A stretch of DNA of 64,000 nt, taken from the NCBI RefSeq assembly GCF_020567705.1, contig NZ_JAJDJU010000001.1:186001-250000 (forward strand), written 5' to 3'. The translations under genes were made by a program, and so were the position numbers. This stretch comes from Acidocella sp. KAb 2-4. Its GTDB lineage: Bacteria > Pseudomonadota > Alphaproteobacteria > Acetobacterales > Acetobacteraceae. Below, in pieces: positions 1 through 64,000 of this stretch; position 1 is the first letter of the stretch; each line of letters opens with the position of its first letter. The notes under the pieces were generated by a model that worked only from the letters and a program-made list of their open reading frames with translations, was not told the origin of the DNA and did not search any database.

Positions 1-689
1 CCGCAATCGCCATGGCGGAGGATTGCGGGCGCTATCTGGGCGACAACGCCGGCCGGCACGACTGGGATAATTACCGCGCCAGCCTGGGGCTGGACCTCGC
101 CGCCACTTATCACAATGCCGGCGTGCTGTTGATCGACACCGCCCGCTGGCGCGAGGCGCAATACTGGCGGCGGCTGCAAGAGTTTATCGCGGCGCGCGAG
201 GGGCGGCTGATGTTCATGGACCAGGACGCGCTGAACGCCGTCTGCGCCGGGGCGATCGCCGAGCTGTCGCCGCGCTGGAATTTCCAGACGCATTATTTCG
301 CCCTGGGGCTGGAGCAGACCATGCGCCCGGCCATCCTGCATTACGCCAATGTGTTGAAACCCTGGCGGGACCCGGAATGGGCGGCACTGTATGGGCGGAG
401 TGACGCGCAAGCCTTCGCCGCGCTGTTGGCGGAATCACCCTGGCTCGGGCTAATGCAGGCGGGGCTGACGCGGCCGGGCCGGTGGCGCAGCTGGGCGGCG
501 CGGCGCGCGGCGAAGCGCGCGCGGCATGTGACGGATGCGGAGATCCGCCGCCATGTGGCGAATTTCACCGCGATGGCGCCCCGCTTGCGACGCGATGTCG
601 CCGCCGGGCTGGCCGCGGCCGCGCCGCGCTGCGCCGATTTAAGCCCGGATGAGGCGGCCTCCTGGCAGGCGGCGCTCAGCCCAGCCTGA
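1..689 (+). CDS. Glycosyltransferase family 8 protein, C-terminal part (5' cut by window edge)
   Basis: The frame is open to the left edge (Ala-Ile-Ala precedes the first Met at 12), so the N-terminus with the GT8 DxD region is probably outside the window. What remains has GT8 hallmarks: [16 protein letters not shown] (the family's 'N-G-v-l-l-i-d...W' block), then MDQDALNAV, then [11 protein letters not shown], which corresponds to the 'H-f-x-G-x-x-K-P-W' block of lipopolysaccharide galactosyl/glucosyltransferases. Role inferred: transfer of a hexose from a nucleotide sugar onto LPS or another surface glycan at the cytoplasmic face. Its 3' end overlaps the convergent tyrS by 14 bases. Confidence 0.75.
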
Positions 690-1899
690 CGAGCACATGG
701 TGCTTCTTACCGGCGGAGAGTTTCTGCTCCGCCTTGGGCGCGATCACCTGCGCCTCGTCGCCGATCACCACGTCATCCAGCCTCGCGCCGCCGCCGCGGA
801 TCAACCGCCGCGCCTCGCCATTGGTGGCGGCCAGACCAGCCCTCACCAACAGCGCGAAGGCGGGAATGCCCTCGCCGAACTCGGCGGCGGGAATGGTGAT
901 GCTGGGCAGCCCCTCGGCCGCCACGCCCTGCTCGAACAGCTTGCGCGCGGCCTCGGCGGCTTCCTCGCCGGCGGCGCGACCATGCGCGAGCGCGGTGGCC
1001 TCCGTCGCCAGCACGATCTTGGCGGCGTTGATCTCGGCCCCGGCCAGAGCCTCCAGCCGGGCGATCTCGTCCAGCGGCAGATCGGTGAACAGGCGCAGGA
1101 AGCGGCCGACATCGGCATCCTCGGTGTTGCGCCAGAATTGCCAGTAATTATACGGGCTGAGTTTCTCCGCCGAGAGCCACACCGCGCCCGAGGCTGATTT
1201 GCCCATCTTGGCGCCCGAGGCGGTGGTGATGAGCGGCGTGGTCAGGCCGAACACCTGCTTGCCCTCGGTGCGGCGCACCAGATCGATGCCGCTCACGATA
1301 TTGCCCCATTGGTCGGAGCCGCCCATCTGCAGCACAACGTTCTCGCGGCGAAGAAGCTCGCGGAAATCGTAGGATTGCAGGATGGAGTAGTTGAATTCGA
1401 GGAAGGTCAGCCCCTGCTCGCGATCCAGCCGCTGCTTCACGGAATCGAAGGACAGCATGCGGTTGACCGAGAAATGCACGCCGACATCGCGCAGCAGCGA
1501 GATATAGGAAAGCTTGTCCAGCCATTCGGCGTTGTTGACCAGCTCCGCCCCCTTGGAGAAATCGATGAAGGCTTCCAGGTTCTTGCGGATGCCGACAAGA
1601 TTTTCGGCGATCTTCTCCTCGGTCAACAACTGGCGGGCTTCCTCGCGGAAAGAGGGGTCGCCGATGCGCGTGGTGCCGCCGCCAAGCAGCGCCACCGGCT
1701 TGTGCCCATGCTTCTGAAACAGGCGCAGCAGCATGATGGGAATCATGTGGCCGACATGCAGAGAGTCGGCGGTGAGGTCGAAGCCCGCATAACCCGCGAT
1801 CGGCCGGGCGGCACAGGCGGCGTCCAGCGCCTCCTCGTCGGTGCATTGGAAGATGAAGCCGCGCGCCTTCGCCTCGGCCAGAAATTCGCTTTTCGCCAT
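676..1899 (-). CDS. tyrS: Tyrosyl-tRNA synthetase
   Basis: Class I aminoacyl-tRNA synthetase that charges tRNA-Tyr. After the start it reads [20 protein letters not shown], containing the HIGH-like HVGH signature, then the tyrosine/ATP pocket [11 protein letters not shown] and the KMSKS-like loop [12 protein letters not shown]. The C-terminus is an S4-like RNA-binding domain ([16 protein letters not shown]). The start at 1899 has AGGAG seven bases upstream; a Met two codons earlier (1905) abuts the same Shine-Dalgarno and is less likely. The frame stays open far upstream but that extension is low-complexity shadow. About 407 residues, usual for TyrRS. Divergent from anmK. Confidence 0.97.
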
Positions 1900-2004
1900 T
1901 GTCATGCTCCTGTGGGCCGGGGCGGTAGCACAGCCGCACGGGCGCGCAAAGCGGTGCGGCCAAGGGCGGCCCGCATTGGCTGACGCAACCATCCGCACCA
2001 AGCC

Positions 2005-2033
2005 TTGCTGTTGCCTTGCCACCCTCGTAACAC
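2005..2033 (+). promoter_or_regulatory. Candidate promoter of anmK, leaderless spacing
   Basis: TTGCTG (2005-2010) and TAACAC (2028-2033) are 17 bases apart, and the ATG of anmK lies seven bases after the -10-like hexamer. There is no Shine-Dalgarno before that ATG, so a transcript beginning at or next to the start codon is plausible. Each hexamer matches consensus at only three positions, so this is weak on its own. Confidence 0.25.
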
Positions 2034-2040
2034 GCTCTCC

Positions 2041-3123
2041 ATGCCCGCCCGCACCCTTCGCGCCATCGGCCTGATGTCCGGCACCTCGCTTGACGGCGTG
2101 GACGCCGCCTGGATCGAGACCGATGGCGAGCACGTGTTCCATTTCGGCCCGGCGGCGATGCTGCGCTATCAGGATGATCTGCGCGCCGATCTGCGCCGGC
2201 TGCTCGATCTTGCCCCTGGACTTAGCCCTGACGATCGTTTTTTACAACGAGTTGAGGAGCGCCTTACCCGCGACCATGCCCTGGCCGTCAGCATGACCGG
2301 GCGCGCGGCGGATGTGATCGGCTTTCATGGCCAGACGATCCTGCACGCGCCCGAGGCCCACCGCACCTGGCAGATCGGCGATGCGGTGCTGCTCGCGCAT
2401 ATCACCCGGATCCCGGTCGTGCATGATTTCCGCAGCGCCGATGTTGCCGCCGGGGGCCAGGGCGCGCCCTTCGCGCCGCTGTTTCATGCCGCGCTGGCCG
2501 CCGCTCTGCCCAAACCGCTGCTGGTGGTGAATATCGGCGGCGTCGCCAACATCACCTGGCTGGGCGCGGGGGGCGAGATCATTGCCTGCGACACCGGGCC
2601 AGGCAACGGCCCGCTCGACGATCTGGCCCAGCGCCACCTCGGCAAACCCTATGACGAAAACGGCGCCTTCGCGGCCTCGGGGCAGGTGGACGAGGCGCGG
2701 CTCGGGCTGCTGCTGGGGCATCCATATTTCGCCCGCCCGGCGCCGAAATCGCTGGACCGGCTGACCTTCTCCGCCCTCATCGCTCAGGCCATTGAGGGGT
2801 TACCCCCGGCGGACGCCGCCGCCACCCTGGCCGCTTTTTGCGCCACCGCCATTGGCCGCGCGCCCCTGCCTGCCCCGCCTTTGCGCGTGCTGGTGGGCGG
2901 CGGCGGGCGGCATAACGCGCATCTGATGCAACTGCTGGCGGCGCAATTTCCGGTGCCGGTGCAGCCGGTCGAGGCCGCGGGCTGGGATGGCGACGCGCTG
3001 GAGGCGCAATGCTTCGCCTTTCTCGCCGTGCGCTCGCTGCGCGGGCTGCCGCTCTCCTTGCCATCCACCACCGGCGTGCCGGAGCCGATGCCCGGCGGAC
3101 GGCTTCAGCGCCCAACCTTGTAG
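2041..3123 (+). CDS. anmK: Anhydro-N-acetylmuramic acid kinase
   Basis: Phosphorylates 1,6-anhydro-MurNAc from peptidoglycan turnover to MurNAc-6-P (cell-wall recycling, cytoplasm). Family signature [15 protein letters not shown] lies at the N-terminus, followed by [30 protein letters not shown], and [11 protein letters not shown] / [12 protein letters not shown], the ATP-binding fold of the Hsp70/actin-like kinases. 360 residues, normal length. I chose the ATG at 2041 because the protein starts right at the conserved motif; an in-frame start at 2005 adds twelve atypical residues. The 3' end overlaps the convergent GT-C gene by 19 bases. Confidence 0.95.
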
Positions 3124-4850
3124 AGCCGCCAGCCATCCTGGTTCTGCCCGGCCAGGGTCAGCCAGGGCGGCGGGGTGCCAGCATCAAGCGCGTCCCACAA
3201 CGTGTCTCGCGGCAGGTCGGCCACCAGAAGCGAGCGCGCCGGGCTGGGGCAGAACAGCACATAGGCCGCCTTGGCCGCCGCCAGCTCCGGCGGCACATTC
3301 CGCCCCGGCAGGGCGCGCCAGGCGGCGCGGTCGCGCAGATAGCCGGGCACGCCGTGCTGGTAGAGCGAACCGACGGTCTTCACCTGCGTCCGGTAGAGCA
3401 GTTCCGGCGCGTCACTCGGCCCGGCGAGCACCACCTGTCCGGCGGCGGCGGCCAGCAGCGGCGCGATATTGTGCAGCGTGCAGCTCGGGGCAGCGTGTAA
3501 TGCTGCGGCGGGCGCCTTGGGCGCAGGGGCGGCGAAGGCCGCCAGCTCCGGCACGCCAAGCACCAGCGCCAGCGCCGCGAGGCGCGCCAGGCTGGCCCGT
3601 TGCGGCGTGGCGGCGAGGCTGGCACTGGCTTGGCTGAGCGCCACCGGCAGCAGCGCCGCGCCAAGCACGGTCGAGAACCCGACGAAGAGCAGGAATTTCG
3701 CGCCCAGCGCCAGCGCTACCGCAGCGCACAGCGCCAGATACAGCCACATCAGCCGCGTATTGCCGCGCGGTGCGAGCAGCCCCTCGGCGGGCTCGGGCTG
3801 CCGCAGCCCGCGCCAGAGCGTATAAGCCAGGGCGCAACCGCCGGGGAACAGAAACACCACGAGATCATGCCCATGAAGCGGCCGCAACTCGCTGATTGCG
3901 CCGAAGAAGACCCGCGCCTGATCGGGCGGCAGAATGCCATAAGGCCCCAGCACCACGCCAGGAAACGCCGCCACCCAGACGCCAAACAGCACCGCCAGCA
4001 CCGCGAACCCGGCTGGGCCGCGCCAGGGCCACGGGCGCTCCTGCAACCGCAGCAGCACCGCCGCCCCGGCCAGGAATAGCAGCGCCATCACCACATACAC
4101 GCAGGAGAGCCGGTCCACTTCCGGCGCCAGATAACCACCCGCCGGCGGATCGACGAACAGCGCCACCACCAGCACATCGAAACACCCGGCGGCGGTGGCG
4201 AGCAGCACGGCGGCGTTTTTCGCCTCCAGCCAGCGCAGCGCCAGCGCGGTGTAGGCCATCAGCACAAATGGCATCGTCTCCGGCGTCAGCCAGATGGCGA
4301 AGCCCCCGCTCACCCCGGCAAGAAACCCGGCCCAGCGGTCATCGCGCCAGGCGCGGACGGCATACCCGGCGGTGAGCGCGATCATCGCCAGCAGCAGCAC
4401 ATGGTAATGCACCGCGCCGGGCACCGCGATCGTCACCACGCCCGGCAGCACGGCGGCGGCCAGCGTTGCGCTCCACAGATACCGGCGCAAGGCGAAGGGC
4501 TCCACCGCCCAGGCCGTGACCGCGCCGAGAAACCCGACACCGAGCGGCCCCAAAGCCACCCCGGCGGCAAGCAGCGCGCGGTGCCAGCCCAGCAACGGCG
4601 CCAGGGGCGCGGCCAAAAGCCAGAGCAACATATCCAGCAGGCGCGACCATTCCACCATCCCCCCGGCGCCGGACTGGTCGCCCGCCACGGTGGTGAGCAG
4701 ATGCCCGGCGCGGATGCCCTGCTCCAGGCGCACGAGGCGCATGTAGGAATCCGGGTCTTGCAGATTGCCCGCGAGCACGGCGGGCCAGTGCCCGGCACCG
4801 AGCAGGATGTTCAGCCCGGCGCCAAGCAGAAACAGCGCGAGCAGACCCAT
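3105..4850 (-). CDS. Polytopic membrane protein, STT3-like GT-C glycosyltransferase candidate
   Basis: 581 residues, almost entirely hydrophobic with about a dozen membrane segments and a soluble tail of roughly 120 residues. After the first segment there is NLQDPDSYMRLVRLEQG, which resembles the acidic D-x-D/'DPxxY' loop of GT-C enzymes such as oligosaccharyltransferase STT3 and PMT. Later WLTPETMPFVLMAYTAL places Glu and Pro as in the second acidic loop of STT3-type enzymes. Role inferred: transfer of a lipid-linked sugar on the periplasmic side; acceptor unknown. Last gene of a five-gene run, overlapping the upstream FMN-enzyme gene by one base (TGATG), so probably coupled to it. The assignment rests on fold-like features only. 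Confidence 0.55.
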   Translation of the reverse strand: MGLLALFLLGAGLNILLGAGHWPAVLAGNLQDPDSYMRLVRLEQGIRAGHLLTTVAGDQSGAGGMVEWSRLLDMLLWLLAAPLAPLLGWHRALLAAGVALGPLGVGFLGAVTAWAVEPFALRRYLWSATLAAAVLPGVVTIAVPGAVHYHVLLLAMIALTAGYAVRAWRDDRWAGFLAGVSGGFAIWLTPETMPFVLMAYTALALRWLEAKNAAVLLATAAGCFDVLVVALFVDPPAGGYLAPEVDRLSCVYVVMALLFLAGAAVLLRLQERPWPWRGPAGFAVLAVLFGVWVAAFPGVVLGPYGILPPDQARVFFGAISELRPLHGHDLVVFLFPGGCALAYTLWRGLRQPEPAEGLLAPRGNTRLMWLYLALCAAVALALGAKFLLFVGFSTVLGAALLPVALSQASASLAATPQRASLARLAALALVLGVPELAAFAAPAPKAPAAALHAAPSCTLHNIAPLLAAAAGQVVLAGPSDAPELLYRTQVKTVGSLYQHGVPGYLRDRAAWRALPGRNVPPELAAAKAAYVLFCPSPARSLLVADLPRDTLWDALDAGTPPPWLTLAGQNQDGWRLYKVGR

Positions 4851-6280
4851 CAGTTGGCGGCGGCCCTGAATCCGGCGACGCCGCGCTCAATCTCAGTGAC
4901 GTGTTTCGGCGCGAAATAGCTGGCGTCGGTGAGGCCGCAGGAATGCGCGATGATCTCCACCTCCTCGCGCATCTTTTTGGCGTAGCGCGCCACCCGCACC
5001 GCCTTATCGGCCGGGTTCAGCCCCCGGATCAGCCGCTCATCGGCGGCGGTGACCCCGGTGGGGCAGAAGCCGCTGCCGCATTTCATCGCCTGGATGCAGC
5101 CAAGCGAGAACATGAAGCCGCGCGCCGATGACACGAAATCCGCTCCCATGCAAAGCGCCCAGGCCACCTTGTCCGGCGTGATGAGCTTGCCCGAGGCGAC
5201 GATGCGGATGCGCTGTTGCAAGCCATGCTCGTAGCGCAGCCCGGCGACATAAGGCAGCGCCTGGGTGATCGGCATACCCACATAATCGGCCAACGGCTCG
5301 GGCGCGGCGCCGGTGCCGCCCTCGCCGCCGTCGATCTGCACGTAGTCGGGGCAATGCGCCGGGTTGCTGGCGCAATCGTCGAACCATTCATCGACGAACC
5401 GCGGATCACCCAGCACGAATTTCACCCCCACCGGCTTGCCAGTAATGCCGCGCACCCGCGCGATGAACGCGCCCAGCTCCTGCACGTTGCCGATATCCTT
5501 GTGGCGGTTGGGGGAGATGCTGTCCTGCCCCACCGGGATGCCGCGGATCTTCGCGACCTCGGCTGTCACCTTATGCGCGGGTAGAATGCCGCCTTTGCCG
5601 GGCTTCGCCCCCTGGGCCAGCTTCACCTCGAACATCCGCACCTGCGGATGCGCCGCGATCTCGCGCAGCTTCTCCTCGGAGAGATTGCCCAGCGCGTCGC
5701 GCACGCCGTATTTCGCGGTGCCGATCTGCATGATCAGATCCGCCCCGCCTTCGAGATGATAAGGCGACAGCCCGCCCTCGCCCGTGCTCATCCACACCCC
5801 CGCCATCTTCGCCCCGCGCGAGAGCGCGCTCACCGCCGCATGGCTCAGCGCGCCGTAAGACATGCCCGAGATGTTGAAGAAGCTTTGCGCCATATACGGC
5901 TCGCGGCAGGCGCCGGGGCCGTCGCTCACGCCGATCTGTTTGCCGGGATAGGGTTTCTGTTCCTCCTCCAGCGTCGGGAAGGCGGCGTTGCGGAAGATGA
6001 AGCTCGGCACGTTTTCGGAGCCGAAGCTGATGAGGTTGGAGAGCCCCTTGGCCGAGCGGTACACCCAGCTGCGCTCCAGCCGGTTGAACGGGCGCTCCGA
6101 CCAGTCGGGCAGATATTGGTATTGGCGCATATATTCGCCCCAGGTCTCGGCGAAATAGCGGAAATGGCCGATGACCGGGTAATTGCGCAGGATGGTGTGC
6201 TTGGTCTGGCGCACATCGTGCAGGTAAAGCGCCGCGATGCTCAGCACCAGCAGCACGATGATGATCTCTACACCCAGCAT
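4850..6280 (-). CDS. Membrane-anchored FMN-binding glutamate-synthase-like protein
   Basis: 476 residues. Residues 1-20 are a single membrane anchor (VEIIIVLLVLSIAALYL), so the enzyme is held at the inner membrane, probably facing the cytoplasm. The rest is the FMN TIM barrel of glutamate synthase (GltS_FMN family): SFFNISGMSYGALSHAA, STGEGGLSPYH, QIGTAKYGVR, GAKPGKGGILPAHKV, IDGGEGGTGAAPEPL, and near the C-terminus GCIQAMKCGSGFCPTGVT, whose cysteines match the 3Fe-4S region. There is no amidotransferase domain, as is common in the stand-alone family whose reaction is unsettled. A good Shine-Dalgarno (GGAG, seven bases before ATG) supports the start. Fourth gene of the Roadblock/GTPase operon. 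Confidence 0.85.
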   Translation of the reverse strand: MLGVEIIIVLLVLSIAALYLHDVRQTKHTILRNYPVIGHFRYFAETWGEYMRQYQYLPDWSERPFNRLERSWVYRSAKGLSNLISFGSENVPSFIFRNAAFPTLEEEQKPYPGKQIGVSDGPGACREPYMAQSFFNISGMSYGALSHAAVSALSRGAKMAGVWMSTGEGGLSPYHLEGGADLIMQIGTAKYGVRDALGNLSEEKLREIAAHPQVRMFEVKLAQGAKPGKGGILPAHKVTAEVAKIRGIPVGQDSISPNRHKDIGNVQELGAFIARVRGITGKPVGVKFVLGDPRFVDEWFDDCASNPAHCPDYVQIDGGEGGTGAAPEPLADYVGMPITQALPYVAGLRYEHGLQQRIRIVASGKLITPDKVAWALCMGADFVSSARGFMFSLGCIQAMKCGSGFCPTGVTAADERLIRGLNPADKAVRVARYAKKMREEVEIIAHSCGLTDASYFAPKHVTEIERGVAGFRAAAN

Positions 6281-6307
6281 CCCGTCTCTCCTTCGCGCTG
6301 GCCGCGA

Positions 6308-6703
6308 TCAGGCCAGCAATTCGCGGATTTCCGCCGCTGCGGCCTTGATGTTGACAAGGATGACGCCGAGCGAGGTGCGCGCGCTGACCATCAGGATCAG
6401 CGGCTGGCGCGTATCCGCGATGGTGATGCTGGCGATCTGCAGGCCCTGCGCCTCCATGGTGATGATATCGAGCAGCCCGCCCGCCGGCACATCCCACGAA
6501 AAATCGGAAGCCAGCGCATCGCCGATGGAATTCACCGAACTGGTCAGCGCCGCCATGCGCCCAACCAAATTTTCCGCCACGCCGACGGAGCAGACATTGA
6601 AGCCGTCCGGGGTGCAGATGAGCGCGTTGCGCAGCTGCGGGATCCGCGAGATCATTTTGCGGAAGGCGGGCCGTAACAGCACCCCAAGCTCGGAAAAATC
6701 CAT
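6308..6703 (-). CDS. Roadblock/LC7 domain protein (downstream copy)
   Basis: 131 residues forming one Roadblock/LC7 alpha-beta domain: an N-terminal helix (ELGVLLRPAFRKMISRIP), then ALICTPDGFNVCSVGV, a middle helix with MAALTSSVNSIGDALAS and the closing strands LDIITMEAQGLQIASITI and PLILMVSARTSLGVILVNIK. MglB-type proteins of this fold bind Ras-like GTPases and act as GAPs or scaffolds; here that is inferred from the GTPase gene 27 bases upstream. Start chosen at 6703, with GGGAG four bases before ATG; a GTG at 6721 is possible but has no ribosome-binding site. 27 bases separate it from the FMN-enzyme gene downstream. Confidence 0.8.
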   Translation of the reverse strand: MDFSELGVLLRPAFRKMISRIPQLRNALICTPDGFNVCSVGVAENLVGRMAALTSSVNSIGDALASDFSWDVPAGGLLDIITMEAQGLQIASITIADTRQPLILMVSARTSLGVILVNIKAAAAEIRELLA

Positions 6704-6730
6704 GTCGCTCCCGTACCTCACCTGAACCGG

Positions 6731-7390
6731 TCAGTCACCGCGCACCGCCCCTGGCAACGCCGTCAGCGCCGCCGCCACCATGCGGCGCACATCCTCGGCC
6801 GCGCGCGGATCGGCCGCCTGCACCACCGCCAGCGGGTGTAAACGTTGCACCAGCGCGCGATACGGCGCCAGCCCCGCTTCCTGCGCCGCCAATGGCAGGC
6901 GCGAGACGGCCACCGCCACCCGCAGCAGCGAAGCGCGCTGGCCGAGCGCGCGCAGCCAGGTGGCGCATTGGTTCACGCCCTCCGCCTGGTCGCCATAGGC
7001 CCACAGCACCACGGCCGCGCTGGCGGGCACCAGCAGGTCCCACATCGCGTCAAACCGCTCCTGCCCCGGCAGGCCGAACACCGCCACGCGCTCGCCCGCC
7101 GCGAGGCGGAACTCGCCATAATCAAACCCGGCGGTGGTCGTGGTCTTGCCGCCGGTACGCTGGGCGGTGTCGAGCTCGCGGCTGGCGACATCGGTGTTCA
7201 CCACCGGAATTTCGGAGATTGCGCGCAGCGCGGTGGTTTTGCCGACGCCGAACGGCCCGGCAAACACCACCTGCCGGGAGGCAGGGTGCCCGAGCACGAT
7301 CTCAAGCGCGTCTTCAGGCTGCAACTCCACGGACCTCACCTTGGCCTCAACGCCCGCCTGGCCGGCGCCATACGGGCAGCCAAGTTTCAC
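6731..7390 (-). CDS. Small Ras-like GTPase partner of Roadblock proteins
   Basis: 219 residues. P-loop GPFGVGKTT at about residues 45-53, switch I candidate KTTTTAGFDYG (82-92), and switch II FGLPGQERFDAMW (105-117), where the canonical DxxGQ is GLPGQ. I find no NKxD guanine-specificity motif; the expected place reads VAVAVSRLPL. The protein therefore looks like the bacterial 'ATP/GTP-binding' MglA/SRPRB-like group, and nucleotide preference is uncertain. It begins with GTG overlapping the stop of the upstream Roadblock gene (GTGA), so the two are translationally coupled. Likely a switch whose state is read or reset by the flanking Roadblock proteins (inference). Confidence 0.8.
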   Translation of the reverse strand: MKLGCPYGAGQAGVEAKVRSVELQPEDALEIVLGHPASRQVVFAGPFGVGKTTALRAISEIPVVNTDVASRELDTAQRTGGKTTTTAGFDYGEFRLAAGERVAVFGLPGQERFDAMWDLLVPASAAVVLWAYGDQAEGVNQCATWLRALGQRASLLRVAVAVSRLPLAAQEAGLAPYRALVQRLHPLAVVQAADPRAAEDVRRMVAAALTALPGAVRGD

Positions 7391-7770
7391 CCGCCGAGGC
7401 GCGCCGCGTCAACGCCGCTCAGCATCTTGGGCAGCGCCACGGCCAGTAGCACGCCGAGGTTGACCTTCGCGGCATCCATCAGAACGCCCTGTAAAATCCC
7501 GGCGCCGTGCTGGATGATCATCACCGTCTTGCCGCCTTCGAGATCCATGTAGAAATAGCGGCTGAGCTTGGGGAAGCCCGAGGCGGCAAGCGTGTCGTTG
7601 AGCGAGTTGGTAATCTCGGTAAACAACGCCACGGCGGTCGGCTGCGAGTTGAAGCCCGCAAGCGAGAGGCCGGTGGAACGGTCCCAGATATCGGTGGCCA
7701 GGAGGCCATCCTTCATCGTGGCACGAAGGTCGGCGACGGCGGTTTCGAGTCTCTGCACGTCAATCTGCAT
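7387..7770 (-). CDS. Roadblock/LC7-like protein (upstream copy)
   Basis: 127 residues with a Roadblock-like layout: N-terminal helix MQIDVQRLETAVADLRATM, strand ATDIWDRSTGLSLAGF, a helix ALFTEITNSLNDTLAA, strands RYFYMDLEGGKTVMIIQ and a final helix. It is divergent from the second copy (6308-6703), so the pair may bind the GTPase as a heterodimer or act at different steps (inference). Strong ribosome-binding site: AAGGAGG eight bases before the ATG. First gene of the operon; a promoter-like element and a perfect dyad lie in the 155-base gap upstream. A related small family of unknown function cannot be excluded. Confidence 0.65.
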   Translation of the reverse strand: MQIDVQRLETAVADLRATMKDGLLATDIWDRSTGLSLAGFNSQPTAVALFTEITNSLNDTLAASGFPKLSRYFYMDLEGGKTVMIIQHGAGILQGVLMDAAKVNLGVLLAVALPKMLSGVDAARLGG

Positions 7771-7846
7771 CGGGCATCCTCCTTGTCGATCGGGCTGTTG
7801 GGCTTCGCCTGTTCGCCGCCCGCCACGCTGGCCGGGACGGTTCGTA

Positions 7847-7864
7847 GGTTAACATTCTTTAACC
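7847..7864. promoter_or_regulatory. Perfect dyad with TTAA-N6-TTAA core over the Roadblock operon start point
   Basis: GGTTAA-CATTCT-TTAACC is a perfect inverted repeat with six-base arms. It sits where transcription from the candidate promoter at 7867-7895 would begin, a repressor-like position. It resembles the CtrA site TTAA-N7-TTAAC but the spacing is one base short, so another regulator is equally possible. Confidence 0.4.
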
Positions 7865-7866
7865 AC

Positions 7867-7895
7867 AGGATTGAGGGATTGAGCTGCGCCGTCAA
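7867..7895 (-). promoter_or_regulatory. Candidate promoter of the Roadblock-GTPase operon
   Basis: On the minus strand TTGACG (7890-7895, five of six) is followed after 17 bases by AATCCT (7867-7872, three of six). It is the best promoter match in the gap between the kinase gene and the first Roadblock gene. The leader would be about 90 bases. Confidence 0.35.
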
Positions 7896-7925
7896 GTGCT
7901 TATCGCGTCTGGCGCGAATCAAAAC

Positions 7926-9278
7926 TCAACCGGCGCGGCCGGGTAACCAGACGGTGAACACCGACCCCTTGCCCGGATCACTGTCGATCGCCAGCCGCCC
8001 GCGATGGCGGTTAATGACATGCTTGACGATGGCCAGCCCCAGCCCGGTGCCGCCGACGGCGCGTGAGCGGCCCTTATCCACCCGATAGAAACGCTCGGTC
8101 AGGCGCGGGATATGCTCGCGCGGAATGCCCGGCCCGTTATCGGCCACGCTCACGCTCACCCCGCCCGGCTCGAAGCGTGTATCCGGCGCCACGGTGGCGG
8201 ATAACCGCACCACCCCGCCCGGCTTGCCATATTTCAAAGCGTTATCGAGCAGATTGCTGAAGACCTGGGCGAGCTGGTCGGCATCAGCCGGGATTTTCGG
8301 CAAATCCGGCGGCACGTTCACCTCAAGTCGCGTGCCGCTGGCGCGCAGCAGCGGCTCCAGCCCGGCGGCGACACGCTCCAGCACCGGCGGCAGATGCACC
8401 AGCTCCTTCGGCGGCGAATGCTCCGAGATCTCGATGCGCGAGAGGCTGAGCAGATCGCCGATCAGGCGCTGCATCCGCGCCGCCTGCTCGGCCATGATGC
8501 CGAGGAAGCGCTGCTGCGCCTCCGGGTCGTCGGCGGCGGGGCCGCGCAGGGTCTCGATGAAGCCGGAGAGCGAGGCGAGCGGCGTGCGCAGCTCGTGGCT
8601 GGCATTGGCGATGAAATCGGCGCGCATCTTCTCCACCGCACGCTCATGCGTGCGGTCGCTCACCAGCAGATAAAGCGGCCCGGCGGCGGGAATCAGGGTG
8701 ACATGAAGATCGCGCGTGACCGGCGCCGCGAGCACGATCTCGCGCCGCACCGGCGCGTTGTCGCGGAGTGCCTCGGCCAGGGCGGCGCGCACATCCGGGT
8801 GGCGCAGCAGGGCCGCGATCTCGCCGCTGAAGGCGGTGGCGGCACTGGCGTTGCGCCACAGGATGTTGGCTTCGGCGTCTAGCTTCAGCAGCGGGTCGGG
8901 CAGACGCTCGACCAGCGCGCGGTCCTCGGCGGCGCTTTCCAGCTGACGCGCGCGCGAAAGCCGCTCGGCGCGGATCAGGCGGATCGCCTCCTCCCCCAGC
9001 TCGCGCATGCCGGGCACCAGCAGCGCCGGCTCATCGGGCAGGCTCTCCGGCGCGCGGCGAAGGGCGCGCAACAGCCTGGTCATCGCCTTAACGTCACGCC
9101 CGAGCAGGGCAGAAAACGCAACCGCCACGGCGGTGCATAGCCCCCAGGCCAGCAGCGCCGGCGCTGGCGCCAGCCGCCCGGCCAGCACCAGCGCGAGAAA
9201 AGCCAAACTGGGCACCAGCGCCAGCGCCACGAACAGGCTGGCCGCGGCGGAGCGGATGACGCCGGAGGCTCGTTCCAT
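7926..9278 (-). CDS. Sensor histidine kinase, PhoR-like
   Basis: 450 residues. Two membrane segments lie in residues 10-60 with almost no periplasmic loop, then a PAS-like region (about 120-210: LVERLPDPLLKLDAEANILWRN), a HisKA box with the phospho-acceptor His at about 228 (ANASHELRTPLASLSGF), and a HATPase domain with NLLDNALKYG, DNGPGIP, RFYRVDKGRSR and GGTGLGLAIVKH. This is the layout of PhoR. No phoB or other response regulator is next to it, so phosphate sensing is only a guess. It follows the LpoA-like lipoprotein gene by nine bases on the same strand and may share its mRNA. Confidence 0.85.
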   Translation of the reverse strand: MERASGVIRSAAASLFVALALVPSLAFLALVLAGRLAPAPALLAWGLCTAVAVAFSALLGRDVKAMTRLLRALRRAPESLPDEPALLVPGMRELGEEAIRLIRAERLSRARQLESAAEDRALVERLPDPLLKLDAEANILWRNASAATAFSGEIAALLRHPDVRAALAEALRDNAPVRREIVLAAPVTRDLHVTLIPAAGPLYLLVSDRTHERAVEKMRADFIANASHELRTPLASLSGFIETLRGPAADDPEAQQRFLGIMAEQAARMQRLIGDLLSLSRIEISEHSPPKELVHLPPVLERVAAGLEPLLRASGTRLEVNVPPDLPKIPADADQLAQVFSNLLDNALKYGKPGGVVRLSATVAPDTRFEPGGVSVSVADNGPGIPREHIPRLTERFYRVDKGRSRAVGGTGLGLAIVKHVINRHRGRLAIDSDPGKGSVFTVWLPGRAG

Positions 9279-9287
9279 TTTGGGCTG

Positions 9288-10592
9288 TCAGGGCTGGTTG
9301 AGGTTGGCCGGGCCGGGCGAGGTCATCACCGGCTGCCCCGGCTCGACCGAGAACACCGCGAGCCCGCGCGATACCGTGCCGTCTGGGTGCAGGGCGAGCA
9401 CGCCATCGGCGCCGGTGAAGCCGGCCGGGGCGGTGAGCACACTGCTCGTATACCCGCCCTGCCCCGCCGCCAGTTCGGCGATCGCGGCGGCGTCGAAGGC
9501 GACCTCGGCGATGGCCGGCGGCACCGCGCCATAGGCCGACTGGTATTTATTGGCGAAGGCGGTGCCAGCGGCGGGGTCGGCGGCGGCATACATGGCGCCG
9601 ATAAACACACTCTGATTGGCCATCTGCGGCGCCAGATTGGCCCATAGCGCCGGGCCGAGGAATTGCACCTGCGGCGGCGACACGTCGTAATACGGCAGGA
9701 AATTGGCCAGTTCGGCCAGGGTGTTGGCATCGGTCGCGCCGATGAACAGGGCGTTGAAGCTGGGCGGCGGCACTTGCTGGTGCTTGAGCGCGGCGGCCTT
9801 GGCCCTGCCCGCCGCGGTGCCGAGATCCTCGGCCCGCTTGATCTGGTTCATCAGCCCCTGGCCACGATCGGCGAAATCGGAGAGCTGCTCTACCGCCTGG
9901 TTCACGCCGGTGAACCCCGGCTCGTAGAAGGTGATCTGCGCGGCGGGCTCGCCCAGCTTGCTGGTTTCCGCGCTGATCGCGTCGCTGAGATGGTGGCCGA
10001 ATTCGGTGTCGGGCAGCAGCGCCGCGAGTTGGGTGCGCCCAGCATCCGCCGCCACCTGCAGCACACGCTCCACCTGTTGCGACGGGGTGATGCCCAGCGG
10101 CCACACGCCCGGCGCGGCGACGCTGCCATCATTGGTGAAGGCCAGCACATTCACGCCCGCCGCCTTGGCGATGGGAGCGACGGCCTGCGTTTCGCCCGAG
10201 GTGAGTGGGCCGATGATAATGCCATCGCCCGCCGCCAGCCCGGCTTGCGCGGCGGTGGCGGCGCCTTCGGGCGTGCCGCCCGTGTCGCGGATGTCCAGCC
10301 CCGGCCCGCCACTGGCCGGGAAGGCGAGCTTCGCCGCGTTCACCAGCGCCTGCCCCACCGGGGCGAGGCTGCCCGTGAGCGGCGCCAGCAGCAGCACATT
10401 GCCGCCGGTGCGGCCATAGCCAGAGGGCGCCGCCTGTGGCACCCCCGGCGGCGCCAGCAGCGCCGGAGCCCCGGCGCCCGATGAGAGGTACGGGACTTGA
10501 CCGGCGCAGCCGGCAAGCGCCAGCGTGCCGCCCAGGAGCAGAGATGAACGAAGAGACAACCCAAGGCGCGAATCAGGACGAGACAATTTCAC
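9288..10592 (-). CDS. Penicillin-binding-protein activator (LpoA-like) lipoprotein
   Basis: About 434 residues. A signal peptide ends in the lipobox LALAGC, so it is an outer-membrane or periplasmic lipoprotein. The remainder is a periplasmic-binding-protein type I fold (VLLLAPLTGSLAPVGQALVNAA, GPLTSGETQAVAPIAKAAGV, LAFTNDGSVAAPGVWPLGI), as in LpoA, which activates PBP1A, and in Leu/Ile/Val-type binding proteins. No ABC transporter genes are adjacent, which favours the PBP-activator reading. Start chosen at the GTG (10592), just after GGAGG and giving a compact n-region; an ATG at 10625 is possible. Either start overlaps the divergent rsmI head-to-head. Confidence 0.75.
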   Translation of the reverse strand: MKLSRPDSRLGLSLRSSLLLGGTLALAGCAGQVPYLSSGAGAPALLAPPGVPQAAPSGYGRTGGNVLLLAPLTGSLAPVGQALVNAAKLAFPASGGPGLDIRDTGGTPEGAATAAQAGLAAGDGIIIGPLTSGETQAVAPIAKAAGVNVLAFTNDGSVAAPGVWPLGITPSQQVERVLQVAADAGRTQLAALLPDTEFGHHLSDAISAETSKLGEPAAQITFYEPGFTGVNQAVEQLSDFADRGQGLMNQIKRAEDLGTAAGRAKAAALKHQQVPPPSFNALFIGATDANTLAELANFLPYYDVSPPQVQFLGPALWANLAPQMANQSVFIGAMYAAADPAAGTAFANKYQSAYGAVPPAIAEVAFDAAAIAELAAGQGGYTSSVLTAPAGFTGADGVLALHPDGTVSRGLAVFSVEPGQPVMTSPGPANLNQP

Positions 10593-11467
10593 GGCCCTCC
10601 GTGAGCGGGGATGATGCGGCTTCATGCCCCGCCCTTGTGCTGGTTTCCACCCCGATCGGCAACCTCCAGGATTTTTCGCCCCGCGCGCGTGACGCTTTGG
10701 CGCGGGCCGACGTGGTTTTGTGCGAGGATACCCGCACCAGCGCGGCGCTGTTGCGCGCACACGGCGTCACCACCCGCACCCAGGCGCTGCACGAACACAA
10801 CGAATCGGCGCGCATCCCGGCGCTGGTGGCGGCGATGCAAAGCGGCACCCGCTTCGCCCTGATCTCGGATGCGGGCACGCCGCTGGTTTCCGACCCCGGC
10901 TACCGGCTGGTGCGCGCGGCCATCGAGGCCGGGCTGAAAATCTCCGGTATTCCCGGCCCTAACGCGGCGCTGTTGGCGCTCACCCTCTCCGGCCTGCCGC
11001 CGCACCCCTATCTATTCAGCGGCTTCCTGCCGCCGAAATCCGCCGCCCGGCGCGCCGCCTTCACGGTTTTGCGCGGGGCGGAGCTGGCCGGGCTCTCGGC
11101 CACACATATCTTTTATGAAGCCCCGCACCGTCTGGCGGAATTCCTGGAAGATGCCGCCGCCGTGCTCGGCCCGCGCCCCGCCGCCGTATGCCGCGAGCTG
11201 ACCAAGCATTTCGAGGAGGTGCGCCGCGGCGGGCTGGACGAGCTGGCCGCGCATTACGCCGCCCATGCCGCGCGCGGGGAGATCTGCGTCGTCATCGGCC
11301 CCGCCCCGGCGGAGAGCGCCAGCGCCGACACGCTCGACACCGCCTTGCGCGCTGCGCTCGCCAGCATGTCGGTGAAAGACGCCGCCGCCGCCGTGGCCAC
11401 CGCCACCGGGCTGCCGAAAAAGCAGGTCTATGCCCGCGCCCTGCAACTCAGCCAAGGCGGGGAATGA
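10544..11467 (+). CDS. rsmI: 16S rRNA (cytidine1402-2'-O)-methyltransferase
   Basis: Tetrapyrrole-methylase-fold enzyme that 2'-O-methylates C1402 of 16S rRNA with SAM. Motifs: LVSTPIGNLQDFSPRA, CEDTRTSAALLRAHG, ALISDAGTPLVSDPGYRLV, GIPGPNAALLALTLSGLP, FSGFLPPK, FYEAPHRLAEFL and CRELTKHFEEV. The ATG at 10544 has AGGAG five bases upstream; this gives 307 residues with a leader of about 30 before the conserved start. The 5' end overlaps the divergent lipoprotein gene by about 49 bases. The 3' end overlaps the hydrolase gene by ATGA. Confidence 0.95.
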   Translation: MNEETTQGANQDETISRPSVSGDDAASCPALVLVSTPIGNLQDFSPRARDALARADVVLCEDTRTSAALLRAHGVTTRTQALHEHNESARIPALVAAMQSGTRFALISDAGTPLVSDPGYRLVRAAIEAGLKISGIPGPNAALLALTLSGLPPHPYLFSGFLPPKSAARRAAFTVLRGAELAGLSATHIFYEAPHRLAEFLEDAAAVLGPRPAAVCRELTKHFEEVRRGGLDELAAHYAAHAARGEICVVIGPAPAESASADTLDTALRAALASMSVKDAAAAVATATGLPKKQVYARALQLSQGGE

Positions 11468-12360
11468 GCGAGCCGATTGCGTTCGCCTGCCGCGATGGCG
11501 TGCGCCTGGGCGGGCATTGGTGGCCCCATGCCGGGGCCGAGTCGCGGGGCGTGGTCGTCATCAACGCCGCCACCGGCGTGCTGGCGCGCTATTATCACCG
11601 CTATGCCGCCTATCTCGCCGCGCATGGCTTCGATGCGCTGACCTATGATTACCGCGGGATCGGGGCCTCGCGCCCGGCCAGCCTGCGCGGCTGCGGCTAT
11701 CGCTGGCACGATTGGGGCACGCAGGATTTCGACGCCGCGCTGCGCACCGCCGCCGCCCGCGCCCCAGGGGCGGAATTGCTGGTGGTGGGGCACAGCATCG
11801 GCGGGTTTCTGCCAGGCTTCTCGCCCGAGGCCGGGCGCATCGCGCGCATCCTCAGCGTTGGCGGGCAATACGGCTACTGGAGCGATTACGCCGCCCCCCG
11901 GCGCGCGGCGATGATGCTGAAATGGAACCTCGCCATGCCGCTGCTCACCGCGCTGTATGGCTATTTCCCCGGTAAGCGGCTGGGCTGGCTGGAGGATCTG
12001 CCCGCCGGAGTGGTGCGCGACTGGAGCTTCCGCCGGGCGCGCATGGAACTGGCGCATGCGCCGCATGAGCGCGCGGACATCCTGGCGCGCTTCGCCGCCG
12101 TCACCGCGCCGATCCTGGCCGTCACCCTCACCGATGACGAATTCGCCACGCGCTCGGCCCTGGCGCGGGCGCTGCGCTATTACCGCAACGCCCCGCATGA
12201 GGTGGTGCGCCTGCATCCGGGCGATCTGGGGTATGACGCCATCGGCCATTTCGGCCTGTTCCACGCCCGCCACGCGGCGGATTTCTGGCCCGCCACACTG
12301 GCCTGGCTGCGCGGCGGCGAGGCGCCATGGCCGCACCGCCGCCTCGCGCTTCAGGGGTAG
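11464..12360 (+). CDS. Alpha/beta-fold hydrolase
   Basis: 298 residues. The beta-sheet core reads GVVVINAATGVLARYY, then LTYDYRGIGASRP, the nucleophile elbow GHSIGG, a late acid in TLTDDEFAT, and a candidate catalytic His in DAIGHFGLF. This is a serine hydrolase of the YheT/COG4757 predicted type; the substrate is unknown. The start codon overlaps the rsmI stop (ATGA), indicating coupling. The 3' end overlaps the convergent pdxH by ten bases. Confidence 0.8.
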   Translation: MSEPIAFACRDGVRLGGHWWPHAGAESRGVVVINAATGVLARYYHRYAAYLAAHGFDALTYDYRGIGASRPASLRGCGYRWHDWGTQDFDAALRTAAARAPGAELLVVGHSIGGFLPGFSPEAGRIARILSVGGQYGYWSDYAAPRRAAMMLKWNLAMPLLTALYGYFPGKRLGWLEDLPAGVVRDWSFRRARMELAHAPHERADILARFAAVTAPILAVTLTDDEFATRSALARALRYYRNAPHEVVRLHPGDLGYDAIGHFGLFHARHAADFWPATLAWLRGGEAPWPHRRLALQG

Positions 12361-12929
12361 AGCCGCCCGGTCTCCCAGCCGCTGGCGGTCTTGCTGAAGA
12401 TCAGCCGGTCATGCAGGCGGAAGTCGATGCCCTGCCAGAACTCGAAATAATCCGGCGCCAGCTTCCAGCCGGACCAGAATTCCGGGCGCGGCACCGGCTG
12501 GCCCTGAAAGCGCGCCTCGACCTCCCGCACCCGCGACTCGAAGGCCTCACGCGAGGCCAGCGGGCGGGATTGCTCCGACGCCCAGGCACCGATCTGGCTC
12601 ATGCGCGGGCGGCTGGCGAAATAAGCGTCGGCCTGGGCGTCGCTCACCTGGCTCACGATGCCCTCGATGCGCACCTGCCGGGCCAGGCTCTTCCAGTGGA
12701 ACAGCAGCGCCACCTGCGGATGGGCCTGCATGTCCCGCGCCTTGCGCGAGCCGAGATTGCCGTAAAACGAAAAGCCCGTCTCATCCCAGGACTTCATCAA
12801 CAGGATGCGCGCGGCCGGGCGGCCGTTCGCGCCCACCGTCGCCACTGTCATGGCGTTGGGGTCATTTGGCTCGCTGCCCTCGGCCGCGGCGAACCACTCG
12901 CCGAATTTCTTGAAGGGGGTCTCACTCAT
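12351..12929 (-). CDS. pdxH: Pyridoxamine 5'-phosphate oxidase
   Basis: FMN enzyme that oxidises pyridoxamine/pyridoxine 5'-phosphate to pyridoxal 5'-phosphate. 192 residues, slightly under the usual 215. Seen: MTVATVGANGRPAARILLMK, GFSFYGNLGSRKARDM (FMN/PLP-binding), FHWKSLARQVRIEG, and the C-terminal DRLIFSKTASGWETGRLYP, close to the family's 'R-L-x-P' end. GGAGG nine bases before the ATG at 12929 fixes the start. It is divergent from fabI across 97 bases. Confidence 0.96.
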   Translation of the reverse strand: MSETPFKKFGEWFAAAEGSEPNDPNAMTVATVGANGRPAARILLMKSWDETGFSFYGNLGSRKARDMQAHPQVALLFHWKSLARQVRIEGIVSQVSDAQADAYFASRPRMSQIGAWASEQSRPLASREAFESRVREVEARFQGQPVPRPEFWSGWKLAPDYFEFWQGIDFRLHDRLIFSKTASGWETGRLYP

Positions 12930-13026
12930 ACGCAACAGCCTCCGGAGTTCATCGACACTTGATCGGATGATATACTCTATGCCACCACCGGCCCTGAGAG
13001 ACGATAGCATCACGGAGAACACCCCC

Positions 13027-13869
13027 ATGCCGGACACCCAAGCCGAACTCGCCCCGCCGCGTGGCACGCTCATGGCCGGCAAGCGCGGGCTGATCATGGG
13101 CGTGGCGAATAACCGCTCGATCGCCTGGGCCATTGCCCAGGCCGTGGCCGCCCAGGGCGGCGAGGTCGCCTTCACCTATCAGGGCGAGGCGCTGGAGAAG
13201 CGCGTGCGCCCGCTCGCGCAATCCATCGGGTCGGATTTCCTGGTGCCGTGCGACGTGTCGGACGATGCCGCGATCGACGCCGCCTTCGACGCGCTAGCCC
13301 AGAAATGGGGCAAGATCGACTTCCTGGTGCATGCCATCGGCTTCGCCGATAAAAATTTCCTGCGCGGGCGCTATGCCGACACCCCGCGCGATGCGTTCCT
13401 GCAGGCGCTGGATATCTCCTGCTACTCCTTCAGCGCCGTCGCGCGCCGCGCCGCGGCGATGATGCCCGATGGCGGCTCGCTGCTCACCCTCACCTATCTG
13501 GGGGCCGAGCGCTGGATGCCGCATTACAACGTGATGGGCGTGGCCAAGGCGGCGCTGGAAGCCTCCGTGCGCTATCTGGCCGCCGATTTCGGCAAGGATA
13601 ATATCCGCGTCAACGGCATCTCGGCCGGGCCGATCAAGACCCTGGCCGCTAGTGGCATTGGCGATTTCAGCTACATCCTGAAATGGAACAAGTATAACTC
13701 GCCCATGCAGCGCAATGTGGAGCTGGAGGAAGTGGGCGGCGCCGGGCTGTATATGCTCTCCGACCTCTCGCGCGGCGTCTCCGGCGAGATCCACCACGTG
13801 GATTGCGGCTACCATATCGTCGGCATGAAGAACCCGGACGCGCCGGATCTCGCGATCGCGAGCGATTAA
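13027..13869 (+). CDS. fabI: Enoyl-[acyl-carrier-protein] reductase (NADH)
   Basis: Final reductive step of type II fatty-acid elongation. 280 residues of the FabI SDR family: the atypical cofactor loop GVANNRSIAWAIAQAV, LVHAIGFADK, the catalytic Tyr-x6-Lys (YNVMGVAK), SAGPIKTLAASGI and the C-terminal SGEIHHVDCGYHIVGM. The ATG at 13027 is preceded by GGAG at about ten bases; earlier in-frame Mets lie in the pdxH promoter region. aroC starts three bases after its stop, so the two are probably co-transcribed. Confidence 0.97.
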   Translation: MPDTQAELAPPRGTLMAGKRGLIMGVANNRSIAWAIAQAVAAQGGEVAFTYQGEALEKRVRPLAQSIGSDFLVPCDVSDDAAIDAAFDALAQKWGKIDFLVHAIGFADKNFLRGRYADTPRDAFLQALDISCYSFSAVARRAAAMMPDGGSLLTLTYLGAERWMPHYNVMGVAKAALEASVRYLAADFGKDNIRVNGISAGPIKTLAASGIGDFSYILKWNKYNSPMQRNVELEEVGGAGLYMLSDLSRGVSGEIHHVDCGYHIVGMKNPDAPDLAIASD

Positions 13870-13872
13870 CCC

Positions 13873-14949
13873 ATGTCGTTCAACACCTTCGGGCAGTTGT
13901 TCCGGGTCACCACCTGGGGCGAGAGCCATGGGCCGGCCATTGGCTGCGTGGTCGATGGCTGCCCGCCCGGCATCGCGCTGTCCGAAGCCGATATCCAGCC
14001 TTATCTCGACAAGCGCCGCCCCGGCACCTCGCGCTTCACAACCCAGCGCCAGGAGCCGGATCAGGTGAAGATCCTCTCCGGCGTGTATGAGGGGCGCACC
14101 ACCGGCACGCCGATTTCGCTGCTGATCGAGAACACCGACCAGCGCTCGAAGGATTACGCCAACATCGCCGCGCGCTACCGGCCCGGCCATGCCGATGTCG
14201 CCTATGACATGAAATACGGCCACCGCGACCCGCGCGGCGGCGGGCGCTCCAGCGCGCGCGAGACGGCGATGCGCGTGGCCGCCGGAGCCATTGCGCGCAA
14301 AGTGCTAGGGCCGCAAGTGGTGATCCGCGGCGCCATGACCGCGCTGGGCGCGCATGGCATTGACCGCGCGAATTGGGACTGGGCGGAGGTGGAGCGCAAC
14401 CCGTTCTTCTGCCCCGACGCTGCTGCCGCCGCCGCCTGGGAGGGCGAACTCGACGCCATCCGCAAGGCCGGTTCCTCGATCGGCGCGGTGCTGGAGGTGG
14501 TGGCCGAAGGCGTCACGCCAGGACTGGGCGCGCCGCTCTACGGCAAGCTCGATGCCGACATCGCCGCCGCGCTGATGAGCATCAACGCGGTGAAGGCGGT
14601 GGAGATCGGTGATGGGTTCGCCGCCGCCGCCCTGCGCGGCGAAGACAATGCCGATGAGATGCGGATGGAGAACGGGAAGATCAAATTCCTCTCCAACCAT
14701 GCCGGCGGCATCCTGGGCGGCATTGCCACCGGCCAGCCGATCGTGACCAGGTTTGCCGTAAAACCAACGAGTTCTATCCTCACCCCCAAGCAGAGCGTGA
14801 GCGCCGAGGGCGAGGATGTGGAGGTGATGACCAAGGGCCGGCACGACCCCTGCGTGGGCATCCGCGCCGTGCCGGTGGGCGAGGCCATGCTAGCCTGCGT
14901 GCTGGCCGACCATCTGCTCCGCCATCGCGGGCAGATCGGGTTAGGTTAG
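13873..14949 (+). CDS. aroC: Chorismate synthase
   Basis: Converts EPSP to chorismate, the last shikimate-pathway step, using reduced FMN. All signatures are present: [19 protein letters not shown] at the N-terminus, the middle [20 protein letters not shown], and [17 protein letters not shown] near the end. 358 residues, normal. It follows fabI with a three-base gap and ends just before a bidirectional terminator shared with the convergent Yip1 gene. Confidence 0.98.
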
Positions 14950-14951
14950 GC

Positions 14952-14980
14952 AAAAAAAGATCTGTTTTCGCAGCTTTTTT
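14952..14980. terminator. Bidirectional Rho-independent terminator between aroC and the Yip1 gene
   Basis: A run of seven A, G, two unpaired bases, CTG, a TTTTCG loop, CAG, C and six T form a stem-loop with A/T tails on both sides. It lies exactly between two convergent genes, so it can end transcription in either direction. This is the clearest intrinsic terminator in the window. Confidence 0.6.
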
Positions 14981-14993
14981 GAAAAAACCCAGG

Positions 14994-15557
14994 TTATAAA
15001 TGTGAGAGCTGGGCCGGGTCTGGGCCCAGCCCAAGCAGGATCGGCAGGGCGGTGAACATGCCCACCAGCACGCCGCTCACCGCCACGATCAGCGCCGCCC
15101 GCCAGCCGCTCACGGCCAGCCCGGCGCGCAGCGTGAACCAGCGATACCAGAGCAGATACAGCCCCGCGATGCCCAGTGTAACGTATTCGGCCTGAACCAT
15201 GCTCAGTCCAGCCTGAGCCAGAATCCCGCCAATGAAAGCGCCCACCACCATCACCGGCAGCAGCACCCAGAACGACCAGTTGAGCGCCGTGGCGGTACGC
15301 AGCCAGAGCGGCTCGCGCTGGTAGATGCGGGCAAACTCGTAGACCATCACCGGCAACACCAGCACCCCGCATAGCCGCGCGATGAAGCCCACCAGCGCCA
15401 CCCGCCAATTCCCCTGCAGCGCGGTCGCGGCCGCGCCGACGAGCGGAAACGCGATCAGCGGCGCCAGCGAGGCATAAAAATTCTCCACGCCGCCGCCAAA
15501 CTCACCGATGCCCCCGGCATCGCCCTTGGCCAGCCGCCACAAACCACGCAAAATCAT
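14994..15557 (-). CDS. Yip1-family integral membrane protein
   Basis: 187 residues with five hydrophobic segments: about 28-48 (SLAPLIAFPLVGAAATAL), 55-78, 95-120 (FWVLLPVMVVGAFIGGIL), 125-140 and 152-175. An N-terminal amphipathic part carries a Gly-rich stretch. The pattern matches small alphaproteobacterial Yip1-domain proteins of unknown function. The start codon overlaps the dapE stop (ATGA), so it is the distal gene of a dapD-dapE unit; any link to lysine or cell-wall synthesis is only positional. Confidence 0.6.
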   Translation of the reverse strand: MILRGLWRLAKGDAGGIGEFGGGVENFYASLAPLIAFPLVGAAATALQGNWRVALVGFIARLCGVLVLPVMVYEFARIYQREPLWLRTATALNWSFWVLLPVMVVGAFIGGILAQAGLSMVQAEYVTLGIAGLYLLWYRWFTLRAGLAVSGWRAALIVAVSGVLVGMFTALPILLGLGPDPAQLSHL

Positions 15558-16651
15558 CCGCAGAACGCCCCGATCAGCGCCTTATAAACCTCAGCCAGCT
15601 GGCGCAGATCGGCCAGCGGCACGGCCTCGTCCACCTTATGCATGGTCGCGCCGACCAGCCCGAACTCGGCCACCGGGCAATAGCGGGCGATGAACCGGGC
15701 ATCGGAGGTGCCGCCGCCCGTGTTCTGCTCGGGCGTCACGCCCGTAACCCGCGCGATCGCCCCGGTCAGCGCCGCGATCTCGGCCCCCGGCTGGGTCAGG
15801 AAGGCTTCACCGGAAATACTCACCTCCAGCTTGGCGTCCGGCGCTTGGCGGTCCAACACCTCGCGCAGCCTGGCGGTGAGCGAGGCGCCGGTGTGCAGGT
15901 CGTTGAAGCGGATATTCAGCTTGGCCGTGGCCAGGGCGGGGATCACATTGGTCGCCGGATTGCCGACATCGACCGAGGTGATCTGCAGCGAGGAGGGCTC
16001 GAAGAACGGCGTGCCCTCGTCGAGCCGCGTGGCGATCAGCTCGTTAAGCGCCGGGATCAGCTTATGCACGGCATTATCGGCCAAATGCGGATAGGCGGCA
16101 TGGCCCTGCCGCCCTGGCACCGCGATGCGCGCATTCATGCTGCCGCGGCGCCCCACTTTCACCACATCGCCCAGCCGCGCCCGGCTGGTCGGCTCGCCCA
16201 CCACACAAAAATCGGGGATCTTGCCATGCGCGGCCATCCAGTCCAGCACCCTCACGGTGCCATCCTTGGCCTCGCCCTCCTCATCGCCGGTGATCAGCAG
16301 CGAGACATGGCCCGGCATCTGCGAGGCGGCGGCGACAAAGGCGGCGATGCCGCCCTTCATGTCCACCGCGCCGCGCCCGAAGATCACGCCCTCGGCCTCA
16401 TCGGCCGCGAACGGGTCGTGCGACCAGCCCTCGCCGGGCGGCACCACATCAGTATGCCCGGCGAAGCACAAATGCCGCCCCGGCCCCGGCCGCTCTGCGA
16501 AAAAATTCTCGATCTCGCCGAAGCGCAGCCGGGTGACGGTGAACCCCAGCCCCTCCAGGGCACTGATCAGCACCGCCTGCGCGCCGCCATCCGCCGGAGT
16601 GACGGAATTGCAGCGCAGCAGCTCGCGGGTCAGGGCGGCGGGGTCGATCAC
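15554..16651 (-). CDS. dapE: Succinyl-diaminopimelate desuccinylase
   Basis: Zinc M20 amidohydrolase that releases succinate and LL-DAP in the lysine/peptidoglycan pathway. 365 residues. Metal and catalytic sites visible: [12 protein letters not shown] (His ligand), [14 protein letters not shown] (bridging Asp), ITGDEEGEA (general-base Glu and Glu ligand) and the C-terminal His in [15 protein letters not shown] start overlapping the dapD stop (GTGA). Confidence 0.96.
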
Positions 16652-17472
16652 GCGCGCAGCAGCTCGTTGATCGAGGTCTTGGAGCGCGTCTGCGCGTCCA
16701 CCCGCTTCACGATCACGGCACAGGCGAGGCTCGGGGCCTCGGGCGTCTTGCCGGGCAGCGTGCCGGGCACCACCACCGCATAGGGCGGCACCTTGCCGTA
16801 GAACACCTCGCCGGTCTCGCGGTCAACGATCTTGGTGGAGGCGCCGAGGAACACGCCCATGGAGAGCACCGCGCCGCGGCCGACGATCACGCCCTCGGCG
16901 ACCTCGGAGCGGGCGCCGATGAAGCAATCATCCTCGATGACGACCGGGTTGGCCTGCAACGGCTCCAGCACGCCGCCAATGCCGACGCCGCCGGAGATAT
17001 GGCAGTTTTTGCCCACCTGAGCGCAGGAACCAACGGTGGACCAGGTGTCGATCATCGTGCCCTCGCCGACATAGGCGCCGACATTCACGAAGCTCGGCAT
17101 CAGCACCACATTGGGGGCGATGAAGGCGGAGCGGCGCACCACCGCGCCCGGCACGGCGCGGATGCCCGCGGCGGCGAAGCGCTCTGCGCCCCAGCCCGTG
17201 AACTTCACCGGCACCTTGTCAAACACCGGGGCGCCGCCGGGGCCGTCCATCAGCGCGTTGGGGTTGAGGCGGAAGGAGAGCAGCACGGCCTGCTTCAGCC
17301 ACTGGTTCACCACCCAGCCGCCCTCGCCCGGCTCGGCCACGCGCGCCTTGCCCGAGTCGAGCAGCTCCAGCGCGGCGTCCACCGCGTCGCGGATCTCGCC
17401 GGTGGTGGCGGGGGAGATGTCGGCGCGCTTGTCCCAGGCGGCTTCGATGATGGTCTTGAGGTTGGTGGTCAT
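16648..17472 (-). CDS. dapD: 2,3,4,5-tetrahydropyridine-2,6-dicarboxylate N-succinyltransferase
   Basis: Succinylates tetrahydrodipicolinate in the DAP pathway, feeding dapE directly downstream. 274 residues, the exact family size. Left-handed beta-helix hexapeptide repeats run from about 110 to 230 ([46 protein letters not shown]). The ATG at 17472 begins the conserved N-terminal helix ([15 protein letters not shown]); an upstream Met adds twenty unrelated residues. Confidence 0.97.
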
Positions 17473-17502
17473 GTCTTTCCCGTACTGCGAATGTCGGGGC
17501 GG

Positions 17503-17532
17503 ACCATGAGGGCCAGCGGCGCGCAATGTCAA
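17503..17532 (-). promoter_or_regulatory. Candidate dapD promoter
   Basis: A perfect TTGACA (17527-17532, minus strand) is followed after 18 bases by CATGGT (17503-17508, three of six), about 30 bases before the dapD ATG. It would drive dapD-dapE-Yip1. Confidence 0.35.
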
Positions 17533-17598
17533 CGCGCCCGGCGCGGGCGCGGGAGCTGGTTAAGCTCCTGTTCAGCACCGGGCGGCTAGAATCGGGGC

Positions 17599-18555
17599 AT
17601 GATTCCGCTTCTGCCCTCATCCTCCGCCCTGGGCGCGCTCAGCCCCGCCCCCGGCACGCATTGGCTCGCCGTTGCCGCGATGCTCACAGACCTCGCCTTC
17701 GAGACCGATCCGAAAGGGCGGTTCACCGCGTTCGGCCCCGGCAAGGTGCTGGGACGCCAGCCTTCGGCGCTGATCGGCGTGGAGATCGCCAGCCTGCTCG
17801 CCACGGGCTGCCCGGAGGATGACGCGCTGACCACCGCGCAATTCCGCTCGATCATCGACACCATCTGCACCGAATGCGTGGCTTGGCACGGCAAGATCCG
17901 CCTCTCGCTGGCCGATGGCGACACCGGTAGCTTCCGTCTCGCCCTGGCGCCGCGCCTCGCCGGGGCGCGCGTGGCCGGGATCTACGGTATCCTCATGGAT
18001 TTGGAAGCGCCGGAACTAACCCTGCCGGACAGCCATGCCGGCCACGCTGGCGACCCCGCTTTGCACCACGGCACCATGCTCGACGCCGAGACCGGCCTCT
18101 GGGCCGCCCGCACCTTCACCGAGGAACTGGCCCGCCGGTTTGACCGGCTGGAGGTGGAGGGCCAGCCCGGTTCGCTGATTTATCTCGGCTTCTCCCGCGC
18201 CGCCGCGGCGCTGCGCCCGGCGATCGCGCTGCGCCTGGCCGAGGAACTGCGCGACACCGTGCGCCCCACCGATCTGCTCGGGCGGGTGGACGAGACCACG
18301 ATCGGGCTATGGTGCGATGGCATGGACCATCTGACCGCGGCCGAGCGCGCGGCGAAATTCTGCGCCACCTTGCCCGCTCTACTGCCGCAGCGCGCGGTGA
18401 TCACCGTGGGCGTCGGCCCACGCTGGCCGGGCATCTGCGAGGAGACCGGCGCCGTGATGGACCATGCCAGCTTGGCCCTGCGCAGCGCCGACGCCGCCTG
18501 CGCCCAGGCAGGCGACGACGCCGGCGGCGCCTGGCGGGTATGGCAGCGCGATTAG
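17599..18555 (+). CDS. PAS plus degenerate GGDEF-like protein
   Basis: 318 residues, no membrane segment. Residues about 25-135 look like a PAS domain (LAFETDPKGRFTAFGPGKVLGR, the usual 'D-x-x-G-x-i-x-x-x-s' start). Residues about 155-305 follow the GGDEF fold: DAETGLWAARTFTEEL (normally 'D-x-L-T-G-L-x-N-R-R'), LIYLGFSRAAAALRP, LRDTVRPTDLLGRVDETTIGLW. The GGDEF hairpin itself is replaced by GRVDETTIG, so cyclase activity should be lost. It may be a c-di-GMP or nucleotide sensor. Starts with ATG, weak ribosome-binding site. Its end overlaps the DUF2892 gene by four bases. Confidence 0.6.
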   Translation: MIPLLPSSSALGALSPAPGTHWLAVAAMLTDLAFETDPKGRFTAFGPGKVLGRQPSALIGVEIASLLATGCPEDDALTTAQFRSIIDTICTECVAWHGKIRLSLADGDTGSFRLALAPRLAGARVAGIYGILMDLEAPELTLPDSHAGHAGDPALHHGTMLDAETGLWAARTFTEELARRFDRLEVEGQPGSLIYLGFSRAAAALRPAIALRLAEELRDTVRPTDLLGRVDETTIGLWCDGMDHLTAAERAAKFCATLPALLPQRAVITVGVGPRWPGICEETGAVMDHASLALRSADAACAQAGDDAGGAWRVWQRD

Positions 18556-18740
18556 CCGCGCTTGCAGGTCTTGATGCCGAACGGCAGATAGGCCGGGCAA
18601 ATGCCGATGACCGAGGTGCCGAGCGGGATTAGCCCGAGCAGGCCCCAATAGGTCTTGGGGCCGACAAACACGAGGCTGAGCAGCACGAGGCCCACGATCG
18701 CACGCAGAATCCGGTCCAGCCCGCCGACGTTTTTGATCAT
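18552..18740 (-). CDS. DUF2892 (YgaP-like transmembrane) small membrane protein
   Basis: 62 residues. Matches the DUF2892 pattern: N-terminal KNVGGLDRILRAIVGLVLL, a second hydrophobic segment (WGLLGLIPLGTSVIG) and the C-terminal CPAYLPFGIKTC, whose paired cysteines are typical of the family. In other bacteria the domain is fused to rhodanese in YgaP; here it stands alone. AAGGA about ten bases before the ATG supports it. Confidence 0.85.
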   Translation of the reverse strand: MIKNVGGLDRILRAIVGLVLLSLVFVGPKTYWGLLGLIPLGTSVIGICPAYLPFGIKTCKRG

Positions 18741-18827
18741 GAGGAATTATCCTTCTTACGGTTGCGCCGCACGTGCGCGGCATCGTTACTAGAGCGCAAA
18801 ACTTACGGTTCCGCCAGGGGCGCGAAT

Positions 18828-18859
18828 CTTGTTTCAGCGCCCAACATCGCCTAATTCGG
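18828..18859 (+). promoter_or_regulatory. RpoH (sigma-32) promoter of grpE, alphaproteobacterial type
   Basis: CTTG (18828-18831), an 18-base spacer and CCTAATTCGG (18850-18859) match the alphaproteobacterial heat-shock form CTTG-N17/18-CYTATNTNNG at all but one position. The ATG of grpE is four bases further and has no Shine-Dalgarno, so the transcript would be leaderless. Confidence 0.5.
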
Positions 18860-18863
18860 CGGC

Positions 18864-19430
18864 ATGACCGAAAACAGCGAACCGAACGAAACCATCCCCC
18901 AGGACGAGTCCCTGATCGAGGCGCCCGACCAGCGCATCGCCGCGCTGGAGCAGGAGCTGCAGGAGATGCGCGATAAATGGCTGCGCGCCGAGGCCGAGAT
19001 GGCCAATCTGCGCGCCCGCACCAAGCGCGAGGTGGACGATGCCCGCGCCTTCGCGGTGCAGAAATTCGCCCGCGACGTGGCCGAGGCCGCCGAGAACCTC
19101 AAGCGCGGCATCGACAGCCTGCCCAAGCCGGTCGAGGGCGAGCCCGAGATCGTGACCAAGATGCGCGAGGGCTTCGAGGGCATCGAGCGCTCGTTCATCG
19201 CGCTGCTGGAGCGCAACGGCATCACCCGCACCGACCCCACCGGCGCCGCGTTCGACGCCAATCTGCACCAGGCGATGGCCGAGCAGGAGAGCGCCGAGCA
19301 TCCGCCGGGCACGGTGGTGCAGGCCTGGAGCCAAACCTGGCAGCTCAATGGCCGGCTGCTGCGCCCGGCCATGGTGGTGGTGGCCAAGGCCCCGCCCAAC
19401 GAGCAGCCAAAGGTGGACGTGACGGCGTAA
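18864..19430 (+). CDS. grpE: Nucleotide exchange factor GrpE
   Basis: Co-chaperone that releases ADP from DnaK. 188 residues: an N-terminal coiled coil (about 22-95, ALEQELQEMRDKWLRAEAEM and onward) and a beta-wing domain holding the signature (PTGAAFDANLHQAMAEQES, then HPPGTVVQAWSQTWQLNGRL). It stands alone here, without dnaK or hrcA. A heat-shock promoter overlaps its start. Confidence 0.96.
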   Translation: MTENSEPNETIPQDESLIEAPDQRIAALEQELQEMRDKWLRAEAEMANLRARTKREVDDARAFAVQKFARDVAEAAENLKRGIDSLPKPVEGEPEIVTKMREGFEGIERSFIALLERNGITRTDPTGAAFDANLHQAMAEQESAEHPPGTVVQAWSQTWQLNGRLLRPAMVVVAKAPPNEQPKVDVTA

Positions 19431-19439
19431 GCCGCGCAC

Positions 19440-22142
19440 TCAGGGCGGGGCGGCGGATTGGCCGCCGCCCAGGCCGAATAACCCGCGCAGGAAGCCCGGG
19501 GTGAGCGCAGAGAACGGGTTGACGCTGACATCGGGGTTGGAGAGCTTGCCGCTGACATGGGCGCGCATGGCGATCAACCCGCCCCCCTTTTCCGCCGAAA
19601 ACAACCGGCCGAGCAGTGGCAGCTTGCCGGGCAAGGAATTGAGCCAGTAGGCGGGGATCACCGTGGTATCGATGGCGCATTCGTCATCGGCGAGGCGAAT
19701 GCTGCCCGCGGCGGTGAAGCCGAGCGAGGCCGAGAAGGCCCGCGCCTGGTTCAGGTGCAGCACGCCGTCTTGCAGCACAAACGGGATCACCGCGTGGTCG
19801 ATGAGCAGGCCGGGGCCGGAGACAGCCTCGGCCACGCCGTAAAGCGTGAGCGCCTGCAGCAGCTTCGTCACCTCCGGCGCCTTCACCAGCCGCACATCCG
19901 TGAGCGTGGCTGTGCCCGCGGCCGGTTGTCCGGCGCCGTATTGCGCGTCGAGCGCCAGCGTGCCGCCGCTGGCGCTGTCATAGGCGTCGAGCGTGCGCAG
20001 TAGCGCCCCCGCATCGTCCGCGCGCACCGCCAAGGCGCGGCGCTCGGCGGTTTGCGGTGTGATGGTCAGGCTGAAGCCGTCCGCCTTGGCCGCGCCCCGC
20101 AGCACGGTGCCGCCCTGCCCCGCGCCGGAGAAGCTGAAGCCGCTGAGGCCGGGCGCGGGGTCCGCCGCGAGGTAGAGCGTGCCGAAATTCAGGTTTGCCG
20201 ACCAGAGCGGGCCGCTGGGCGCGGTGGTTTTAGCTGGCGCAGGGCTGGCGGCGGATGCCTGGCGCTGGCGGCGCACATCCAGCACCGGGCCGGAGAGGCT
20301 GATCTGCCATGGCGCGCCCGTGCCGCCGGGCGGGGTGATGCTGCCCGTGGCCTCGGTGCGCCCGATCGCCGCGCGGGACAACACGAAGCCGCCCCCCTGC
20401 GCCGCGCCGCTCAGGCTCAACCCCGGCGCCTGGGCGCTCAGGTTGGTCAAACCGATGAGCTGGCCATTCCGCACGGTGGCGCTGAGCTGCGCCTGTCCTG
20501 GGGTTCCTGGCGCCTTCTCCCAGCCGAAGGCGGGCAAGGCGATCCCCGCCGCGGTGAGATCGGCGCTGACCGTGGCGCTCTGCGCGCCTCCGGCGGGGCC
20601 GGTGAGGTGAACGGTGAACGGCGCCACCCCGCTGGCTGGTCCAGAGGCGGTGCTGGCCTGCCCCACGCCCAGATAATCCCAAATCTGCGTCCCCGCGCTG
20701 CCGCTGAACTGCACATCCTGCGCGCCATCGGGGCGGGTCAGGTCCTGCCGCAGCGTCAGCGTCGCCGGTTCGCCGGCAAAATTTCCCTTGGCCTGCACGC
20801 GCAACGTCTGCACCGTCACGTCGAGATCGGCATCGGTGCCGGCAAAGGCCAGCGGCGGCAGCGGGGAGACCATATCCACCCCGCGCAGCGCGGCGCGCAC
20901 ATGCAGCGCGGTCTCAGCCAGCGCGACGCGAAGCGTAAACGGGATGCGCGCGGTGACGGTGGCGGTGACGCTGCCCGTCGCCTTGGCCAGACCGGGCGGG
21001 GCGTCGCGCAGCAGGTCAAGCGGCGGGGTGCCGAGCACGGCCACGGCATCGGGCAGGCTGCTCGCGAGCGCCACCGAGAGATCACCGAACTGGTCCTTCT
21101 CCGCAAGCCCGGTGATCGTCATCTCGCCGCTGGTGAGCGCGATGCCGCCGACATGCGCGCTCTCGGCGGTGACGATGGCGGTGTCTTTGTCGGGCATGGT
21201 GAAGCTGCCATTCAGCCCCGTGATGGGGGTAACGTCTTTCAACCAAATCAGCGTGAGGTCCTGGCCGGTGAAGCCGCCGGTCACGTCGTCCAGATGCAGG
21301 GCGGAGAGATCGCCCGGGGCGCTAAGGCTGAAGGTGAACGCGGCATTGGTGGCCAAACCAGCCGTGATGTTCTTGCTCACCCAGGCACGGGTATGGGGCG
21401 CTGCATCGGCCGGCCAATACGCAGGGAGGTCCTGGGCGCGCACGGCATCGGCGGTGAGCAGCAATGTGCCGCGCCAATCGGTCTGCCTGCGGGCGGTGAA
21501 GGTGAAGCCGATATGCGGCGCGCTGGCGCCGACAGGGGCGAGGGTGAGCTGCCCGCTGCTCACATCCACCGCTCCCGGCGCGATTTGCATGATGAAATGC
21601 CCGCCGGTGATCACCTCGCTCAGGCCGGGCCGGCCCAGCACGCCGGGGCCGAGGCTGACATCAAACGCGCCGCGCGCCAGGGTGTACCCAGAGCCGGGCC
21701 AGATATCGGCACGCAGCGAAACCGGCGCGGTGGTGCCGGTGAACCGCGCGCCGGTGCCGTCAACGCGCAGCGGCTGCCGGGCGCCGAACAGATCGGCCGG
21801 CGGCACGATCATATCCGCCGCCGGGATATTGGCGAATTCGACGCCCACGGCGTTGCGCACCGAGATGCCGCGCAGCCGCACCACGAAGGGCATGCCCCCG
21901 CCCTGGTGATATCCGGCCCAGGTCAGCTCCGCGCCGTCCATGCGCACCGAAATGCCCTGGCCGGAGGCGAGCGTGGCCAAGCGCGAGGCGAGTTCCGGCA
22001 ATTCCAGCGGGCCGAAGGAGAGGCGAAAGGCGAGCAGGCAGACCGCGCCAAAGCCCAGTATGAGCAGCAGCATCACGATGCGCCCAAGCTGGTGCGCCGC
22101 CTCGCCCAAAACCTTCCATGCTTGACCTGAACGCAGCTTCAT
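19440..22142 (-). CDS. AsmA-like/DUF3971 (YhdP-type) envelope protein
   Basis: About 900 residues. One N-terminal membrane anchor (about 22-42, VMLLLILGFGAVCLLAF) is followed by a very long beta-rich periplasmic region. The C-terminal part (RAFSASLGFTAAGSIRLADD, TTVIPAYWLNSLPGKLPLLG) matches the AsmA-like C-terminal domain of YhdP/TamB relatives, bridge proteins thought to carry phospholipids between the membranes. Start placed at 22142 because the frame upstream is arginine-rich shadow; the ribosome-binding site is poor. It is divergent from glnE with 17 bases or fewer between the starts, so their promoters must overlap each other's coding region. Confidence 0.8.
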   Translation of the reverse strand: MKLRSGQAWKVLGEAAHQLGRIVMLLLILGFGAVCLLAFRLSFGPLELPELASRLATLASGQGISVRMDGAELTWAGYHQGGGMPFVVRLRGISVRNAVGVEFANIPAADMIVPPADLFGARQPLRVDGTGARFTGTTAPVSLRADIWPGSGYTLARGAFDVSLGPGVLGRPGLSEVITGGHFIMQIAPGAVDVSSGQLTLAPVGASAPHIGFTFTARRQTDWRGTLLLTADAVRAQDLPAYWPADAAPHTRAWVSKNITAGLATNAAFTFSLSAPGDLSALHLDDVTGGFTGQDLTLIWLKDVTPITGLNGSFTMPDKDTAIVTAESAHVGGIALTSGEMTITGLAEKDQFGDLSVALASSLPDAVAVLGTPPLDLLRDAPPGLAKATGSVTATVTARIPFTLRVALAETALHVRAALRGVDMVSPLPPLAFAGTDADLDVTVQTLRVQAKGNFAGEPATLTLRQDLTRPDGAQDVQFSGSAGTQIWDYLGVGQASTASGPASGVAPFTVHLTGPAGGAQSATVSADLTAAGIALPAFGWEKAPGTPGQAQLSATVRNGQLIGLTNLSAQAPGLSLSGAAQGGGFVLSRAAIGRTEATGSITPPGGTGAPWQISLSGPVLDVRRQRQASAASPAPAKTTAPSGPLWSANLNFGTLYLAADPAPGLSGFSFSGAGQGGTVLRGAAKADGFSLTITPQTAERRALAVRADDAGALLRTLDAYDSASGGTLALDAQYGAGQPAAGTATLTDVRLVKAPEVTKLLQALTLYGVAEAVSGPGLLIDHAVIPFVLQDGVLHLNQARAFSASLGFTAAGSIRLADDECAIDTTVIPAYWLNSLPGKLPLLGRLFSAEKGGGLIAMRAHVSGKLSNPDVSVNPFSALTPGFLRGLFGLGGGQSAAPP

Positions 22143-22159
22143 CCTGTTCTGCTTGCCAG

Positions 22160-25012
22160 ATGCCCAGCACTTCCCACAAGCCGGTGTTTCCCAAACCCGC
22201 CGATGCCGAGGCCGCCAAGCGGCTGCGCGTCGATTTTTCCGAGCTTGGCGAAGCCCAGGCGCGCTTCGCCGCCAGCGCCGAGGGGGCGGCCCTGCTCGAC
22301 GCGCTGGGCGGCAACGCGCCATATCTCGCGGAACTCGCCTGCCGCGACTCGGAGGCGCTGCTCGCCTGCATGACGTCCGGGGTAGACGCGCATGTTGCCG
22401 CGCTGTTGCAAACAGTGCGGGAATTGCCGCTCGACCTCTCGCGCCGCGAGGTGAGCGCGGCCGTGCGCCGGGCCAAGCGGCAGGCGGCTTTGGCCATCGC
22501 CATTGCCGATATTGGCGGGCTGTGGCCGCTGGAGAAGATCACGCTTGCGCTCTCTGATCTCGCGGGGACCACGCTGCGCGCCGCGCTGCGGCATTTGCTG
22601 CTGGACCTGCACGAGGCGGAGAAGATCACCCTGCCCTTCCCCGGCGAGCCGGAGCGCGGCTGCGGCTTCGTGGCGCTGGGGCTGGGCAAGCTCGGCGCGC
22701 ATGAGCTGAATTACTCCTCCGATATCGACCTCGTGCTGCTCTACGACCCGGATTGCGCGGTCTATCCCGAGGACGCGCAAAGCATGATGGCGCGGCTGGC
22801 GCGCGACATCACCACCCTGCTCGCCGCGCGCGACGAGGATGGCTACGTGTTCCGCGTCGATCTGCGGCTGCGGCCCGACCCCTCGGCCACGCCGCCGGTC
22901 GTGGCCCTGCCCACGGCGCTGGCCTATTACGAGTCGCAGGGCCGGACCTGGGAGCGCGCCGCCTTTTCCAAGGCGCGGCCGATCGCGGGCGATATCGCGC
23001 TCGGCGAGCAATTCCTGGCCGCGATCCGCTCCTTCATCTGGCGCAAATATCTCGATTTCGCGGCGATCTCCGAAATCCACGAGATGAAACGCCAGATCGA
23101 CGCGCAAACCGGCGGCGCCGGGCTGCTGGGGCTGGACGTGAAGCGCGGGCGCGGCGGCATTCGCGAGATCGAATTCATCGTGCAGACGCTGGGCCTCGTC
23201 TGGGGCGGGCAGGAACCGGCGCTGCGCATACCGCCGACACTGGACGCGCTGCCCGCCATGGCCAGGGCCGGGCATCTGCCCGAGCGCACGGCGCGCGAAC
23301 TGGCGGCGGATTACCGCAAGCTGCGCCAGGTGGAGCACCGGCTGCAAATGGTGGGCGACCGCCAGACCCACGCCCTGCCCACCACCCAGGCGGCGCTGGA
23401 GGCGTTCACCATCTTCCTCGGCGAACCCGGATTCCTGCGTGACTTCCCCGCCCTGCTGGCGCGGGTGCATGGGCATTTTCGCTCCTTCTTCGATGCGGGG
23501 GCCGAGGAGCCGCCGCCGGCCCTCGACCCCGGAACCGACGGCCCGCCCCCCGCCGCCTTCACCGCCAAGCTGCAGGAGCTGGGCTTTGCCGACCCCCAGC
23601 ACATCGCGGCGCGGCTGCGCGAATGGACGAGCGGGCGGCTGCCAGCGCTCCGGGCCGAGCGGGCGCGCGAGTTGCTGGAGCAGCTATTGCCGCATCTGTT
23701 CGGCGCGCTCGGCGCGCTGCCGGAGCCGGACAAGGCCTTCGCGCTGTTCGACACGCTGCTCTCGCGCCAGCGCGCCGGGGTGCAGTTGCTCTCGCTGTTC
23801 ACCCGCCATCCGGCGCTGTTGCAGCGCGTGGCGGCGGTACTCGGCGCGGCCCCGGCCCTGGCCGAGCAACTGGCGGAAGACCCGCAGGCGCTCGAAGGCC
23901 TGCTCAGCCCCAGCGCCCGCTTCGCCGCGCCCAAGCCGGTGCTGCGCCGCCAGCTGGCGGAGGCCGAGGATTTGGAGCAGGCGACGGAGATCACACGGCG
24001 CTTCGTGCGGCAGGAGGAGTTTCATCTTTCCGTAGCCACGCTGGAGGGGCGTATCGACGCCGACGCCGCCGGGCGGTTGCGCACGGCGCTTGCGGAATCG
24101 GCGCTCTCGCTGCTGCTGCCGCGCGTGCTGGCGGCGCATAAGACGCGCTATGGCCGCGTGCCGGGCGCGCGCTTCGCCGTGGTGGCGATGGGCAAGGCCG
24201 GGGCCGGCGAGATGCTGGCGGGGTCCGACCTCGACCTGATGCTGATCTATGACTACGCCCCGGCGGATATCGCGCCGACGCCGTATTTCGTGCGTCTCAG
24301 CCACGCCTTCACCGCCGCGCTCACCGCCCAGGGCAAGGAGGGGCAGCTTTATCACATCGATATGCGGCTGCGCCCCTCGGGCAATCATGGCCCGGTGGCG
24401 GTGGCGCTGGAGGCGTTCCGCCGCTACCACGCGCAGGAATCCTGGACCTGGGAGCGCTTGGCCCTGACCCGCGCGCGGGTGCTGGCGGCGACGCCGGGCT
24501 TCGCCAAGGTGGTGGAAGCGGCCATTCGCGCCGCGCTGGAGCGCGAGCAGAGCGCCGAATCGATCCTGAAAGACACCGCCGATATGCGCGACCGCCTGGC
24601 CGCCGAACTGCCGCCCCGCGGGATGTTCGACGTGAAAGCCCTGCCCGGCGGCATGATGGAGGTGGTATTCGTGGCGCAGGCGCTGCAACTCGTGCATGGG
24701 CCGCGCCGGCCGGAGGTGTTCCAGCCCAACACCGCCGCCGCGCTGCGCGCGCTGGAACGGGCGGAGCTGCTGGATGAGCCGGATGCGGGGCTGCTGCTGC
24801 GCGCCGACCATTTGTGGCGGACGATTCAGGGCGTCAACCGCATCACGGGCCTCTCGGAGCGCGCCAGCGACCCTCCCACCGCGCTGGCGGCGCCGCTGCT
24901 GCGCGCCACCGGCACGGCCGATTTCGCCGAGCTGCGCCTTGTCATGGCGCAGACCGCCGCCCAGGTACAAGCCTGTTTCAACCGCATCATCAGACGAGGA
25001 GACATCACATGA
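22160..25012 (+). CDS. glnE: Bifunctional glutamine-synthetase adenylyltransferase/deadenylyltransferase
   Basis: Controls glutamine synthetase by adding or removing AMP according to the PII state. About 950 residues with two nucleotidyltransferase domains: N-terminal deadenylylase GLGKLGAHELNYSSDIDLVL (about residue 175) and C-terminal adenylylase AMGKAGAGEMLAGSDLDLML (about 678), each with the G-S/S-D-x-D core, and PII-uridylyltransferase-like helical domains between and after. Two starts are possible (22118 and 22160), neither with a Shine-Dalgarno; I chose the later, which avoids overlapping the divergent AsmA-like gene. It overlaps bcp by ATGA. Confidence 0.95.
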   Translation: MPSTSHKPVFPKPADAEAAKRLRVDFSELGEAQARFAASAEGAALLDALGGNAPYLAELACRDSEALLACMTSGVDAHVAALLQTVRELPLDLSRREVSAAVRRAKRQAALAIAIADIGGLWPLEKITLALSDLAGTTLRAALRHLLLDLHEAEKITLPFPGEPERGCGFVALGLGKLGAHELNYSSDIDLVLLYDPDCAVYPEDAQSMMARLARDITTLLAARDEDGYVFRVDLRLRPDPSATPPVVALPTALAYYESQGRTWERAAFSKARPIAGDIALGEQFLAAIRSFIWRKYLDFAAISEIHEMKRQIDAQTGGAGLLGLDVKRGRGGIREIEFIVQTLGLVWGGQEPALRIPPTLDALPAMARAGHLPERTARELAADYRKLRQVEHRLQMVGDRQTHALPTTQAALEAFTIFLGEPGFLRDFPALLARVHGHFRSFFDAGAEEPPPALDPGTDGPPPAAFTAKLQELGFADPQHIAARLREWTSGRLPALRAERARELLEQLLPHLFGALGALPEPDKAFALFDTLLSRQRAGVQLLSLFTRHPALLQRVAAVLGAAPALAEQLAEDPQALEGLLSPSARFAAPKPVLRRQLAEAEDLEQATEITRRFVRQEEFHLSVATLEGRIDADAAGRLRTALAESALSLLLPRVLAAHKTRYGRVPGARFAVVAMGKAGAGEMLAGSDLDLMLIYDYAPADIAPTPYFVRLSHAFTAALTAQGKEGQLYHIDMRLRPSGNHGPVAVALEAFRRYHAQESWTWERLALTRARVLAATPGFAKVVEAAIRAALEREQSAESILKDTADMRDRLAAELPPRGMFDVKALPGGMMEVVFVAQALQLVHGPRRPEVFQPNTAAALRALERAELLDEPDAGLLLRADHLWRTIQGVNRITGLSERASDPPTALAAPLLRATGTADFAELRLVMAQTAAQVQACFNRIIRRGDIT

Positions 25013-25476
25013 GTTTGGCCGAAGGCGACAAGGCCCCCGATTTCTCGCTGCCCGCCACGGGTGGCCGCACCGTCTCGCTGGCATCGCTGAAGGGCAAACC
25101 CTTCGTGCTCTATTTCTATCCGCGCGCCGACACGCCGGGCTGCACCAAGGAGGCCTGCGCCTTCCAGGACGGATTGCCGGAATTCTCCAAACTCGATGTC
25201 ACTGTCATCGGTGTCTCCAAGGACTCGATGAAGGCGCTGGAGAAATTCGCCGAGAAATATTCGTTGCAGTTTCCGCTTGCCTCCGACCCTGAGGCCGAGG
25301 TGATCAACGCCTATGGCGCGTGGCAAGAGAAATCGATGTACGGCAAGAAATACATGGGCATCGAGCGCTCAACCGTGCTCGTCGACGCCAAGGGCAAGGT
25401 CGCGAAACTGTGGCCGAAGGTGAAGGTTGCCGGTCATGCCGAGGAGGTGTTGGCGGCGGTGCAGGCGCTGGGCTGA
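25009..25476 (+). CDS. bcp: Thioredoxin-dependent thiol peroxidase (Bcp/PrxQ)
   Basis: Peroxiredoxin that reduces H2O2 and organic peroxides. 155 residues. PRADTPGCTKEACAFQD contains the peroxidatic Cys and, five residues later, the resolving Cys (C-T-K-E-A-C), the PrxQ arrangement. Also DKAPDFSLPATGG and IERSTVLVDAKGKVAKLWP. GAGGAG about eight bases before ATG; the start overlaps the glnE stop. Confidence 0.96.
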   Translation: MSLAEGDKAPDFSLPATGGRTVSLASLKGKPFVLYFYPRADTPGCTKEACAFQDGLPEFSKLDVTVIGVSKDSMKALEKFAEKYSLQFPLASDPEAEVINAYGAWQEKSMYGKKYMGIERSTVLVDAKGKVAKLWPKVKVAGHAEEVLAAVQALG

Positions 25477-25587
25477 GCCCGCGCCGGGGGGAAGCTTAAC
25501 ATCGTGCGGGTGGCGAACTGAATTTTACGGCAAGTTAACGATTATCGCGGCATCATGAATCCACGTTAGGAAAGAGGATGCTGTGCC

Positions 25588-26688
25588 GTGAACGAAGTCC
25601 TGGATATTCGGCCGTCGCCACCCGAATCGCGTTTGGCCGCCGCTCTGCCAAAAACGCAGGATGAGGATAGCAGCCCGCAGGCTTTGGACGCCTATGAGAT
25701 TCTCGATAGCGAGCCGGAAAAATCCTATGACGACATCGCCAAACTCGCGGCCTTTGTCTGCGCCGCGCCGGTGGCGGCGATCTCTTTCTTCGACCATGGC
25801 CGCCATTGGGTGAAGGCCCGCAGTTGCACCCCCGCCTTTGCCGACAAGCCCTTCGAGCTGCCGCGCGGCACGGTGCGGGAGGCCGCGCTGCACGAGCCGG
25901 GGAAATTGCTGCATGTGGCGGATATCCAGGCGGATGCGCGCTTTGCCCGCGTGGCCGCGCGATCCGGGCGGTTGCGCCTCTACGCCGCCGCGCCGCTCTG
26001 CTCGCCGACGGGCGATATTCTGGGCAGCCTCGCCGTAATGGACCGGCGCGTGCGCACGCTCAGCCCCGAGCAATGCCACGCGCTGGAAACCCTGGCCCGG
26101 CAGGTGATGCAATTGCTGGAGATGCGGCGCACGCTGATCGGCCTGTCCGCGGCCAACGCGAAACTCGGCCAGCAAAACGTGACCGACGCGCTCACCGGCA
26201 TTCCCAACCGGCGCGCCTATGATCAGAAGCTGAGCGAGGAAGCCGCCCGCGCCCAGCGCACTGGCGCGCCGCTTTCGCTGCTGCTGCTCGATATCGATAA
26301 TTTCAAGCAATATAACGACAGTTACGGCCACCCGGCGGGCGATACCGCGCTACAATCGGTCGCCCGCGTGCTGCTCTCCAGTCTGCGGCCTTACGATTTC
26401 CTGGCGCGCTATGGCGGCGAGGAATTCGCCATCATCCTGCCCGCGACCGATCTTGCCGACGCCTTTCTGGTGGCCGAGCGAGTGCGCGGGCTGGTCGCGG
26501 CCTCGGAATTTCCGCACCGCAAATTCACGGTTTCCATCGGTGTGTCGCGGCTCGATACCGAAGCCGGGCCGCGCGCGCTGGTGCAGGCCGCCGATATCGG
26601 GCTCTACCGGGCCAAGGCGGCGGGGCGGAACAAGGTGGTGATCGGCAAGCTCAACGACCACTCCCCGGTGGGCTCGGCAACACCCTGA
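25588..26688 (+). CDS. GAF-GGDEF diguanylate cyclase
   Basis: 366 residues, soluble. Residues about 45-185 are a GAF domain (ISFFDHGRHWVKARS, YAAAPLCSPTGDILGSLAVMD). The GGDEF domain follows (DALTGIPNRRAYDQKL, LLLDIDNFKQYNDSYGHPAGD) with an intact active site GGEEF at about 276 and an RxxD product-inhibition site (RPYD) exactly five residues before it. It should make c-di-GMP and be feedback-inhibited. GTG start with GAGGA about a dozen bases upstream. The gap before it carries two TTAAC half-sites (near 25496 and 25533), compatible with CtrA-type control but not proof. Confidence 0.9.
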   Translation: MNEVLDIRPSPPESRLAAALPKTQDEDSSPQALDAYEILDSEPEKSYDDIAKLAAFVCAAPVAAISFFDHGRHWVKARSCTPAFADKPFELPRGTVREAALHEPGKLLHVADIQADARFARVAARSGRLRLYAAAPLCSPTGDILGSLAVMDRRVRTLSPEQCHALETLARQVMQLLEMRRTLIGLSAANAKLGQQNVTDALTGIPNRRAYDQKLSEEAARAQRTGAPLSLLLLDIDNFKQYNDSYGHPAGDTALQSVARVLLSSLRPYDFLARYGGEEFAIILPATDLADAFLVAERVRGLVAASEFPHRKFTVSIGVSRLDTEAGPRALVQAADIGLYRAKAAGRNKVVIGKLNDHSPVGSATP

Positions 26689-27516
26689 TTATTTCTGCGT
26701 CTTTGGGCAGTAATAGGTGCTGCGGCCAGATTGCGTGATGCATTTGATGCCATGGCAGGCGGGCGGGCCGGGGCAGCGCTCGCAAGCCTCTCCGGCACGG
26801 CCATAAACCTTCCAGGCATGCTGAAAATAGCCCAGCTCGCCATTGGGCTGCACGTAATCGCGCAGGCTCGACCCGCCCGCCGCGATCGCCTCGCGCAGCG
26901 TGTCGCGGATCGCCTGCACCAGCGCCTCGATGCGTGGACGCGAGATCTTCCCGGCAGCGCGGCGCGGGTCGATGCCGGCGCGGAACAGCGCCTCGCTGGC
27001 GTAGATATTGCCGATACCAGCGACGATGCGCTGGTCGAGCAGCGCCGCCTTGATCGCGCTGGTTCGACCCTTGAGCGCCGCCGCGAGCACCGGGGCGGAG
27101 AATTCGTTGCCCAGCGGCTCCGGGCCCATGCCAGCGAGCAGTTTGTGGCTGTCCTCCTCGGCGGTGGGCACCAGATCGAGCACCCCGAACCGGCGCGGAT
27201 CGACAAACCCGACCCGGCCGCCCTCCTCGGTCTCGATGGTCAGGTGCTCATGCGCGGCGGGCGGCGCGTCGAGCAGCATCCGCCCGGACATGCCGAGATG
27301 GATCAGCACAGACTGCCCGTTATCGAGGCGCATCAGCATGAACTTGCCACGGCGGCGAAAGCCCAGCACGCGCGCCCCGGTGAGCACGCGCGGCAGCTCT
27401 GGCGGCACCGGCCAGCGTATGTCCGCCCTGTGCAGCGTGGCGCGCTTGATACGCCGCCCGGTGAGGCGGGCATCAAGCCCGCGCATTACGGTCTCGACCT
27501 CGGGTAGTTCCGGCAT
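26689..27516 (-). CDS. mutM: Formamidopyrimidine-DNA glycosylase
   Basis: Base-excision repair of 8-oxoG and Fapy lesions with AP-lyase activity. 275 residues. The mature N-terminus [13 protein letters not shown] gives catalytic Pro1 and Glu2; the H2TH region ([18 protein letters not shown]) and the conserved Lys (GKFMLMRL) are present. The zinc finger is unusual: CERC, then an extra CHGIKC, then YYCPKTQK in which the last ligand of the usual C-x2-C is Thr. The start lies 24 bases from that of the divergent ubiE, and no Shine-Dalgarno is visible. Confidence 0.95.
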
Positions 27517-27527
27517 GATGATCCGGC

Positions 27528-27533
27528 TATACT
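27528..27533 (+). promoter_or_regulatory. -10-like hexamer for leaderless ubiE
   Basis: TATACT ends seven bases before the ubiE ATG, in the 24-base gap between the divergent mutM and ubiE start codons. On the opposite strand it reads AGTATA, so one element could serve both directions. No convincing -35 box is visible. Confidence 0.3.
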
Positions 27534-27540
27534 GCCGCGC

Positions 27541-28293
27541 ATGAGCCAGAACAATTCCAACGAGACCGCCGATTTCGGTTTCAAGACCGTCCCCCGCGGG
27601 CAGAAAGCCGCCCTGGTGCGGGAGGTCTTCGACTCCGTGGCCGGCAAATACGATGTGATGAACGACCTGATGTCGCTCGGCGTCCACCGGTTATGGAAGC
27701 GCGAATTCCTCACCGCGCTCGACCCGCGCCCCAATTACACGCTGCTCGATCTCGCCGCGGGAACGGGGGACATCACCTTCGGCTGGCTCAAGCGTGGCGG
27801 CGGCAAGGTGGTGATGTCGGACATCAACGCCGCCATGCTCAGCGTCGGGCGCGACCGCGCGGCCGCCAACGGCTATCTGGGCGATATCGAGTTCCTGGTG
27901 GCCGATGCCGAGAAGCTGCCCCTGCCCGATGCCAGCTTCGACCGCATCTCCATGGCCTTCGGCCTGCGCAACTGCACCAATAAGGACAAGGTGATCGCCG
28001 AGGCGCGGCGCCTGCTGAAGCCGGGCGGGCGGTTCATGGTGCTGGAATTCTCGCGTCTGCAGATCGCCGGGCTGAGCGGGCTTTATGACGCGTGGTCGTT
28101 CGAGGCGCTGCCGCGCATCGGCCAGATCGTGGCCAAGGACGCCGCGAGCTACCAATATCTGGCCGAGAGCATCCGCATGTTCCCCGACCAGGAGACGCTG
28201 AAGCGCATGTTCGAGGATGCCGGGCTGTCGCGCGTGACCTACCGCAACCTCTCTGGCGGCATCGCGGCCATCCATTCCGGCTGGCGCCTGTGA
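27541..28293 (+). CDS. ubiE: Demethylmenaquinone/2-methoxy-polyprenyl-benzoquinol C-methyltransferase
   Basis: SAM-dependent C-methylation in ubiquinone synthesis. 250 residues. Signature 1 ([22 protein letters not shown]), SAM motif [28 protein letters not shown], and signature 2 ([20 protein letters not shown]). No Shine-Dalgarno. Its stop overlaps the coaBC GTG start. Confidence 0.96.
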
Positions 28294-29471
28294 GGAAGCT
28301 GCTGCTCATCGTCACCGGCGGCATCGCGGCCTATAAGGTGCTGGAGCTGGTGCGCCTCGCCACCAAGGCGGGCTACGGCGTGACCGCCGTGCTGACCAAA
28401 GCCGGGGCGCAATTCGTCACCCCGCTCTCCTTGCAGGCGCTCACCGGCAACAAGGTGTACCAGGATCTGTTTTCGCTCACCGATGAGAGCGAGATGGGGC
28501 ATATCGAGCTCTCCCGCGCCGCCGACCTGGTGGTGGTGGCGCCGGCCAGCGCCGACATGCTGGCCAAGATGGCGGCGGGGCTGGCCGATGATCTGGCCTC
28601 CACCCTGCTGCTGGCCACCGATAAGCGCGTGCTGGTGGCTCCGGCGATGAATGTACGGATGTGGGAGCACCCCGCCACCCAGGCCAATATGGCGCTGCTG
28701 GCCAAGCGCGGCGTGCTGGTGGTGCCACCCGAGCAAGGCCCGATGGCCTGCGGCGAGTTTGGCCCCGGCCGTCTGGCCGAGCCACCAGCGATCCTCGCCG
28801 CCATCAGCGCCGCCCTCGCCGATGGACCGCTGCGCGGCCGCCACGCGATCGTCACCAGCGGGCCGACGCATGAGCCGATCGACCCGGTGCGCTACCTGGC
28901 GAACCGCTCCTCGGGCAAGCAGGGCCACGCCATCGCCGCCGCGCTCGCCGCGCTGGGGGCGCGGGTCACGCTGGTCAGCGGCCCGGTGAGCGTGCCGGAC
29001 CCCGCGGGGGTGCGGGTGGTGCGGGTGGAGACGGCGCGGCAGATGCGCGAGGCCGTGCGCGCCGCCCTGCCCGCCGATATCGCGATCTGCGCCGCCGCCG
29101 TGGCGGATTGGCGCGTCGAGGAAGCGGGACAGAAGATCAAGAAGGATGGCTCGGGCCAGCCGCCCGCGCTGCATCTGGCCGAGAACCCGGACATCCTGGC
29201 CGAACTCTCCCAGCCCGGCCCGCAACGCCCCCGGCTGGTGATCGGCTTTGCCGCCGAGACCGAGAAACTGGCCGAGCACGCCGCCGCCAAGCGCGCGCGC
29301 AAGGGCTGCGACTGGTTGGTGGCCAATGATGTCGGCGGCACCGGCATCATGGGCGGCGATGAGAACGAGATTCTGCTGCTCACCGAAGCCGGGGCCGAGG
29401 CCTGGGAGCGCATGGACAAAACCGCGCTGGCGCAAAAACTCGCCGCGCGCATCGGAGAATTTTTTGTATGA
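28290..29471 (+). CDS. coaBC: Bifunctional phosphopantothenoylcysteine decarboxylase/phosphopantothenate-cysteine ligase
   Basis: Two consecutive coenzyme A steps. 393 residues. The N-terminal CoaC flavoprotein half has [18 protein letters not shown], the active-site His in [20 protein letters not shown] and [15 protein letters not shown]; the substrate-lid Cys is in [12 protein letters not shown]. The CoaB half has [29 protein letters not shown] and [12 protein letters not shown] start within the ubiE stop (GTGA); its stop overlaps dut (ATGA). Confidence 0.97.
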
Positions 29472-29914
29472 ACGTGACTGTGAAGATCCGCCGCCTGCCG
29501 CATGGCGAAGGGCTCGAACTGCCGCATTACACCACCGCCGGCGCGGCGGGGATGGATCTGCTGGCGGCCGTGGGTGAGACCGTGACCATCGCGCCGGGCG
29601 GGCGGGCGCTGATCCCCACCGGGTTCTGCATCGCCCTGCCGCCGGGCTATGAGTTGCAGGTGCGCCCGCGCTCGGGGCTGGCGCTCAAGCACGGCATTAC
29701 CCTGCCCAACTCCCCCGGCACGATCGACGAGGATTACCGCGGCGAGGTCGGCGTGATCGTGCTCAACACCGGGGCCGCGCCATTTGAGGTGACGCGCGGC
29801 ATGCGCATCGCCCAGGCGGTGGTGGCGCCGGTGGTGCGCGCGCTGTGGCAGGTGGTTGAGGATCTCGACGAGACGGAGCGCGGCGCGGGCGGGTTCGGCA
29901 GCACGGGACATTAG
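29468..29914 (+). CDS. dut: Deoxyuridine 5'-triphosphate nucleotidohydrolase
   Basis: Hydrolyses dUTP to dUMP, keeping uracil out of DNA. 148 residues, with the five trimeric dUTPase motifs: [51 protein letters not shown], and the C-terminal [10 protein letters not shown] arm. The coaBC-dut neighbourhood is common in proteobacteria. Confidence 0.98.
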
Positions 29915-30130
29915 GTTTAACCCGGCGGAGGCTTGGGCGCGCGCGTGACCAGCGCCAGGCCCGGCCCCTCCCATGGCTGAATAGAGGCATTTGGCGAGTT
30001 TTCGTCAATGACTAGGCTCGATTCACGGGCCTGGGCGCTGTAACGCAATCGCCATGCGATGCCTGGGTGACAAACCCCCGCATGCTGGTTAAGGGAGCAA
30101 AAGCAACCTCACCGAACGCCAGGCGGTACG

Positions 30131-31858
30131 ATGACGAATTATACTCCCACGGCCCTGGCCGGGCGCCGATTGCCGAACCGCTGGGATGGGGTGGCGCTGC
30201 TGCTGGTCATGGGCCTGCTGATCGCCCTGGTGGATGTGGGCCGCGGCACCATCTCCACCTCAATCGCCACCATCCAGAACTCGCCGATCCACCTGGACCC
30301 GGCCTATCTGCCCTATTACGCGCTGCGCTCCACCGCGCGCATGTTCGCGGCGCTGTTCTTCTCGCTGCTGTTCACCTTCACCTATGCCACGCTGGCGGCG
30401 AAATCGCGCCGGGCGGGCATGGTGCTGATCCCGATCCTCGACATCCTGCAATCCGTCCCCATCCTGGGCTTCCTCACCTTCACCACCGTGTTCTTCCTCG
30501 GGCTGTTTCCGGGCAAGGTGATGGGCGCCGAGCTGGCCTCGGTGTTCGTGATCTTCACCTCCCAGGCCTGGAACATGGCCTTTTCCTTCTACCAGTCGCT
30601 GGTCACCCTGCCCAAAGATTTACAGGAAGCCGCGCGCAGTTTCCGCCTTAGCCCGTGGCAGCGCTTCTGGCGGCTGGACGTGCCCTTCGCCATGCCGGGG
30701 CTGGTGTGGAACACCATGCTCTCAATGTCCGGCGGCTGGTTCTTCGTCGTCGCGTCGGAGGCGGTGACGGTTGGCAACACCACCTTCCAGCTTCCCGGCA
30801 TCGGCTCTTACGTGGCCACCGCCCTGGCGCGGGAGGATCTGCCGGCCATTCTCTACGCGATCAGCGCCATGCTCGTGGTGATCCTGCTTTACGACCAGCT
30901 CCTGTTCCGCCCTCTGGTGGCTTGGTCGGCCAAGTTCCGCTTCGAGACCACGGCGGTGAGCGCCGGACCGGAACCGTGGATGCTGAAGATCCTGCGCCGC
31001 ACCGCGCTGTTTCAGGAGATCGGCGATGTCCTCGGCGGAGCCTTGCGCACCATCACCCGCCTGCGCCTGACCCCGCCCGTGCGCGCGCAGATCGACGAAA
31101 GTCGCGAACCCTCCCGCTGGTTCGACGGGGTCTGGTTCGTCTGCATCGCGCTGGTGGCCGCCTATGCGAGCTACCGCATCTTCATCTTCGTCTCGGCCAC
31201 GCTGCATTGGTCAGATCTCGGCACCGCCGTGCTGATGGGCTTCTACACCCTGCTGCGCGTGATGGTGCTGATGACCGTGGCGGCGCTGATCTGGGTGCCG
31301 ATTGGCGTGTGGATCGGGCTGCGCCCCAAGGTCACGCGCATCGCGCAGCCGATCGCGCAGTTTCTCGCCGCCTTCCCGGCCAATTTGTTGTTCCCGCCCG
31401 TGGTGCTGGCCATCGTGTATTTCCACGTCAGCCCCGACATCTGGCTATCGCCGCTGATGCTGATCGGCACGCAATGGTACATGCTGTTCAACGTCATCGC
31501 CGGGGCCGCCGCATTTCCCGGCGACCTCAAGGAGGCGGTGTCGAATTTCCAGATCAGGGGTTGGCTGTGGTGGCGCAAGGTAATGATCCCGGCGATCATG
31601 CCCTTCTTCATCAACGGCGCGCTCACCGCATCGGGCGGCGCATGGAACGCCTCGATCGTCGCCGAGGTGGCGAGCTGGGGTAAAACCAACCTCGCCGCGC
31701 ACGGCCTGGGCGCCTATATCGCCCAGGCCACCGCCAATGGCGACACCGCGCGCGTCGTGCTCGGCGTGGTGGTGATGTCGGGCTTCGTCATCGTGGTCAA
31801 TCGTATCCTCTGGCGGCCGCTATTTGATTACGCGACCCGCCGCAGCACTCTGGGGTAA
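30131..31858 (+). CDS. ABC transporter permease, two fused permease domains
   Basis: 575 residues with two BPD_transp_1 domains in one chain. Half one (about 60-270) has the coupling loop EAARSFRLSPWQRFWRLDVP; half two (about 350-565) has EAVSNFQIRGWLWWRKVMIP. These loops are of the SsuC/TauC/NrtB type (nitrate/sulfonate/taurine/bicarbonate group). A soluble linker lies between the halves. A single polypeptide can form the whole membrane channel. The ATPase gene follows five bases after the stop; no substrate-binding protein is nearby, so the substrate is unknown. Confidence 0.85.
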   Translation: MTNYTPTALAGRRLPNRWDGVALLLVMGLLIALVDVGRGTISTSIATIQNSPIHLDPAYLPYYALRSTARMFAALFFSLLFTFTYATLAAKSRRAGMVLIPILDILQSVPILGFLTFTTVFFLGLFPGKVMGAELASVFVIFTSQAWNMAFSFYQSLVTLPKDLQEAARSFRLSPWQRFWRLDVPFAMPGLVWNTMLSMSGGWFFVVASEAVTVGNTTFQLPGIGSYVATALAREDLPAILYAISAMLVVILLYDQLLFRPLVAWSAKFRFETTAVSAGPEPWMLKILRRTALFQEIGDVLGGALRTITRLRLTPPVRAQIDESREPSRWFDGVWFVCIALVAAYASYRIFIFVSATLHWSDLGTAVLMGFYTLLRVMVLMTVAALIWVPIGVWIGLRPKVTRIAQPIAQFLAAFPANLLFPPVVLAIVYFHVSPDIWLSPLMLIGTQWYMLFNVIAGAAAFPGDLKEAVSNFQIRGWLWWRKVMIPAIMPFFINGALTASGGAWNASIVAEVASWGKTNLAAHGLGAYIAQATANGDTARVVLGVVVMSGFVIVVNRILWRPLFDYATRRSTLG

Positions 31859-31862
31859 GCCT

Positions 31863-33182
31863 ATGGATCAGAATCTCGGCGCGCCGCTGGTCACCGTCAG
31901 CAACTGCCGCCAATCCTACCACAAGGACACCACGGCCGAGCTGGTGGTACTCGATGATGTCAACCTGACGCTGCACGAGGGGGAGATCGTCGCGCTGCTC
32001 GGGCGCTCAGGCTCGGGCAAATCCACCCTGCTGCGCATCGTCGCCGGGCTGCTCAAGCCAACGGCGGGCGATGTGCGCTGGCGCGGCCAGCCCTTGCGCG
32101 GCCCGGTGCCCGGCGTCGCCATGGTGTTCCAGAGTTTCGCGCTATTCCCCTGGCTCACCGTGCAGGAAAATGTGGAGCTGGGGCTGGAGGCGCTGGGCAT
32201 GAGAAACGACGAGCGCGAGGAACGCTCGGAAGAAGCGATCGACCTGATCGGTCTTGGCGGTTACGACACCGCCTACCCCAAGGAGCTCTCAGGCGGCATG
32301 CGCCAGCGCGTGGGGCTGGCGCGCGCGCTGGTGGTGCACCCCGATCTGCTGCTCATGGACGAGCCGTTTTCGGCGCTCGACGTGCTGACCGCCGAAACGC
32401 TGCGCACCGACCTCATCGACCTCTGGATGGAAAAGAAGCTGCCGGTGAAATCCATCCTGCTGGTCACGCACAACATCGAGGAAGCCGTGCTGCTGGCGGA
32501 TCGCATCCTGGTCTTCTCCTCCAACCCTGGCCGTGTGGCGCATGAGCTGAAAGTGCCCTTCAAGCACCCGCGCAACCGCTTCGACCCGGCCTTCCGGCAG
32601 ACCGTGGACGATATTTACGGCATCATGACGCGCCGCGCGCCCAAGGAGGTTCAGCCCGCCACCGCCGCGCCCACCGGCTTCGCCACCACGCTGCATCCGG
32701 TCTCCACCAACCTCATCGCGGGTCTTATCGAAACGCTGCATGCCGCGCCCTATGAAGGCCGCGCCGACCTGCCAGCCCTGGCCGCCGCCCTGCAATACGA
32801 GGTGGACGATCTGCTGCCGCTGGGCGAAACGCTGCAACTTCTCGGCTTCGCGCGGCTGGAGGAAGGCGATTTGTTCCTCACCGAAACCGGCCGCAAATTC
32901 GCCGATGCCGAGACCGAGGACCGCAAGGAGATCTTCGGCGCCGCGCTGCGCGCGCATGTGCCGCTCGTCAACGCCATCCGCGCCGTCATCGACCAGCGCT
33001 CCAACCATCGCGCCTCGGCGGTGCGGTTCCGCGACGAGCTGGAGGATCATATGTCCCCCGATTATGCCGAGGAGACCCTGCGCGCCGTGATCTCCTGGGG
33101 CCGCTACGCCGAAATCTTCGAATATGACGAAGAGGCGCAGCAATTCAGCCTGGAAGAAGAGGATGAGGAAGAGGAGGCCTGA
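31863..33182 (+). CDS. ABC transporter ATPase with C-terminal AAA-associated domain
   Basis: 439 residues. Residues about 8-255 are a canonical ATPase: Walker A LLGRSGSGKST, Q-loop MVFQSFALFPWLTV, signature LSGGMRQRVGLARAL, Walker B LLLMDEPFSALD, H-loop LLVTHNIEEAVLLAD, close to the nitrate/sulfonate importers. Residues about 280-430 are an extra domain (TLHPVSTNLIAGLIETLHA, LFLTETGRKFADAE, SAVRFRDELEDHMSPDYAEE), matching the AAA-associated C-terminal domain of such ATPases and helical in character; it ends in an acidic tail. Start chosen at 31863, the first start after the permease stop. Confidence 0.88.
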   Translation: MDQNLGAPLVTVSNCRQSYHKDTTAELVVLDDVNLTLHEGEIVALLGRSGSGKSTLLRIVAGLLKPTAGDVRWRGQPLRGPVPGVAMVFQSFALFPWLTVQENVELGLEALGMRNDEREERSEEAIDLIGLGGYDTAYPKELSGGMRQRVGLARALVVHPDLLLMDEPFSALDVLTAETLRTDLIDLWMEKKLPVKSILLVTHNIEEAVLLADRILVFSSNPGRVAHELKVPFKHPRNRFDPAFRQTVDDIYGIMTRRAPKEVQPATAAPTGFATTLHPVSTNLIAGLIETLHAAPYEGRADLPALAAALQYEVDDLLPLGETLQLLGFARLEEGDLFLTETGRKFADAETEDRKEIFGAALRAHVPLVNAIRAVIDQRSNHRASAVRFRDELEDHMSPDYAEETLRAVISWGRYAEIFEYDEEAQQFSLEEEDEEEEA

Positions 33183-33203
33183 GCCTCCCCTTCCCGGCCG
33201 CGG

Positions 33204-34376
33204 TTACATCGCCGCTTCGAAAATGCCGATCACCTGCGCCAGCGTGGCCTTGCGCGGGTTGGTGAGCATGCAGGCATCCTTCTGCGCGTTTCCAGCCATT
33301 ACCGCATGATCCTCGGCCTTCACGCCAAGCTGCGCCAACCCGGCGGGAATCCCGATCGAGCCTGAGAGTGCCTTGATCGCGTCGATCGCCGCCTGCGCGG
33401 CATCGGGGGTGCTGAGGCTCTCGGTGTTCACGCCCAGCAATTCGGCAATGGTGGCGTAACGCTCGGCGGCGGCGATCAGGTTAAACGCCGACACATGCGG
33501 CAGCAGGATGGCGTTGCACACGCCATGCGGCAAATTGTAAAATCCGCCAAGCTGATGCGCCATGGCATGCACATAACCCAGCGAGGCGTTGTTGAACGCC
33601 ATGCCCGCCAGATATTGCGCGTAGCACATGGCCGCGCGCGCCTCCATGTTCTCGCCATTCGCCACGGCCTTGGGCAGCCATTCACCGATCAGCGCGATCG
33701 CCTTCTCGGCGCAGGCATCGGTAATCGGCGTGGCGGCGGTGGAGACGTAAGCCTCCACGGCATGGGTCAGCGCATCCATGCCGGTGGCGGCGGTGAGCGC
33801 GGGCGGCATCGCCACCATCAGGCGCGGATCATCGATGGCGATGAGCGGCGTGCAGCGCCAATCCACGATCGCCATTTTCACATGATTGCTGGAATTGGTG
33901 ATGATGCAGAAGCGCGTCATCTCCGAGGCCGTGCCAGCCGTGGTGTTGATCGAGATCAACGGCGTCATCGGCACGCTGGATTTATCGACGCCCTCGTAAT
34001 CGCGGATATGCCCGCCGCCCGCCGTGACCAGGCCAATGCCCTTGGCGCAGTCATGCGATGAGCCGCCGCCCAGCGAGACGATGAAATCGCAGCCAGCGTC
34101 CTGATAAGCCTTGACGCCATCATGCACGTTGATGTCGGTGGGGTTCGGCTCGGCACCGGCGAAGATCACGGCCTCGAGCCCCGCCTCGCGCAGATAGGAG
34201 GCGATCAGCTCGGACACGCCCATCTTGTGCAGCCCGGCATCGGTCACGATGAGCGCCTTTTTGGCGCCCAGCGCCTTGGCGCGCGGCCCGGTCTCGCGGG
34301 CGCAGCCCGGCCCGATCAGCGTGACGCAGGGAATGAAGAAGCTGTCTGTGCGGTCGGCGATGTTATGATAACCCAT
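33204..34376 (-). CDS. Iron-containing (group III) alcohol dehydrogenase
   Basis: 390 residues. NAD-binding GGGSSHDCAKGIGLV, TTAGTASEMTRFCIIT, and the iron-site region TGMDALTHAVEAYVS, YVHAMAHQLGGFYNLPHG, CNAILLPHV, holding the Asp and three His ligands. Oxidises primary alcohols or reduces aldehydes in the cytoplasm; the natural substrate cannot be told. AGGA seven bases before the ATG. Directly upstream is a strong sigma-54 promoter match, unlike anything else I noticed in this window. Confidence 0.92.
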   Translation of the reverse strand: MGYHNIADRTDSFFIPCVTLIGPGCARETGPRAKALGAKKALIVTDAGLHKMGVSELIASYLREAGLEAVIFAGAEPNPTDINVHDGVKAYQDAGCDFIVSLGGGSSHDCAKGIGLVTAGGGHIRDYEGVDKSSVPMTPLISINTTAGTASEMTRFCIITNSSNHVKMAIVDWRCTPLIAIDDPRLMVAMPPALTAATGMDALTHAVEAYVSTAATPITDACAEKAIALIGEWLPKAVANGENMEARAAMCYAQYLAGMAFNNASLGYVHAMAHQLGGFYNLPHGVCNAILLPHVSAFNLIAAAERYATIAELLGVNTESLSTPDAAQAAIDAIKALSGSIGIPAGLAQLGVKAEDHAVMAGNAQKDACMLTNPRKATLAQVIGIFEAAM

Positions 34377-34439
34377 GTCATTTCCTCAAGCTTTTGTAAT
34401 GTTAGCGACGGCGGCGCAGGCCGCCCGCCTTGGGGCTTG

Positions 34440-34456
34440 AGCAAATCACATGCCAG
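34440..34456 (-). promoter_or_regulatory. Sigma-54 (-24/-12) promoter of the iron alcohol dehydrogenase
   Basis: The minus strand reads CTGGCATGTGATTTGCT, against consensus YTGGCACG-N4-TTGCW: one mismatch in the core, with the invariant GG and GC exactly ten bases apart. Predicted transcription start about 34430, leader about 54 bases. Confidence 0.65.
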
Positions 34457-34474
34457 TTACACAACCGTCGGCAA

Positions 34475-34494
34475 TCTCAGGAAACTTTCCGAGA
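34475..34494. promoter_or_regulatory. Dyad upstream of the sigma-54 promoter, possible activator site
   Basis: TCTC-A-GGAAA-C-TTTCC-GAGA: five-base arms around one central base, extended by TCTC/GAGA with one extra base. It lies about 20 bases upstream of the -24 element, where an enhancer-binding protein could bind, though such sites are usually somewhat further away. Confidence 0.4.
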
Positions 34495-34553
34495 TGGGGG
34501 AGATGGGGCGATCCATAACAGGACAGGCGCACCCCAATTCAGAACACTGTCGG

Positions 34554-35219
34554 TCAGCGCCGGATGGCCGACCAGTAAACCGGCCGGCGCCCGGCGGCGA
34601 TGGCCTTGGCCTCATAGCGCGTATGCGGCCAGCCCTCGGGGTGGTCGGTCATGCGCGTGACCGTGAACAGATCCTGCGCGCCCATCACCTCGTCGGTCCA
34701 TTCCTGGTAGGTTGGGTCGTCTGAGGCGATGCGCCACTCCCCACCCTCGCGCAGGGCGCGGGCGACTTCCGTCACCATGTCGGGGTGCACGAAGCGGCGC
34801 TTGGCGTGGCGCGCTTTCGGCCAGGGGTCGGGGAACATCAAGAACAGCTTGGAGAGCGCGCCCGCCTCGAAGCTGCGCAGCAATGGGCGGGCATCGCCGG
34901 TGAACAAGCGCAGATTGGGCAGCGGCTCGGGCGCGTCCACGCCATCCGGCGCGATCTTGGCCAGCAGCGAGCAAATACCGGTCTCGAACACCTCGGCGGC
35001 GATGTAGCCGATATCGGGGTTGCGCGTGGCCAGCTCATAGGCGTGCTCGCCGCCGCCGAAGCCGACTTCCAGCCAGATCTCGCGCGGGGTGATGCCGAAG
35101 GGCGCCTCCGGCCAGGCGGTGCGGGGCAGGAACGCCTCCAGCAGCCATTCCTGGCGCGGGCGGAGTTTTTTGCCTTTGATGCGGCCATAAAGCCGGTCGG
35201 GGATGGGTTTGATCTTCAT
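34554..35219 (-). CDS. trmB: tRNA (guanine-N7-)-methyltransferase
   Basis: Makes m7G46 in tRNA variable loops using SAM. 221 residues. Motifs: IWLEVGFGGGEHAYELA (SAM site), YIAAEVFETGICSLLAKI, LFLMFPDPWPKARHAKRRFV (the family hallmark), and WRIASDDPTYQEW. AGGAAGG six bases before ATG. It sits just downstream of a decayed transporter relic and metK; trmB next to metK is common in alphaproteobacteria and links SAM supply to use. Confidence 0.96.
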   Translation of the reverse strand: MKIKPIPDRLYGRIKGKKLRPRQEWLLEAFLPRTAWPEAPFGITPREIWLEVGFGGGEHAYELATRNPDIGYIAAEVFETGICSLLAKIAPDGVDAPEPLPNLRLFTGDARPLLRSFEAGALSKLFLMFPDPWPKARHAKRRFVHPDMVTEVARALREGGEWRIASDDPTYQEWTDEVMGAQDLFTVTRMTDHPEGWPHTRYEAKAIAAGRRPVYWSAIRR

Positions 35220-35440
35220 GTTGCCTTCCTATGCCAGCGGGCCAGCACCGCCCCCAGCAGCGGCTGCAGCGATACGATGCCGAGGATATGCCCGAAGCAA
35301 AGGCAGCGTGGCACCCGCCGAAATACATTGTCTGGATGCAGAAGCCGACCACGGCCAGGCGCAGCCAGATCGGCGTGGGGGGCATCACAAACAACTCGGC
35401 CTGGAGCGCGGCTTTGCCACCCCCAGGCCCGAAAAACTTA
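35216..35440 (-). pseudogene. Decayed EamA/DMT-family transporter fragment
   Basis: The 266-base gap between metK and trmB holds a relic. One minus-strand frame reads IWLRLAVVGFCIQTMYFGG followed by HAAFASG; a second frame then continues HILGIVSLQPLLGAVLARWH up to a stop overlapping the trmB ATG. Together these align with the EamA pattern 'L-R-L-x-x-V-G-x-x-I-Q-x-x-Y-x-G-G-x-x-x-A-x-x-x-G...I-V-x-L-Q-P-L-L'. A frameshift with a small deletion separates the two, and the rest of the transporter is gone. Identified by eye only. Confidence 0.5.
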
Positions 35441-35485
35441 AGCTTGTCGCGCCGCCACCGCAGGCTGGCGGCGCAACTCTCAGGC

Positions 35486-36673
35486 TCAGCGCCCGAACGC
35501 GCTCTTCAGCGCCGGCACCAGGTCGGTCTTCTCCCAGGTGAAGGTGCCCAGCTCCGGGTCCGGTGTGCGGCCGAAATGGCCGAAGGACGAGGTCGGCACA
35601 TAGATCGGGCGGTTGAGCTGCAGATGCTCACGGATGCCGCGCGGCGTCAGGTTGACCAGATCGCGCAGCACCTTGGCCACCTTCGCCTCGTCGATATCCT
35701 TGCCGGTGCCGTGCAGGTCCACATAGAGCGAGAGCGGCTGCGACACGCCGATGGCATAAGAGAGCTGCAGCGTGCAGCGCTCGGACAAGCCAGCCGCGAC
35801 CACGTTTTTGGCCAGATAGCGGCAAACATAGGCGGCCGAGCGGTCCACCTTGGTCGGGTCCTTGCCCGAGAACGCGCCACCGCCATGCGGCGCCGCGCCG
35901 CCATAGGTGTCGACGATGATCTTGCGCCCGGTGAGGCCACAATCGCCATCCGGACCGCCGATCTCGAAGATGCCGGTCGGGTTGACGTAGAACTCCTTGT
36001 CCTCGGGCATCCAGCCCTCGGGCAGCGCCGCCTTCACGATCGGGCGCAGGATTTCCTTCACCCGGTCCGGGGTATAGCCGGGCTCGTGCTGAATGGAGAC
36101 GACCACCGAGGTCGCGCCCACCGGCTTGCCATCCACATATTTCAGCGTCACCTGGCTCTTGGCATCGGGCAGCAGGCCCTTCACCTGGGAGTCGGCGGCG
36201 TGGCGCAGCTCGGAGATGCGGCGCAGGATCAGGTGCGAATAATAGATCGGAGCGGGCATCAGCGCCTCGGTCTCGGTGCAGGCATAACCGAACATGATGC
36301 CCTGGTCGCCAGCGCCTTCGTCCTTGTTACCGGCGGCGTCCACGCCCACGGCGATATGCGCCGATTGCGCGTGCAGATGCACCGCCACCTCGGCGTTCTT
36401 CCAGGAGAAGCCCTCCTGGTCGTAGCCGATATCGCGCACCGCCATGCGGGCGAGATGAGCGAGGTATTCCTTGGTGATGTGCTCCGGCCCACGCACCTCG
36501 CCCGCGAGCACGATGCGGTTGGTGGTCACCAGCGTCTCACAGGCGACGCGCGAATACGGGTCGGCGGCCAGATAGGCGTCGACCACGGCGTCGGAGATGC
36601 GGTCGGCAACCTTATCCGGATGACCTTCCGAGACGGATTCAGACGTGAACAGAAACTCGCCGCGATCGCGCAT
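35486..36673 (-). CDS. metK: S-adenosylmethionine synthetase
   Basis: Makes SAM from ATP and methionine. About 395 residues. Signatures: [40 protein letters not shown], and [19 protein letters not shown]. The ATG at 36673 starts one step before the conserved 'R-G-E-F-L-F-T-S-E'; a TTG at 36691 is the alternative. Neither has a proper Shine-Dalgarno, but a hairpin and a repeated GGGGTATTG motif lie in the 99-base leader after dapB. Confidence 0.97.
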
Positions 36674-36724
36674 AATGTGCAATACCCCCAAAATTCCAGG
36701 CGGACCCGATGACCCATCCGGCCC

Positions 36725-36742
36725 CCGGGGTCAATACCCCGG
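36725..36742 (-). promoter_or_regulatory. Stem-loop in the metK leader with a motif repeated near the start codon
   Basis: On the minus strand CCGGGGT-ATTG-ACCCCGG is a perfect seven-base stem with a four-base loop. Its 5' arm and loop (GGGGTATTG) recur just before the metK start, in GGGGGTATTGCAC. The ACCCC arm could therefore pair with either copy. No T-run follows, so it is not a plain terminator. Confidence 0.45.
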
Positions 36743-36772
36743 CGGGCACGGCACTTTTGCAGAATAAAGAAA

Positions 36773-37534
36773 TCAGAGGCGCAGGAAATCGCGCATCGAA
36801 TACAGCCCCGCCGGCTGGGCGTGCAGCCATAGCGCCGCGCGCACCGCGCCCGAGGCGAAGACCCGGCGGTCGAAGGCGTGGTGGGTCAGGGCGATCTGCT
36901 CGTCTCCGGCGGTGAACAGTACCGAATGGCTGCCCACGATCTGCCCGCCGCGCAGCGTGGCGAAGCCGATCTCGCCATCCTTGCGCGGGCCGGTATGGCC
37001 ATCGCGGCCCGAGACCATGACCTCCTCCAGCCTCACCCCCCGCCCCTGCGCCACGGCGCGGCCCAACGCCAGCGCGGTGCCCGAGGGGGCGTCCACCTTC
37101 TGCCGGTGGTGCATTTCCAAAATCTCGGCGTCGTATTGGTGCGGCGGCAGGGCGTGGCCGAGCTTCTCCGCCAGCAGCAGCAGCAGGTTTACCCCGGTGC
37201 AGAAATTGGGCGAGGCGATGATGGGGATGGTTTTCGCCGCCTCGTCGATGGCCGATTGCTCCATCGCGCCATATCCAGTGGTGCCCAGCACCCATGGCGT
37301 CTCGGTGGCGGCCAGGGCCACGGCATGCGCGGCCACCGTGCTGGCATGGGTGAAGTCGATCACCACATCCGACTCCCGCGCCAGCGCGGTGATGTCGGAG
37401 AAATGCGGCGCGCCCGCCGGTCCACGCCCCGAACGGCTGGTGCCACCCGCGAGCGAGGCGGCGGCGGCGGCCTCCTCGGCCAGATAAATACCCATGCGGC
37501 CGGAGATCCCGGCGATACCGATGCGAATTGTCAT
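36773..37534 (-). CDS. dapB: 4-hydroxy-tetrahydrodipicolinate reductase
   Basis: NAD(P)H-dependent reductase of the lysine/DAP pathway. 253 residues: GIAGISGRMGIYLAEEA (Rossmann start), DFTHASTVAAHAV, VLGTTGYGAMEQ, IIASPNFCTGVNLLL, and the catalytic EMHHRQKVDAPSGTALALG with the His pair and Lys. It is separate from dapD/dapE, which are 20 kb away. metK follows on the same strand after 99 bases. Confidence 0.97.
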   Translation of the reverse strand: MTIRIGIAGISGRMGIYLAEEAAAAASLAGGTSRSGRGPAGAPHFSDITALARESDVVIDFTHASTVAAHAVALAATETPWVLGTTGYGAMEQSAIDEAAKTIPIIASPNFCTGVNLLLLLAEKLGHALPPHQYDAEILEMHHRQKVDAPSGTALALGRAVAQGRGVRLEEVMVSGRDGHTGPRKDGEIGFATLRGGQIVGSHSVLFTAGDEQIALTHHAFDRRVFASGAVRAALWLHAQPAGLYSMRDFLRL

Positions 37535-37693
37535 GCCCGCAGATTACCCGGATTCGCCGCGCGCACAAAAAAGTGTTGCTCATACCGGAGGCGCAACTTG
37601 CAAACCCAGCGCAACGGGGTGTTAACTGCGTCGTAATCTTGGGCGACGCTTTCCTGCACGAAAAATCAACGCGCTTCAGGGACAAAGCCAATC

Positions 37694-38482
37694 ATGAAAC
37701 AAAACATGCTGAAAGCTGAAACCGCGCTTTGTCTGCTGGCTCTCACGCTGGCGGGCTGCACCGGGGCCAGCCCCGGCCCCAACACCGCCGACGCCAACAT
37801 GTTGAACGTCGCCGACGCCGCCGTCGCCAGTGACAATCCGGATATGGCGCTTAGCATCAGCCAATCGGTGCTGGCGCACGACCCCAATAATCTGCAGGCG
37901 CTCTATCACGAGGGCGCGGCCTATTACGCGCTGGACCGTTGCGAAGACGCGATGGCGGCCTATCGCGTGGCGCTGAAGGTGGACCCGAAATCATCCGAGG
38001 CGGAAACCGGCATTGGCCGCTGCCTGCTCCGGCGCAACGCGATCGAGGCCGAACAGGCCTTCAGCGCCGCGGTGCAGGACGATCCGGGGAATGCGGAGGC
38101 GTTCAACGATCTCGGCATCGCGCGCGATCTGCAAGGACATTACGCCGCCGCCAGCGACGCCTATCAGCAATCGCTACAGGTTTCGCCAGGCATCGCGGCG
38201 ACCGAGGTCAATCTCGGCCTGTCGCTGGCGCTCTCCGGCCGGGCGGCGGATGCGCTGCAATATCTCGGCCCGCTCGCCACCAGCGACCAGGCGACCCCGA
38301 AGATCCGCGCCGATTACGCCGTGGCGCTCTACGCCGCCGGGCGGACGGACGACGCGCGGCAGGTGTTGAGCGCCGACCTGCCGCCCGACAAGGTGAACCA
38401 GGAGATCGGCGCCTTCGCCGCCCTGGTGGCGCAACCGCAAGCGGCGGCGCCGGAGCGACTCTCCAGCGCCGCGCCCGACTAA
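37694..38482 (+). CDS. TPR-repeat lipoprotein
   Basis: 262 residues. Signal peptide with lipobox LTLAGC (about 17-22), so lipid-anchored in the envelope. About five TPR units from residue 35 to 235, for example ALYHEGAAYYALDRCEDAMA, EAFNDLGIARDLQGHYAAAS and ATEVNLGLSLALSGRAADAL. It resembles TadD-type TPR lipoproteins, but no tad/flp genes are in the window, so the partner is unknown. AGGGA about eleven bases before the ATG. Confidence 0.8.
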   Translation: MKQNMLKAETALCLLALTLAGCTGASPGPNTADANMLNVADAAVASDNPDMALSISQSVLAHDPNNLQALYHEGAAYYALDRCEDAMAAYRVALKVDPKSSEAETGIGRCLLRRNAIEAEQAFSAAVQDDPGNAEAFNDLGIARDLQGHYAAASDAYQQSLQVSPGIAATEVNLGLSLALSGRAADALQYLGPLATSDQATPKIRADYAVALYAAGRTDDARQVLSADLPPDKVNQEIGAFAALVAQPQAAAPERLSSAAPD

Positions 38483-38486
38483 GCGC

Positions 38487-40127
38487 TTACATGCCGCCCG
38501 GATAGTTCGGGCCGCCAGCCCCCTCGGGCACCACCCAGTTGATGTTCTGAGTCGGGTCCTTGATGTCGCAGGTCTTACAGTGCACGCAGTTCTGCGCGTT
38601 GATCTGCAATTTCGGCGCGCCCTTGTCCTCGTCCACGATCTCATACACCCCGGCCGGGCAATAGCGCGTCTCCGGGCTGGCATAGAGCTTGTAGTTGATG
38701 TCGATCGCCTTGGCCGGGTCGAGCAGCTGCAGATGCGCCGGCTGGTTTTCCTCGTGGTTGGTGTTGGAGAGGAACACCGAGGACAGGCGGTCGAAGGTCA
38801 GCTTGCCATCCGGTTTGGGGTAGTCGATCGGCTTGCAGATCGAGGCCTTCTTGAGGCTCTCATTATCCGGGTGCGGATGATGCAGCGTCCAGGGCGCCTT
38901 GCCGCGGAACACATAGGTTTCCAGCGCCGCGTTCAGCATCCCGCCATACAGGCCGAACTTGGCGAAGCCCGGGCGGATGTTACGCACCTGATGCAGTTCC
39001 GCCCACACCCAGCTCTCTTTCAGCATGTCGGTATAGGCGCTCACCTCGTCCGGCTTGCCGCCAGCGAAGGCGGCGGCGATCGCCTCGGCCGCGACCATGG
39101 CCGATTTCATCGCCGTATGCGAGCCCTTGATCTTGGGCACGTTCAGCGTGCCCGCGGCGCAGCCGATCAGCACGCCGCCGGGGAAGGTCAGCTTCGGCAG
39201 CGACTGGAAGCCGCCCTCGTTGAGCGCGCGCGCGCCGTAGGAGATGCGCTTGGCCCCCTCGAACATCGGGGCGATGGCCGGGTGAGTTTTGTAGCGCTGC
39301 ATCTCCTGGAACGGCGAGAGATACGGGTTGCTGTAATCCAGCCCGACGACGAAGCAATACGCCATCAGGTTCTCGCCGAAATGGTAAATCGCGGCGCCGC
39401 CATAGGTGTCGGATTGCAGCGGCCAGCCGACGCTGTGCAGGGTCAGGCCCTTCTGGAACTTCTCGGGCTTGATCTCCCACAGCTCCTTGATGCCGATGCC
39501 GTAAGTCTGCGGGTCGCACTGCTCGCGCAGCTTGAACTGGCTCATCAGCTGCTTGGAGAGCGAGCCGCGGCAGCCCTCGCCGAACACGGTGTAGGTGGCG
39601 CGCAACTCCATGCCGCGCTGGAAATTCTCGGTGGGCTGGCCATCCTTGCCGATGCCCATATCGCCGGTGGCGACGCCGACCACGCGACCATCCTCGACCA
39701 GCAGCTCGGCGGCGGCGAAGCCGGGGTAGATCTCGACGCCCAGCTCCTCGGCCTGCTGGCCCAGCCAGCGCACCACATTGCCGAGCGAGACGATGTAATT
39801 CCCCTCGTTATGCATCTGCGGCGGGGTGGGCATCGAGACCGATTTCTTGTCGTCGAGCAGGAACAGGAATTTATCGGCCGTAACCGGGGTGGCGAGCGGG
39901 ATCAGCCCCGGGTCGCAATCGGGGAACAATTCCTTCAGCGCCCGCGGCTCCAGCACCGCGCCAGAGAGGATATGCGCGCCGACCTCGGAGCCCTTTTCCA
40001 CCACACAGACCGAGAGTTCGGGGTTGAGCTGCTTCAGCCTGATCGCGGCGCTCAAGCCAGCCGGGCCAGCGCCGACGACCAGAACATCGAATTCCATCGC
40101 CTCGCGGGGCAGGGTTTCGTCCGACAT
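38487..40127 (-). CDS. Electron transfer flavoprotein-ubiquinone oxidoreductase
   Basis: Membrane-bound ETF-QO that passes electrons from acyl-CoA and other flavin dehydrogenases via ETF to ubiquinone. 546 residues. N-terminal FAD site DVLVVGAGPAGLSAAIRLKQ, then VEKGSEVGAHILSGAVLEPRA, a quinone-binding region (SVGWPLQSDTYGGAAIYHF) and a C-terminal 4Fe-4S motif (NCVHCKTCDIKDPTQNINW plus CPAG upstream). GGGAG seven bases before the ATG at 40127. Confidence 0.96.
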   Translation of the reverse strand: MSDETLPREAMEFDVLVVGAGPAGLSAAIRLKQLNPELSVCVVEKGSEVGAHILSGAVLEPRALKELFPDCDPGLIPLATPVTADKFLFLLDDKKSVSMPTPPQMHNEGNYIVSLGNVVRWLGQQAEELGVEIYPGFAAAELLVEDGRVVGVATGDMGIGKDGQPTENFQRGMELRATYTVFGEGCRGSLSKQLMSQFKLREQCDPQTYGIGIKELWEIKPEKFQKGLTLHSVGWPLQSDTYGGAAIYHFGENLMAYCFVVGLDYSNPYLSPFQEMQRYKTHPAIAPMFEGAKRISYGARALNEGGFQSLPKLTFPGGVLIGCAAGTLNVPKIKGSHTAMKSAMVAAEAIAAAFAGGKPDEVSAYTDMLKESWVWAELHQVRNIRPGFAKFGLYGGMLNAALETYVFRGKAPWTLHHPHPDNESLKKASICKPIDYPKPDGKLTFDRLSSVFLSNTNHEENQPAHLQLLDPAKAIDINYKLYASPETRYCPAGVYEIVDEDKGAPKLQINAQNCVHCKTCDIKDPTQNINWVVPEGAGGPNYPGGM

Positions 40128-40156
40128 TATATACTCCCTTCCTGACGTATGGGGAC

Positions 40157-40184
40157 GGTGTAGATGATCCCTGCCCCCTGTAAA
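40157..40184 (-). promoter_or_regulatory. Candidate promoter of the ETF-QO gene
   Basis: On the minus strand TTTACA (40179-40184, five of six) and TACACC (40157-40162, three of six) are 16 bases apart, leaving a leader of about 20 bases that contains the strong ribosome-binding site. Confidence 0.3.
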
Positions 40185-40234
40185 GATCATGTGCAGGCAA
40201 TTTTAATTCACGTAAGACCCGGTAAATAAGAATT

Positions 40235-41020
40235 ATGGAACTGCTCGAGGCGTTACGCCTGCAATGGGAATGGGGGGCGGATGAGGCGCTGCTGGACGCG
40301 CCGCAAGACCGCCGGCACGCCGCGCCGCCGCCCGAGGCCGTGCCGGAGCCGCCGCGCCCGCGCCCGGCGGCGGTTGCCAAGCTCGTCTCGGCCCTGCCGG
40401 CGGGCCCGGCCGAGGCGCGCCAGCTCGCGGAATCGTGCCATACGCTGGCGGCGCTGGAAGCGGCGATGCGCGGCTTCACCGGCTGCGCCCTGCGCGACAC
40501 CGCCACCCAGCTGGTCTTTGCCGATGGCGCGGATGATGCGCGGCTGATCATCGTGGGCGAGGCGCCGGGGGCGGAGGAAGACCGCGCCGGCAAGCCATTC
40601 GTCGGTCCCGCCGGGCAGTTGCTCGACCGCATGCTCGCTAGCATCGGGCTAGACCGCACCCAGGTCCGTATCATCAACACCGTGCCCTGGCGCCCGCCCG
40701 GCAACCGCACGCCCAGCGAGGCCGAGATCGCGCTGTGCCTCCCCTTTCTGCACCGGCAGATCGCGCTCGTCGCCCCGCGCGGGCTGCTGGCGCTGGGCGC
40801 CGTGGCGGCCAAGGCGCTGCTCCCGGCCGAGGGCGGGCTCGGCATCCGCCGCCTGCGCGGCACGTGGCGCGAGGCGCAAATCGCCGGGCTGCCAGCCGCC
40901 CTGCCCTGCCTGGCGACGTATCACCCCGCCTATTTGCTGCGCACGCCAGCCGCCAAGGCCGAGGCCTGGCGGGATCTGCTGAGCGTAAAAGCCTGGCTGG
41001 AAACCTTGCCTGCACATTAA
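40235..41020 (+). CDS. Uracil-DNA glycosylase, family 4-like
   Basis: Removes uracil from DNA. 261 residues. A Pro/Arg-rich N-terminal extension (about 1-60) is followed by the catalytic core: FTGCALRDTATQLVFADG, motif 1 GEAPGAEEDRAGKPFVGPAG, NTVPWRPPGNRTP, and motif 2 ATYHPAYLLR. Family 4 enzymes usually carry four Fe-S cysteines; here the first C-x2-C is reduced to a single Cys, so the cluster may differ or be absent. The start has no Shine-Dalgarno; TAAATA (40223-40228) ends six bases before the ATG, compatible with a leaderless mRNA. Confidence 0.9.
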   Translation: MELLEALRLQWEWGADEALLDAPQDRRHAAPPPEAVPEPPRPRPAAVAKLVSALPAGPAEARQLAESCHTLAALEAAMRGFTGCALRDTATQLVFADGADDARLIIVGEAPGAEEDRAGKPFVGPAGQLLDRMLASIGLDRTQVRIINTVPWRPPGNRTPSEAEIALCLPFLHRQIALVAPRGLLALGAVAAKALLPAEGGLGIRRLRGTWREAQIAGLPAALPCLATYHPAYLLRTPAAKAEAWRDLLSVKAWLETLPAH

Positions 41021-41077
41021 ATCTCACGATAATTTTATCTCAAATCCCCCTTGCAAGCCGCTGAAACCCCTAAACCC

Positions 41078-41101
41078 GTCTCAAAACAAGAGACTCGTCT
41101 C
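41078..41101. repeat. Two mutually exclusive short stem-loops upstream of the transglycosylase gene
   Basis: GTCTC (41078-41082), GAGAC (41090-41094) and GTCTC (41097-41101): the middle arm can pair with either neighbour. It lies 50-70 bases before the start. The arms are short and it may be chance. Confidence 0.25.
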
Positions 41102-41149
41102 GCCGGCGGGGGTTGCGTCACTTAGCCATGCCGTGTAGGTGCCTTGGCC

Positions 41150-42799
41150 ATGCGAGGAGCACATAAACCGCTTCCCCGCCTGAATGCGACGCGACTGGCG
41201 CTTGCCACCGTGTCCATTTTTGCCCTCGGTCTCGTGGCCCCCACGAGCGCGTCGGCGAAGTCCCCTGATATGGGACAAGGCCAGGGAACGATTCAGCCCC
41301 CCACAGCGCCGCTTAGCGCCATGAATGGCGAGAGCGTGGCCTATGCCATACCGCGCAATGCCCCCTCGGGCGAAGTGGAAGTCACCCTACCCCAACCGCT
41401 CGCGCCCAGCGACGTGGCGCTCTACAAGCGCATCCTGCAATTGCAGGATAGCGGCGCCTATGCCGAGGCCGACAAGCTGATCGCGCGGCTCGACGACAAT
41501 TCGCTCGTCGGCAGCGTGCTGGCGGCGCGGTATCTGAGCCCGGATTATGTCACCTCCCCGGCAGAACTCACCGCCTGGTGGGCGAAATATGCCGATGAGC
41601 CGGAGGCGGCCGAGATCTATCAGCTCATGCAGCACAAGCTGAGCCGCGCCAGCCTGCCGCCCGCGCCGCAGACGGCGCTGCTGCCCGAAACCACCATCAC
41701 CGCCGGCGCCGCCGCGATGCCAGTTTATGCGCCAGATAGCGCGCTCTGGCATGCGCGCTTCATGACCGGGCTTGAAGCCTGGGAGCGCGGCGACCTCGTC
41801 TCCGCCGGCAAAATCTTCGCCGCTACCGCGCAATTGCCGGGCATTTCCGACGATGACCGCGCCGCCAGCCAGTTCTGGGCCGCGCGCGCCGCGCTGCGCC
41901 AGCAGCAGCCCGAGCAATATCTCGACTGGCTGCACCAAGCCGCCTGGGCCAGCAGCACCTTCTACGGCATGCTGGCCGGCAAGCTACTCGGCCAGGGCTT
42001 CGGCCCCACCGGCATTTCGGCGACGCTGACGGAAGCCGATGTAATCGCCGTCGACTCGCTGCCCGAGGGCCACCGCGCCTTCGCGCTGCTGCAGATCGGC
42101 GAGCCCGCCCAGGCTGCCCAGGCGCTGCGCGCGCTATGGCCGCAGATGCAAGCCAACCCTGCCCTCTCCCGCTCGGTGATGGCCGTCGCCGCCCGCGCCG
42201 GGCTGGCCGATGTTACCATCGCCATCGCCAGCACCATGCCGAGCCCGGTGGATGAGATCGCCGGTGCCCGTCTACCCCTGCCCGCCCTGCACCCAACCGG
42301 CGGATTCACGGTCGATCCGTCGCTGGTCTATGCGCTCACCCGCACCGAATCCGGCTTCGACCCGCGTGCCGTGTCGCGCTGCGGTGCGCGCGGGCTGATG
42401 CAGCTGATGCCGACCACCGCCGCCGCCGTGCGCCGGACCGAGGGGGTGGATGGCTCGCTCTCCGACCCCTCGGCCAATCTCGCCATGGGCCAGGCCTATC
42501 TGCGCTATCTCGGCGAGCAGCCGGGGGTGAACAACAACCTTCTCGCCGTGCTGGCAGGCTACAATGCCGGGCCAAACGCCGCCGCCAGCTGGTATTCGCA
42601 GCTGCAGGACACATCCGACCCGCTGCTGTTTATCGAGACCATCCCGAACAACGAAACGCGCCGTTTCGTCCGTCAGGTGCTGGCCGATAGCTGGCTCTAC
42701 GCGGAGGAGATCGGCGCCAAGCCCGCCAGTCTCGACGCGCTCGCCGAAGGCAATTATCCTCAACTCAATCTCAACGTTTACACCGCAGACGCCAATTGA
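41150..42799 (+). CDS. Soluble lytic murein transglycosylase (SLT family)
   Basis: Cleaves peptidoglycan glycan strands in the periplasm to give 1,6-anhydro-MurNAc products, the substrate of AnmK. 549 residues. A signal peptide ([20 protein letters not shown]) is followed by an alpha-helical superhelix (about 90-390) and a C-terminal SLT domain: [20 protein letters not shown] with the catalytic Glu, [13 protein letters not shown], and [14 protein letters not shown]. Start placed at ATG 41150; TTG at 41144 is two codons earlier. It overlaps moaB by TTGA. Confidence 0.92.
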
Positions 42800-43329
42800 G
42801 CCGTATCGACGAGACCGCGCCATTTTTGCCCGTGCGCATCGCGCTGGCGACCATCTCTGACACGCGCACGCCGGAGACCGATAAATCCGGCGACGCGCTG
42901 GCTGCGCGCGTCACCGGTGCCGGGCATATTTTGGCCGCGCGCACAATCATTAAGGACGACGCGAACGCCATCGCCGCCCAGCTCGCGGCTTGGATCGAAG
43001 ATCCCGCCATCGACGTGGTGATCACGACGGGCGGCACCGGCGTCACGGGCCGCGATGTCACGCCCGAGGCCTATCGGCGGGTGCTGGACAAGGAGATCGA
43101 GGGCTTCGGCGAGCTATTCCGCTGGCTCTCCTACGGCAAGATCGGCACCTCCACCATGCAATCCCGCGCGCTGGGCGGCGTCGCCGCGGGCACGTATCTG
43201 TTCGCCCTGCCGGGCTCCACCGGCGCGGTGATGGATGGATGGGACGAGATCCTGCGCTTCCAGCTCGACAGTAGGCACCGCCCCTGCAATCTCGTTGAGC
43301 TGCTCCCCCGCCTGAAAGAACATTTCTAG
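42796..43329 (+). CDS. moaB: Molybdenum cofactor biosynthesis protein MoaB
   Basis: MogA/MoaB fold, which binds and adenylylates molybdopterin before Mo insertion. 177 residues. Motifs: [36 protein letters not shown], and [19 protein letters not shown]. The TTG start lies inside the transglycosylase stop (TTGA), so translation depends on the upstream gene. No other moa/mob gene is nearby. Confidence 0.95.
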
Positions 43330-43387
43330 ACCGTTGCGGCCCCGCACCTGCTGAAAGTTAACGGCGGAGTAAGGTTTTCCGGTAAAT

Positions 43388-43402
43388 GTTCTTGTTTTGT
43401 TC
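43388..43402. promoter_or_regulatory. LexA (SOS) box, alphaproteobacterial GTTC-N7-GTTC
   Basis: GTTC (43388-43391), seven bases, GTTC (43399-43402): an exact match to the direct-repeat LexA site of alphaproteobacteria. It abuts the -35 hexamer of the promoter at 43403-43431 and lies 46 bases before the radical-SAM gene. I saw no second copy in the other intergenic regions I checked. Confidence 0.75.
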
Positions 43403-43431
43403 TTGACGACCACACCCTGAAATGATTTTAT
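43403..43431 (+). promoter_or_regulatory. Sigma-70 promoter of the radical-SAM gene
   Basis: TTGACG (five of six), a 17-base spacer, TTTTAT (four of six, 43426-43431). This is one of the best promoters in the window; the leader would be about ten bases. LexA bound at 43388-43402 would cover the -35. Confidence 0.6.
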
Positions 43432-43447
43432 CCACAGGGAACGGAGC

Positions 43448-44560
43448 ATGAACATCATGGTCGCATCCCGGTTGCAGATCAACAGCGAGGTCAGGCACGG
43501 CGTCATCAAGGGGCGCGGCACCGCCGTGAACCCGCCCAACCGCTTCGAAAGCGCCAGCCGGGAGGCCTTCGACGATGGTTGGGAGCGCGAGGAAGACACC
43601 CCCCGCCCCCGCACCACGCTGCTGCGCGACGCCAGCCGCAGCATCATCGCCCGCAATGACAGCCCCGATCTCGCCTTCAGCCAGAGCGTGAACCCTTATC
43701 GCGGCTGTGAGCATGGCTGTATCTATTGTTTCGCCCGTCCCAGCCATGCCTATCTCGGCTTCTCCGCCGGGCTGGATTTCGAGACCCAGATCGTCTTCAA
43801 GCCCGAGGCGCCGCACCTGTTGGAAAAGGAGCTCTCCCGCCCCGGCTACAAACCCGGCGTGATCGTGCTCGGCTCGAATACCGACCCGTATCAGCCTGTG
43901 GAGCGGACCCTGGCGTTGACCCGCGCGGTGTTGGAGGTGCTGGAGCGCTTCGGCAACCCGGTGGCCATCGTCACCAAATCGGCGGGCGTGCTGCGCGATG
44001 CCGACATCCTGGCGCGCATGGCCCGCCGCCATCTGGCCAAGGTGTATGTCTCCATCACCACGCTCGACCCCGCCCTCGCCCGCGCCATGGAGCCACGCGC
44101 CGCCTCGCCCGCCCGGCGGCTGGCGGCGATCAGCGAGCTAGACGCGCAGGGAATTCCGGCCGGGGTGATGGCGGCGCCGATGATCCCCGGCGTGAACGAC
44201 GCGGAATTGGAGAGCATTCTGCAAGCGGCTGCGGCCGCCGGCGCCCGTACCGCGCATAGCGGCATCGTGCGCCTGCCGCATGAGCTGGCGCCGCTTTTCA
44301 CCGATTGGCTGGAGAAACACCTGCCCGGCCGCGCCAGTCATGTGCTGAGCCTAATCCGCCAAAGCCGCGCCGGGCCGCTGAACGATCCGAGGTTTCACAC
44401 CCGCCAGACTGGCTCCGGCCCTTATGCCGAGATGCTGCGCCAGCGCGTCGCCCGCGCGATTCGGCAATTGGGCCTGGAGGATGGCGACACCCCGCTGGAC
44501 TGCACCCAGTTCGCCGCACCCCGCGTCGCCTCGGCGGTGGCCCAGCTCAGCCTTTTCTGA
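43448..44560 (+). CDS. PA0069-family radical SAM protein
   Basis: 370 residues. N-terminal KGRGTAVNPPNRFES and a middle NPYRGCEHGCIYCFARPSHA with the radical-SAM CxxxCxxC, then VLGSNTDPYQPVE, the hallmark of the PA0069/SplB-like group whose best-known relative repairs spore photoproduct in DNA. The C-terminal PLNDPRFHTRQTGSGPYAEM is also typical. The LexA box upstream suggests a role in DNA-damage response. GGGAA six bases before the ATG; a Met three codons later is possible. Confidence 0.92.
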   Translation: MNIMVASRLQINSEVRHGVIKGRGTAVNPPNRFESASREAFDDGWEREEDTPRPRTTLLRDASRSIIARNDSPDLAFSQSVNPYRGCEHGCIYCFARPSHAYLGFSAGLDFETQIVFKPEAPHLLEKELSRPGYKPGVIVLGSNTDPYQPVERTLALTRAVLEVLERFGNPVAIVTKSAGVLRDADILARMARRHLAKVYVSITTLDPALARAMEPRAASPARRLAAISELDAQGIPAGVMAAPMIPGVNDAELESILQAAAAAGARTAHSGIVRLPHELAPLFTDWLEKHLPGRASHVLSLIRQSRAGPLNDPRFHTRQTGSGPYAEMLRQRVARAIRQLGLEDGDTPLDCTQFAAPRVASAVAQLSLF

Positions 44561-44577
44561 AACAGGAGGAACGAAAA

Positions 44578-44763
44578 ATGCTCATCGACGCGCATATGCT
44601 GATCGGTCTTTTGTCGCTGTTTGGCTGCCTGTGCATGCTCTGTTTCTGCGCTCTGCAAGTGGCCGAAATGCTGCAAACGCTGCGCCCCGCCAAAGCGCCG
44701 GTCCCCGTCTGGGAGATCGCGCCCACCCGGCATCTGGCGCGCGAAGGCTGGCGCCCGGCCTGA
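44578..44763 (+). CDS. Small cysteine-rich membrane protein, function unknown
   Basis: 61 residues. One membrane segment (about 6-30) is rich in cysteine (FGCLCMLCFCALQVAEML: four Cys within eight residues), followed by a soluble tail with ETLRP-like composition. A perfect Shine-Dalgarno (AGGAGGA seven bases before the ATG) makes it very probably a real gene. It starts 17 bases after the LexA-controlled radical-SAM gene and could be co-induced with it. I do not recognise the family. Confidence 0.7.
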   Translation: MLIDAHMLIGLLSLFGCLCMLCFCALQVAEMLQTLRPAKAPVPVWEIAPTRHLAREGWRPA

Positions 44764-44768
44764 GGCCC

Positions 44769-46067
44769 TCACAGCGTGGCGAACATGCCGATGCCCGCAA
44801 ATAGCATCACCGCCGTGCCGGCCCAGCCGAACAGCTTTTGCCAGGGCCCGATGCAAAATTGCCCCATGATGCGCGGGCTGCCCGCCAGCAGCACCATCAC
44901 CGCCATCAGCGGCACCGCGACGAGACCATTGATCACCGCGCTCCAAAATAACGCCTTGACCGGCGGCAGGCCAAAAAAGTTCAGCAGCGCCCCCACCAGC
45001 ACCGCCACTGTAATGGTGCCATAAAACGCCTTGGCGCGCTCGGCACGATACGCCAAGCCGACCGGCCAGCCAAAGGCCTCGCCCAGCGCATAGGCCGCCG
45101 AGCCCGCCAGCACCGGCAGCGCCAGTAGTCCGGTGCCGATGATGCCAAGCGCGAACAGGGTAAAGGCGAATTCGCCCGCCAGCGGCCGCAGCGCGTCGGC
45201 GGCCTGGGCGGAGGTCTGGATGTTGGTGATGCCGTGCACATTGAGAGTGGCGGCGGTGGTGAAGATGATGGCAAGCGAGATCAAATTGGAAAACGCCATG
45301 CCGATATACGTGTCGAGCCGGATGCGCCGCAATTCGCGCCGCGCTTGCTCTGGCGCCTCCAAGAGCGGCTTGGCGTCAGGGTCCTCGCGCTCATCCTCCA
45401 CCTCCTCGGCAGCCTGCCAGAAGAACAGATACGGGCTGATGGTGGTGCCGAACACGGCGACGACGACCGTGAAATAACCGCTGTTGAACTGGATATGCGG
45501 CAGCAGCACCTGCCCCGCCACGCGCCCCCACGGCACATGCACGACAAACACGGTGGCGACATAGGCGAACAGCGACAAGGTCAGCCATTTCAGCACGGCC
45601 ACATAGCGCACATAGCGCACATAGATTTCGAGCAGCACCGAGACGATGGCGAAACCCGCGATGCCCACCGGCATCGGCACCGGCACCAGCAGCCGGAGCG
45701 AGGCGGCCATCGCCCCGAGATCGGCGCCAATATTGATGGTGTTGGCGAGCAACAGCAGCGCCACGATCACGCCCAGCGTGCCGCGCGGCATGAAACGGCG
45801 CAGATTGCCCGCCAAGCCCAGCCCGGTCACCCGCCCGATCTCGGCGCTGATCTGCTGGATCGCGCACATCAGCGGATAGCCGATCAGCATCGTCCAGCCG
45901 ATGCCATAGCTGAATTGCGCCCCGGCCTGGGAATAGGTGGCGATGCCGCTGGGGTCGTCATCCGCCGCCCCGGTCACCAGCCCCGGCCCCAGGATCTGCC
46001 GCAAGCGCGGCCAAGTGGGCACGCCGGCGCCTTCGGCTTCCGGGCGCCCCGTTTCAGCTTCGGACAT
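44769..46067 (-). CDS. NRAMP-like divalent metal transporter with non-canonical site
   Basis: 432 residues, about eleven membrane helices. Segment one: GPGLVTGAADDDPSGIATYS (canonical NRAMP 'DPGN' is DPSG). Segment six: FGTTISPYLFFWQ (canonical 'MPHN' is SPYL). The metal-binding Met is thus missing and Asn is replaced. A cytoplasmic loop (about 232-262) is charged (EEVEDEREDPDAK). It probably moves a divalent ion with protons, but Mn/Fe selectivity should not be assumed. Proteins of this clade are often annotated simply as Nramp family. Confidence 0.8.
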   Translation of the reverse strand: MSEAETGRPEAEGAGVPTWPRLRQILGPGLVTGAADDDPSGIATYSQAGAQFSYGIGWTMLIGYPLMCAIQQISAEIGRVTGLGLAGNLRRFMPRGTLGVIVALLLLANTINIGADLGAMAASLRLLVPVPMPVGIAGFAIVSVLLEIYVRYVRYVAVLKWLTLSLFAYVATVFVVHVPWGRVAGQVLLPHIQFNSGYFTVVVAVFGTTISPYLFFWQAAEEVEDEREDPDAKPLLEAPEQARRELRRIRLDTYIGMAFSNLISLAIIFTTAATLNVHGITNIQTSAQAADALRPLAGEFAFTLFALGIIGTGLLALPVLAGSAAYALGEAFGWPVGLAYRAERAKAFYGTITVAVLVGALLNFFGLPPVKALFWSAVINGLVAVPLMAVMVLLAGSPRIMGQFCIGPWQKLFGWAGTAVMLFAGIGMFATL

Positions 46068-46142
46068 GAGGACGCCTCACTCTCGCTCGTTATGAAAGCA
46101 AGATGCCGAAGCGCCCACCCTCGCGCAAGCGAGGCCGCCTCG

Positions 46143-46484
46143 TTATAGCAATTCCTTCACCATCTCCGCCGGGCGGCATGCCTTCACCCCCTTGGGCGAA
46201 ACCACCACCGGGCGGTTGAGCAACACCGGATGCGCCGCGATGGCGTCGAGAATCGCCTCGTCACCGGCCTGTTTCAGCCCGAGTTCCTCAGCCAGCTTCT
46301 CCTTTTCGCGCAGCAGCCCGCGCGCCCCGCCCATCTGCCTGGCCAGCGCCGCCAGTTCAGCCCGGCTCGGCGGGGTTTTCAGATATTCCACGATCTCCGG
46401 CTCGATCCCGGCTTCGCGCAACAGCGCCAGCGTGCTCCGTGCCGTGCCGCAATTCGGGTTATAATAAATCTTATAATCAGACAC
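46143..46484 (-). CDS. arsC: ArsC-family arsenate reductase (glutaredoxin type)
   Basis: 113 residues. Active-site NPNCGTARSTLALL, with the CxxxR-like CGTAR of plasmid-type ArsC, then EYLKTPPSRAEL and the oxyanion-binding HPVLLNRPVVVSPKGVKACRP. It should reduce As(V) with glutathione/glutaredoxin. No arsR, arsB or acr3 is adjacent, so the activity may be accessory or the protein a YffB/Spx-like relative. Confidence 0.85.
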   Translation of the reverse strand: MSDYKIYYNPNCGTARSTLALLREAGIEPEIVEYLKTPPSRAELAALARQMGGARGLLREKEKLAEELGLKQAGDEAILDAIAAHPVLLNRPVVVSPKGVKACRPAEMVKELL

Positions 46485-46508
46485 TTGTACTACATTCCTC
46501 AGCCGCGA

Positions 46509-47402
46509 TCACTTATGGATCATGGTGCCGATGCCGCCCTCGGTGAACAGCTCCAGCAGCAGCGCATGCGGCACGGTGCCATCCAGAATGGTCGCGCCCT
46601 TCACCCCCTGGGTCACGGCCTCCATGCAGGTCTCGACCTTGGGGATCATGCCGCCTGAAATGGTGCCATCGGCGATCAGCTCATGCACCTGCGCGATGGT
46701 GAGGTCGGAGAGCAGGTTCTTGCTCTTGTCGAGCACGCCAGGCACGTCGGTGAGCATCAGCAGGCGCTGCGCGTTCAGCGCCCCGGCGATCGCCCCGGCC
46801 GCGGTGTCGGCGTTAATGTTATAGGTCTCGCCATTTTCGCCCATGCCGACCGGCGCGATCACGGGGATCAGCCCGGCGCCGGTCAGGGCATGGATCACCC
46901 GCGTATCGACAAAGGCCGGCTCGCCGACATGGCCGAGATCAAGCACGCGCTCAATGTTGGAATCCGGGTCCTTGTAGGTCCGGTGCAGCTTGCGCGCGCG
47001 GATCAGCCCGCCATCCTTGCCCGAGATGCCAACGGCCAGCGCACCGGCGCGGTTGATGAGCCCGGCGACCTGCTTATTCACCTGCCCGGCCAGCACCATC
47101 TCGACAACTTCGACCATCGCCTCATCGGTAACGCGCAGGCCGTGGACAAAATTGCTCTGGATATTCAGGCGCTTGAGCATGGCGTTGATTTGCGGCCCGC
47201 CGCCATGCACCACCACCGGGTTGATACCGACCTGCTTGAGCAGCGCGATGTCGCGCCCAAACTCATTGGCCAGGCTGCCTTCCATCGCGTGCCCGCCATA
47301 TTTCACCACGATGGTCGCCCCGGCATAGCGGCGCAGATAGGGCAGCGCGCGCGCGACGATATGCGCCTCCTGCGCGGCGGTGGTCATGGCGTCTTCAGTC
47401 AT
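46509..47402 (-). CDS. argB: Acetylglutamate kinase
   Basis: Second step of arginine synthesis. 297 residues of the amino-acid kinase fold: [90 protein letters not shown]. An N-terminal helix of about 25 residues precedes the core, as in arginine-sensitive enzymes, so feedback inhibition by arginine is likely. Its start overlaps the engB stop (ATGA). Confidence 0.97.
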
Positions 47403-48094
47403 GTCTCGCTCCCCTGCTGCAAAAACCCGGCGATGGTGGCGCGCAGCTCCTCGATCCCCGCGCTCGTCTCACTAGACGTGGTGAAAATGCTGTTCAATGC
47501 CGCCGGATGCTTCTTCACCAGCGCCATTACCTCGTCCTGCTTGCGCTTCAGCGCCCCGGGCTTCACCGCGTCGGCCTTGGTCAGCACGACCTGGAACGCC
47601 ACCGCCGACTGGTCGAGCAGCTCCATCACCGTCTCGTCGGAGACTTTCACCTCCACACGCGAATCGAGCAGCAGCAGCACGCGGCGCAGATTCGGCCGCC
47701 CGCGCAGATAGTCGAGCATCAGCCCCTGCCAGTCGCGCTTGATCTCCTTCGGCGCCTCGGCATAGCCGTAGCCCGGCATGTCCACGAGCACGATGGGCCC
47801 GGCGGCGCAGCGGAAGAAGTTGAGCTGGCGCGTGCGCCCGGGCTGGTGCGACACGCGCGCCAGCGCCTTGCGCCCGGTGAGCGCGTTCAGCAGCGAGGAT
47901 TTACCCACATTCGAACGGCCAGCGAAGGCGACCTCCACCCCCACCGGCGGCGGCAGGGTTTGCAGCGTCTGCGCGGCGTAAAAAAACTCGCAGCCCGAGG
48001 CGAAGAGCTTGCGCCCCGCCTCGATCTGCGCGGGGGTCAGCTCTTCGCCGAAACCGCCCGCGGCTGCGCCGCCGTCTGGCGCATGATCAGCCAT
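47399..48094 (-). CDS. engB: Ribosome biogenesis GTPase EngB/YihA/YsxC
   Basis: Essential GTPase needed for 50S assembly in other bacteria. 231 residues with [16 protein letters not shown] (G1), [10 protein letters not shown] (G2), [15 protein letters not shown] (G3), VLTKADAV (G4, here TKAD) and [10 protein letters not shown] (G5). The first 40 residues are Gly/Ala-rich. Starts at 48094 or 48124 are both possible; either overlaps the 3' end of yidC by at least 58 bases in another frame. Confidence 0.93.
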
Positions 48095-49764
48095 TGTTGC
48101 CCCACGGAAAGAAGGTTGTTCCATGCCCAGTAGAGGACCAGCCCGGACGGCGAGCCCGCCAGCATGAAAGTGAAGATAACCGGCATCAGCTGGAACATCC
48201 GCGCCTGGGTCGGATCGGCCGGGGCTGGGTTCAGCTTCTGCTGCAGGAACATGGTCAGGCCCATGATCAGCGGCAGCGCGCCGAGATGCAGCGGCGCGTA
48301 GATCGCCGTCGGGTCGAAAGGCAGCAGGCCAAACAGGTTGAACAGATTGGTCGGGTCCGGCGCCGAGAGGTCGTGGATCCAGCCATAGAACGGCGCCTGG
48401 CGCATCTCGATGGTGATGAAGATCACCTTATACAGCGAGAAGAACACCGGGATCTGCAGCAGCATCGGCAAGCAGCCCGAGGCCGGGTTGATCTTCTCGG
48501 TCTTATACAGCTCCATCGTCGCCTGCTGGAGCTTGGCCGCGTCATCCTTGAACTGCTCGCGCAGCGCCTGCACCTTCGGCTGAATCAGCCGCATCTTGCC
48601 CATCGAGCGATAGGAGTAGCTGGCCAGCGGGAAGAACAGCAGCTTGATGCCGACCGTGAACACGATGATCGCGAGACCGAAATTGCCGAGCAGCGAGTTC
48701 AACCAGTCGAGCGCGAAGAAGATCGGCTTGGTCAGGAAGTACAGCATGCCGAAATCCACAGCCTTGTAGAAATTCGGGATGTGATACTGACTCTGATAGG
48801 CGTCCAGGATCTTCACCACCTTGGCGCCGGTGAAGACATGGCTGGTGAAGCTGGCTGCCCCGCCCGGCGCGGCCGTGACCGGCGTGGCGGTGATGAACGA
48901 GGTCTCATAGGCGCTGCCGTCGCCATCCGTCACCGTGCCGTAGCTCATGCTGCCGGTCATCTTGGCGGATTGGTCGGGAGCCACGGCGGCCAGCCAGTAT
49001 TTGTCGGTAATACCGACCCAGCCGCCGGGGGCGGTTTCGGTATAAGCAACGCCGCCGGGCGCCTTGGCGCCATCGGATTTCAGAGTGGCGTAGGATTCCT
49101 GCTTCAACGTGCCGTTGAACACGCCGAGCGGCCCGTCGAACAGCACCCAGCTGCTCTGCTCCTTGGGCTTATAGTCACGCACCACGCGCGACCACGGATA
49201 GAGCTGCACCGGCGCGGCCCCGTGGTTGAGCACATTCTGCGTGACCGTGAACATGTATTTGTCGTCAACGGCGAGCTGGAGCTGGAAGGTCAGGCCCTGG
49301 CCGTTATCCCATGACAGCGTGACCGGGCTTTGCGGCGTCAGCGCGCCCGCGCTGGCCGACCACACAGTGGTGTCATCAGGCACCTTCACCCCGGCGGGGG
49401 CGGTCCAGCCGAACTGCACATAGTTCGGCGTGGCGGTACCGCGCCGGCCCATGATCTGCACCAGCGGCGAATCCGGCGCGGTGGTCTCGTGATATTGCTT
49501 CAGCACCACATCGTCGAACACTGCCCCGGTCAGCCCGATGCTGCCTTGCATCAGCGGCGTCTCCACGCTCAAGCGCGGCCCTGGCGCGGGCGCGGCCTGG
49601 GGCTGCGCGGCGGCGGCGGGCGAGCCGCCCGGCGCCTGCACCTGGGTTTGCGCCTGGGTTTGCGCCGGCGGCGGGTGGGGCAGGAACTTGTCCTGAATGA
49701 AGGTGAACACCAGCACGATGACCAGCGACACGGAAAGGGCGAGCAGCAGACGCTTCTGATCCAT
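48037..49764 (-). CDS. yidC: Membrane protein insertase YidC
   Basis: Inserts and folds inner-membrane proteins, alone or with SecYEG. 575 residues: an N-terminal anchor (LLLALSVSLVIVLVFTFIQ), a Pro/Ala/Gln linker, a large periplasmic beta domain (about 75-345), then the conserved five-helix core (LNSLLGNFGLAIIVFTVGIK, PASGCLPMLLQIPVFFSLYK, GSPSGLVLYWAWNNLLSVGQ) with the cytoplasmic coiled-coil loop between helices. Start at 49764 at the anchor; upstream frame is shadow. Part of the rpmH-rnpA-yidD-yidC operon. Confidence 0.97.
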   Translation of the reverse strand: MDQKRLLLALSVSLVIVLVFTFIQDKFLPHPPPAQTQAQTQVQAPGGSPAAAAQPQAAPAPGPRLSVETPLMQGSIGLTGAVFDDVVLKQYHETTAPDSPLVQIMGRRGTATPNYVQFGWTAPAGVKVPDDTTVWSASAGALTPQSPVTLSWDNGQGLTFQLQLAVDDKYMFTVTQNVLNHGAAPVQLYPWSRVVRDYKPKEQSSWVLFDGPLGVFNGTLKQESYATLKSDGAKAPGGVAYTETAPGGWVGITDKYWLAAVAPDQSAKMTGSMSYGTVTDGDGSAYETSFITATPVTAAPGGAASFTSHVFTGAKVVKILDAYQSQYHIPNFYKAVDFGMLYFLTKPIFFALDWLNSLLGNFGLAIIVFTVGIKLLFFPLASYSYRSMGKMRLIQPKVQALREQFKDDAAKLQQATMELYKTEKINPASGCLPMLLQIPVFFSLYKVIFITIEMRQAPFYGWIHDLSAPDPTNLFNLFGLLPFDPTAIYAPLHLGALPLIMGLTMFLQQKLNPAPADPTQARMFQLMPVIFTFMLAGSPSGLVLYWAWNNLLSVGQQWLIMRQTAAQPRAVSAKS

Positions 49765-49771
49765 GGGGCTT

Positions 49772-50008
49772 TCAGGAGTCCTTGTGGGAGGGAGGAACCG
49801 GGTCGTAACCACCGGGATTCCAGGGATGGCAGCGCAGGATCCGCCGCGCCGCGAGCGCGCCGCCCTTGCCCGCGCCATGCACGCGGATGGCCTCACGCGC
49901 ATAGGCGCTGCAGGAGGGAAAGAACCGGCAATTCGCGCCAATCACGGGCCGCAGGGTCAGCTCATAAACGCGGATCGCGCCCGAGAGCATATACGCCGCG
50001 GGGCTCAT
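49772..50008 (-). CDS. yidD: Membrane protein insertion efficiency factor YidD
   Basis: 78 residues. Matches the HlyA-like/UPF0161 family: [23 protein letters not shown] interrupted only by normal variation, then [18 protein letters not shown]. The conserved cysteines and the C-terminal 'HPW-x-x-GGxDPVP' are intact. The start overlaps the rnpA stop (ATGA); yidC begins seven bases after its stop. Confidence 0.95.
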
Positions 50009-50349
50009 GCCAGCGCCTCGTCCACGGCCTTGGCCAGATTGCGACGCAGCGTGGCGAAGGGAACGCCACCGGTCTCGCGCCGGGCGATCAGCACCAGCTC
50101 CACGCCGGGCAGGTCGCGCCCGGCCAGAGTCAAGCGCGCCGCCTCCCGCAACCTGCGCTTGGCGCGGTTGCGGGCGACGGCGTTGCCGATTTTCTTGGTC
50201 GCGGTGAAGCCGAGGCGCAGTTCCGGGGCTTCGGTCTCACGCAACGCCTGCATGACAAAGCCGGGCTTGGCGATCTTCCGCCCGCGCGAGGCGAGGCGAA
50301 GAAAATCAGCCCGTTTTTTCAAGCGTTTCGGTGGTGACAGCCGAGCCAT
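50005..50349 (-). CDS. rnpA: Ribonuclease P protein component
   Basis: Protein subunit of RNase P, which trims tRNA 5' ends. 114 residues: [40 protein letters not shown] (the RNR signature region) and LREAARL. AGGAG eight bases before the ATG at 50349. It sits 28 bases after rpmH, the classical pairing. Confidence 0.95.
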
Positions 50350-50377
50350 GCCGGGCTCCTGGCGCGGCCGCGCCGGA

Positions 50378-50512
50378 TCAGGCGGAAAGCTTGGCGCGGC
50401 CCTTGGCGCGGCGGTTGGCGAGAACCTTGCGGCCGCCAACGGTCGCCATGCGGGCGCGGAACCCATGCCGGCGCTTGCGGACGAGTTTGGAAGGTTGATA
50501 GGTCCGTTTCAC
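50378..50512 (-). CDS. rpmH: 50S ribosomal protein L34
   Basis: 44 residues, all basic: begins [20 protein letters not shown] and continues [19 protein letters not shown], the near-invariant L34 sequence. It starts with GTG (50512) preceded by GGAG nine bases upstream. First gene of the rpmH-rnpA-yidD-yidC-engB-argB run; the promoter is at 50583-50612. Confidence 0.98.
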
Positions 50513-50582
50513 GGTATTCTACTCCGGCGAAAGACATAAATAAGGTAAGCGCCAGACCGTCCCCGGCCAAGCGTGATGGCGC

Positions 50583-50612
50583 GGTATAGGCATCCTCGCC
50601 CGTTGCCGTCAA
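50583..50612 (-). promoter_or_regulatory. Promoter of the rpmH operon
   Basis: Minus strand: TTGACG (50607-50612, five of six), an 18-base spacer, TATACC (50583-50588, four of six). The leader to the rpmH GTG would be about 65 bases. Confidence 0.5.
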
Positions 50613-50664
50613 TGTGGCGCAGTTGCGCGCGCTGGCGGAACACGCCACAAGGAAAACAAAAATC

Positions 50665-51597
50665 ATGCTGAAATTTTCTCCCACACGTCCCCGGAACTGT
50701 CTGGCCCTGCAGGGCGGCGGCGCGCATGGCGCCTTCACTTGGGGCGTGCTCGACCGCCTGTTTGAGGACGGGATGGAGATCTCGGCCATCACCGGCGTCT
50801 CCTCGGGCGCGATGAACGCGGCCATGGCCGTGCAGGGCTACGTGAAGGGCGGGCCCGAGGGCGCGCGCGCCGCCCTGCGCCAGCTCTGGACCCGCGTGGG
50901 CGAGGCCAACATCTTCAGCACCATCGCCGCCACGCCAATGGATTGGCTCTGGGGCTGGGACAAGGGGCTGGAACTCGGTAACGAGCTGGCCTGGACCGGG
51001 CTGACCAGCGTGCTGCGCCTGCTCAACCCCGGCCAACTCAACCCGCTCGGGCAAAACCCTCTGGCGCCGCTGATGAAGGAGCTGCTGGACAAGGATGCCA
51101 TCCGCTCTCCCGGCGCCCCGCGGCTTTATGTCGGCGCCACCGATGTCGAATCCGGCACCGGGGCCGTGTTCAGCAACGCCGAAATCGGCGTGCGCCACCT
51201 GCTCGCCTCGGCCTGCCTGCCGATGATCTTCCCCGCCATCGAGATCAAGGGGCGGCATTATTGGGATGGCGGCTATTCCTGCAACCCGCCGCTCGCCCCG
51301 GTGCTCAGCCCGCGGCCCGAGCGTCTGATCCTGGTGCGCGCGCAGCCGCGCAGCCGCAAGGGCGTGCCCAACTCCACCGCCGATATCGTGCACCGCCTGC
51401 ACGAAATTGCATTCCAGGCGCCGCTGGACGCCGAGCTGGCCCTGCTCCCGCGCGGCGTCCAGCTGCTCGACATCTCGGCCGACGAGGCACTGGCCAAACA
51501 CCCGCTCACCTCGAAGATGAACACCGAGAAGGGCTTCCTCGACAACCTGTTCGCGGCCGGACGCAAGGCGGCGGAGACCGCCCTTCACGAAGCATGA
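50665..51597 (+). CDS. Patatin-like phospholipase
   Basis: 310 residues. N-terminal oxyanion loop LALQGGGAHGAFTWGVLDRL, nucleophile elbow GVSSGAMNAAM (G-x-S-x-G), and the catalytic Asp in YWDGGYSCNPPL (D-G-G), so the Ser-Asp dyad is complete. A Trp-rich insert (TPMDWLWGWDKGLELGNELA) lies between. Acts on membrane or storage lipids; the substrate is unknown. AAGGA about ten bases before the ATG. The stop overlaps the histidine kinase start by ATGA. Confidence 0.9.
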   Translation: MLKFSPTRPRNCLALQGGGAHGAFTWGVLDRLFEDGMEISAITGVSSGAMNAAMAVQGYVKGGPEGARAALRQLWTRVGEANIFSTIAATPMDWLWGWDKGLELGNELAWTGLTSVLRLLNPGQLNPLGQNPLAPLMKELLDKDAIRSPGAPRLYVGATDVESGTGAVFSNAEIGVRHLLASACLPMIFPAIEIKGRHYWDGGYSCNPPLAPVLSPRPERLILVRAQPRSRKGVPNSTADIVHRLHEIAFQAPLDAELALLPRGVQLLDISADEALAKHPLTSKMNTEKGFLDNLFAAGRKAAETALHEA

Positions 51598-53015
51598 ACC
51601 CGCTGAGCCGCGCCACCCGTCCGCGCTTCGAGCTGTTTGGCGACACGCTGTCGGGCCGGGTGCTGTGGCTCACCGTGGCCATCATCCTGGCGATCGAGCT
51701 GGTGGTCATGCTCCCGGGCCTGGGGCGCGAGCGCCAGCTTTGGCTGTGGGACCGCGCGACGCATGCGGATCTGATGTTTTCGCCGCTGGAACGCGCCGGC
51801 GTGCCGCTGCCGCCCGGCGTGGTGGAGCAGATGCTGAGCCTCTCGGGCATCGACCAACTGGTTCTGCAACTCCCCGGCCAACCGCCGCTGGTGCTTCGCA
51901 CCAGCCAAGAGCCGCCTCCGCTCAACTCTCTGGTCAGCCTGGGGCAGGAAACGCTCTGGCTCAGCACTTGGCGGGCCTGCCTTCATCTACTCGGCTTTGG
52001 CGGCACCGAAATGCAGCTCAGCGCCTCCTCGCCCACCGGTGACGCCGCGCAGCTGCAAATCACATTCAACGAATCGCCGCTCGACGCCGATCTGCGCGGC
52101 TATGCCCGGCGCACCTTCACCCTCACCGTTATCGTCGCGCTGATCACCGGCCTCCTGGTGTTCGCGCTGCTCGACCGTATGCTGGTCCGCCCGATGCGGA
52201 TCATCACCACCAGCATCATCAATTTCCGCGAAGACCCGGAGCAGGAGAGCGAGAGCGACCTTGCCTGGCTCGCGGCGCGGCCCGAGGATGAAATCTCGGG
52301 CGCGGCGCGGGAACTGAAATCGATGCAGGACGAGATGCGCGCGGCGCTGTGGCGCAATGCCCGCCTCGCCGCCGTGGGCACCGCGGTCGCCAAGATCAGC
52401 CATGATCTGCGTAACATCCTCAGCTCCGCCCTGCTCGTCTCCGACCGGCTGGAAGGCGCGAGCGACCCTGCCATCCAGCGCGCCGCCCATACGCTGGTGA
52501 GCGCGGTGGAGCGCGCGGCCCAGCTGGTCACGCGCACGGTCGATTTCGCGCGCGAAGGTCCGCCTCCGGTCGTTCGTTCGGCGGTGCCGCTTTTCGAGGT
52601 GGTGGAGGAAGCGGCGCTGGTCGTCCGCCCCGTGGATGCCGCCATCGCCATCCGCAACGAGGTGCCCGAGGCGCTGGTGCTGCCGCTCGACCGCGCGCAG
52701 ATCTATCGTGTGCTGGTCAACCTGATGCGCAATGCCGCCGAGGCCGGGGCCAGGACCATCGATGTGACCACCGAGACCAAGGGCGGGCTCACCCGCATGC
52801 GCGTGGCCGATAATGGCCCCGGCCTGCCCCTACGCGTGCAGGACCGGCTGTTCAAGCCCTTCACCAGCTCCGGGCGCTATGGCGGCACCGGGCTGGGGCT
52901 GGCCATCGCGCGCGACCTGATCCGCGCCCATGGCGGCGATCTGGTGCTGGAGGAAACCGGCCCGCGCGGCACGGTGTTCGGCATGGATCTGCCGGTGAGC
53001 GACACGCCCGTCTGA
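51594..53015 (+). CDS. Sensor histidine kinase with periplasmic sensor domain
   Basis: 473 residues. Membrane helix about 22-43 (VLWLTVAIILAIELVVML), a periplasmic domain about 44-172, helix about 174-194, HAMP linker about 195-250, then a DHp helix with the phospho-acceptor His at about 270 (AKISHDLRNILSSALLVSDR) and an ATPase domain (NLMRNAAEAGA, DNGPGLPLRV, GGTGLGLAIARDLI). Coupled to the patatin gene (ATGA). No response regulator is adjacent. Confidence 0.88.
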   Translation: MNPLSRATRPRFELFGDTLSGRVLWLTVAIILAIELVVMLPGLGRERQLWLWDRATHADLMFSPLERAGVPLPPGVVEQMLSLSGIDQLVLQLPGQPPLVLRTSQEPPPLNSLVSLGQETLWLSTWRACLHLLGFGGTEMQLSASSPTGDAAQLQITFNESPLDADLRGYARRTFTLTVIVALITGLLVFALLDRMLVRPMRIITTSIINFREDPEQESESDLAWLAARPEDEISGAARELKSMQDEMRAALWRNARLAAVGTAVAKISHDLRNILSSALLVSDRLEGASDPAIQRAAHTLVSAVERAAQLVTRTVDFAREGPPPVVRSAVPLFEVVEEAALVVRPVDAAIAIRNEVPEALVLPLDRAQIYRVLVNLMRNAAEAGARTIDVTTETKGGLTRMRVADNGPGLPLRVQDRLFKPFTSSGRYGGTGLGLAIARDLIRAHGGDLVLEETGPRGTVFGMDLPVSDTPV

Positions 53016-53059
53016 GCGGCGCTCCGGGCATGGTGCGGCTTTGCCGCCAACGGCGCAAA

Positions 53060-53080
53060 ATGATGAAAATATTTCGTCAT
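53060..53080. promoter_or_regulatory. 21-base dyad upstream of the siroheme/cysH genes
   Basis: ATGATGAAA, a three-base centre, TTTCGTCAT: arms match at eight of nine positions. It lies in a locally AT-rich gap about 80 bases before the precorrin-2 dehydrogenase gene. A sulfur-responsive regulator (CysB-like or other) is a reasonable but untested guess. Confidence 0.4.
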
Positions 53081-53157
53081 AACCGCTAAAAGGCGAACAA
53101 CAACCTTATTTTTCCGCTCCCATTGCAAGCTGAAAAAAAATACTCTTCTAGAGTGCC

Positions 53158-53730
53158 ATGATCCCCGTGGCTCTCTCACCCGACCGTTTGCGTCTCGGCC
53201 TCGCCGGAACCGGCCCGGCCGCGTTGCGCCGGCTGCGCGCCCTGCGTGAGGCTGGGGCGGCGCCGCTGGTGTTTTCGCCCGCCCCAGATGCCGCGCTGAC
53301 CGCCGAGGCCGGGGCCAGCCTGCGCGTCGCCCTGCCGGACGAAGCGGCGCTGGGGGAATTGCACCTGCTCTGGATCGCCGGCCTGCCATCCGAGGTGTTC
53401 GCCCCGCTGGCCGCCGCGGCGCGGCGCCTGCGTGTGCTGGTCAATGTCGAGGATGAGCCGCAGCATTGCGATTTCCACGCCGTCGCCGAGATCCGCCGTG
53501 GCGACCTGCTGCTCACAATCTCCACCGGCGGCGCCGCGCCAGGCCTCGCGGGCACCATCCGCCGCCATCTGGAGGGCTGCTTCCCCGCCGCCTGGGCCGG
53601 GCATGTGCGCGAGGCCGCCGCGCTGCGCCAAACCTGCCGGGCGGAGGGCGCCTCAATGCCCGAAACCGCCCGGCGCATCGCGCGCCTGGCCGATGACGCC
53701 TGTTGGTTCACCTGCCCGAAACCGGATTAA
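53158..53730 (+). CDS. Precorrin-2 dehydrogenase/sirohydrochlorin ferrochelatase-like protein (siroheme synthesis)
   Basis: 190 residues, corresponding to the N-terminal half of CysG (Met8p-like). N-terminal nucleotide fold GLAGTGPAALRRLRALREAG, lacking the usual G-G-G-x-V-A-x-R-K pattern, then LVNVEDEPQHCDFHAVAEIR and LLTISTGGAAPGLAGTIRRH, which match the 'N-x-x-D-x-P-x-x-C-d-F' and 'S-T-x-G-x-x-P' blocks of the family. It should supply siroheme for sulfite reductase. cysH follows three bases after the stop. No methyltransferase half. Confidence 0.8.
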   Translation: MIPVALSPDRLRLGLAGTGPAALRRLRALREAGAAPLVFSPAPDAALTAEAGASLRVALPDEAALGELHLLWIAGLPSEVFAPLAAAARRLRVLVNVEDEPQHCDFHAVAEIRRGDLLLTISTGGAAPGLAGTIRRHLEGCFPAAWAGHVREAAALRQTCRAEGASMPETARRIARLADDACWFTCPKPD

Positions 53731-53733
53731 CCC

Positions 53734-54498
53734 TTGCCCCTCGCCCACGACATCGCGCCGGACCTCGCCGGCCAGGACTCACCGCCCATGCTCGACACGC
53801 TTTCCACCACCGACGCCTTGACCGTGCTGCGCGACGCGATCACCCACCGTTTCCCCGGCAAGATCGCGCTGGTCTCCTCCTTCGGCACCGAATCGGCCAT
53901 CCTGCTGCATATGGTGGCCGAGATCGACAAGGCGCTGCCGGTGATCTTCCTCGAAACCGGCAAGCTGTTCCCCGAGACACTGGCCTATCGTGACGAGTTG
54001 GTCGCGAGGCTCGGCCTCACCGATGTGCGGGGCATCCGCCCCAGCGGCGCCCAACTCGCCGCCTATGATCCGGACGGGCGGCTCTGGGAGAAGGACCCTG
54101 ATCTCTGCTGCGCCATCCGCAAGACCAATCCGCTGGACGAGGCGCTGACCGGCTTCGAGGCCTGGATCACCGGGCGCAAGCGCAGCCAATCGGGCACGCG
54201 CGCCAATCTGCAACTGATCGAAACCGGGGCGGATGGGCGAATCACGGTCAACCCCCTCGCCTTCTGGACCGACGAGGATCTCGACGCCTATTTCGAGACG
54301 CATCACCTGCCGCGCCATCCATTGCAGGCCGAGGGCTACACCTCGATCGGCTGCGCCGTGTGCACGCATAAGCCGCTACCGGGGCAGGATAAGCGCTCCG
54401 GCCGCTGGGCGGGCAAGGCCAAGACCGAATGCGGCATCCACATGCCGCGCGCCATGACCAAGCCGGACTGGCCCGAGGAACTCAGCTTCGAGGTGTAA
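53734..54498 (+). CDS. cysH: Phosphoadenylyl/adenylyl-sulfate reductase
   Basis: Reduces activated sulfate to sulfite. 254 residues. PP-loop SSFGTESAILLHMV, FLETGKLFPETLAY, then DLCCAIRKTNPLDEAL and IGCAVCTHKP, the paired cysteines that bind a 4Fe-4S cluster in the APS-reductase type, and the catalytic KTECGIHM near the C-terminus. APS is therefore the likelier substrate. TTG at 53734 has no ribosome-binding site but is close to the upstream stop; ATG at 53788 is a good alternative. Confidence 0.93.
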   Translation: MPLAHDIAPDLAGQDSPPMLDTLSTTDALTVLRDAITHRFPGKIALVSSFGTESAILLHMVAEIDKALPVIFLETGKLFPETLAYRDELVARLGLTDVRGIRPSGAQLAAYDPDGRLWEKDPDLCCAIRKTNPLDEALTGFEAWITGRKRSQSGTRANLQLIETGADGRITVNPLAFWTDEDLDAYFETHHLPRHPLQAEGYTSIGCAVCTHKPLPGQDKRSGRWAGKAKTECGIHMPRAMTKPDWPEELSFEV

Positions 54499-55939
54499 CC
54501 CCGGCCCGGGCCGGGGAAGCACGGTGCCCGCTCAGCGCCGCCCCCGCATCGCGCGGCAACCCGGCGCAGAGCGGCGCGGCCAGCATCGCCACGGCGCTGA
54601 CGATGAGAAACGCGATGTCATAATCGCCGCGCAGCGCCGTCGCATGGCCATGCAGCGCCGCCGAAATCTCCAGCGTGAACGCGCCAACCACAATGCCCAT
54701 GGTCAGGGTGAGCTGCTGGATGGTGGAATACAGCGTGGTCGCGGCTGACATGCGCGGGCGCGGCACATCGCCATAAGCGATGGTGTTGAAGGCGGTGAAT
54801 TGCAGCGAGCGGAAAAAGCCGCTGGTGAACAGAATCGCATCCATCACCAGCGACGGCCAGCCCGGCCTGAAGGCCGCCGCCACGCCCATCAGCGCCGAGG
54901 CGAGTACGCCATTCCAGATCAGCACGGTGCGGAAGCCGAAGCGCTCCAGCACCGGCTGCGCGGCGGGCTTCATCAGCAGCGCCCCGGCGGCTGAGGCAAA
55001 GGTGACCAGGCCGCTCTGCAGCGGCGTGTAGCCAAAGCTGAGCTGCAGCAGCAGCGGCAGCAAGAAGGGCAACGCCCCCACGGCGACGCGGAACAGGCTG
55101 CCCGCCAGCACCGAGCTGGCGAAGGTGGGAATGGCAAGCAGCGAGAAATCCAGCACCGGATGCTCCACCCGGCGCGCGTGCAGCGCATAGCCCAGGCAGC
55201 TGAGCGCCCCAGCGGCAAAGGCGCCGGCGGTCCAGAGCGCGGGCACCAGATGCCGCCCCGCCGTCTCCAGCCCGATCATCAGAAACGCCATGGCCAGACC
55301 CGAGAACACCAGCCCAGCAAGGTCGAGCCTGCCACCCCGTCCCTCCTCGCGCACATCGGGGATGAACAGGCTCACCGCCACCGCGCCGATGATGCCGATC
55401 GGCACGTTGATGTCGAACACCCAGCGCCAGGAGGCGTAAGAAACGATGAAGCCCCCGAGCGGCGGGCCGAGAATCGGGCCGATCAGCGCCGGCATGGTCA
55501 GCCAGGACATCGCCGCCACCATCTGCGCGCGCGAGACCGAGCGCAGCAGCAGCAGCCGCCCCACCGGCAGCATCATCGCCCCGCCCAACCCCTGCACGAT
55601 GCGCGCCGCCACCAGCACCAGCAGATTGGGGGCCACGCCGCATAGCACCGAGCCGATGGTGAAGATGACAATGGCGGCGCGGAACACCTGGCGGGCGCCG
55701 AAATGGTCGGCCACCCAGCCCGAGGCCGGGATGAACACTGACAGGCTGATGAGATAAGAGGTGAGCGCCACGCTCATATGCAGCGGCACGGCATGGAAGC
55801 TGCGCGCCATCGCCGGCAGCGCCGTGGCGATGACGGTGGAATCGAGGTTTTGCATGAACAGCGCGGTGGCGATGATCACCGCCATCAGCCGCATCCGTCC
55901 GGGGGCCACCTCGGGCTCGGCCTCGGCGTCCGCGCTCAT
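54482..55939 (-). CDS. MFS transporter, DHA2 (EmrB/QacA) family
   Basis: 485 residues, fourteen predicted membrane helices. Helix 1 has MQNLDSTVIATALPAMARSF (the 'D-x-T-v-v-n-v-A-L-P' DHA2 motif), then the loop 2-3 motif GWVADHFGARQVFRAA, RIVQGLGGAMMLPVGRLLLL, and motif C GPILGPPLGGFIVSYASWRW. A proton-driven drug or metabolite exporter; the substrate is unknown. The start at 55939 precedes a natural N-terminal tail. The 3' end overlaps the convergent cysH by 17 bases. Confidence 0.9.
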   Translation of the reverse strand: MSADAEAEPEVAPGRMRLMAVIIATALFMQNLDSTVIATALPAMARSFHAVPLHMSVALTSYLISLSVFIPASGWVADHFGARQVFRAAIVIFTIGSVLCGVAPNLLVLVAARIVQGLGGAMMLPVGRLLLLRSVSRAQMVAAMSWLTMPALIGPILGPPLGGFIVSYASWRWVFDINVPIGIIGAVAVSLFIPDVREEGRGGRLDLAGLVFSGLAMAFLMIGLETAGRHLVPALWTAGAFAAGALSCLGYALHARRVEHPVLDFSLLAIPTFASSVLAGSLFRVAVGALPFLLPLLLQLSFGYTPLQSGLVTFASAAGALLMKPAAQPVLERFGFRTVLIWNGVLASALMGVAAAFRPGWPSLVMDAILFTSGFFRSLQFTAFNTIAYGDVPRPRMSAATTLYSTIQQLTLTMGIVVGAFTLEISAALHGHATALRGDYDIAFLIVSAVAMLAAPLCAGLPRDAGAALSGHRASPARAGVTPRS

Positions 55940-55988
55940 CCGCGCCCCGGCCCGGCGGGTGGCAGCCCGCGCCGCGCCGCCGCCTCGG

Positions 55989-56183
55989 TCACGGCGCCAG
56001 CGGGCGGGCTTCCTCCACCAGCATGATGGGGATGCCATTGCGAATCGGGTAAGCCAGCCCCGCCTTGGCGCTGATCAGCTCGTTATGTTCGCGGTCATAG
56101 GTCAGCGGCCCGCGGGTGAGCGGGCAGACCAGGATTTCCAGCAGCCGCGGGTCGAGCGGCGGGGAGGTGTTCTCGTTATCCAT
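55989..56183 (-). CDS. Trm112-family protein
   Basis: 64 residues. [20 protein letters not shown], then [20 protein letters not shown], the UPF0434/YcaR signature 'L-x-CP-x-c-k-g-x-L...A-Y-P-I-x-d-G-I-P-x-M-L'. In eukaryotes the family activates methyltransferases; the bacterial role is unclear. Only one of the two usual zinc Cys pairs is hinted at. It follows the LON-domain gene after three bases. Confidence 0.88.
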
Positions 56184-56186
56184 GTT

Positions 56187-56861
56187 TCAGCTCGCTCTTG
56201 GTTCCGAATCGCCATTGCCCCCGCCATCCAGCGCGCCAATCTCCAGCAGCGTGAGCAGCGCGCGGGCGCGCTCGGCGGGGTCGCGGGCTTCCAGCAGGGC
56301 TTGTTTTTCCTCGTTGGTAAAGGGGCATGCCATGCTGAGCGAGGTCACCAGCATGTCATCGGGCATCTGCTCCAGCCCGTCCCAGTTCACCTGCATGCCG
56401 ATGCTGGTGAAATAGCGGCGCAGCGCATCGAGCAGCGTGGTCCGGGCGAAGGGCAGGCCCAGCTCGGGCGGCGGGCGCAGATCGGCGGCAAACCCCGCCA
56501 GCCCCGCGCGCACGCGCCGGTAGCCCCGCTGCATCTCAATCTCCTCGACGACGGTGAAGCGGATCACCCCGGTGAGGGTGATCAGATAGCGCCCATCAGC
56601 GGTCTCGTCGAACGAGGAGAGCCGCCCCAGACAACCGATGCGATACAGCCCCGGGCCGTTTTCGCCCTGGCCGAGGCGCTTATCGGGCTGCACCATGCCG
56701 AAATAGCGCCCCTGCCCCAGCGCGTCCTCGACCATGGCGAGATAACGCGGCTCGAAGATGTTGAGCGGCAGCCGCCCGCCCGGCAGCAGCAGCGCCCCGC
56801 CCAGCGGAAACACCGCGAACTCCTCGGGCAGTTGCTCAAGCTGTGGCCTGAACGCGGCCAT
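56187..56861 (-). CDS. LON peptidase substrate-binding domain protein
   Basis: 224 residues. Lon N-terminal domain only: FAVFPLGGALLLPGGRLPLNIFEPRYLAMVEDAL interrupted normally, GMVQPDKRLG, YRIGCLGRLSSFDETADGRY, and the helical part QMPDDMLVTSLSMACPFTN. There is no ATPase or protease domain. Stand-alone LonN proteins are common in alphaproteobacteria, and their function is unknown. It lies three bases downstream of the thioredoxin-TPR gene, suggesting a proteostasis operon. Confidence 0.88.
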   Translation of the reverse strand: MAAFRPQLEQLPEEFAVFPLGGALLLPGGRLPLNIFEPRYLAMVEDALGQGRYFGMVQPDKRLGQGENGPGLYRIGCLGRLSSFDETADGRYLITLTGVIRFTVVEEIEMQRGYRRVRAGLAGFAADLRPPPELGLPFARTTLLDALRRYFTSIGMQVNWDGLEQMPDDMLVTSLSMACPFTNEEKQALLEARDPAERARALLTLLEIGALDGGGNGDSEPRAS

Positions 56862-56864
56862 CGC

Positions 56865-57803
56865 TCAGCGGAACAGCAAGGCGGAAAGCTTGCGGCGCGC
56901 CGCCATGGTGGCGGGGTCGTCCATGCCCCAGGCCTCGAAGAATTTCAGCAATTGCAGCCGCGCGCCGTCATCGTTCCAGGCGCGGTCGCGGCGCATGATC
57001 TCCAGCAGCTCCGCCGCCGCCTCGGCCCGCATGCCGGAGGCGTTGAGCGCCGTCGCCAGCTCATAACGCGCCTCGTGATCATCCGGATTTTGGCTCACAC
57101 GCTGCGACAGCCCCGCCATCGCCGCCTGCGCCTTGCGGCCTTCCTGGGCCAGGGCCAGCGCCGCGCGCGCCCCCGCAACTTCGGCATGCTCGGCCAGCTT
57201 GGCCGGAACCTGCGCCAGCACATCGCCAGCCTGGTGCTCATCGCCCATCGCCAGCAGCGCGCGCGCCAGCCCACCCCAGGCTTCGGGCTTCTCCTTATCT
57301 TCCTGCAAGGCCGCGGCGAAGAGCTGCGCCGCCTGCTCGGCCGCGCCCTGCTCCAGCAGCTCCTTGGCCTCGGCGATGTAATCCGCCGCCGGGGCGGCGC
57401 TGCCCGCCAGCTTCAGCAGCGCCTCGACGAATCGCTTCAGCTCGCTCTCGGGCAGCGCGCCGGAGAAGGTGTCGGCGATCTGCCCCTGCCAGAACGCCAC
57501 CACCGTCGGCACGGACTGCATCGGCAGCCCCATGCGCGCCAGCTGCGTCACCAGCTCGCGGTTTTTATCCACGTCGATCTTCACCAGCTTCACCCGCCCG
57601 CCCTGGGCGCGGATCACCTTTTCCAGCGCCGGGGTGAGGGTTTTGCAAGGCCCGCACCAGGTCGCCCAGAAATCGACCAGCACCGGCAGTTTCTGCGAGG
57701 CATCCACCACCTCGGTCATGAAATTGGCCTGGTCGCAATCGATGATCATCGCCGGCGCGGCGGGGCGCGCATCGTCCTGCGCGGTATTGAGAAGGCTAGT
57801 CAT
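56865..57803 (-). CDS. Thioredoxin-TPR chaperone-like protein (CnoX/YbbN type)
   Basis: About 312 residues. An N-terminal thioredoxin domain with active site FWATWCGPCKTL and cis-Pro region QSVPTVVAFWQGQ, then a C-terminal TPR domain (about 130-300). This is the CnoX/YbbN architecture, a redox-linked holdase that hands clients to GroEL/DnaK. Unlike E. coli CnoX, the CxxC is intact (CGPC), so it can also act as a reductase. Start taken at 57803; ATG at 57818 adds five residues. Confidence 0.9.
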   Translation of the reverse strand: MTSLLNTAQDDARPAAPAMIIDCDQANFMTEVVDASQKLPVLVDFWATWCGPCKTLTPALEKVIRAQGGRVKLVKIDVDKNRELVTQLARMGLPMQSVPTVVAFWQGQIADTFSGALPESELKRFVEALLKLAGSAAPAADYIAEAKELLEQGAAEQAAQLFAAALQEDKEKPEAWGGLARALLAMGDEHQAGDVLAQVPAKLAEHAEVAGARAALALAQEGRKAQAAMAGLSQRVSQNPDDHEARYELATALNASGMRAEAAAELLEIMRRDRAWNDDGARLQLLKFFEAWGMDDPATMAARRKLSALLFR

Positions 57804-57937
57804 TCTGGTCCCGTCCATATACGTTTCGTCCCTATATAGGGGATCGGGCTCAACTCTCACACCCCAAAGCATTTTAGTTCGCAGGTCCGCTTGCATTCCG
57901 CCGCGCTGGTGGCTAAAGAGCCTCCACCGCGCCGTGA

Positions 57938-58012
57938 GCGGGCGTAGCTCAGGGGTAGAGCACAACCTTGCCAAGGTTGGGGTCGAGGGTTCGAATCCCT
58001 TCGCCCGCTCCA
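57938..58012 (+). tRNA. tRNA-Gly (GCC anticodon), copy 1
   Basis: A complete cloverleaf: acceptor GCGGGCG/CGCCCGC, D-loop GCTCAGGGGTAGAGC, anticodon stem CAACC/GGTTG around loop TTGCCAA (anticodon GCC), T-loop GGTTCGAATCC. Discriminator T at 58009, and CCA is encoded (58010-58012). A second identical copy lies 147 bases downstream. Confidence 0.97.
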
Positions 58013-58084
58013 ATTTTCTTTAAGTTCAGCGCCTTCCAGCCGGTTGGTCCGGTCCGGGCGCCGCGTGGTAACATAGCGCCATGA

Positions 58085-58159
58085 GCGGGCGTAGCTCAGG
58101 GGTAGAGCACAACCTTGCCAAGGTTGGGGTCGAGGGTTCGAATCCCTTCGCCCGCTCCA
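58085..58159 (+). tRNA. tRNA-Gly (GCC anticodon), copy 2
   Basis: Identical in sequence to the copy at 57938, including the encoded CCA (58157-58159). The flanks differ after the CCA, but the last few bases before both genes are alike, indicating a tandem duplication of little more than the tRNA itself. Confidence 0.97.
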
Positions 58160-58190
58160 AAATTCCATTCCTTCCTGCACGCAGGTCCGC

Positions 58191-58991
58191 ATGGCCGAAA
58201 CCGACACCGCCGATGATCCGCTGACCACGCCCCGCGCGCTTGCGATCGAGGGCGGGCATAATCTGCGCGACATGGGCGGCTACCGCACGCGCACCGGCCA
58301 GCGGGTGAAATGGGGCATACTTTACCGCTCGGGCGCGATCACCAGCCTCACCGAGTCGAGCCGTGCCGCGCTGCACCGCCTCGGCATCGCCGCGATCTGC
58401 GATTTGCGCACCCCCGGCGAGCGCGCCCGCGTGCCAATGGATTGGCATGAAGGTAGCGCCATTCCCTACCACGCCTCCGATCTCGAACTCAGCATCGGCA
58501 ATCTGCAGAACTTCGTCTCGCCCACGGGCGGCCGCGCCGGGGCGATGCGCGCGGCCATGCATGGCATCTACCGCAACCTGCCCTTCGAACAGGCCGCCAG
58601 CTACCGGCGGATTTTCCATTTGCTGGCCCAGGGCCAGGTGCCGCTGCTGTTCAACTGCGCCGCCGGCAAGGACCGCACCGGCCTCGCCGCCGCCCTGATC
58701 CTTTACACGCTCGACGTGCCGCGCGAGACCATCGAGCACGACTATATCCTGACCAACCAGGCGATCGCGGAGCTGGAAGCCACCATGCTGCGCGATGTCC
58801 ACTTCGCTGGAGTCGCGGCGCTGGGGCGCGAGGAATACCTGCCGCTGCTCGACGCCAACCCGGAATATCTCTCCATCGCCTTCCGTGCGATCGAGGAAAA
58901 GCACGGCAGCATCGACAATTATCTGCACGACGCGCTCGGTGTTGGCGCGGCCGAGCTAAAAAAGCTCCGTGAGCTACTGCTAACGGCTTGA
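58191..58991 (+). CDS. Tyrosine-protein phosphatase (Y_phosphatase3 type)
   Basis: 266 residues. HNLRDMGGYRTRTGQRVKWG and LYRSGAITSLTESSRAAL open the domain; ICDLRTPGERARVP follows, and the P-loop NCAAGKDRTGLAAAL (C-x5-R) is intact. Matches the bacterial dual-specificity/lipid phosphatases such as M. tuberculosis MptpB/LipA-like proteins. The substrate (phospho-tyrosine, phosphoinositide) is not evident. It starts 32 bases after the second tRNA-Gly. Confidence 0.9.
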   Translation: MAETDTADDPLTTPRALAIEGGHNLRDMGGYRTRTGQRVKWGILYRSGAITSLTESSRAALHRLGIAAICDLRTPGERARVPMDWHEGSAIPYHASDLELSIGNLQNFVSPTGGRAGAMRAAMHGIYRNLPFEQAASYRRIFHLLAQGQVPLLFNCAAGKDRTGLAAALILYTLDVPRETIEHDYILTNQAIAELEATMLRDVHFAGVAALGREEYLPLLDANPEYLSIAFRAIEEKHGSIDNYLHDALGVGAAELKKLRELLLTA

Positions 58992-59002
58992 CAAACACAA
59001 CC

Positions 59003-59019
59003 TGTTAGTTTCGCTAACA
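59003..59019. promoter_or_regulatory. MarR-type operator beside a consensus -35 box
   Basis: TGTTAG-TTTCG-CTAACA is a perfect six-base-arm dyad of 17 bases, the size usual for MarR proteins. A perfect TTGACA lies ten bases upstream (58988-58993); a weak -10 (GCTAAC, 19-base spacer) lies within the dyad. Autorepression of the marR gene is the simplest reading. Confidence 0.5.
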
Positions 59020-59058
59020 AAGCGATGCGATGGCGGATTGTCCCGGTTTCGAATCTTA

Positions 59059-59089
59059 CCTAAGGTGCAACATCCAGTTGCTTTTTAGG
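59059..59089 (+). promoter_or_regulatory. Hairpin covering the marR ribosome-binding site
   Basis: CCTAA-GGT-GCAAC-ATCCA-GTTGC-TTT-TTAGG: two nested five-base stems with a G-U-rich inner part between. The last arm contains the AGG of the Shine-Dalgarno AGGGG that ends six bases before the marR ATG, so the folded RNA would hide it. As DNA it could instead be a second regulator site. Confidence 0.45.
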
Positions 59090-59097
59090 GGATATTC

Positions 59098-59568
59098 ATG
59101 GGATGGCGCGCGGACAAAGAAATTCCAAGTGAGTACCGGCTGGGTTTTCTGCTGAATGACGTCTCCCGCCTGCGCCGCACCCTTATCGACAACGCGCTGA
59201 AGCCGCTTGGCATCACCCGCGCCCAATGGTGGGTGCTCATGATTTTGTGCCGCAACGACAACGCCCCCACCATGCAGAGCGAGCTGGCGCGCGCGCTCGG
59301 CATCGGCAAGGTGGCGATCGGCGGGCTGCTCGACCGGCTGGAGGCGATCGGCGCCGTTGTGCGGCACAGCACGATGCGCGACCGCCGTGCCAAGCTGGTC
59401 GCAATCACCCCGGCGGGCCAGGCGCTCCTGGCCAGCACCAAGCCGCTCTCGGTCGAACTCAGCCGTGAAATGCTGCACTGCCTAAGCGATGAGGAAGCCC
59501 TGGCACTGGAGGAGCTGCTGGAGCGGATGCGCCGCCACCTGGGCGGGCTGGCCCGCGCGGCGGACTAA
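59098..59568 (+). CDS. MarR-family transcriptional regulator
   Basis: 156 residues. Winged helix: ITRAQWWVLMILCRNDN, MQSELARALGIGKVAIGGLL (recognition helix), DRLEAIGAVVRHSTMRDRRA (wing with the D-R-R of the family) and a C-terminal dimer helix. Likely a repressor that binds the dyad 80 bases upstream. The usual partner, an efflux or detoxification gene, is absent; ppk2 follows after 45 bases. Confidence 0.93.
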   Translation: MGWRADKEIPSEYRLGFLLNDVSRLRRTLIDNALKPLGITRAQWWVLMILCRNDNAPTMQSELARALGIGKVAIGGLLDRLEAIGAVVRHSTMRDRRAKLVAITPAGQALLASTKPLSVELSREMLHCLSDEEALALEELLERMRRHLGGLARAAD

Positions 59569-59613
59569 GCCGCCAGATTTTACACCCCCGCGAAACCGGC
59601 CCATACTCGGGCC

Positions 59614-60369
59614 ATGTCCAAGGATCCGAGCTACGACAAAACCCTGCGCCACCTGCAAATCGAGCTGGTGAAGCTGCAGCGCCACGTCATCACGCGGGGC
59701 CGAAAGGTGCTGATCATCCTCGAAGGGCGCGACGCCGCCGGCAAGGATGGCACCATCAAGCGCATCATCGAGCATCTCTCCCCGCGCGACATCCGCGTCG
59801 TCGCCCTGCCCAAGCCTTCCGACGTGGAGGTAACGCAATGGTATTTCCAGCGTTATATCGCCCATCTGCCCGCCGCCGGCGAGATCGTGCTGTTCAACCG
59901 CTCCTGGTATAACCGCGCCGGGGTCGAGCAGGTGATGGGCTTCTGCACCGAGCCGGAATATCACCAATTCCTGCGCGATGTGCCAGTTTTTGAAAACATG
60001 CTGGTGCAGTCGGGCATCACGGTGATCAAATATTACCTCGACATCGACCGCAAGGAGCAGAAAAAGCGCCTCGAAGCCCGGCACGACGACCCGCTGAAGC
60101 AATGGAAGATCAGCCCGATCGACGACAAGGCGATCAAGCATTTCGATGACTATACCGAGGCGCGCGACAAGATGCTGCGCGCCACCGACAGCGCCGCCGC
60201 GCCCTGGATGGTGGTGCGCGCGGGCGACAAAAAAGCTGCCCGGCTGGCGATCATCGCCGATCTCATCACCCGCGTCGACTACGAGGACGCGGTGAAGCAC
60301 GATCTTCACGACGAGCTGGTTTGCCGGTTCGACGAATCTTGCCTGACCAATGGGTTCCTCGCCCGATGA
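59614..60369 (+). CDS. ppk2: Polyphosphate kinase 2
   Basis: Transfers phosphate between polyphosphate and nucleoside di- or monophosphates. 251 residues, one PPK2 domain. Walker A EGRDAAGKDGTIKR, lid region LPKPSDVEVTQWYFQRYI, Walker B FNRSWYNRAGVE, then YYLDIDRKEQKKRL and DDKAIKHFDDYTEARDKML. Class I (NDP) is suggested by the single domain and the residues after Walker A. The stop overlaps the hisI start (ATGA). Confidence 0.95.
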   Translation: MSKDPSYDKTLRHLQIELVKLQRHVITRGRKVLIILEGRDAAGKDGTIKRIIEHLSPRDIRVVALPKPSDVEVTQWYFQRYIAHLPAAGEIVLFNRSWYNRAGVEQVMGFCTEPEYHQFLRDVPVFENMLVQSGITVIKYYLDIDRKEQKKRLEARHDDPLKQWKISPIDDKAIKHFDDYTEARDKMLRATDSAAAPWMVVRAGDKKAARLAIIADLITRVDYEDAVKHDLHDELVCRFDESCLTNGFLAR

Positions 60370-60749
60370 ACAAGCTCCTCGACGCCATCAAGTTCAACGC
60401 GGACGGCCTGATCCCGGCCATCGCCCAGCAGCACGACACCGGCGAAGTGCTGATGATGGCCTGGATGAACGCCGACTCCGTGCTGGAAACACTGGCCACC
60501 GGGCAGGTCTGCTACTGGTCGCGCTCGCGCCAGAAGCTGTGGCGCAAGGGCGAGAGCTCGGGCCAGCAGCAGAAGCTGGTGGAGATGCGCCTGGATTGCG
60601 ACGGCGATACCCTGCTGCTGCAGGTGGACCAAAAAGGCGTGGCCTGCCACACAGGCCGGCGCAACTGCTTCTTCCTGGCCGCGCGCGATGGCGCGTGGGT
60701 GGAGATCGCCAAGCCAGAGGTAAGCCCGGAGGCGCTTTACGGCCATTGA
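60366..60749 (+). CDS. hisI: Phosphoribosyl-AMP cyclohydrolase
   Basis: Third step of histidine synthesis. 127 residues. QQHDTGEVLMMAWMNADSV, CYWSRSRQKLWRKGESSGQ, the Mg/Zn site DCDGDTLLLQVDQKGVACHT (Asp-x-Asp-x-Asp) and RRNCFF with the zinc Cys. There is no HisE domain. It is translationally coupled to ppk2, an unusual partner away from the his operon. Confidence 0.95.
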   Translation: MNKLLDAIKFNADGLIPAIAQQHDTGEVLMMAWMNADSVLETLATGQVCYWSRSRQKLWRKGESSGQQQKLVEMRLDCDGDTLLLQVDQKGVACHTGRRNCFFLAARDGAWVEIAKPEVSPEALYGH

Positions 60750-60828
60750 ACCGGCGCACTTGAAGCCGGGGCGGAATTTGGCGAAAAAGGGACCGACCAG
60801 AATTATTATAGAGCCTTGGGAGTAGTTC

Positions 60829-62469
60829 ATGCCGCTCGCGTTGCCCAAGTTCCGGGTTAAAAGCCTCGTCATCGCCGCGGCGGCGCTCGCGCTGGTGTTT
60901 GGCGGTGTTGCCGCCACCCGCGTCGCCATCGCCGATGACAGCGCCGATTACCCGGCCGCCTCGCTCACCGCCCCCACCGACCAGGCGGCGCTAGTTGCCC
61001 GCGGCCAATATCTTACCAACGCGGCGGATTGCATGCCCTGCCATACCGGCCCCGGCCATGCGCCGTTCTCCGGCGGGCTGGTGATGAACACCCCGTTCGG
61101 CGGCTTGGCCACCCCCAACATCACGCCCGACAAGCAAACCGGCATTGGCGGCTGGACGGATGCGCAATTCTACGCCGCGCTGCATGATGGCATCGCCCCC
61201 GGCCATAGCTGGCTGGTGTTCCCGCGCTACCTCTACCCGGCGATGCCCTACACCTCCTACACCAAGCTGTCTTATGCCGACGTGATGGCGATCAAGGCGT
61301 ATCTCGACACGCTGCCGCCGGTGAACGTGGCGCCGCCCCCGTCCTCCATGCGCTTCCCCTTCAACCAGCGCCCGACGCTGCTGGGCTGGCGCATCATGTT
61401 CTTCCGTTCAGGCCCCATGCACATGGACCCGAGCTGGGATGAACACATGAAAAACGGCGCCTATCTCACCGAGGCGCTGGGCCATTGCGGCGAATGCCAC
61501 ACCCCGCGCAACATCCTCGGCGCCATGGAACTGAGCCGCGCCTATGCCGGTGCGCCGATCGACGCTCTCTACGCGCCCAACATCTCGTCTGACAAAACCC
61601 AGGGCGTGGGCGGCTGGACGCAGGCCGATCTCGTCGCCTATCTGCATGACAGCGGCAACATGGTGAAGGGCTCGCCCTATGGCGCGATGGGCGACATGGT
61701 GAACCACTCCACCAGCCTGATCCCGGTCTCCGACGACGCCGACATCGCCGCCTATCTGCAAACCGCGACAAAGCCGCAGCAGGTCACCGCGCCCGCCGCG
61801 CTGGCCGATGCCACGGCCTCCGAGGCGCGGGGTGCGACCGTCTATGCCGCCAACTGCGCGGGCTGTCATGGTAAAACCGGCGGCGGGCTGCCGCCGAAGC
61901 TCGTGCCGAATCTCGCAGGCAACGACTCGGTGACGGCGACGCAGCCCTATAACGTAATCGGCGCCGTGCTCGGCGGGCTCGCCCCCTGGGGCAACGGCCC
62001 GGCCATGCCGGGCTTCGCCGCCAGCTTGTCGGACCAGCAGATCGCCGATCTCACCAATTATGTGCGCACCGCCTGGGGCAACCAGGGTGTGCCCAACGCC
62101 ACGCCGGACGATGTGATGCGCCTGCGCGGCGTGGCCGTGGTGCCCGCGATGGCCGACGCCCAATCGGACGCGCTTGGCTGTCCGCATATCTCCGCGGCGG
62201 GCGGGCCCACCACGGTGGCCGACCCCGGCAACGGGCTGCTGGATATCTATGCCGGCGCCACCCCTGGGACGCTGGCCAACCGCACCCGCGCACTCATCGC
62301 GGCGGTGCGCGCCAATAATGCCACGATCAGCGACGCCGACCTCACCAACACGCTGATTGCGGCTTATTGCCCGGTGGTGGCGCATCAGGCCGGGATGAGC
62401 CTCGCCGATAAACAGGCGGCACTGAAGAACTTCGTCGCCGGGGCGGAGCCGCTGATTGCCGCACATTAA
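60829..62469 (+). CDS. Triheme cytochrome c subunit of a membrane dehydrogenase (alcohol-dehydrogenase type)
   Basis: 546 residues. N-terminal signal peptide (about 12-36), then three class I cytochrome c domains with CMPCH (68-72), CGECH (about 220) and CAGCH (about 342). The order and spacing match subunit II of PQQ-alcohol dehydrogenase and the gluconate/sorbitol dehydrogenase cytochromes of acetic acid bacteria, which pass electrons to ubiquinone. A tail of about 110 residues after the last heme domain (SDALGCPHISAAGGPTTVAD) is extra. No catalytic subunit is adjacent. GGGAG seven bases before the ATG. Confidence 0.9.
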   Translation: MPLALPKFRVKSLVIAAAALALVFGGVAATRVAIADDSADYPAASLTAPTDQAALVARGQYLTNAADCMPCHTGPGHAPFSGGLVMNTPFGGLATPNITPDKQTGIGGWTDAQFYAALHDGIAPGHSWLVFPRYLYPAMPYTSYTKLSYADVMAIKAYLDTLPPVNVAPPPSSMRFPFNQRPTLLGWRIMFFRSGPMHMDPSWDEHMKNGAYLTEALGHCGECHTPRNILGAMELSRAYAGAPIDALYAPNISSDKTQGVGGWTQADLVAYLHDSGNMVKGSPYGAMGDMVNHSTSLIPVSDDADIAAYLQTATKPQQVTAPAALADATASEARGATVYAANCAGCHGKTGGGLPPKLVPNLAGNDSVTATQPYNVIGAVLGGLAPWGNGPAMPGFAASLSDQQIADLTNYVRTAWGNQGVPNATPDDVMRLRGVAVVPAMADAQSDALGCPHISAAGGPTTVADPGNGLLDIYAGATPGTLANRTRALIAAVRANNATISDADLTNTLIAAYCPVVAHQAGMSLADKQAALKNFVAGAEPLIAAH

Positions 62470-63040
62470 CGTCGAAACCCTGCGCGGAGCGGCGCTGCTG
62501 CCGCTCCTGCCAGACCTCGCGCGGCTGCGCATCACCGTGTTCCGCGCCTTTCCCTATCTTTACGATGGCGACGAAGCCTATGAGCGCGACTATCTGAAAC
62601 TCTACGCCGAAACGCCCGGCGCGGCGGTGGCGGTGGCGCGCGATGGCGCGCAGGTGGTCGGTGCGGCCACCTGCCTGCCAATGGCGGCGGAAACGCCTAA
62701 CGTGCAGAAGCCGTTTCTCGATGCCGGGCTCGACATCTCCCGCATCTTCTATTTTGGCGAGAGCGTGCTGGAAGCCGCCTATCGCGGCCAGGGCATCGGC
62801 GTGGAATTCTTCCGCCACCGCGAGGCCGCCGCCCAGGGCTACGCCACCACCGCCTTTTGCGCCGTGCAGCGCCCGGCCAACCACAAGCTGCGCCCGGCCA
62901 ATTACGTGCCGCTCGACGAATTCTGGCGCCATCGCGGCTACCGCCCGCGCCCAGAGCTTGTCTGCACCATGTCCTGGCGCGATATCGGGGAGGCGGACAA
63001 AACCGCCAAGCCCCTGATGTTCTGGACCAAAGACCTGTGA
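62456..63040 (+). CDS. GNAT-family N-acetyltransferase
   Basis: 194 residues. A GNAT core with acetyl-CoA motif YFGESVLEAAYRGQGIGVEF (R-G-Q-G-I-G) and a following helix FFRHREAAAQGY. The N-terminal strand LRITVFRAFPYLYDGDEAYE and the C-terminal WRHRGYRPRPELVCTMSWRD are typical of a proteobacterial subgroup usually found beside a nitrilase-like hydrolase. TTG start inside the cytochrome gene, GGAG eight bases upstream. Overlaps the next gene by GTGA. Confidence 0.85.
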   Translation: MPHINVETLRGAALLPLLPDLARLRITVFRAFPYLYDGDEAYERDYLKLYAETPGAAVAVARDGAQVVGAATCLPMAAETPNVQKPFLDAGLDISRIFYFGESVLEAAYRGQGIGVEFFRHREAAAQGYATTAFCAVQRPANHKLRPANYVPLDEFWRHRGYRPRPELVCTMSWRDIGEADKTAKPLMFWTKDL

Positions 63041-63903
63041 AACTCGCCCTCGCCGCCTTCGGCGTCACCCCGCCGCCCAGCCGCGCCGCCTTTCTTACCC
63101 GCATCGAACGTCTGGCCGCGCAGGCCGCGCTGGGCGGCGCGCAACTTCTCGTGCTGCCGGAATATTTCTCGATGGTGCTGGCCGGAGCGGCGGTCAAATC
63201 GCCCGATATCATGGCCGAGCTGGCCTTCGTGGTGGACGAGGCCGAGGAACTGGTGGCCGATCTCGCCGCCATGGCTAAACGCCACGGGCTGTATCTGCTG
63301 GCCGGGTCGGTGCCGATGCGCGGGGCGGAGGGTAAAATCTATAACCGCGCCCCGTTCATCGCCCCTTCTGGCCATGTGCTGTTTCAGGACAAACAGGCGA
63401 TGACGCGATTCGAGGATGAGGAGTGGCACATTGCCCGCGGCGCCGGGCCGCGCGTGTTCGACACCGAACTGGGCCGCATCGGCGTGTCCATCTGCTATGA
63501 TTCCGAATTCCCGCTGCATGTGCGCGCCCAGGTGGCGGCCGGGGCGAAGCTCATCCTCACCCCGTGCTGCACCGCCTCGCTGGCCGGGTTCAACCGCGTG
63601 CGCCTCTCCGCCCGCGCCCGCGCGGTGGAGAATCAGTGCTATGTCGCCGTGGTGCCGCTGGTCGGCAATGCCGCCTGGTCAGGCTCCATCGACACCAATA
63701 CCGGCCATTCCGCCCTGTTCACCCCTTGCGACACCGGCTTTCCGCCCGATGGCGTCGCCGCCGCCGGGCCAATGGACGAGCCGGGGCTGATCTTCGCGGC
63801 GCCCGATTTCGCCGCCATCGACAATGTGCGCGCGGCGGGCACCGTGCTCAACCACCGCGACTGGCCGGATGTGCCCCCCTGCCCGGTCGTGGCGCTGGCG
63901 TGA
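63037..63903 (+). CDS. Carbon-nitrogen hydrolase (nitrilase superfamily)
   Basis: 288 residues. The catalytic triad is visible: Glu in LLVLPEYFSMVL, Lys in FQDKQAMTRFEDE, and Cys in GVSICYDSEFPLH. The Cys is followed by DSEFP, as in amidase-type members such as YafV/NitFhit relatives. It is coupled to the GNAT gene, a pairing known in other proteobacteria, perhaps for a two-step amide modification (inference). GTG start; its stop overlaps lpxB. Confidence 0.88.
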   Translation: MKLALAAFGVTPPPSRAAFLTRIERLAAQAALGGAQLLVLPEYFSMVLAGAAVKSPDIMAELAFVVDEAEELVADLAAMAKRHGLYLLAGSVPMRGAEGKIYNRAPFIAPSGHVLFQDKQAMTRFEDEEWHIARGAGPRVFDTELGRIGVSICYDSEFPLHVRAQVAAGAKLILTPCCTASLAGFNRVRLSARARAVENQCYVAVVPLVGNAAWSGSIDTNTGHSALFTPCDTGFPPDGVAAAGPMDEPGLIFAAPDFAAIDNVRAAGTVLNHRDWPDVPPCPVVALA

Positions 63904-64000
63904 CCAAAATCTTCATCATCGCGGGCGAGGCCAGCGGCGACGTTCTTGGCTACCGGCTGATGACCGCGCTGCGCGCCTTGCGCCCTGGCCTCGAATTCAG
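63900..64000 (+). CDS. lpxB: Lipid-A-disaccharide synthase, N-terminal fragment (cut by window edge)
   Basis: 33 residues are visible: TKIFIIAGEASGDVLGYRLM, the N-terminal signature of LpxB (GEASGD), which joins UDP-diacylglucosamine to lipid X in lipid A synthesis. GTG start overlapping the nitrilase stop (GTGA). The gene continues beyond the window. Confidence 0.9.
   Translation, partial: MTKIFIIAGEASGDVLGYRLMTALRALRPGLEF

Follow-up and report, generated by a model that had tools for sequence, protein, structure and literature searches.

The locus described here is probably a lineage-restricted Roadblock–GTPase–Roadblock cassette lying between phoR and an older gene pair for an FMN enzyme and a polytopic membrane protein, a pair found across the genus that would be independent of the switch. 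The switch itself is of a known type, is under selection and stands upstream of the older pair. It was found in the window (the whole stretch analysed, 64,000 nucleotides of Acidocella sp. KAb 2-4), where five genes follow each other on the minus strand: RB1 (7387..7770, 127 aa), a diverged Roadblock-like protein and the first gene of the switch module; a small MglA-like GTPase (6731..7390, 219 aa, with a GTG start as called); RB2 (6308..6703, 131 aa), of the MglB/CvnB Roadblock type; the FMN enzyme (4850..6280, 476 aa), with a glutamate-synthase domain; and the polytopic membrane protein (3105..4850, 581 aa), a GT-C candidate with a soluble region at its C-terminus. The spacing of these genes agrees with that given in the sequence-only reading (-4, 27, 27 and -1 bases), namely an overlap of 4 bases between RB1 and the GTPase gene, gaps of 27 bases on both sides of RB2, and an overlap of 1 base between the last two genes. 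Upstream lies the gene for a PhoR-like histidine kinase (phoR, 7926..9278, minus strand; Pfam HisKA and HATPase_c), and downstream the convergent anmK (2050..3123, plus strand; PF03702, 2.3e-81), which shares 19 bases with the end of the membrane-protein gene. Both flanking genes keep their sites in relatives. The same five-gene order and flanks occur in two further genomes, G007 and G020.

By its motifs, the second gene encodes an MglA-like GTPase of Group 2/3 type, and the Ras-like GTPase that had been proposed between the Roadblocks is thus recognisable. Its best Pfam match is ATP_bind_1 (1.1e-8), small-GTPase families being matched only below threshold. The P-loop is GPFGVGKTT, switch I is KTTTT without an arginine finger, G3 is GLPGQ and G5 is DPR. 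The features common to Groups 2–5 are present: the P-loop, the lack of an arginine beside the G2 threonine (TTTT), and a G3 of the GTPGQ type, the T of which is replaced by L, a substitution shared by 7 of the 82 sequences aligned. The arginine of the G5 DAR motif, characteristic of Groups 2 and 3, is also present, as DPR. The motifs given for these two groups are the absence of the G2 arginine, PGQ in G3 and an arginine in G5 (PMC4316618). The G4 motif [NT]KxD is replaced by SRLP, SRLG or SRLA in the three carriers, its aspartate being found in 57/82 aligned sequences. Nevertheless, this missing aspartate does not prove that GTP binding has been lost, since a Streptomyces conservon GTPase has P in the same column and GTPase activity is reported for CvnD9 despite its deviant G4 (PMC4316618). 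The relatives of the protein have a shorter N terminus than the one called in the window. In the GTPase tree, which contains several weak nodes, the Microbacterium loci L129 and L130 form the sister group of the three carriers (local support 0.94).

Two different Roadblock proteins had been proposed around this GTPase. For RB2 the proposal can be taken as certain from its family profile. Alone, RB2 matches Robl_LC7 at an E-value of 0.075, below the Pfam cut-off; all seven sequences in its alignment hit the family with E-values of 1 or less (the best being 5.5e-12), and the seven-row profile matches the Roadblock structures 9jue (1.6e-12), 7f8m, 9hef and 3leq, as well as CvnB5. RB2 is therefore classed, on profile evidence, as an MglB/CvnB-type Roadblock.

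RB1, whose counterparts in G007 and G020 are 72% identical to it, is most likely a Roadblock that has diverged, because most of its length aligns with the upstream Roadblock of Microbacterium above both shuffles and nulls. It matches no Pfam family, and was for this reason rejected as an ordinary Pfam Roadblock; no PDB profile is matched either. The alignment with the Microbacterium protein covers 101 columns and scores 23.3 in hhalign, where the null reached at most 19.9 in 148 windows, and that with the RB2 type scores 24.3, against at most 20.6 (140 windows), the null windows for RB1 being drawn from only six proteins. No shuffle of the window RB1 reached its score against L130 or L129 (0/300 each). 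For the G007 protein the corresponding counts against L130 and L129 were 0/300 and 1/300, and for the additional copies at L108, L110 and L112 they were 0/300 and 7/300, 4/300 and 3/300, and 7/300 and 7/300, respectively. Earlier hhalign runs had given RB1 a probability of 0.9 to 11% as a Roadblock, which is not convincing; however, hhalign is a weak judge here, because two sets of presumed Roadblocks reached 9.4%, no better than RB1. Likewise, the two Roadblock families scored 14.1 against each other, inside the null. L130 and L129 themselves do not match Robl_LC7, and the related L191 does so at 2.2e-4, below the cut-off. The predicted fold that had been suggested as a check came out as a low-confidence AlphaFold model from a two-row alignment (pLDDT 42.8; helix-helix-three strands-helix), with which Foldseek ranked MglB and archaeal Roadblocks below unrelated proteins, only at E about 1. 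That ranking was given no weight; it is the sequence comparison that favours a Roadblock. A nine-row RB1 profile gave a single positive among 385 genomes of the class, its own genome, and RB1 is so far confined to this genus, with extra copies in relatives.

The fourth gene was correctly described as a membrane-anchored, glutamate-synthase-like FMN enzyme. Glu_synthase (PF01645) is matched at 1.7e-85 and is the only domain over the cut-off, and a single N-terminal hydrophobic helix can be read from the sequence. Three cysteines (C-x5-C-x4-C), in register with the 2vdc/1ea0 alignment, presumably bind a 3Fe-4S cluster. Both the domain sequence and the three cluster cysteines are thus those of the GltB FMN domain, from which the window enzyme differs in being a stand-alone protein of 476 aa with one N-terminal hydrophobic helix and no domain match over the cut-off other than Glu_synthase. 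The last gene encodes a polytopic protein, as had been claimed, and its assignment as a GT-C candidate is unproven and based on weak hints: the NCBIfam putative glycosyltransferase is matched below cut-off by 8 of 13 family members (best 0.0027), the window protein scoring 12.2 bits against a cut-off of 200. Among the 13 members no Pfam family exceeds its cut-off, there is no PDB match, and the motif DPDSYMRL is invariant (13/13). Structural assignment to GT-C was discarded, the AlphaFold model being too poor (pLDDT 38.5).

The distribution of these genes separates the switch from the pair. The FMN gene is found in 35/37 and the membrane-protein gene in 34/37 genus genomes, and the two are adjacent in 31 of the 34 genomes with both, lying on separate contigs in the other three. 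The GTPase ortholog is present in 3/38 (the window, G007 and G020), as is the five-gene order, which is therefore not confined to one strain and was not met elsewhere among the genomes searched. The older, genus-wide pair is thus that of the FMN enzyme and the membrane protein, which would not need the switch. The junction between phoR and the FMN gene is visible in nine switch-less genomes and holds no switch gene in any of them; five of these junctions measure about 70–120 bases and the remainder hold other genes. In counting the spacing of the FMN gene, the gene caller and motif filter recovered it in 4 of 12 relatives besides G007 and G020, and the other 8 were dropped. Other GTPase matches were rejected as orthologs: that of G003 was too weak (7e-4, 36% over 79 residues), those of G104 and G189 had E about 2e-4, the G189 stretch matching ABC_tran, and that of G134 (31% identity) belongs to another operon, of the form Roadblock-X-GTPase-Roadblock. 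Since three related bacteria carry the switch module before a pair that most relatives keep without it, the module looks real and selected.

Similar arrangements are known beyond the genus. Among 80 related GTPase loci, an RB2-type Roadblock lies directly downstream in 68, a Roadblock of the upstream type no more than 3 kb away in 58, and both types in 53, as counted with profiles built partly from members of the same loci. The literature link drawn earlier, to MglA/MglB and to the Streptomyces conservons, is sound; it was incomplete, given these 53 loci and the MglA Group 3 systems, which are described as having one or two MglB homologues and as almost exclusively beta/gamma-proteobacterial (PMC4316618; Wuichet and Sogaard-Andersen, 2014). 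The window shares with Group 3, as presented there, the Group 2/3 GTPase motifs and one or two Roadblock genes, but it has no adjacent receiver/winged-helix gene, no extra gene from RB1 to RB2 and no G4 aspartate, and has the FMN and membrane-protein genes downstream. A tight Roadblock-GTPase-Roadblock order occurs in 4/80 loci, all from Microbacterium (L130, L137, L173 and L175). These have the same three-gene order, and in L130 and L175 the genes overlap by 4 bases; the GTPase of L130 belongs to the clade that is sister to the carriers, and RB1 aligns with the first gene of the module. Unlike the window, they lack an FMN or membrane-protein neighbour, and RB1 is strongly diverged. In Myxococcus, a GTPase, MglA, is described with two regulators, of which one is the Roadblock MglB and the other, RomY, has a conserved domain said to match no characterised domain model (PMC9481161); this MglA is placed in Group 1 and has an arginine finger of its own (PMC4316618). 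On plasmid records, GTPase relatives are distant (0/48 cover 80% of the query) and RB1 has no match. In the open-licence library searched, there was no paper joining glutamate synthase, roadblock and Ras-like GTPase, nor one joining Acidocella and roadblock.

In terms of mechanism, the MglA-type GTPase would cycle between nucleotide states, RB2, as an MglB/CvnB-type Roadblock dimer, would promote hydrolysis in the role of a GAP, and RB1, if its fold is that of the upstream Roadblocks near related GTPases, would act as a second regulator or scaffold. What the switch acts upon is a separate matter. The five genes had been taken as one functional unit, and a GTPase recruited in the three carriers to gate either the FMN enzyme or the membrane protein, or both, for example by nucleotide-dependent membrane recruitment, would explain why the switch lies directly upstream of the pair, on the same strand, in all of them. 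The switch and the pair are probably co-transcribed in the window: the RB2-FMN gap measures 27 bases, and a scan for one promoter type found no promoter-like site in 3000-8000 (0.5 expected). Terminator-like pattern matches in the operon region do outnumber those in shuffles (9, against 3.0 expected), though none falls in the RB2-FMN gap. All five genes are under purifying selection. Nonetheless, the unit is not borne out by the genus-wide pair, by the switch-less junctions or by the gaps. Both pair genes occur in 34/37 genomes, only 3 of which have the GTPase (several being incomplete drafts); neither gene lies near the other 79 GTPase loci in the flanks retrieved, which reach 8 kb at most; the RB2-FMN gap is 150 bases in G007 and 66 in G020; and, going by the start codons of the ORF lister, the RB1-GTPase overlap is not kept in either genome while that of the pair is. 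Recruitment of this kind is consequently unlikely. The fuller proposal that the GTPase (or a less guanine-selective NTPase, the G4 aspartate being missing) and two Roadblocks control the membrane-anchored flavoenzyme and its partner membrane protein is rather more doubtful, and a redox or glycan process gated by the GTPase, though possible, has no support.

Coupling to the upstream kinase, in the manner of conservons, where kinase, Roadblock, DUF742 and GTPase form one system, is very unlikely. The kinase gene does lie ahead of RB1 on the same strand, at a distance of 155 bases in the window, and a Streptomyces plasmid is annotated with an ATP-binding protein, Roadblock, DUF742 and GTPase in this order. 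The actinobacterial CvnABCD conservons, a Group 2 system, also share a Roadblock and a Ras-like GTPase with the window (PMC8510531, PMC13343842); in contrast to them, a scan of the five genes and of three genes flanking them found no CvnC/DUF742. Moreover, the kinase is not specific to carriers, occupying the same site in nine switch-less relatives; it is separated from RB1, in both G007 and G020, by a phosphatase-like gene on the opposite strand (scanned in the G007 copy alone); and a terminator-like hairpin, a pattern match only, lies at the end of phoR. Least credible is a nearly neutral passenger, gained and now being lost, whose neighbours are meaningless. Its patchy distribution and its absence from G012 and G034, the nearest sister genomes, would fit such a history, but a deep split in the genus tree has carriers of the cassette on either side, and Nei–Gojobori dN/dS between G007 and G020 is low for RB1 (0.04), the GTPase (0.23) and the C-terminal part of RB2 (0.16), as for the FMN enzyme (0.09) and the membrane protein (0.18). 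Window comparisons with G007 and G020 give higher values, all below 1: 0.17-0.30 for RB1, 0.45-0.63 for the GTPase, 0.25-0.44 for RB2, 0.15-0.17 for the FMN enzyme and 0.38-0.44 for the membrane protein.

The favoured reading thus remains a selected, lineage-restricted cassette beside an older and independent pair. It is important to note that, although their GTPases share only about 54% identity, two lineages have kept the switch in one and the same place before this pair, which could reflect a functional link. The low-confidence RB1 model, the excess of terminator-like matches in the operon region and the weak nodes of the GTPase tree also count against the favoured reading. For the wider family, the locus indicates that a Roadblock–GTPase–Roadblock cassette can be compact, selected and lineage-restricted outside motility or conservon settings, and related genomes that have or lack the switch before the same two genes provide a natural comparison. 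If the switch gates the pair, Roadblock switches would reach redox or envelope chemistry, and this would be the first link of such a switch to a flavoenzyme or an envelope pathway.

The five-gene minus-strand run proposed in the sequence-only reading is confirmed, with gaps of -4, 27, 27 and -1 bases: RB1 (7770-7387), a GTPase (7390-6731), RB2 (6703-6308), an FMN enzyme (6280-4850) and a polytopic membrane protein (4850-3105). A PhoR-like histidine kinase gene lies upstream and a convergent anmK downstream. The order is not confined to one strain, since all five genes, in identical order and with the same flanks, are found in the genomes G007 and G020. The dN/dS values (Nei-Gojobori) of the window's genome against these two are all below 1, with a maximum of 0.63 for the GTPase, and lie above those of G007 versus G020.

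The last two genes are the widespread part of the run. Close orthologs occur in 35 of 37 (FMN gene) and 34 of 37 (membrane-protein gene) genomes of the genus, counts that include fragments at contig ends, and the two are adjacent in 31 of the 34 genomes having both, the other three holding them on separate contigs of draft assemblies. The overlap between them is 1 base in the three carriers of the complete run, and 1 or 4 bases in the four relatives, of 12 tried, that were resolved by gene caller and filter. Because this overlap is kept while the RB2-FMN gap varies (27 bases in the window, 150 in G007, 66 in G020) and neither G007 nor G020 conserves the window's RB1-GTPase overlap, the constant couple is made up of the FMN gene and the membrane-protein gene. 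The reading of the former as glutamate-synthase-like agrees with its glutamate-synthase domain and three cysteines in register with 2vdc. The latter is polytopic as claimed, and its predicted assignment as a GT-C glycosyltransferase is plausible, though unproven. In G035 the membrane-protein match is partial (residues 72-441, 49% identity), with one in-frame TAA (G035:C88:35393-36481).

By contrast with this pair, the Roadblock-GTPase switch is rare. A GTPase ortholog is present in 3 of 38 genus genomes, a weak match in G003 being left out; the 6 of 299 family genomes with a match comprise the three carriers, G134 (a distant GTPase in another operon) and two weak matches. RB2 was found in 3 of 61 relatives and RB1 in 4 of 61, the fourth (G035) being a paralogue without the switch; RB1 was also found in 3 of 299 family genomes and, among 385 of the class, in the window's own genome alone. 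The phoR-FMN junction was visible in 9 of 20 stretches fetched from switch-less genomes and not in the other 11; none of the nine holds switch genes, five having some 70-120 bases and four other genes. This junction is variable across the genus (L009 10730-11302, L092, L093, L102), with a dual-specificity-phosphatase-like gene (G007 copy scanned) or, in some genomes, other genes, one presumably a P450. A tree of 23 genomes groups that of the window with G012 and G034 as its sisters, both without the switch, within a larger clade that also has G029 (no switch found) and G007 with G020. This is compatible with one gain followed by losses as well as with repeated gain at a single site.

The protein between RB1 and RB2, first read as a Ras-like GTPase, is indeed MglA-like. 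By motif it falls with Groups 2/3 of the MglA family as described in PMC4316618: a P-loop is present, switch I is rich in threonine and has no arginine finger of the Group 1 type, G3 reads GLPGQ and G5 reads DPR. The gene contexts of a Group 3 system and of a conservon were both absent from the window locus. The G4 aspartate, present in 57 of 82 aligned sequences, is missing in all three carriers (SRLP, SRLG, SRLA), which do retain the P-loop, the switch regions and the arginine of G5; a Streptomyces conservon GTPase, as aligned, also lacks it.

As for the two Roadblock proteins claimed, RB2 is one by sequence: its family profile matches solved Roadblocks, including CvnB5 and Rv3364c (which we take to be MfpD). 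RB2 of G007 and G020 carries a Pro/Ala/Trp-rich repetitive N-terminal extension of about 330 aa, absent from the window's protein (L009 7835-9235, L010 10275-11684) and fast-evolving (dN/dS 0.57). RB1 has no match in the profile libraries searched, and AlphaFold modelled it with low confidence. An alignment of 101 columns pairs it with the product of the leading gene in a Microbacterium Roadblock-GTPase-Roadblock module; the profile score was reached by none of 148 null windows, the pairwise score by no shuffle of the window protein out of 300, and its score against the RB2-type family exceeded all 140 null windows. The chain to Roadblock takes two steps, because the Microbacterium gene itself has no Robl_LC7 match and its proteobacterial relative L191 a weak one (2.2e-4). 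RB1 is probably a diverged Roadblock. Paralogues of RB1 occur without a GTPase (L108-L113). One adjoins a DUF6976 gene in G020 (gene scanned), with a near-identical counterpart in G007; another in G007 and G020 lies near what is presumably a PHA synthase gene, and in G007 and G035 the surroundings are assumed to be an aromatic-acid catabolic cluster.

Among the best 80 of at least 519 GTPase matches, an RB2-type Roadblock lies directly downstream in 68 loci, an upstream-type Roadblock within 3 kb in 58 and both types nearby in 53, as counted with profiles built partly from those same loci. Four Microbacterium loci in this set have the compact Roadblock-GTPase-Roadblock order of the window. In a 35-sequence GTPase tree the three carriers have L129 and L130 as their sister group (local support 0.94). 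In the set of 80, neither the FMN enzyme nor the membrane protein was detected (E 1e-5) in the fetched flanks of the 79 loci besides G020's own record. Elsewhere in the window's genome (L001 868-1785, contig C67 of about 82.8 kb), a 305-aa protein fuses Roadblock (8.6e-12) and Protoglobin (8.8e-20) domains, and on a Thermus plasmid genes for a GTPase, two protoglobins and a Roadblock protein are direct neighbours. Such combinations suggest a gas or redox sensor coupled to Roadblock; no paper linking the two domains was found in the open-licence literature.

Most likely, the first three genes encode a nucleotide switch of the MglA type under two Roadblock regulators; as judged from family knowledge, RB2 would act as GAP or platform and RB1 as second regulator. 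The switch stands upstream of an older FMN/membrane-protein pair and, in the window, is probably co-transcribed with it. The five-gene order shared by three genomes could be taken to mean that the switch gates one or other protein of this pair, as in the GTPase-gated redox or glycan process first suggested; with the pair constant in relatives without the switch, that process is not borne out and such gating appears unlikely. Within the searches made, the combination of a Roadblock-GTPase switch with the FMN enzyme is new, though best read as a neighbourhood, not a system.
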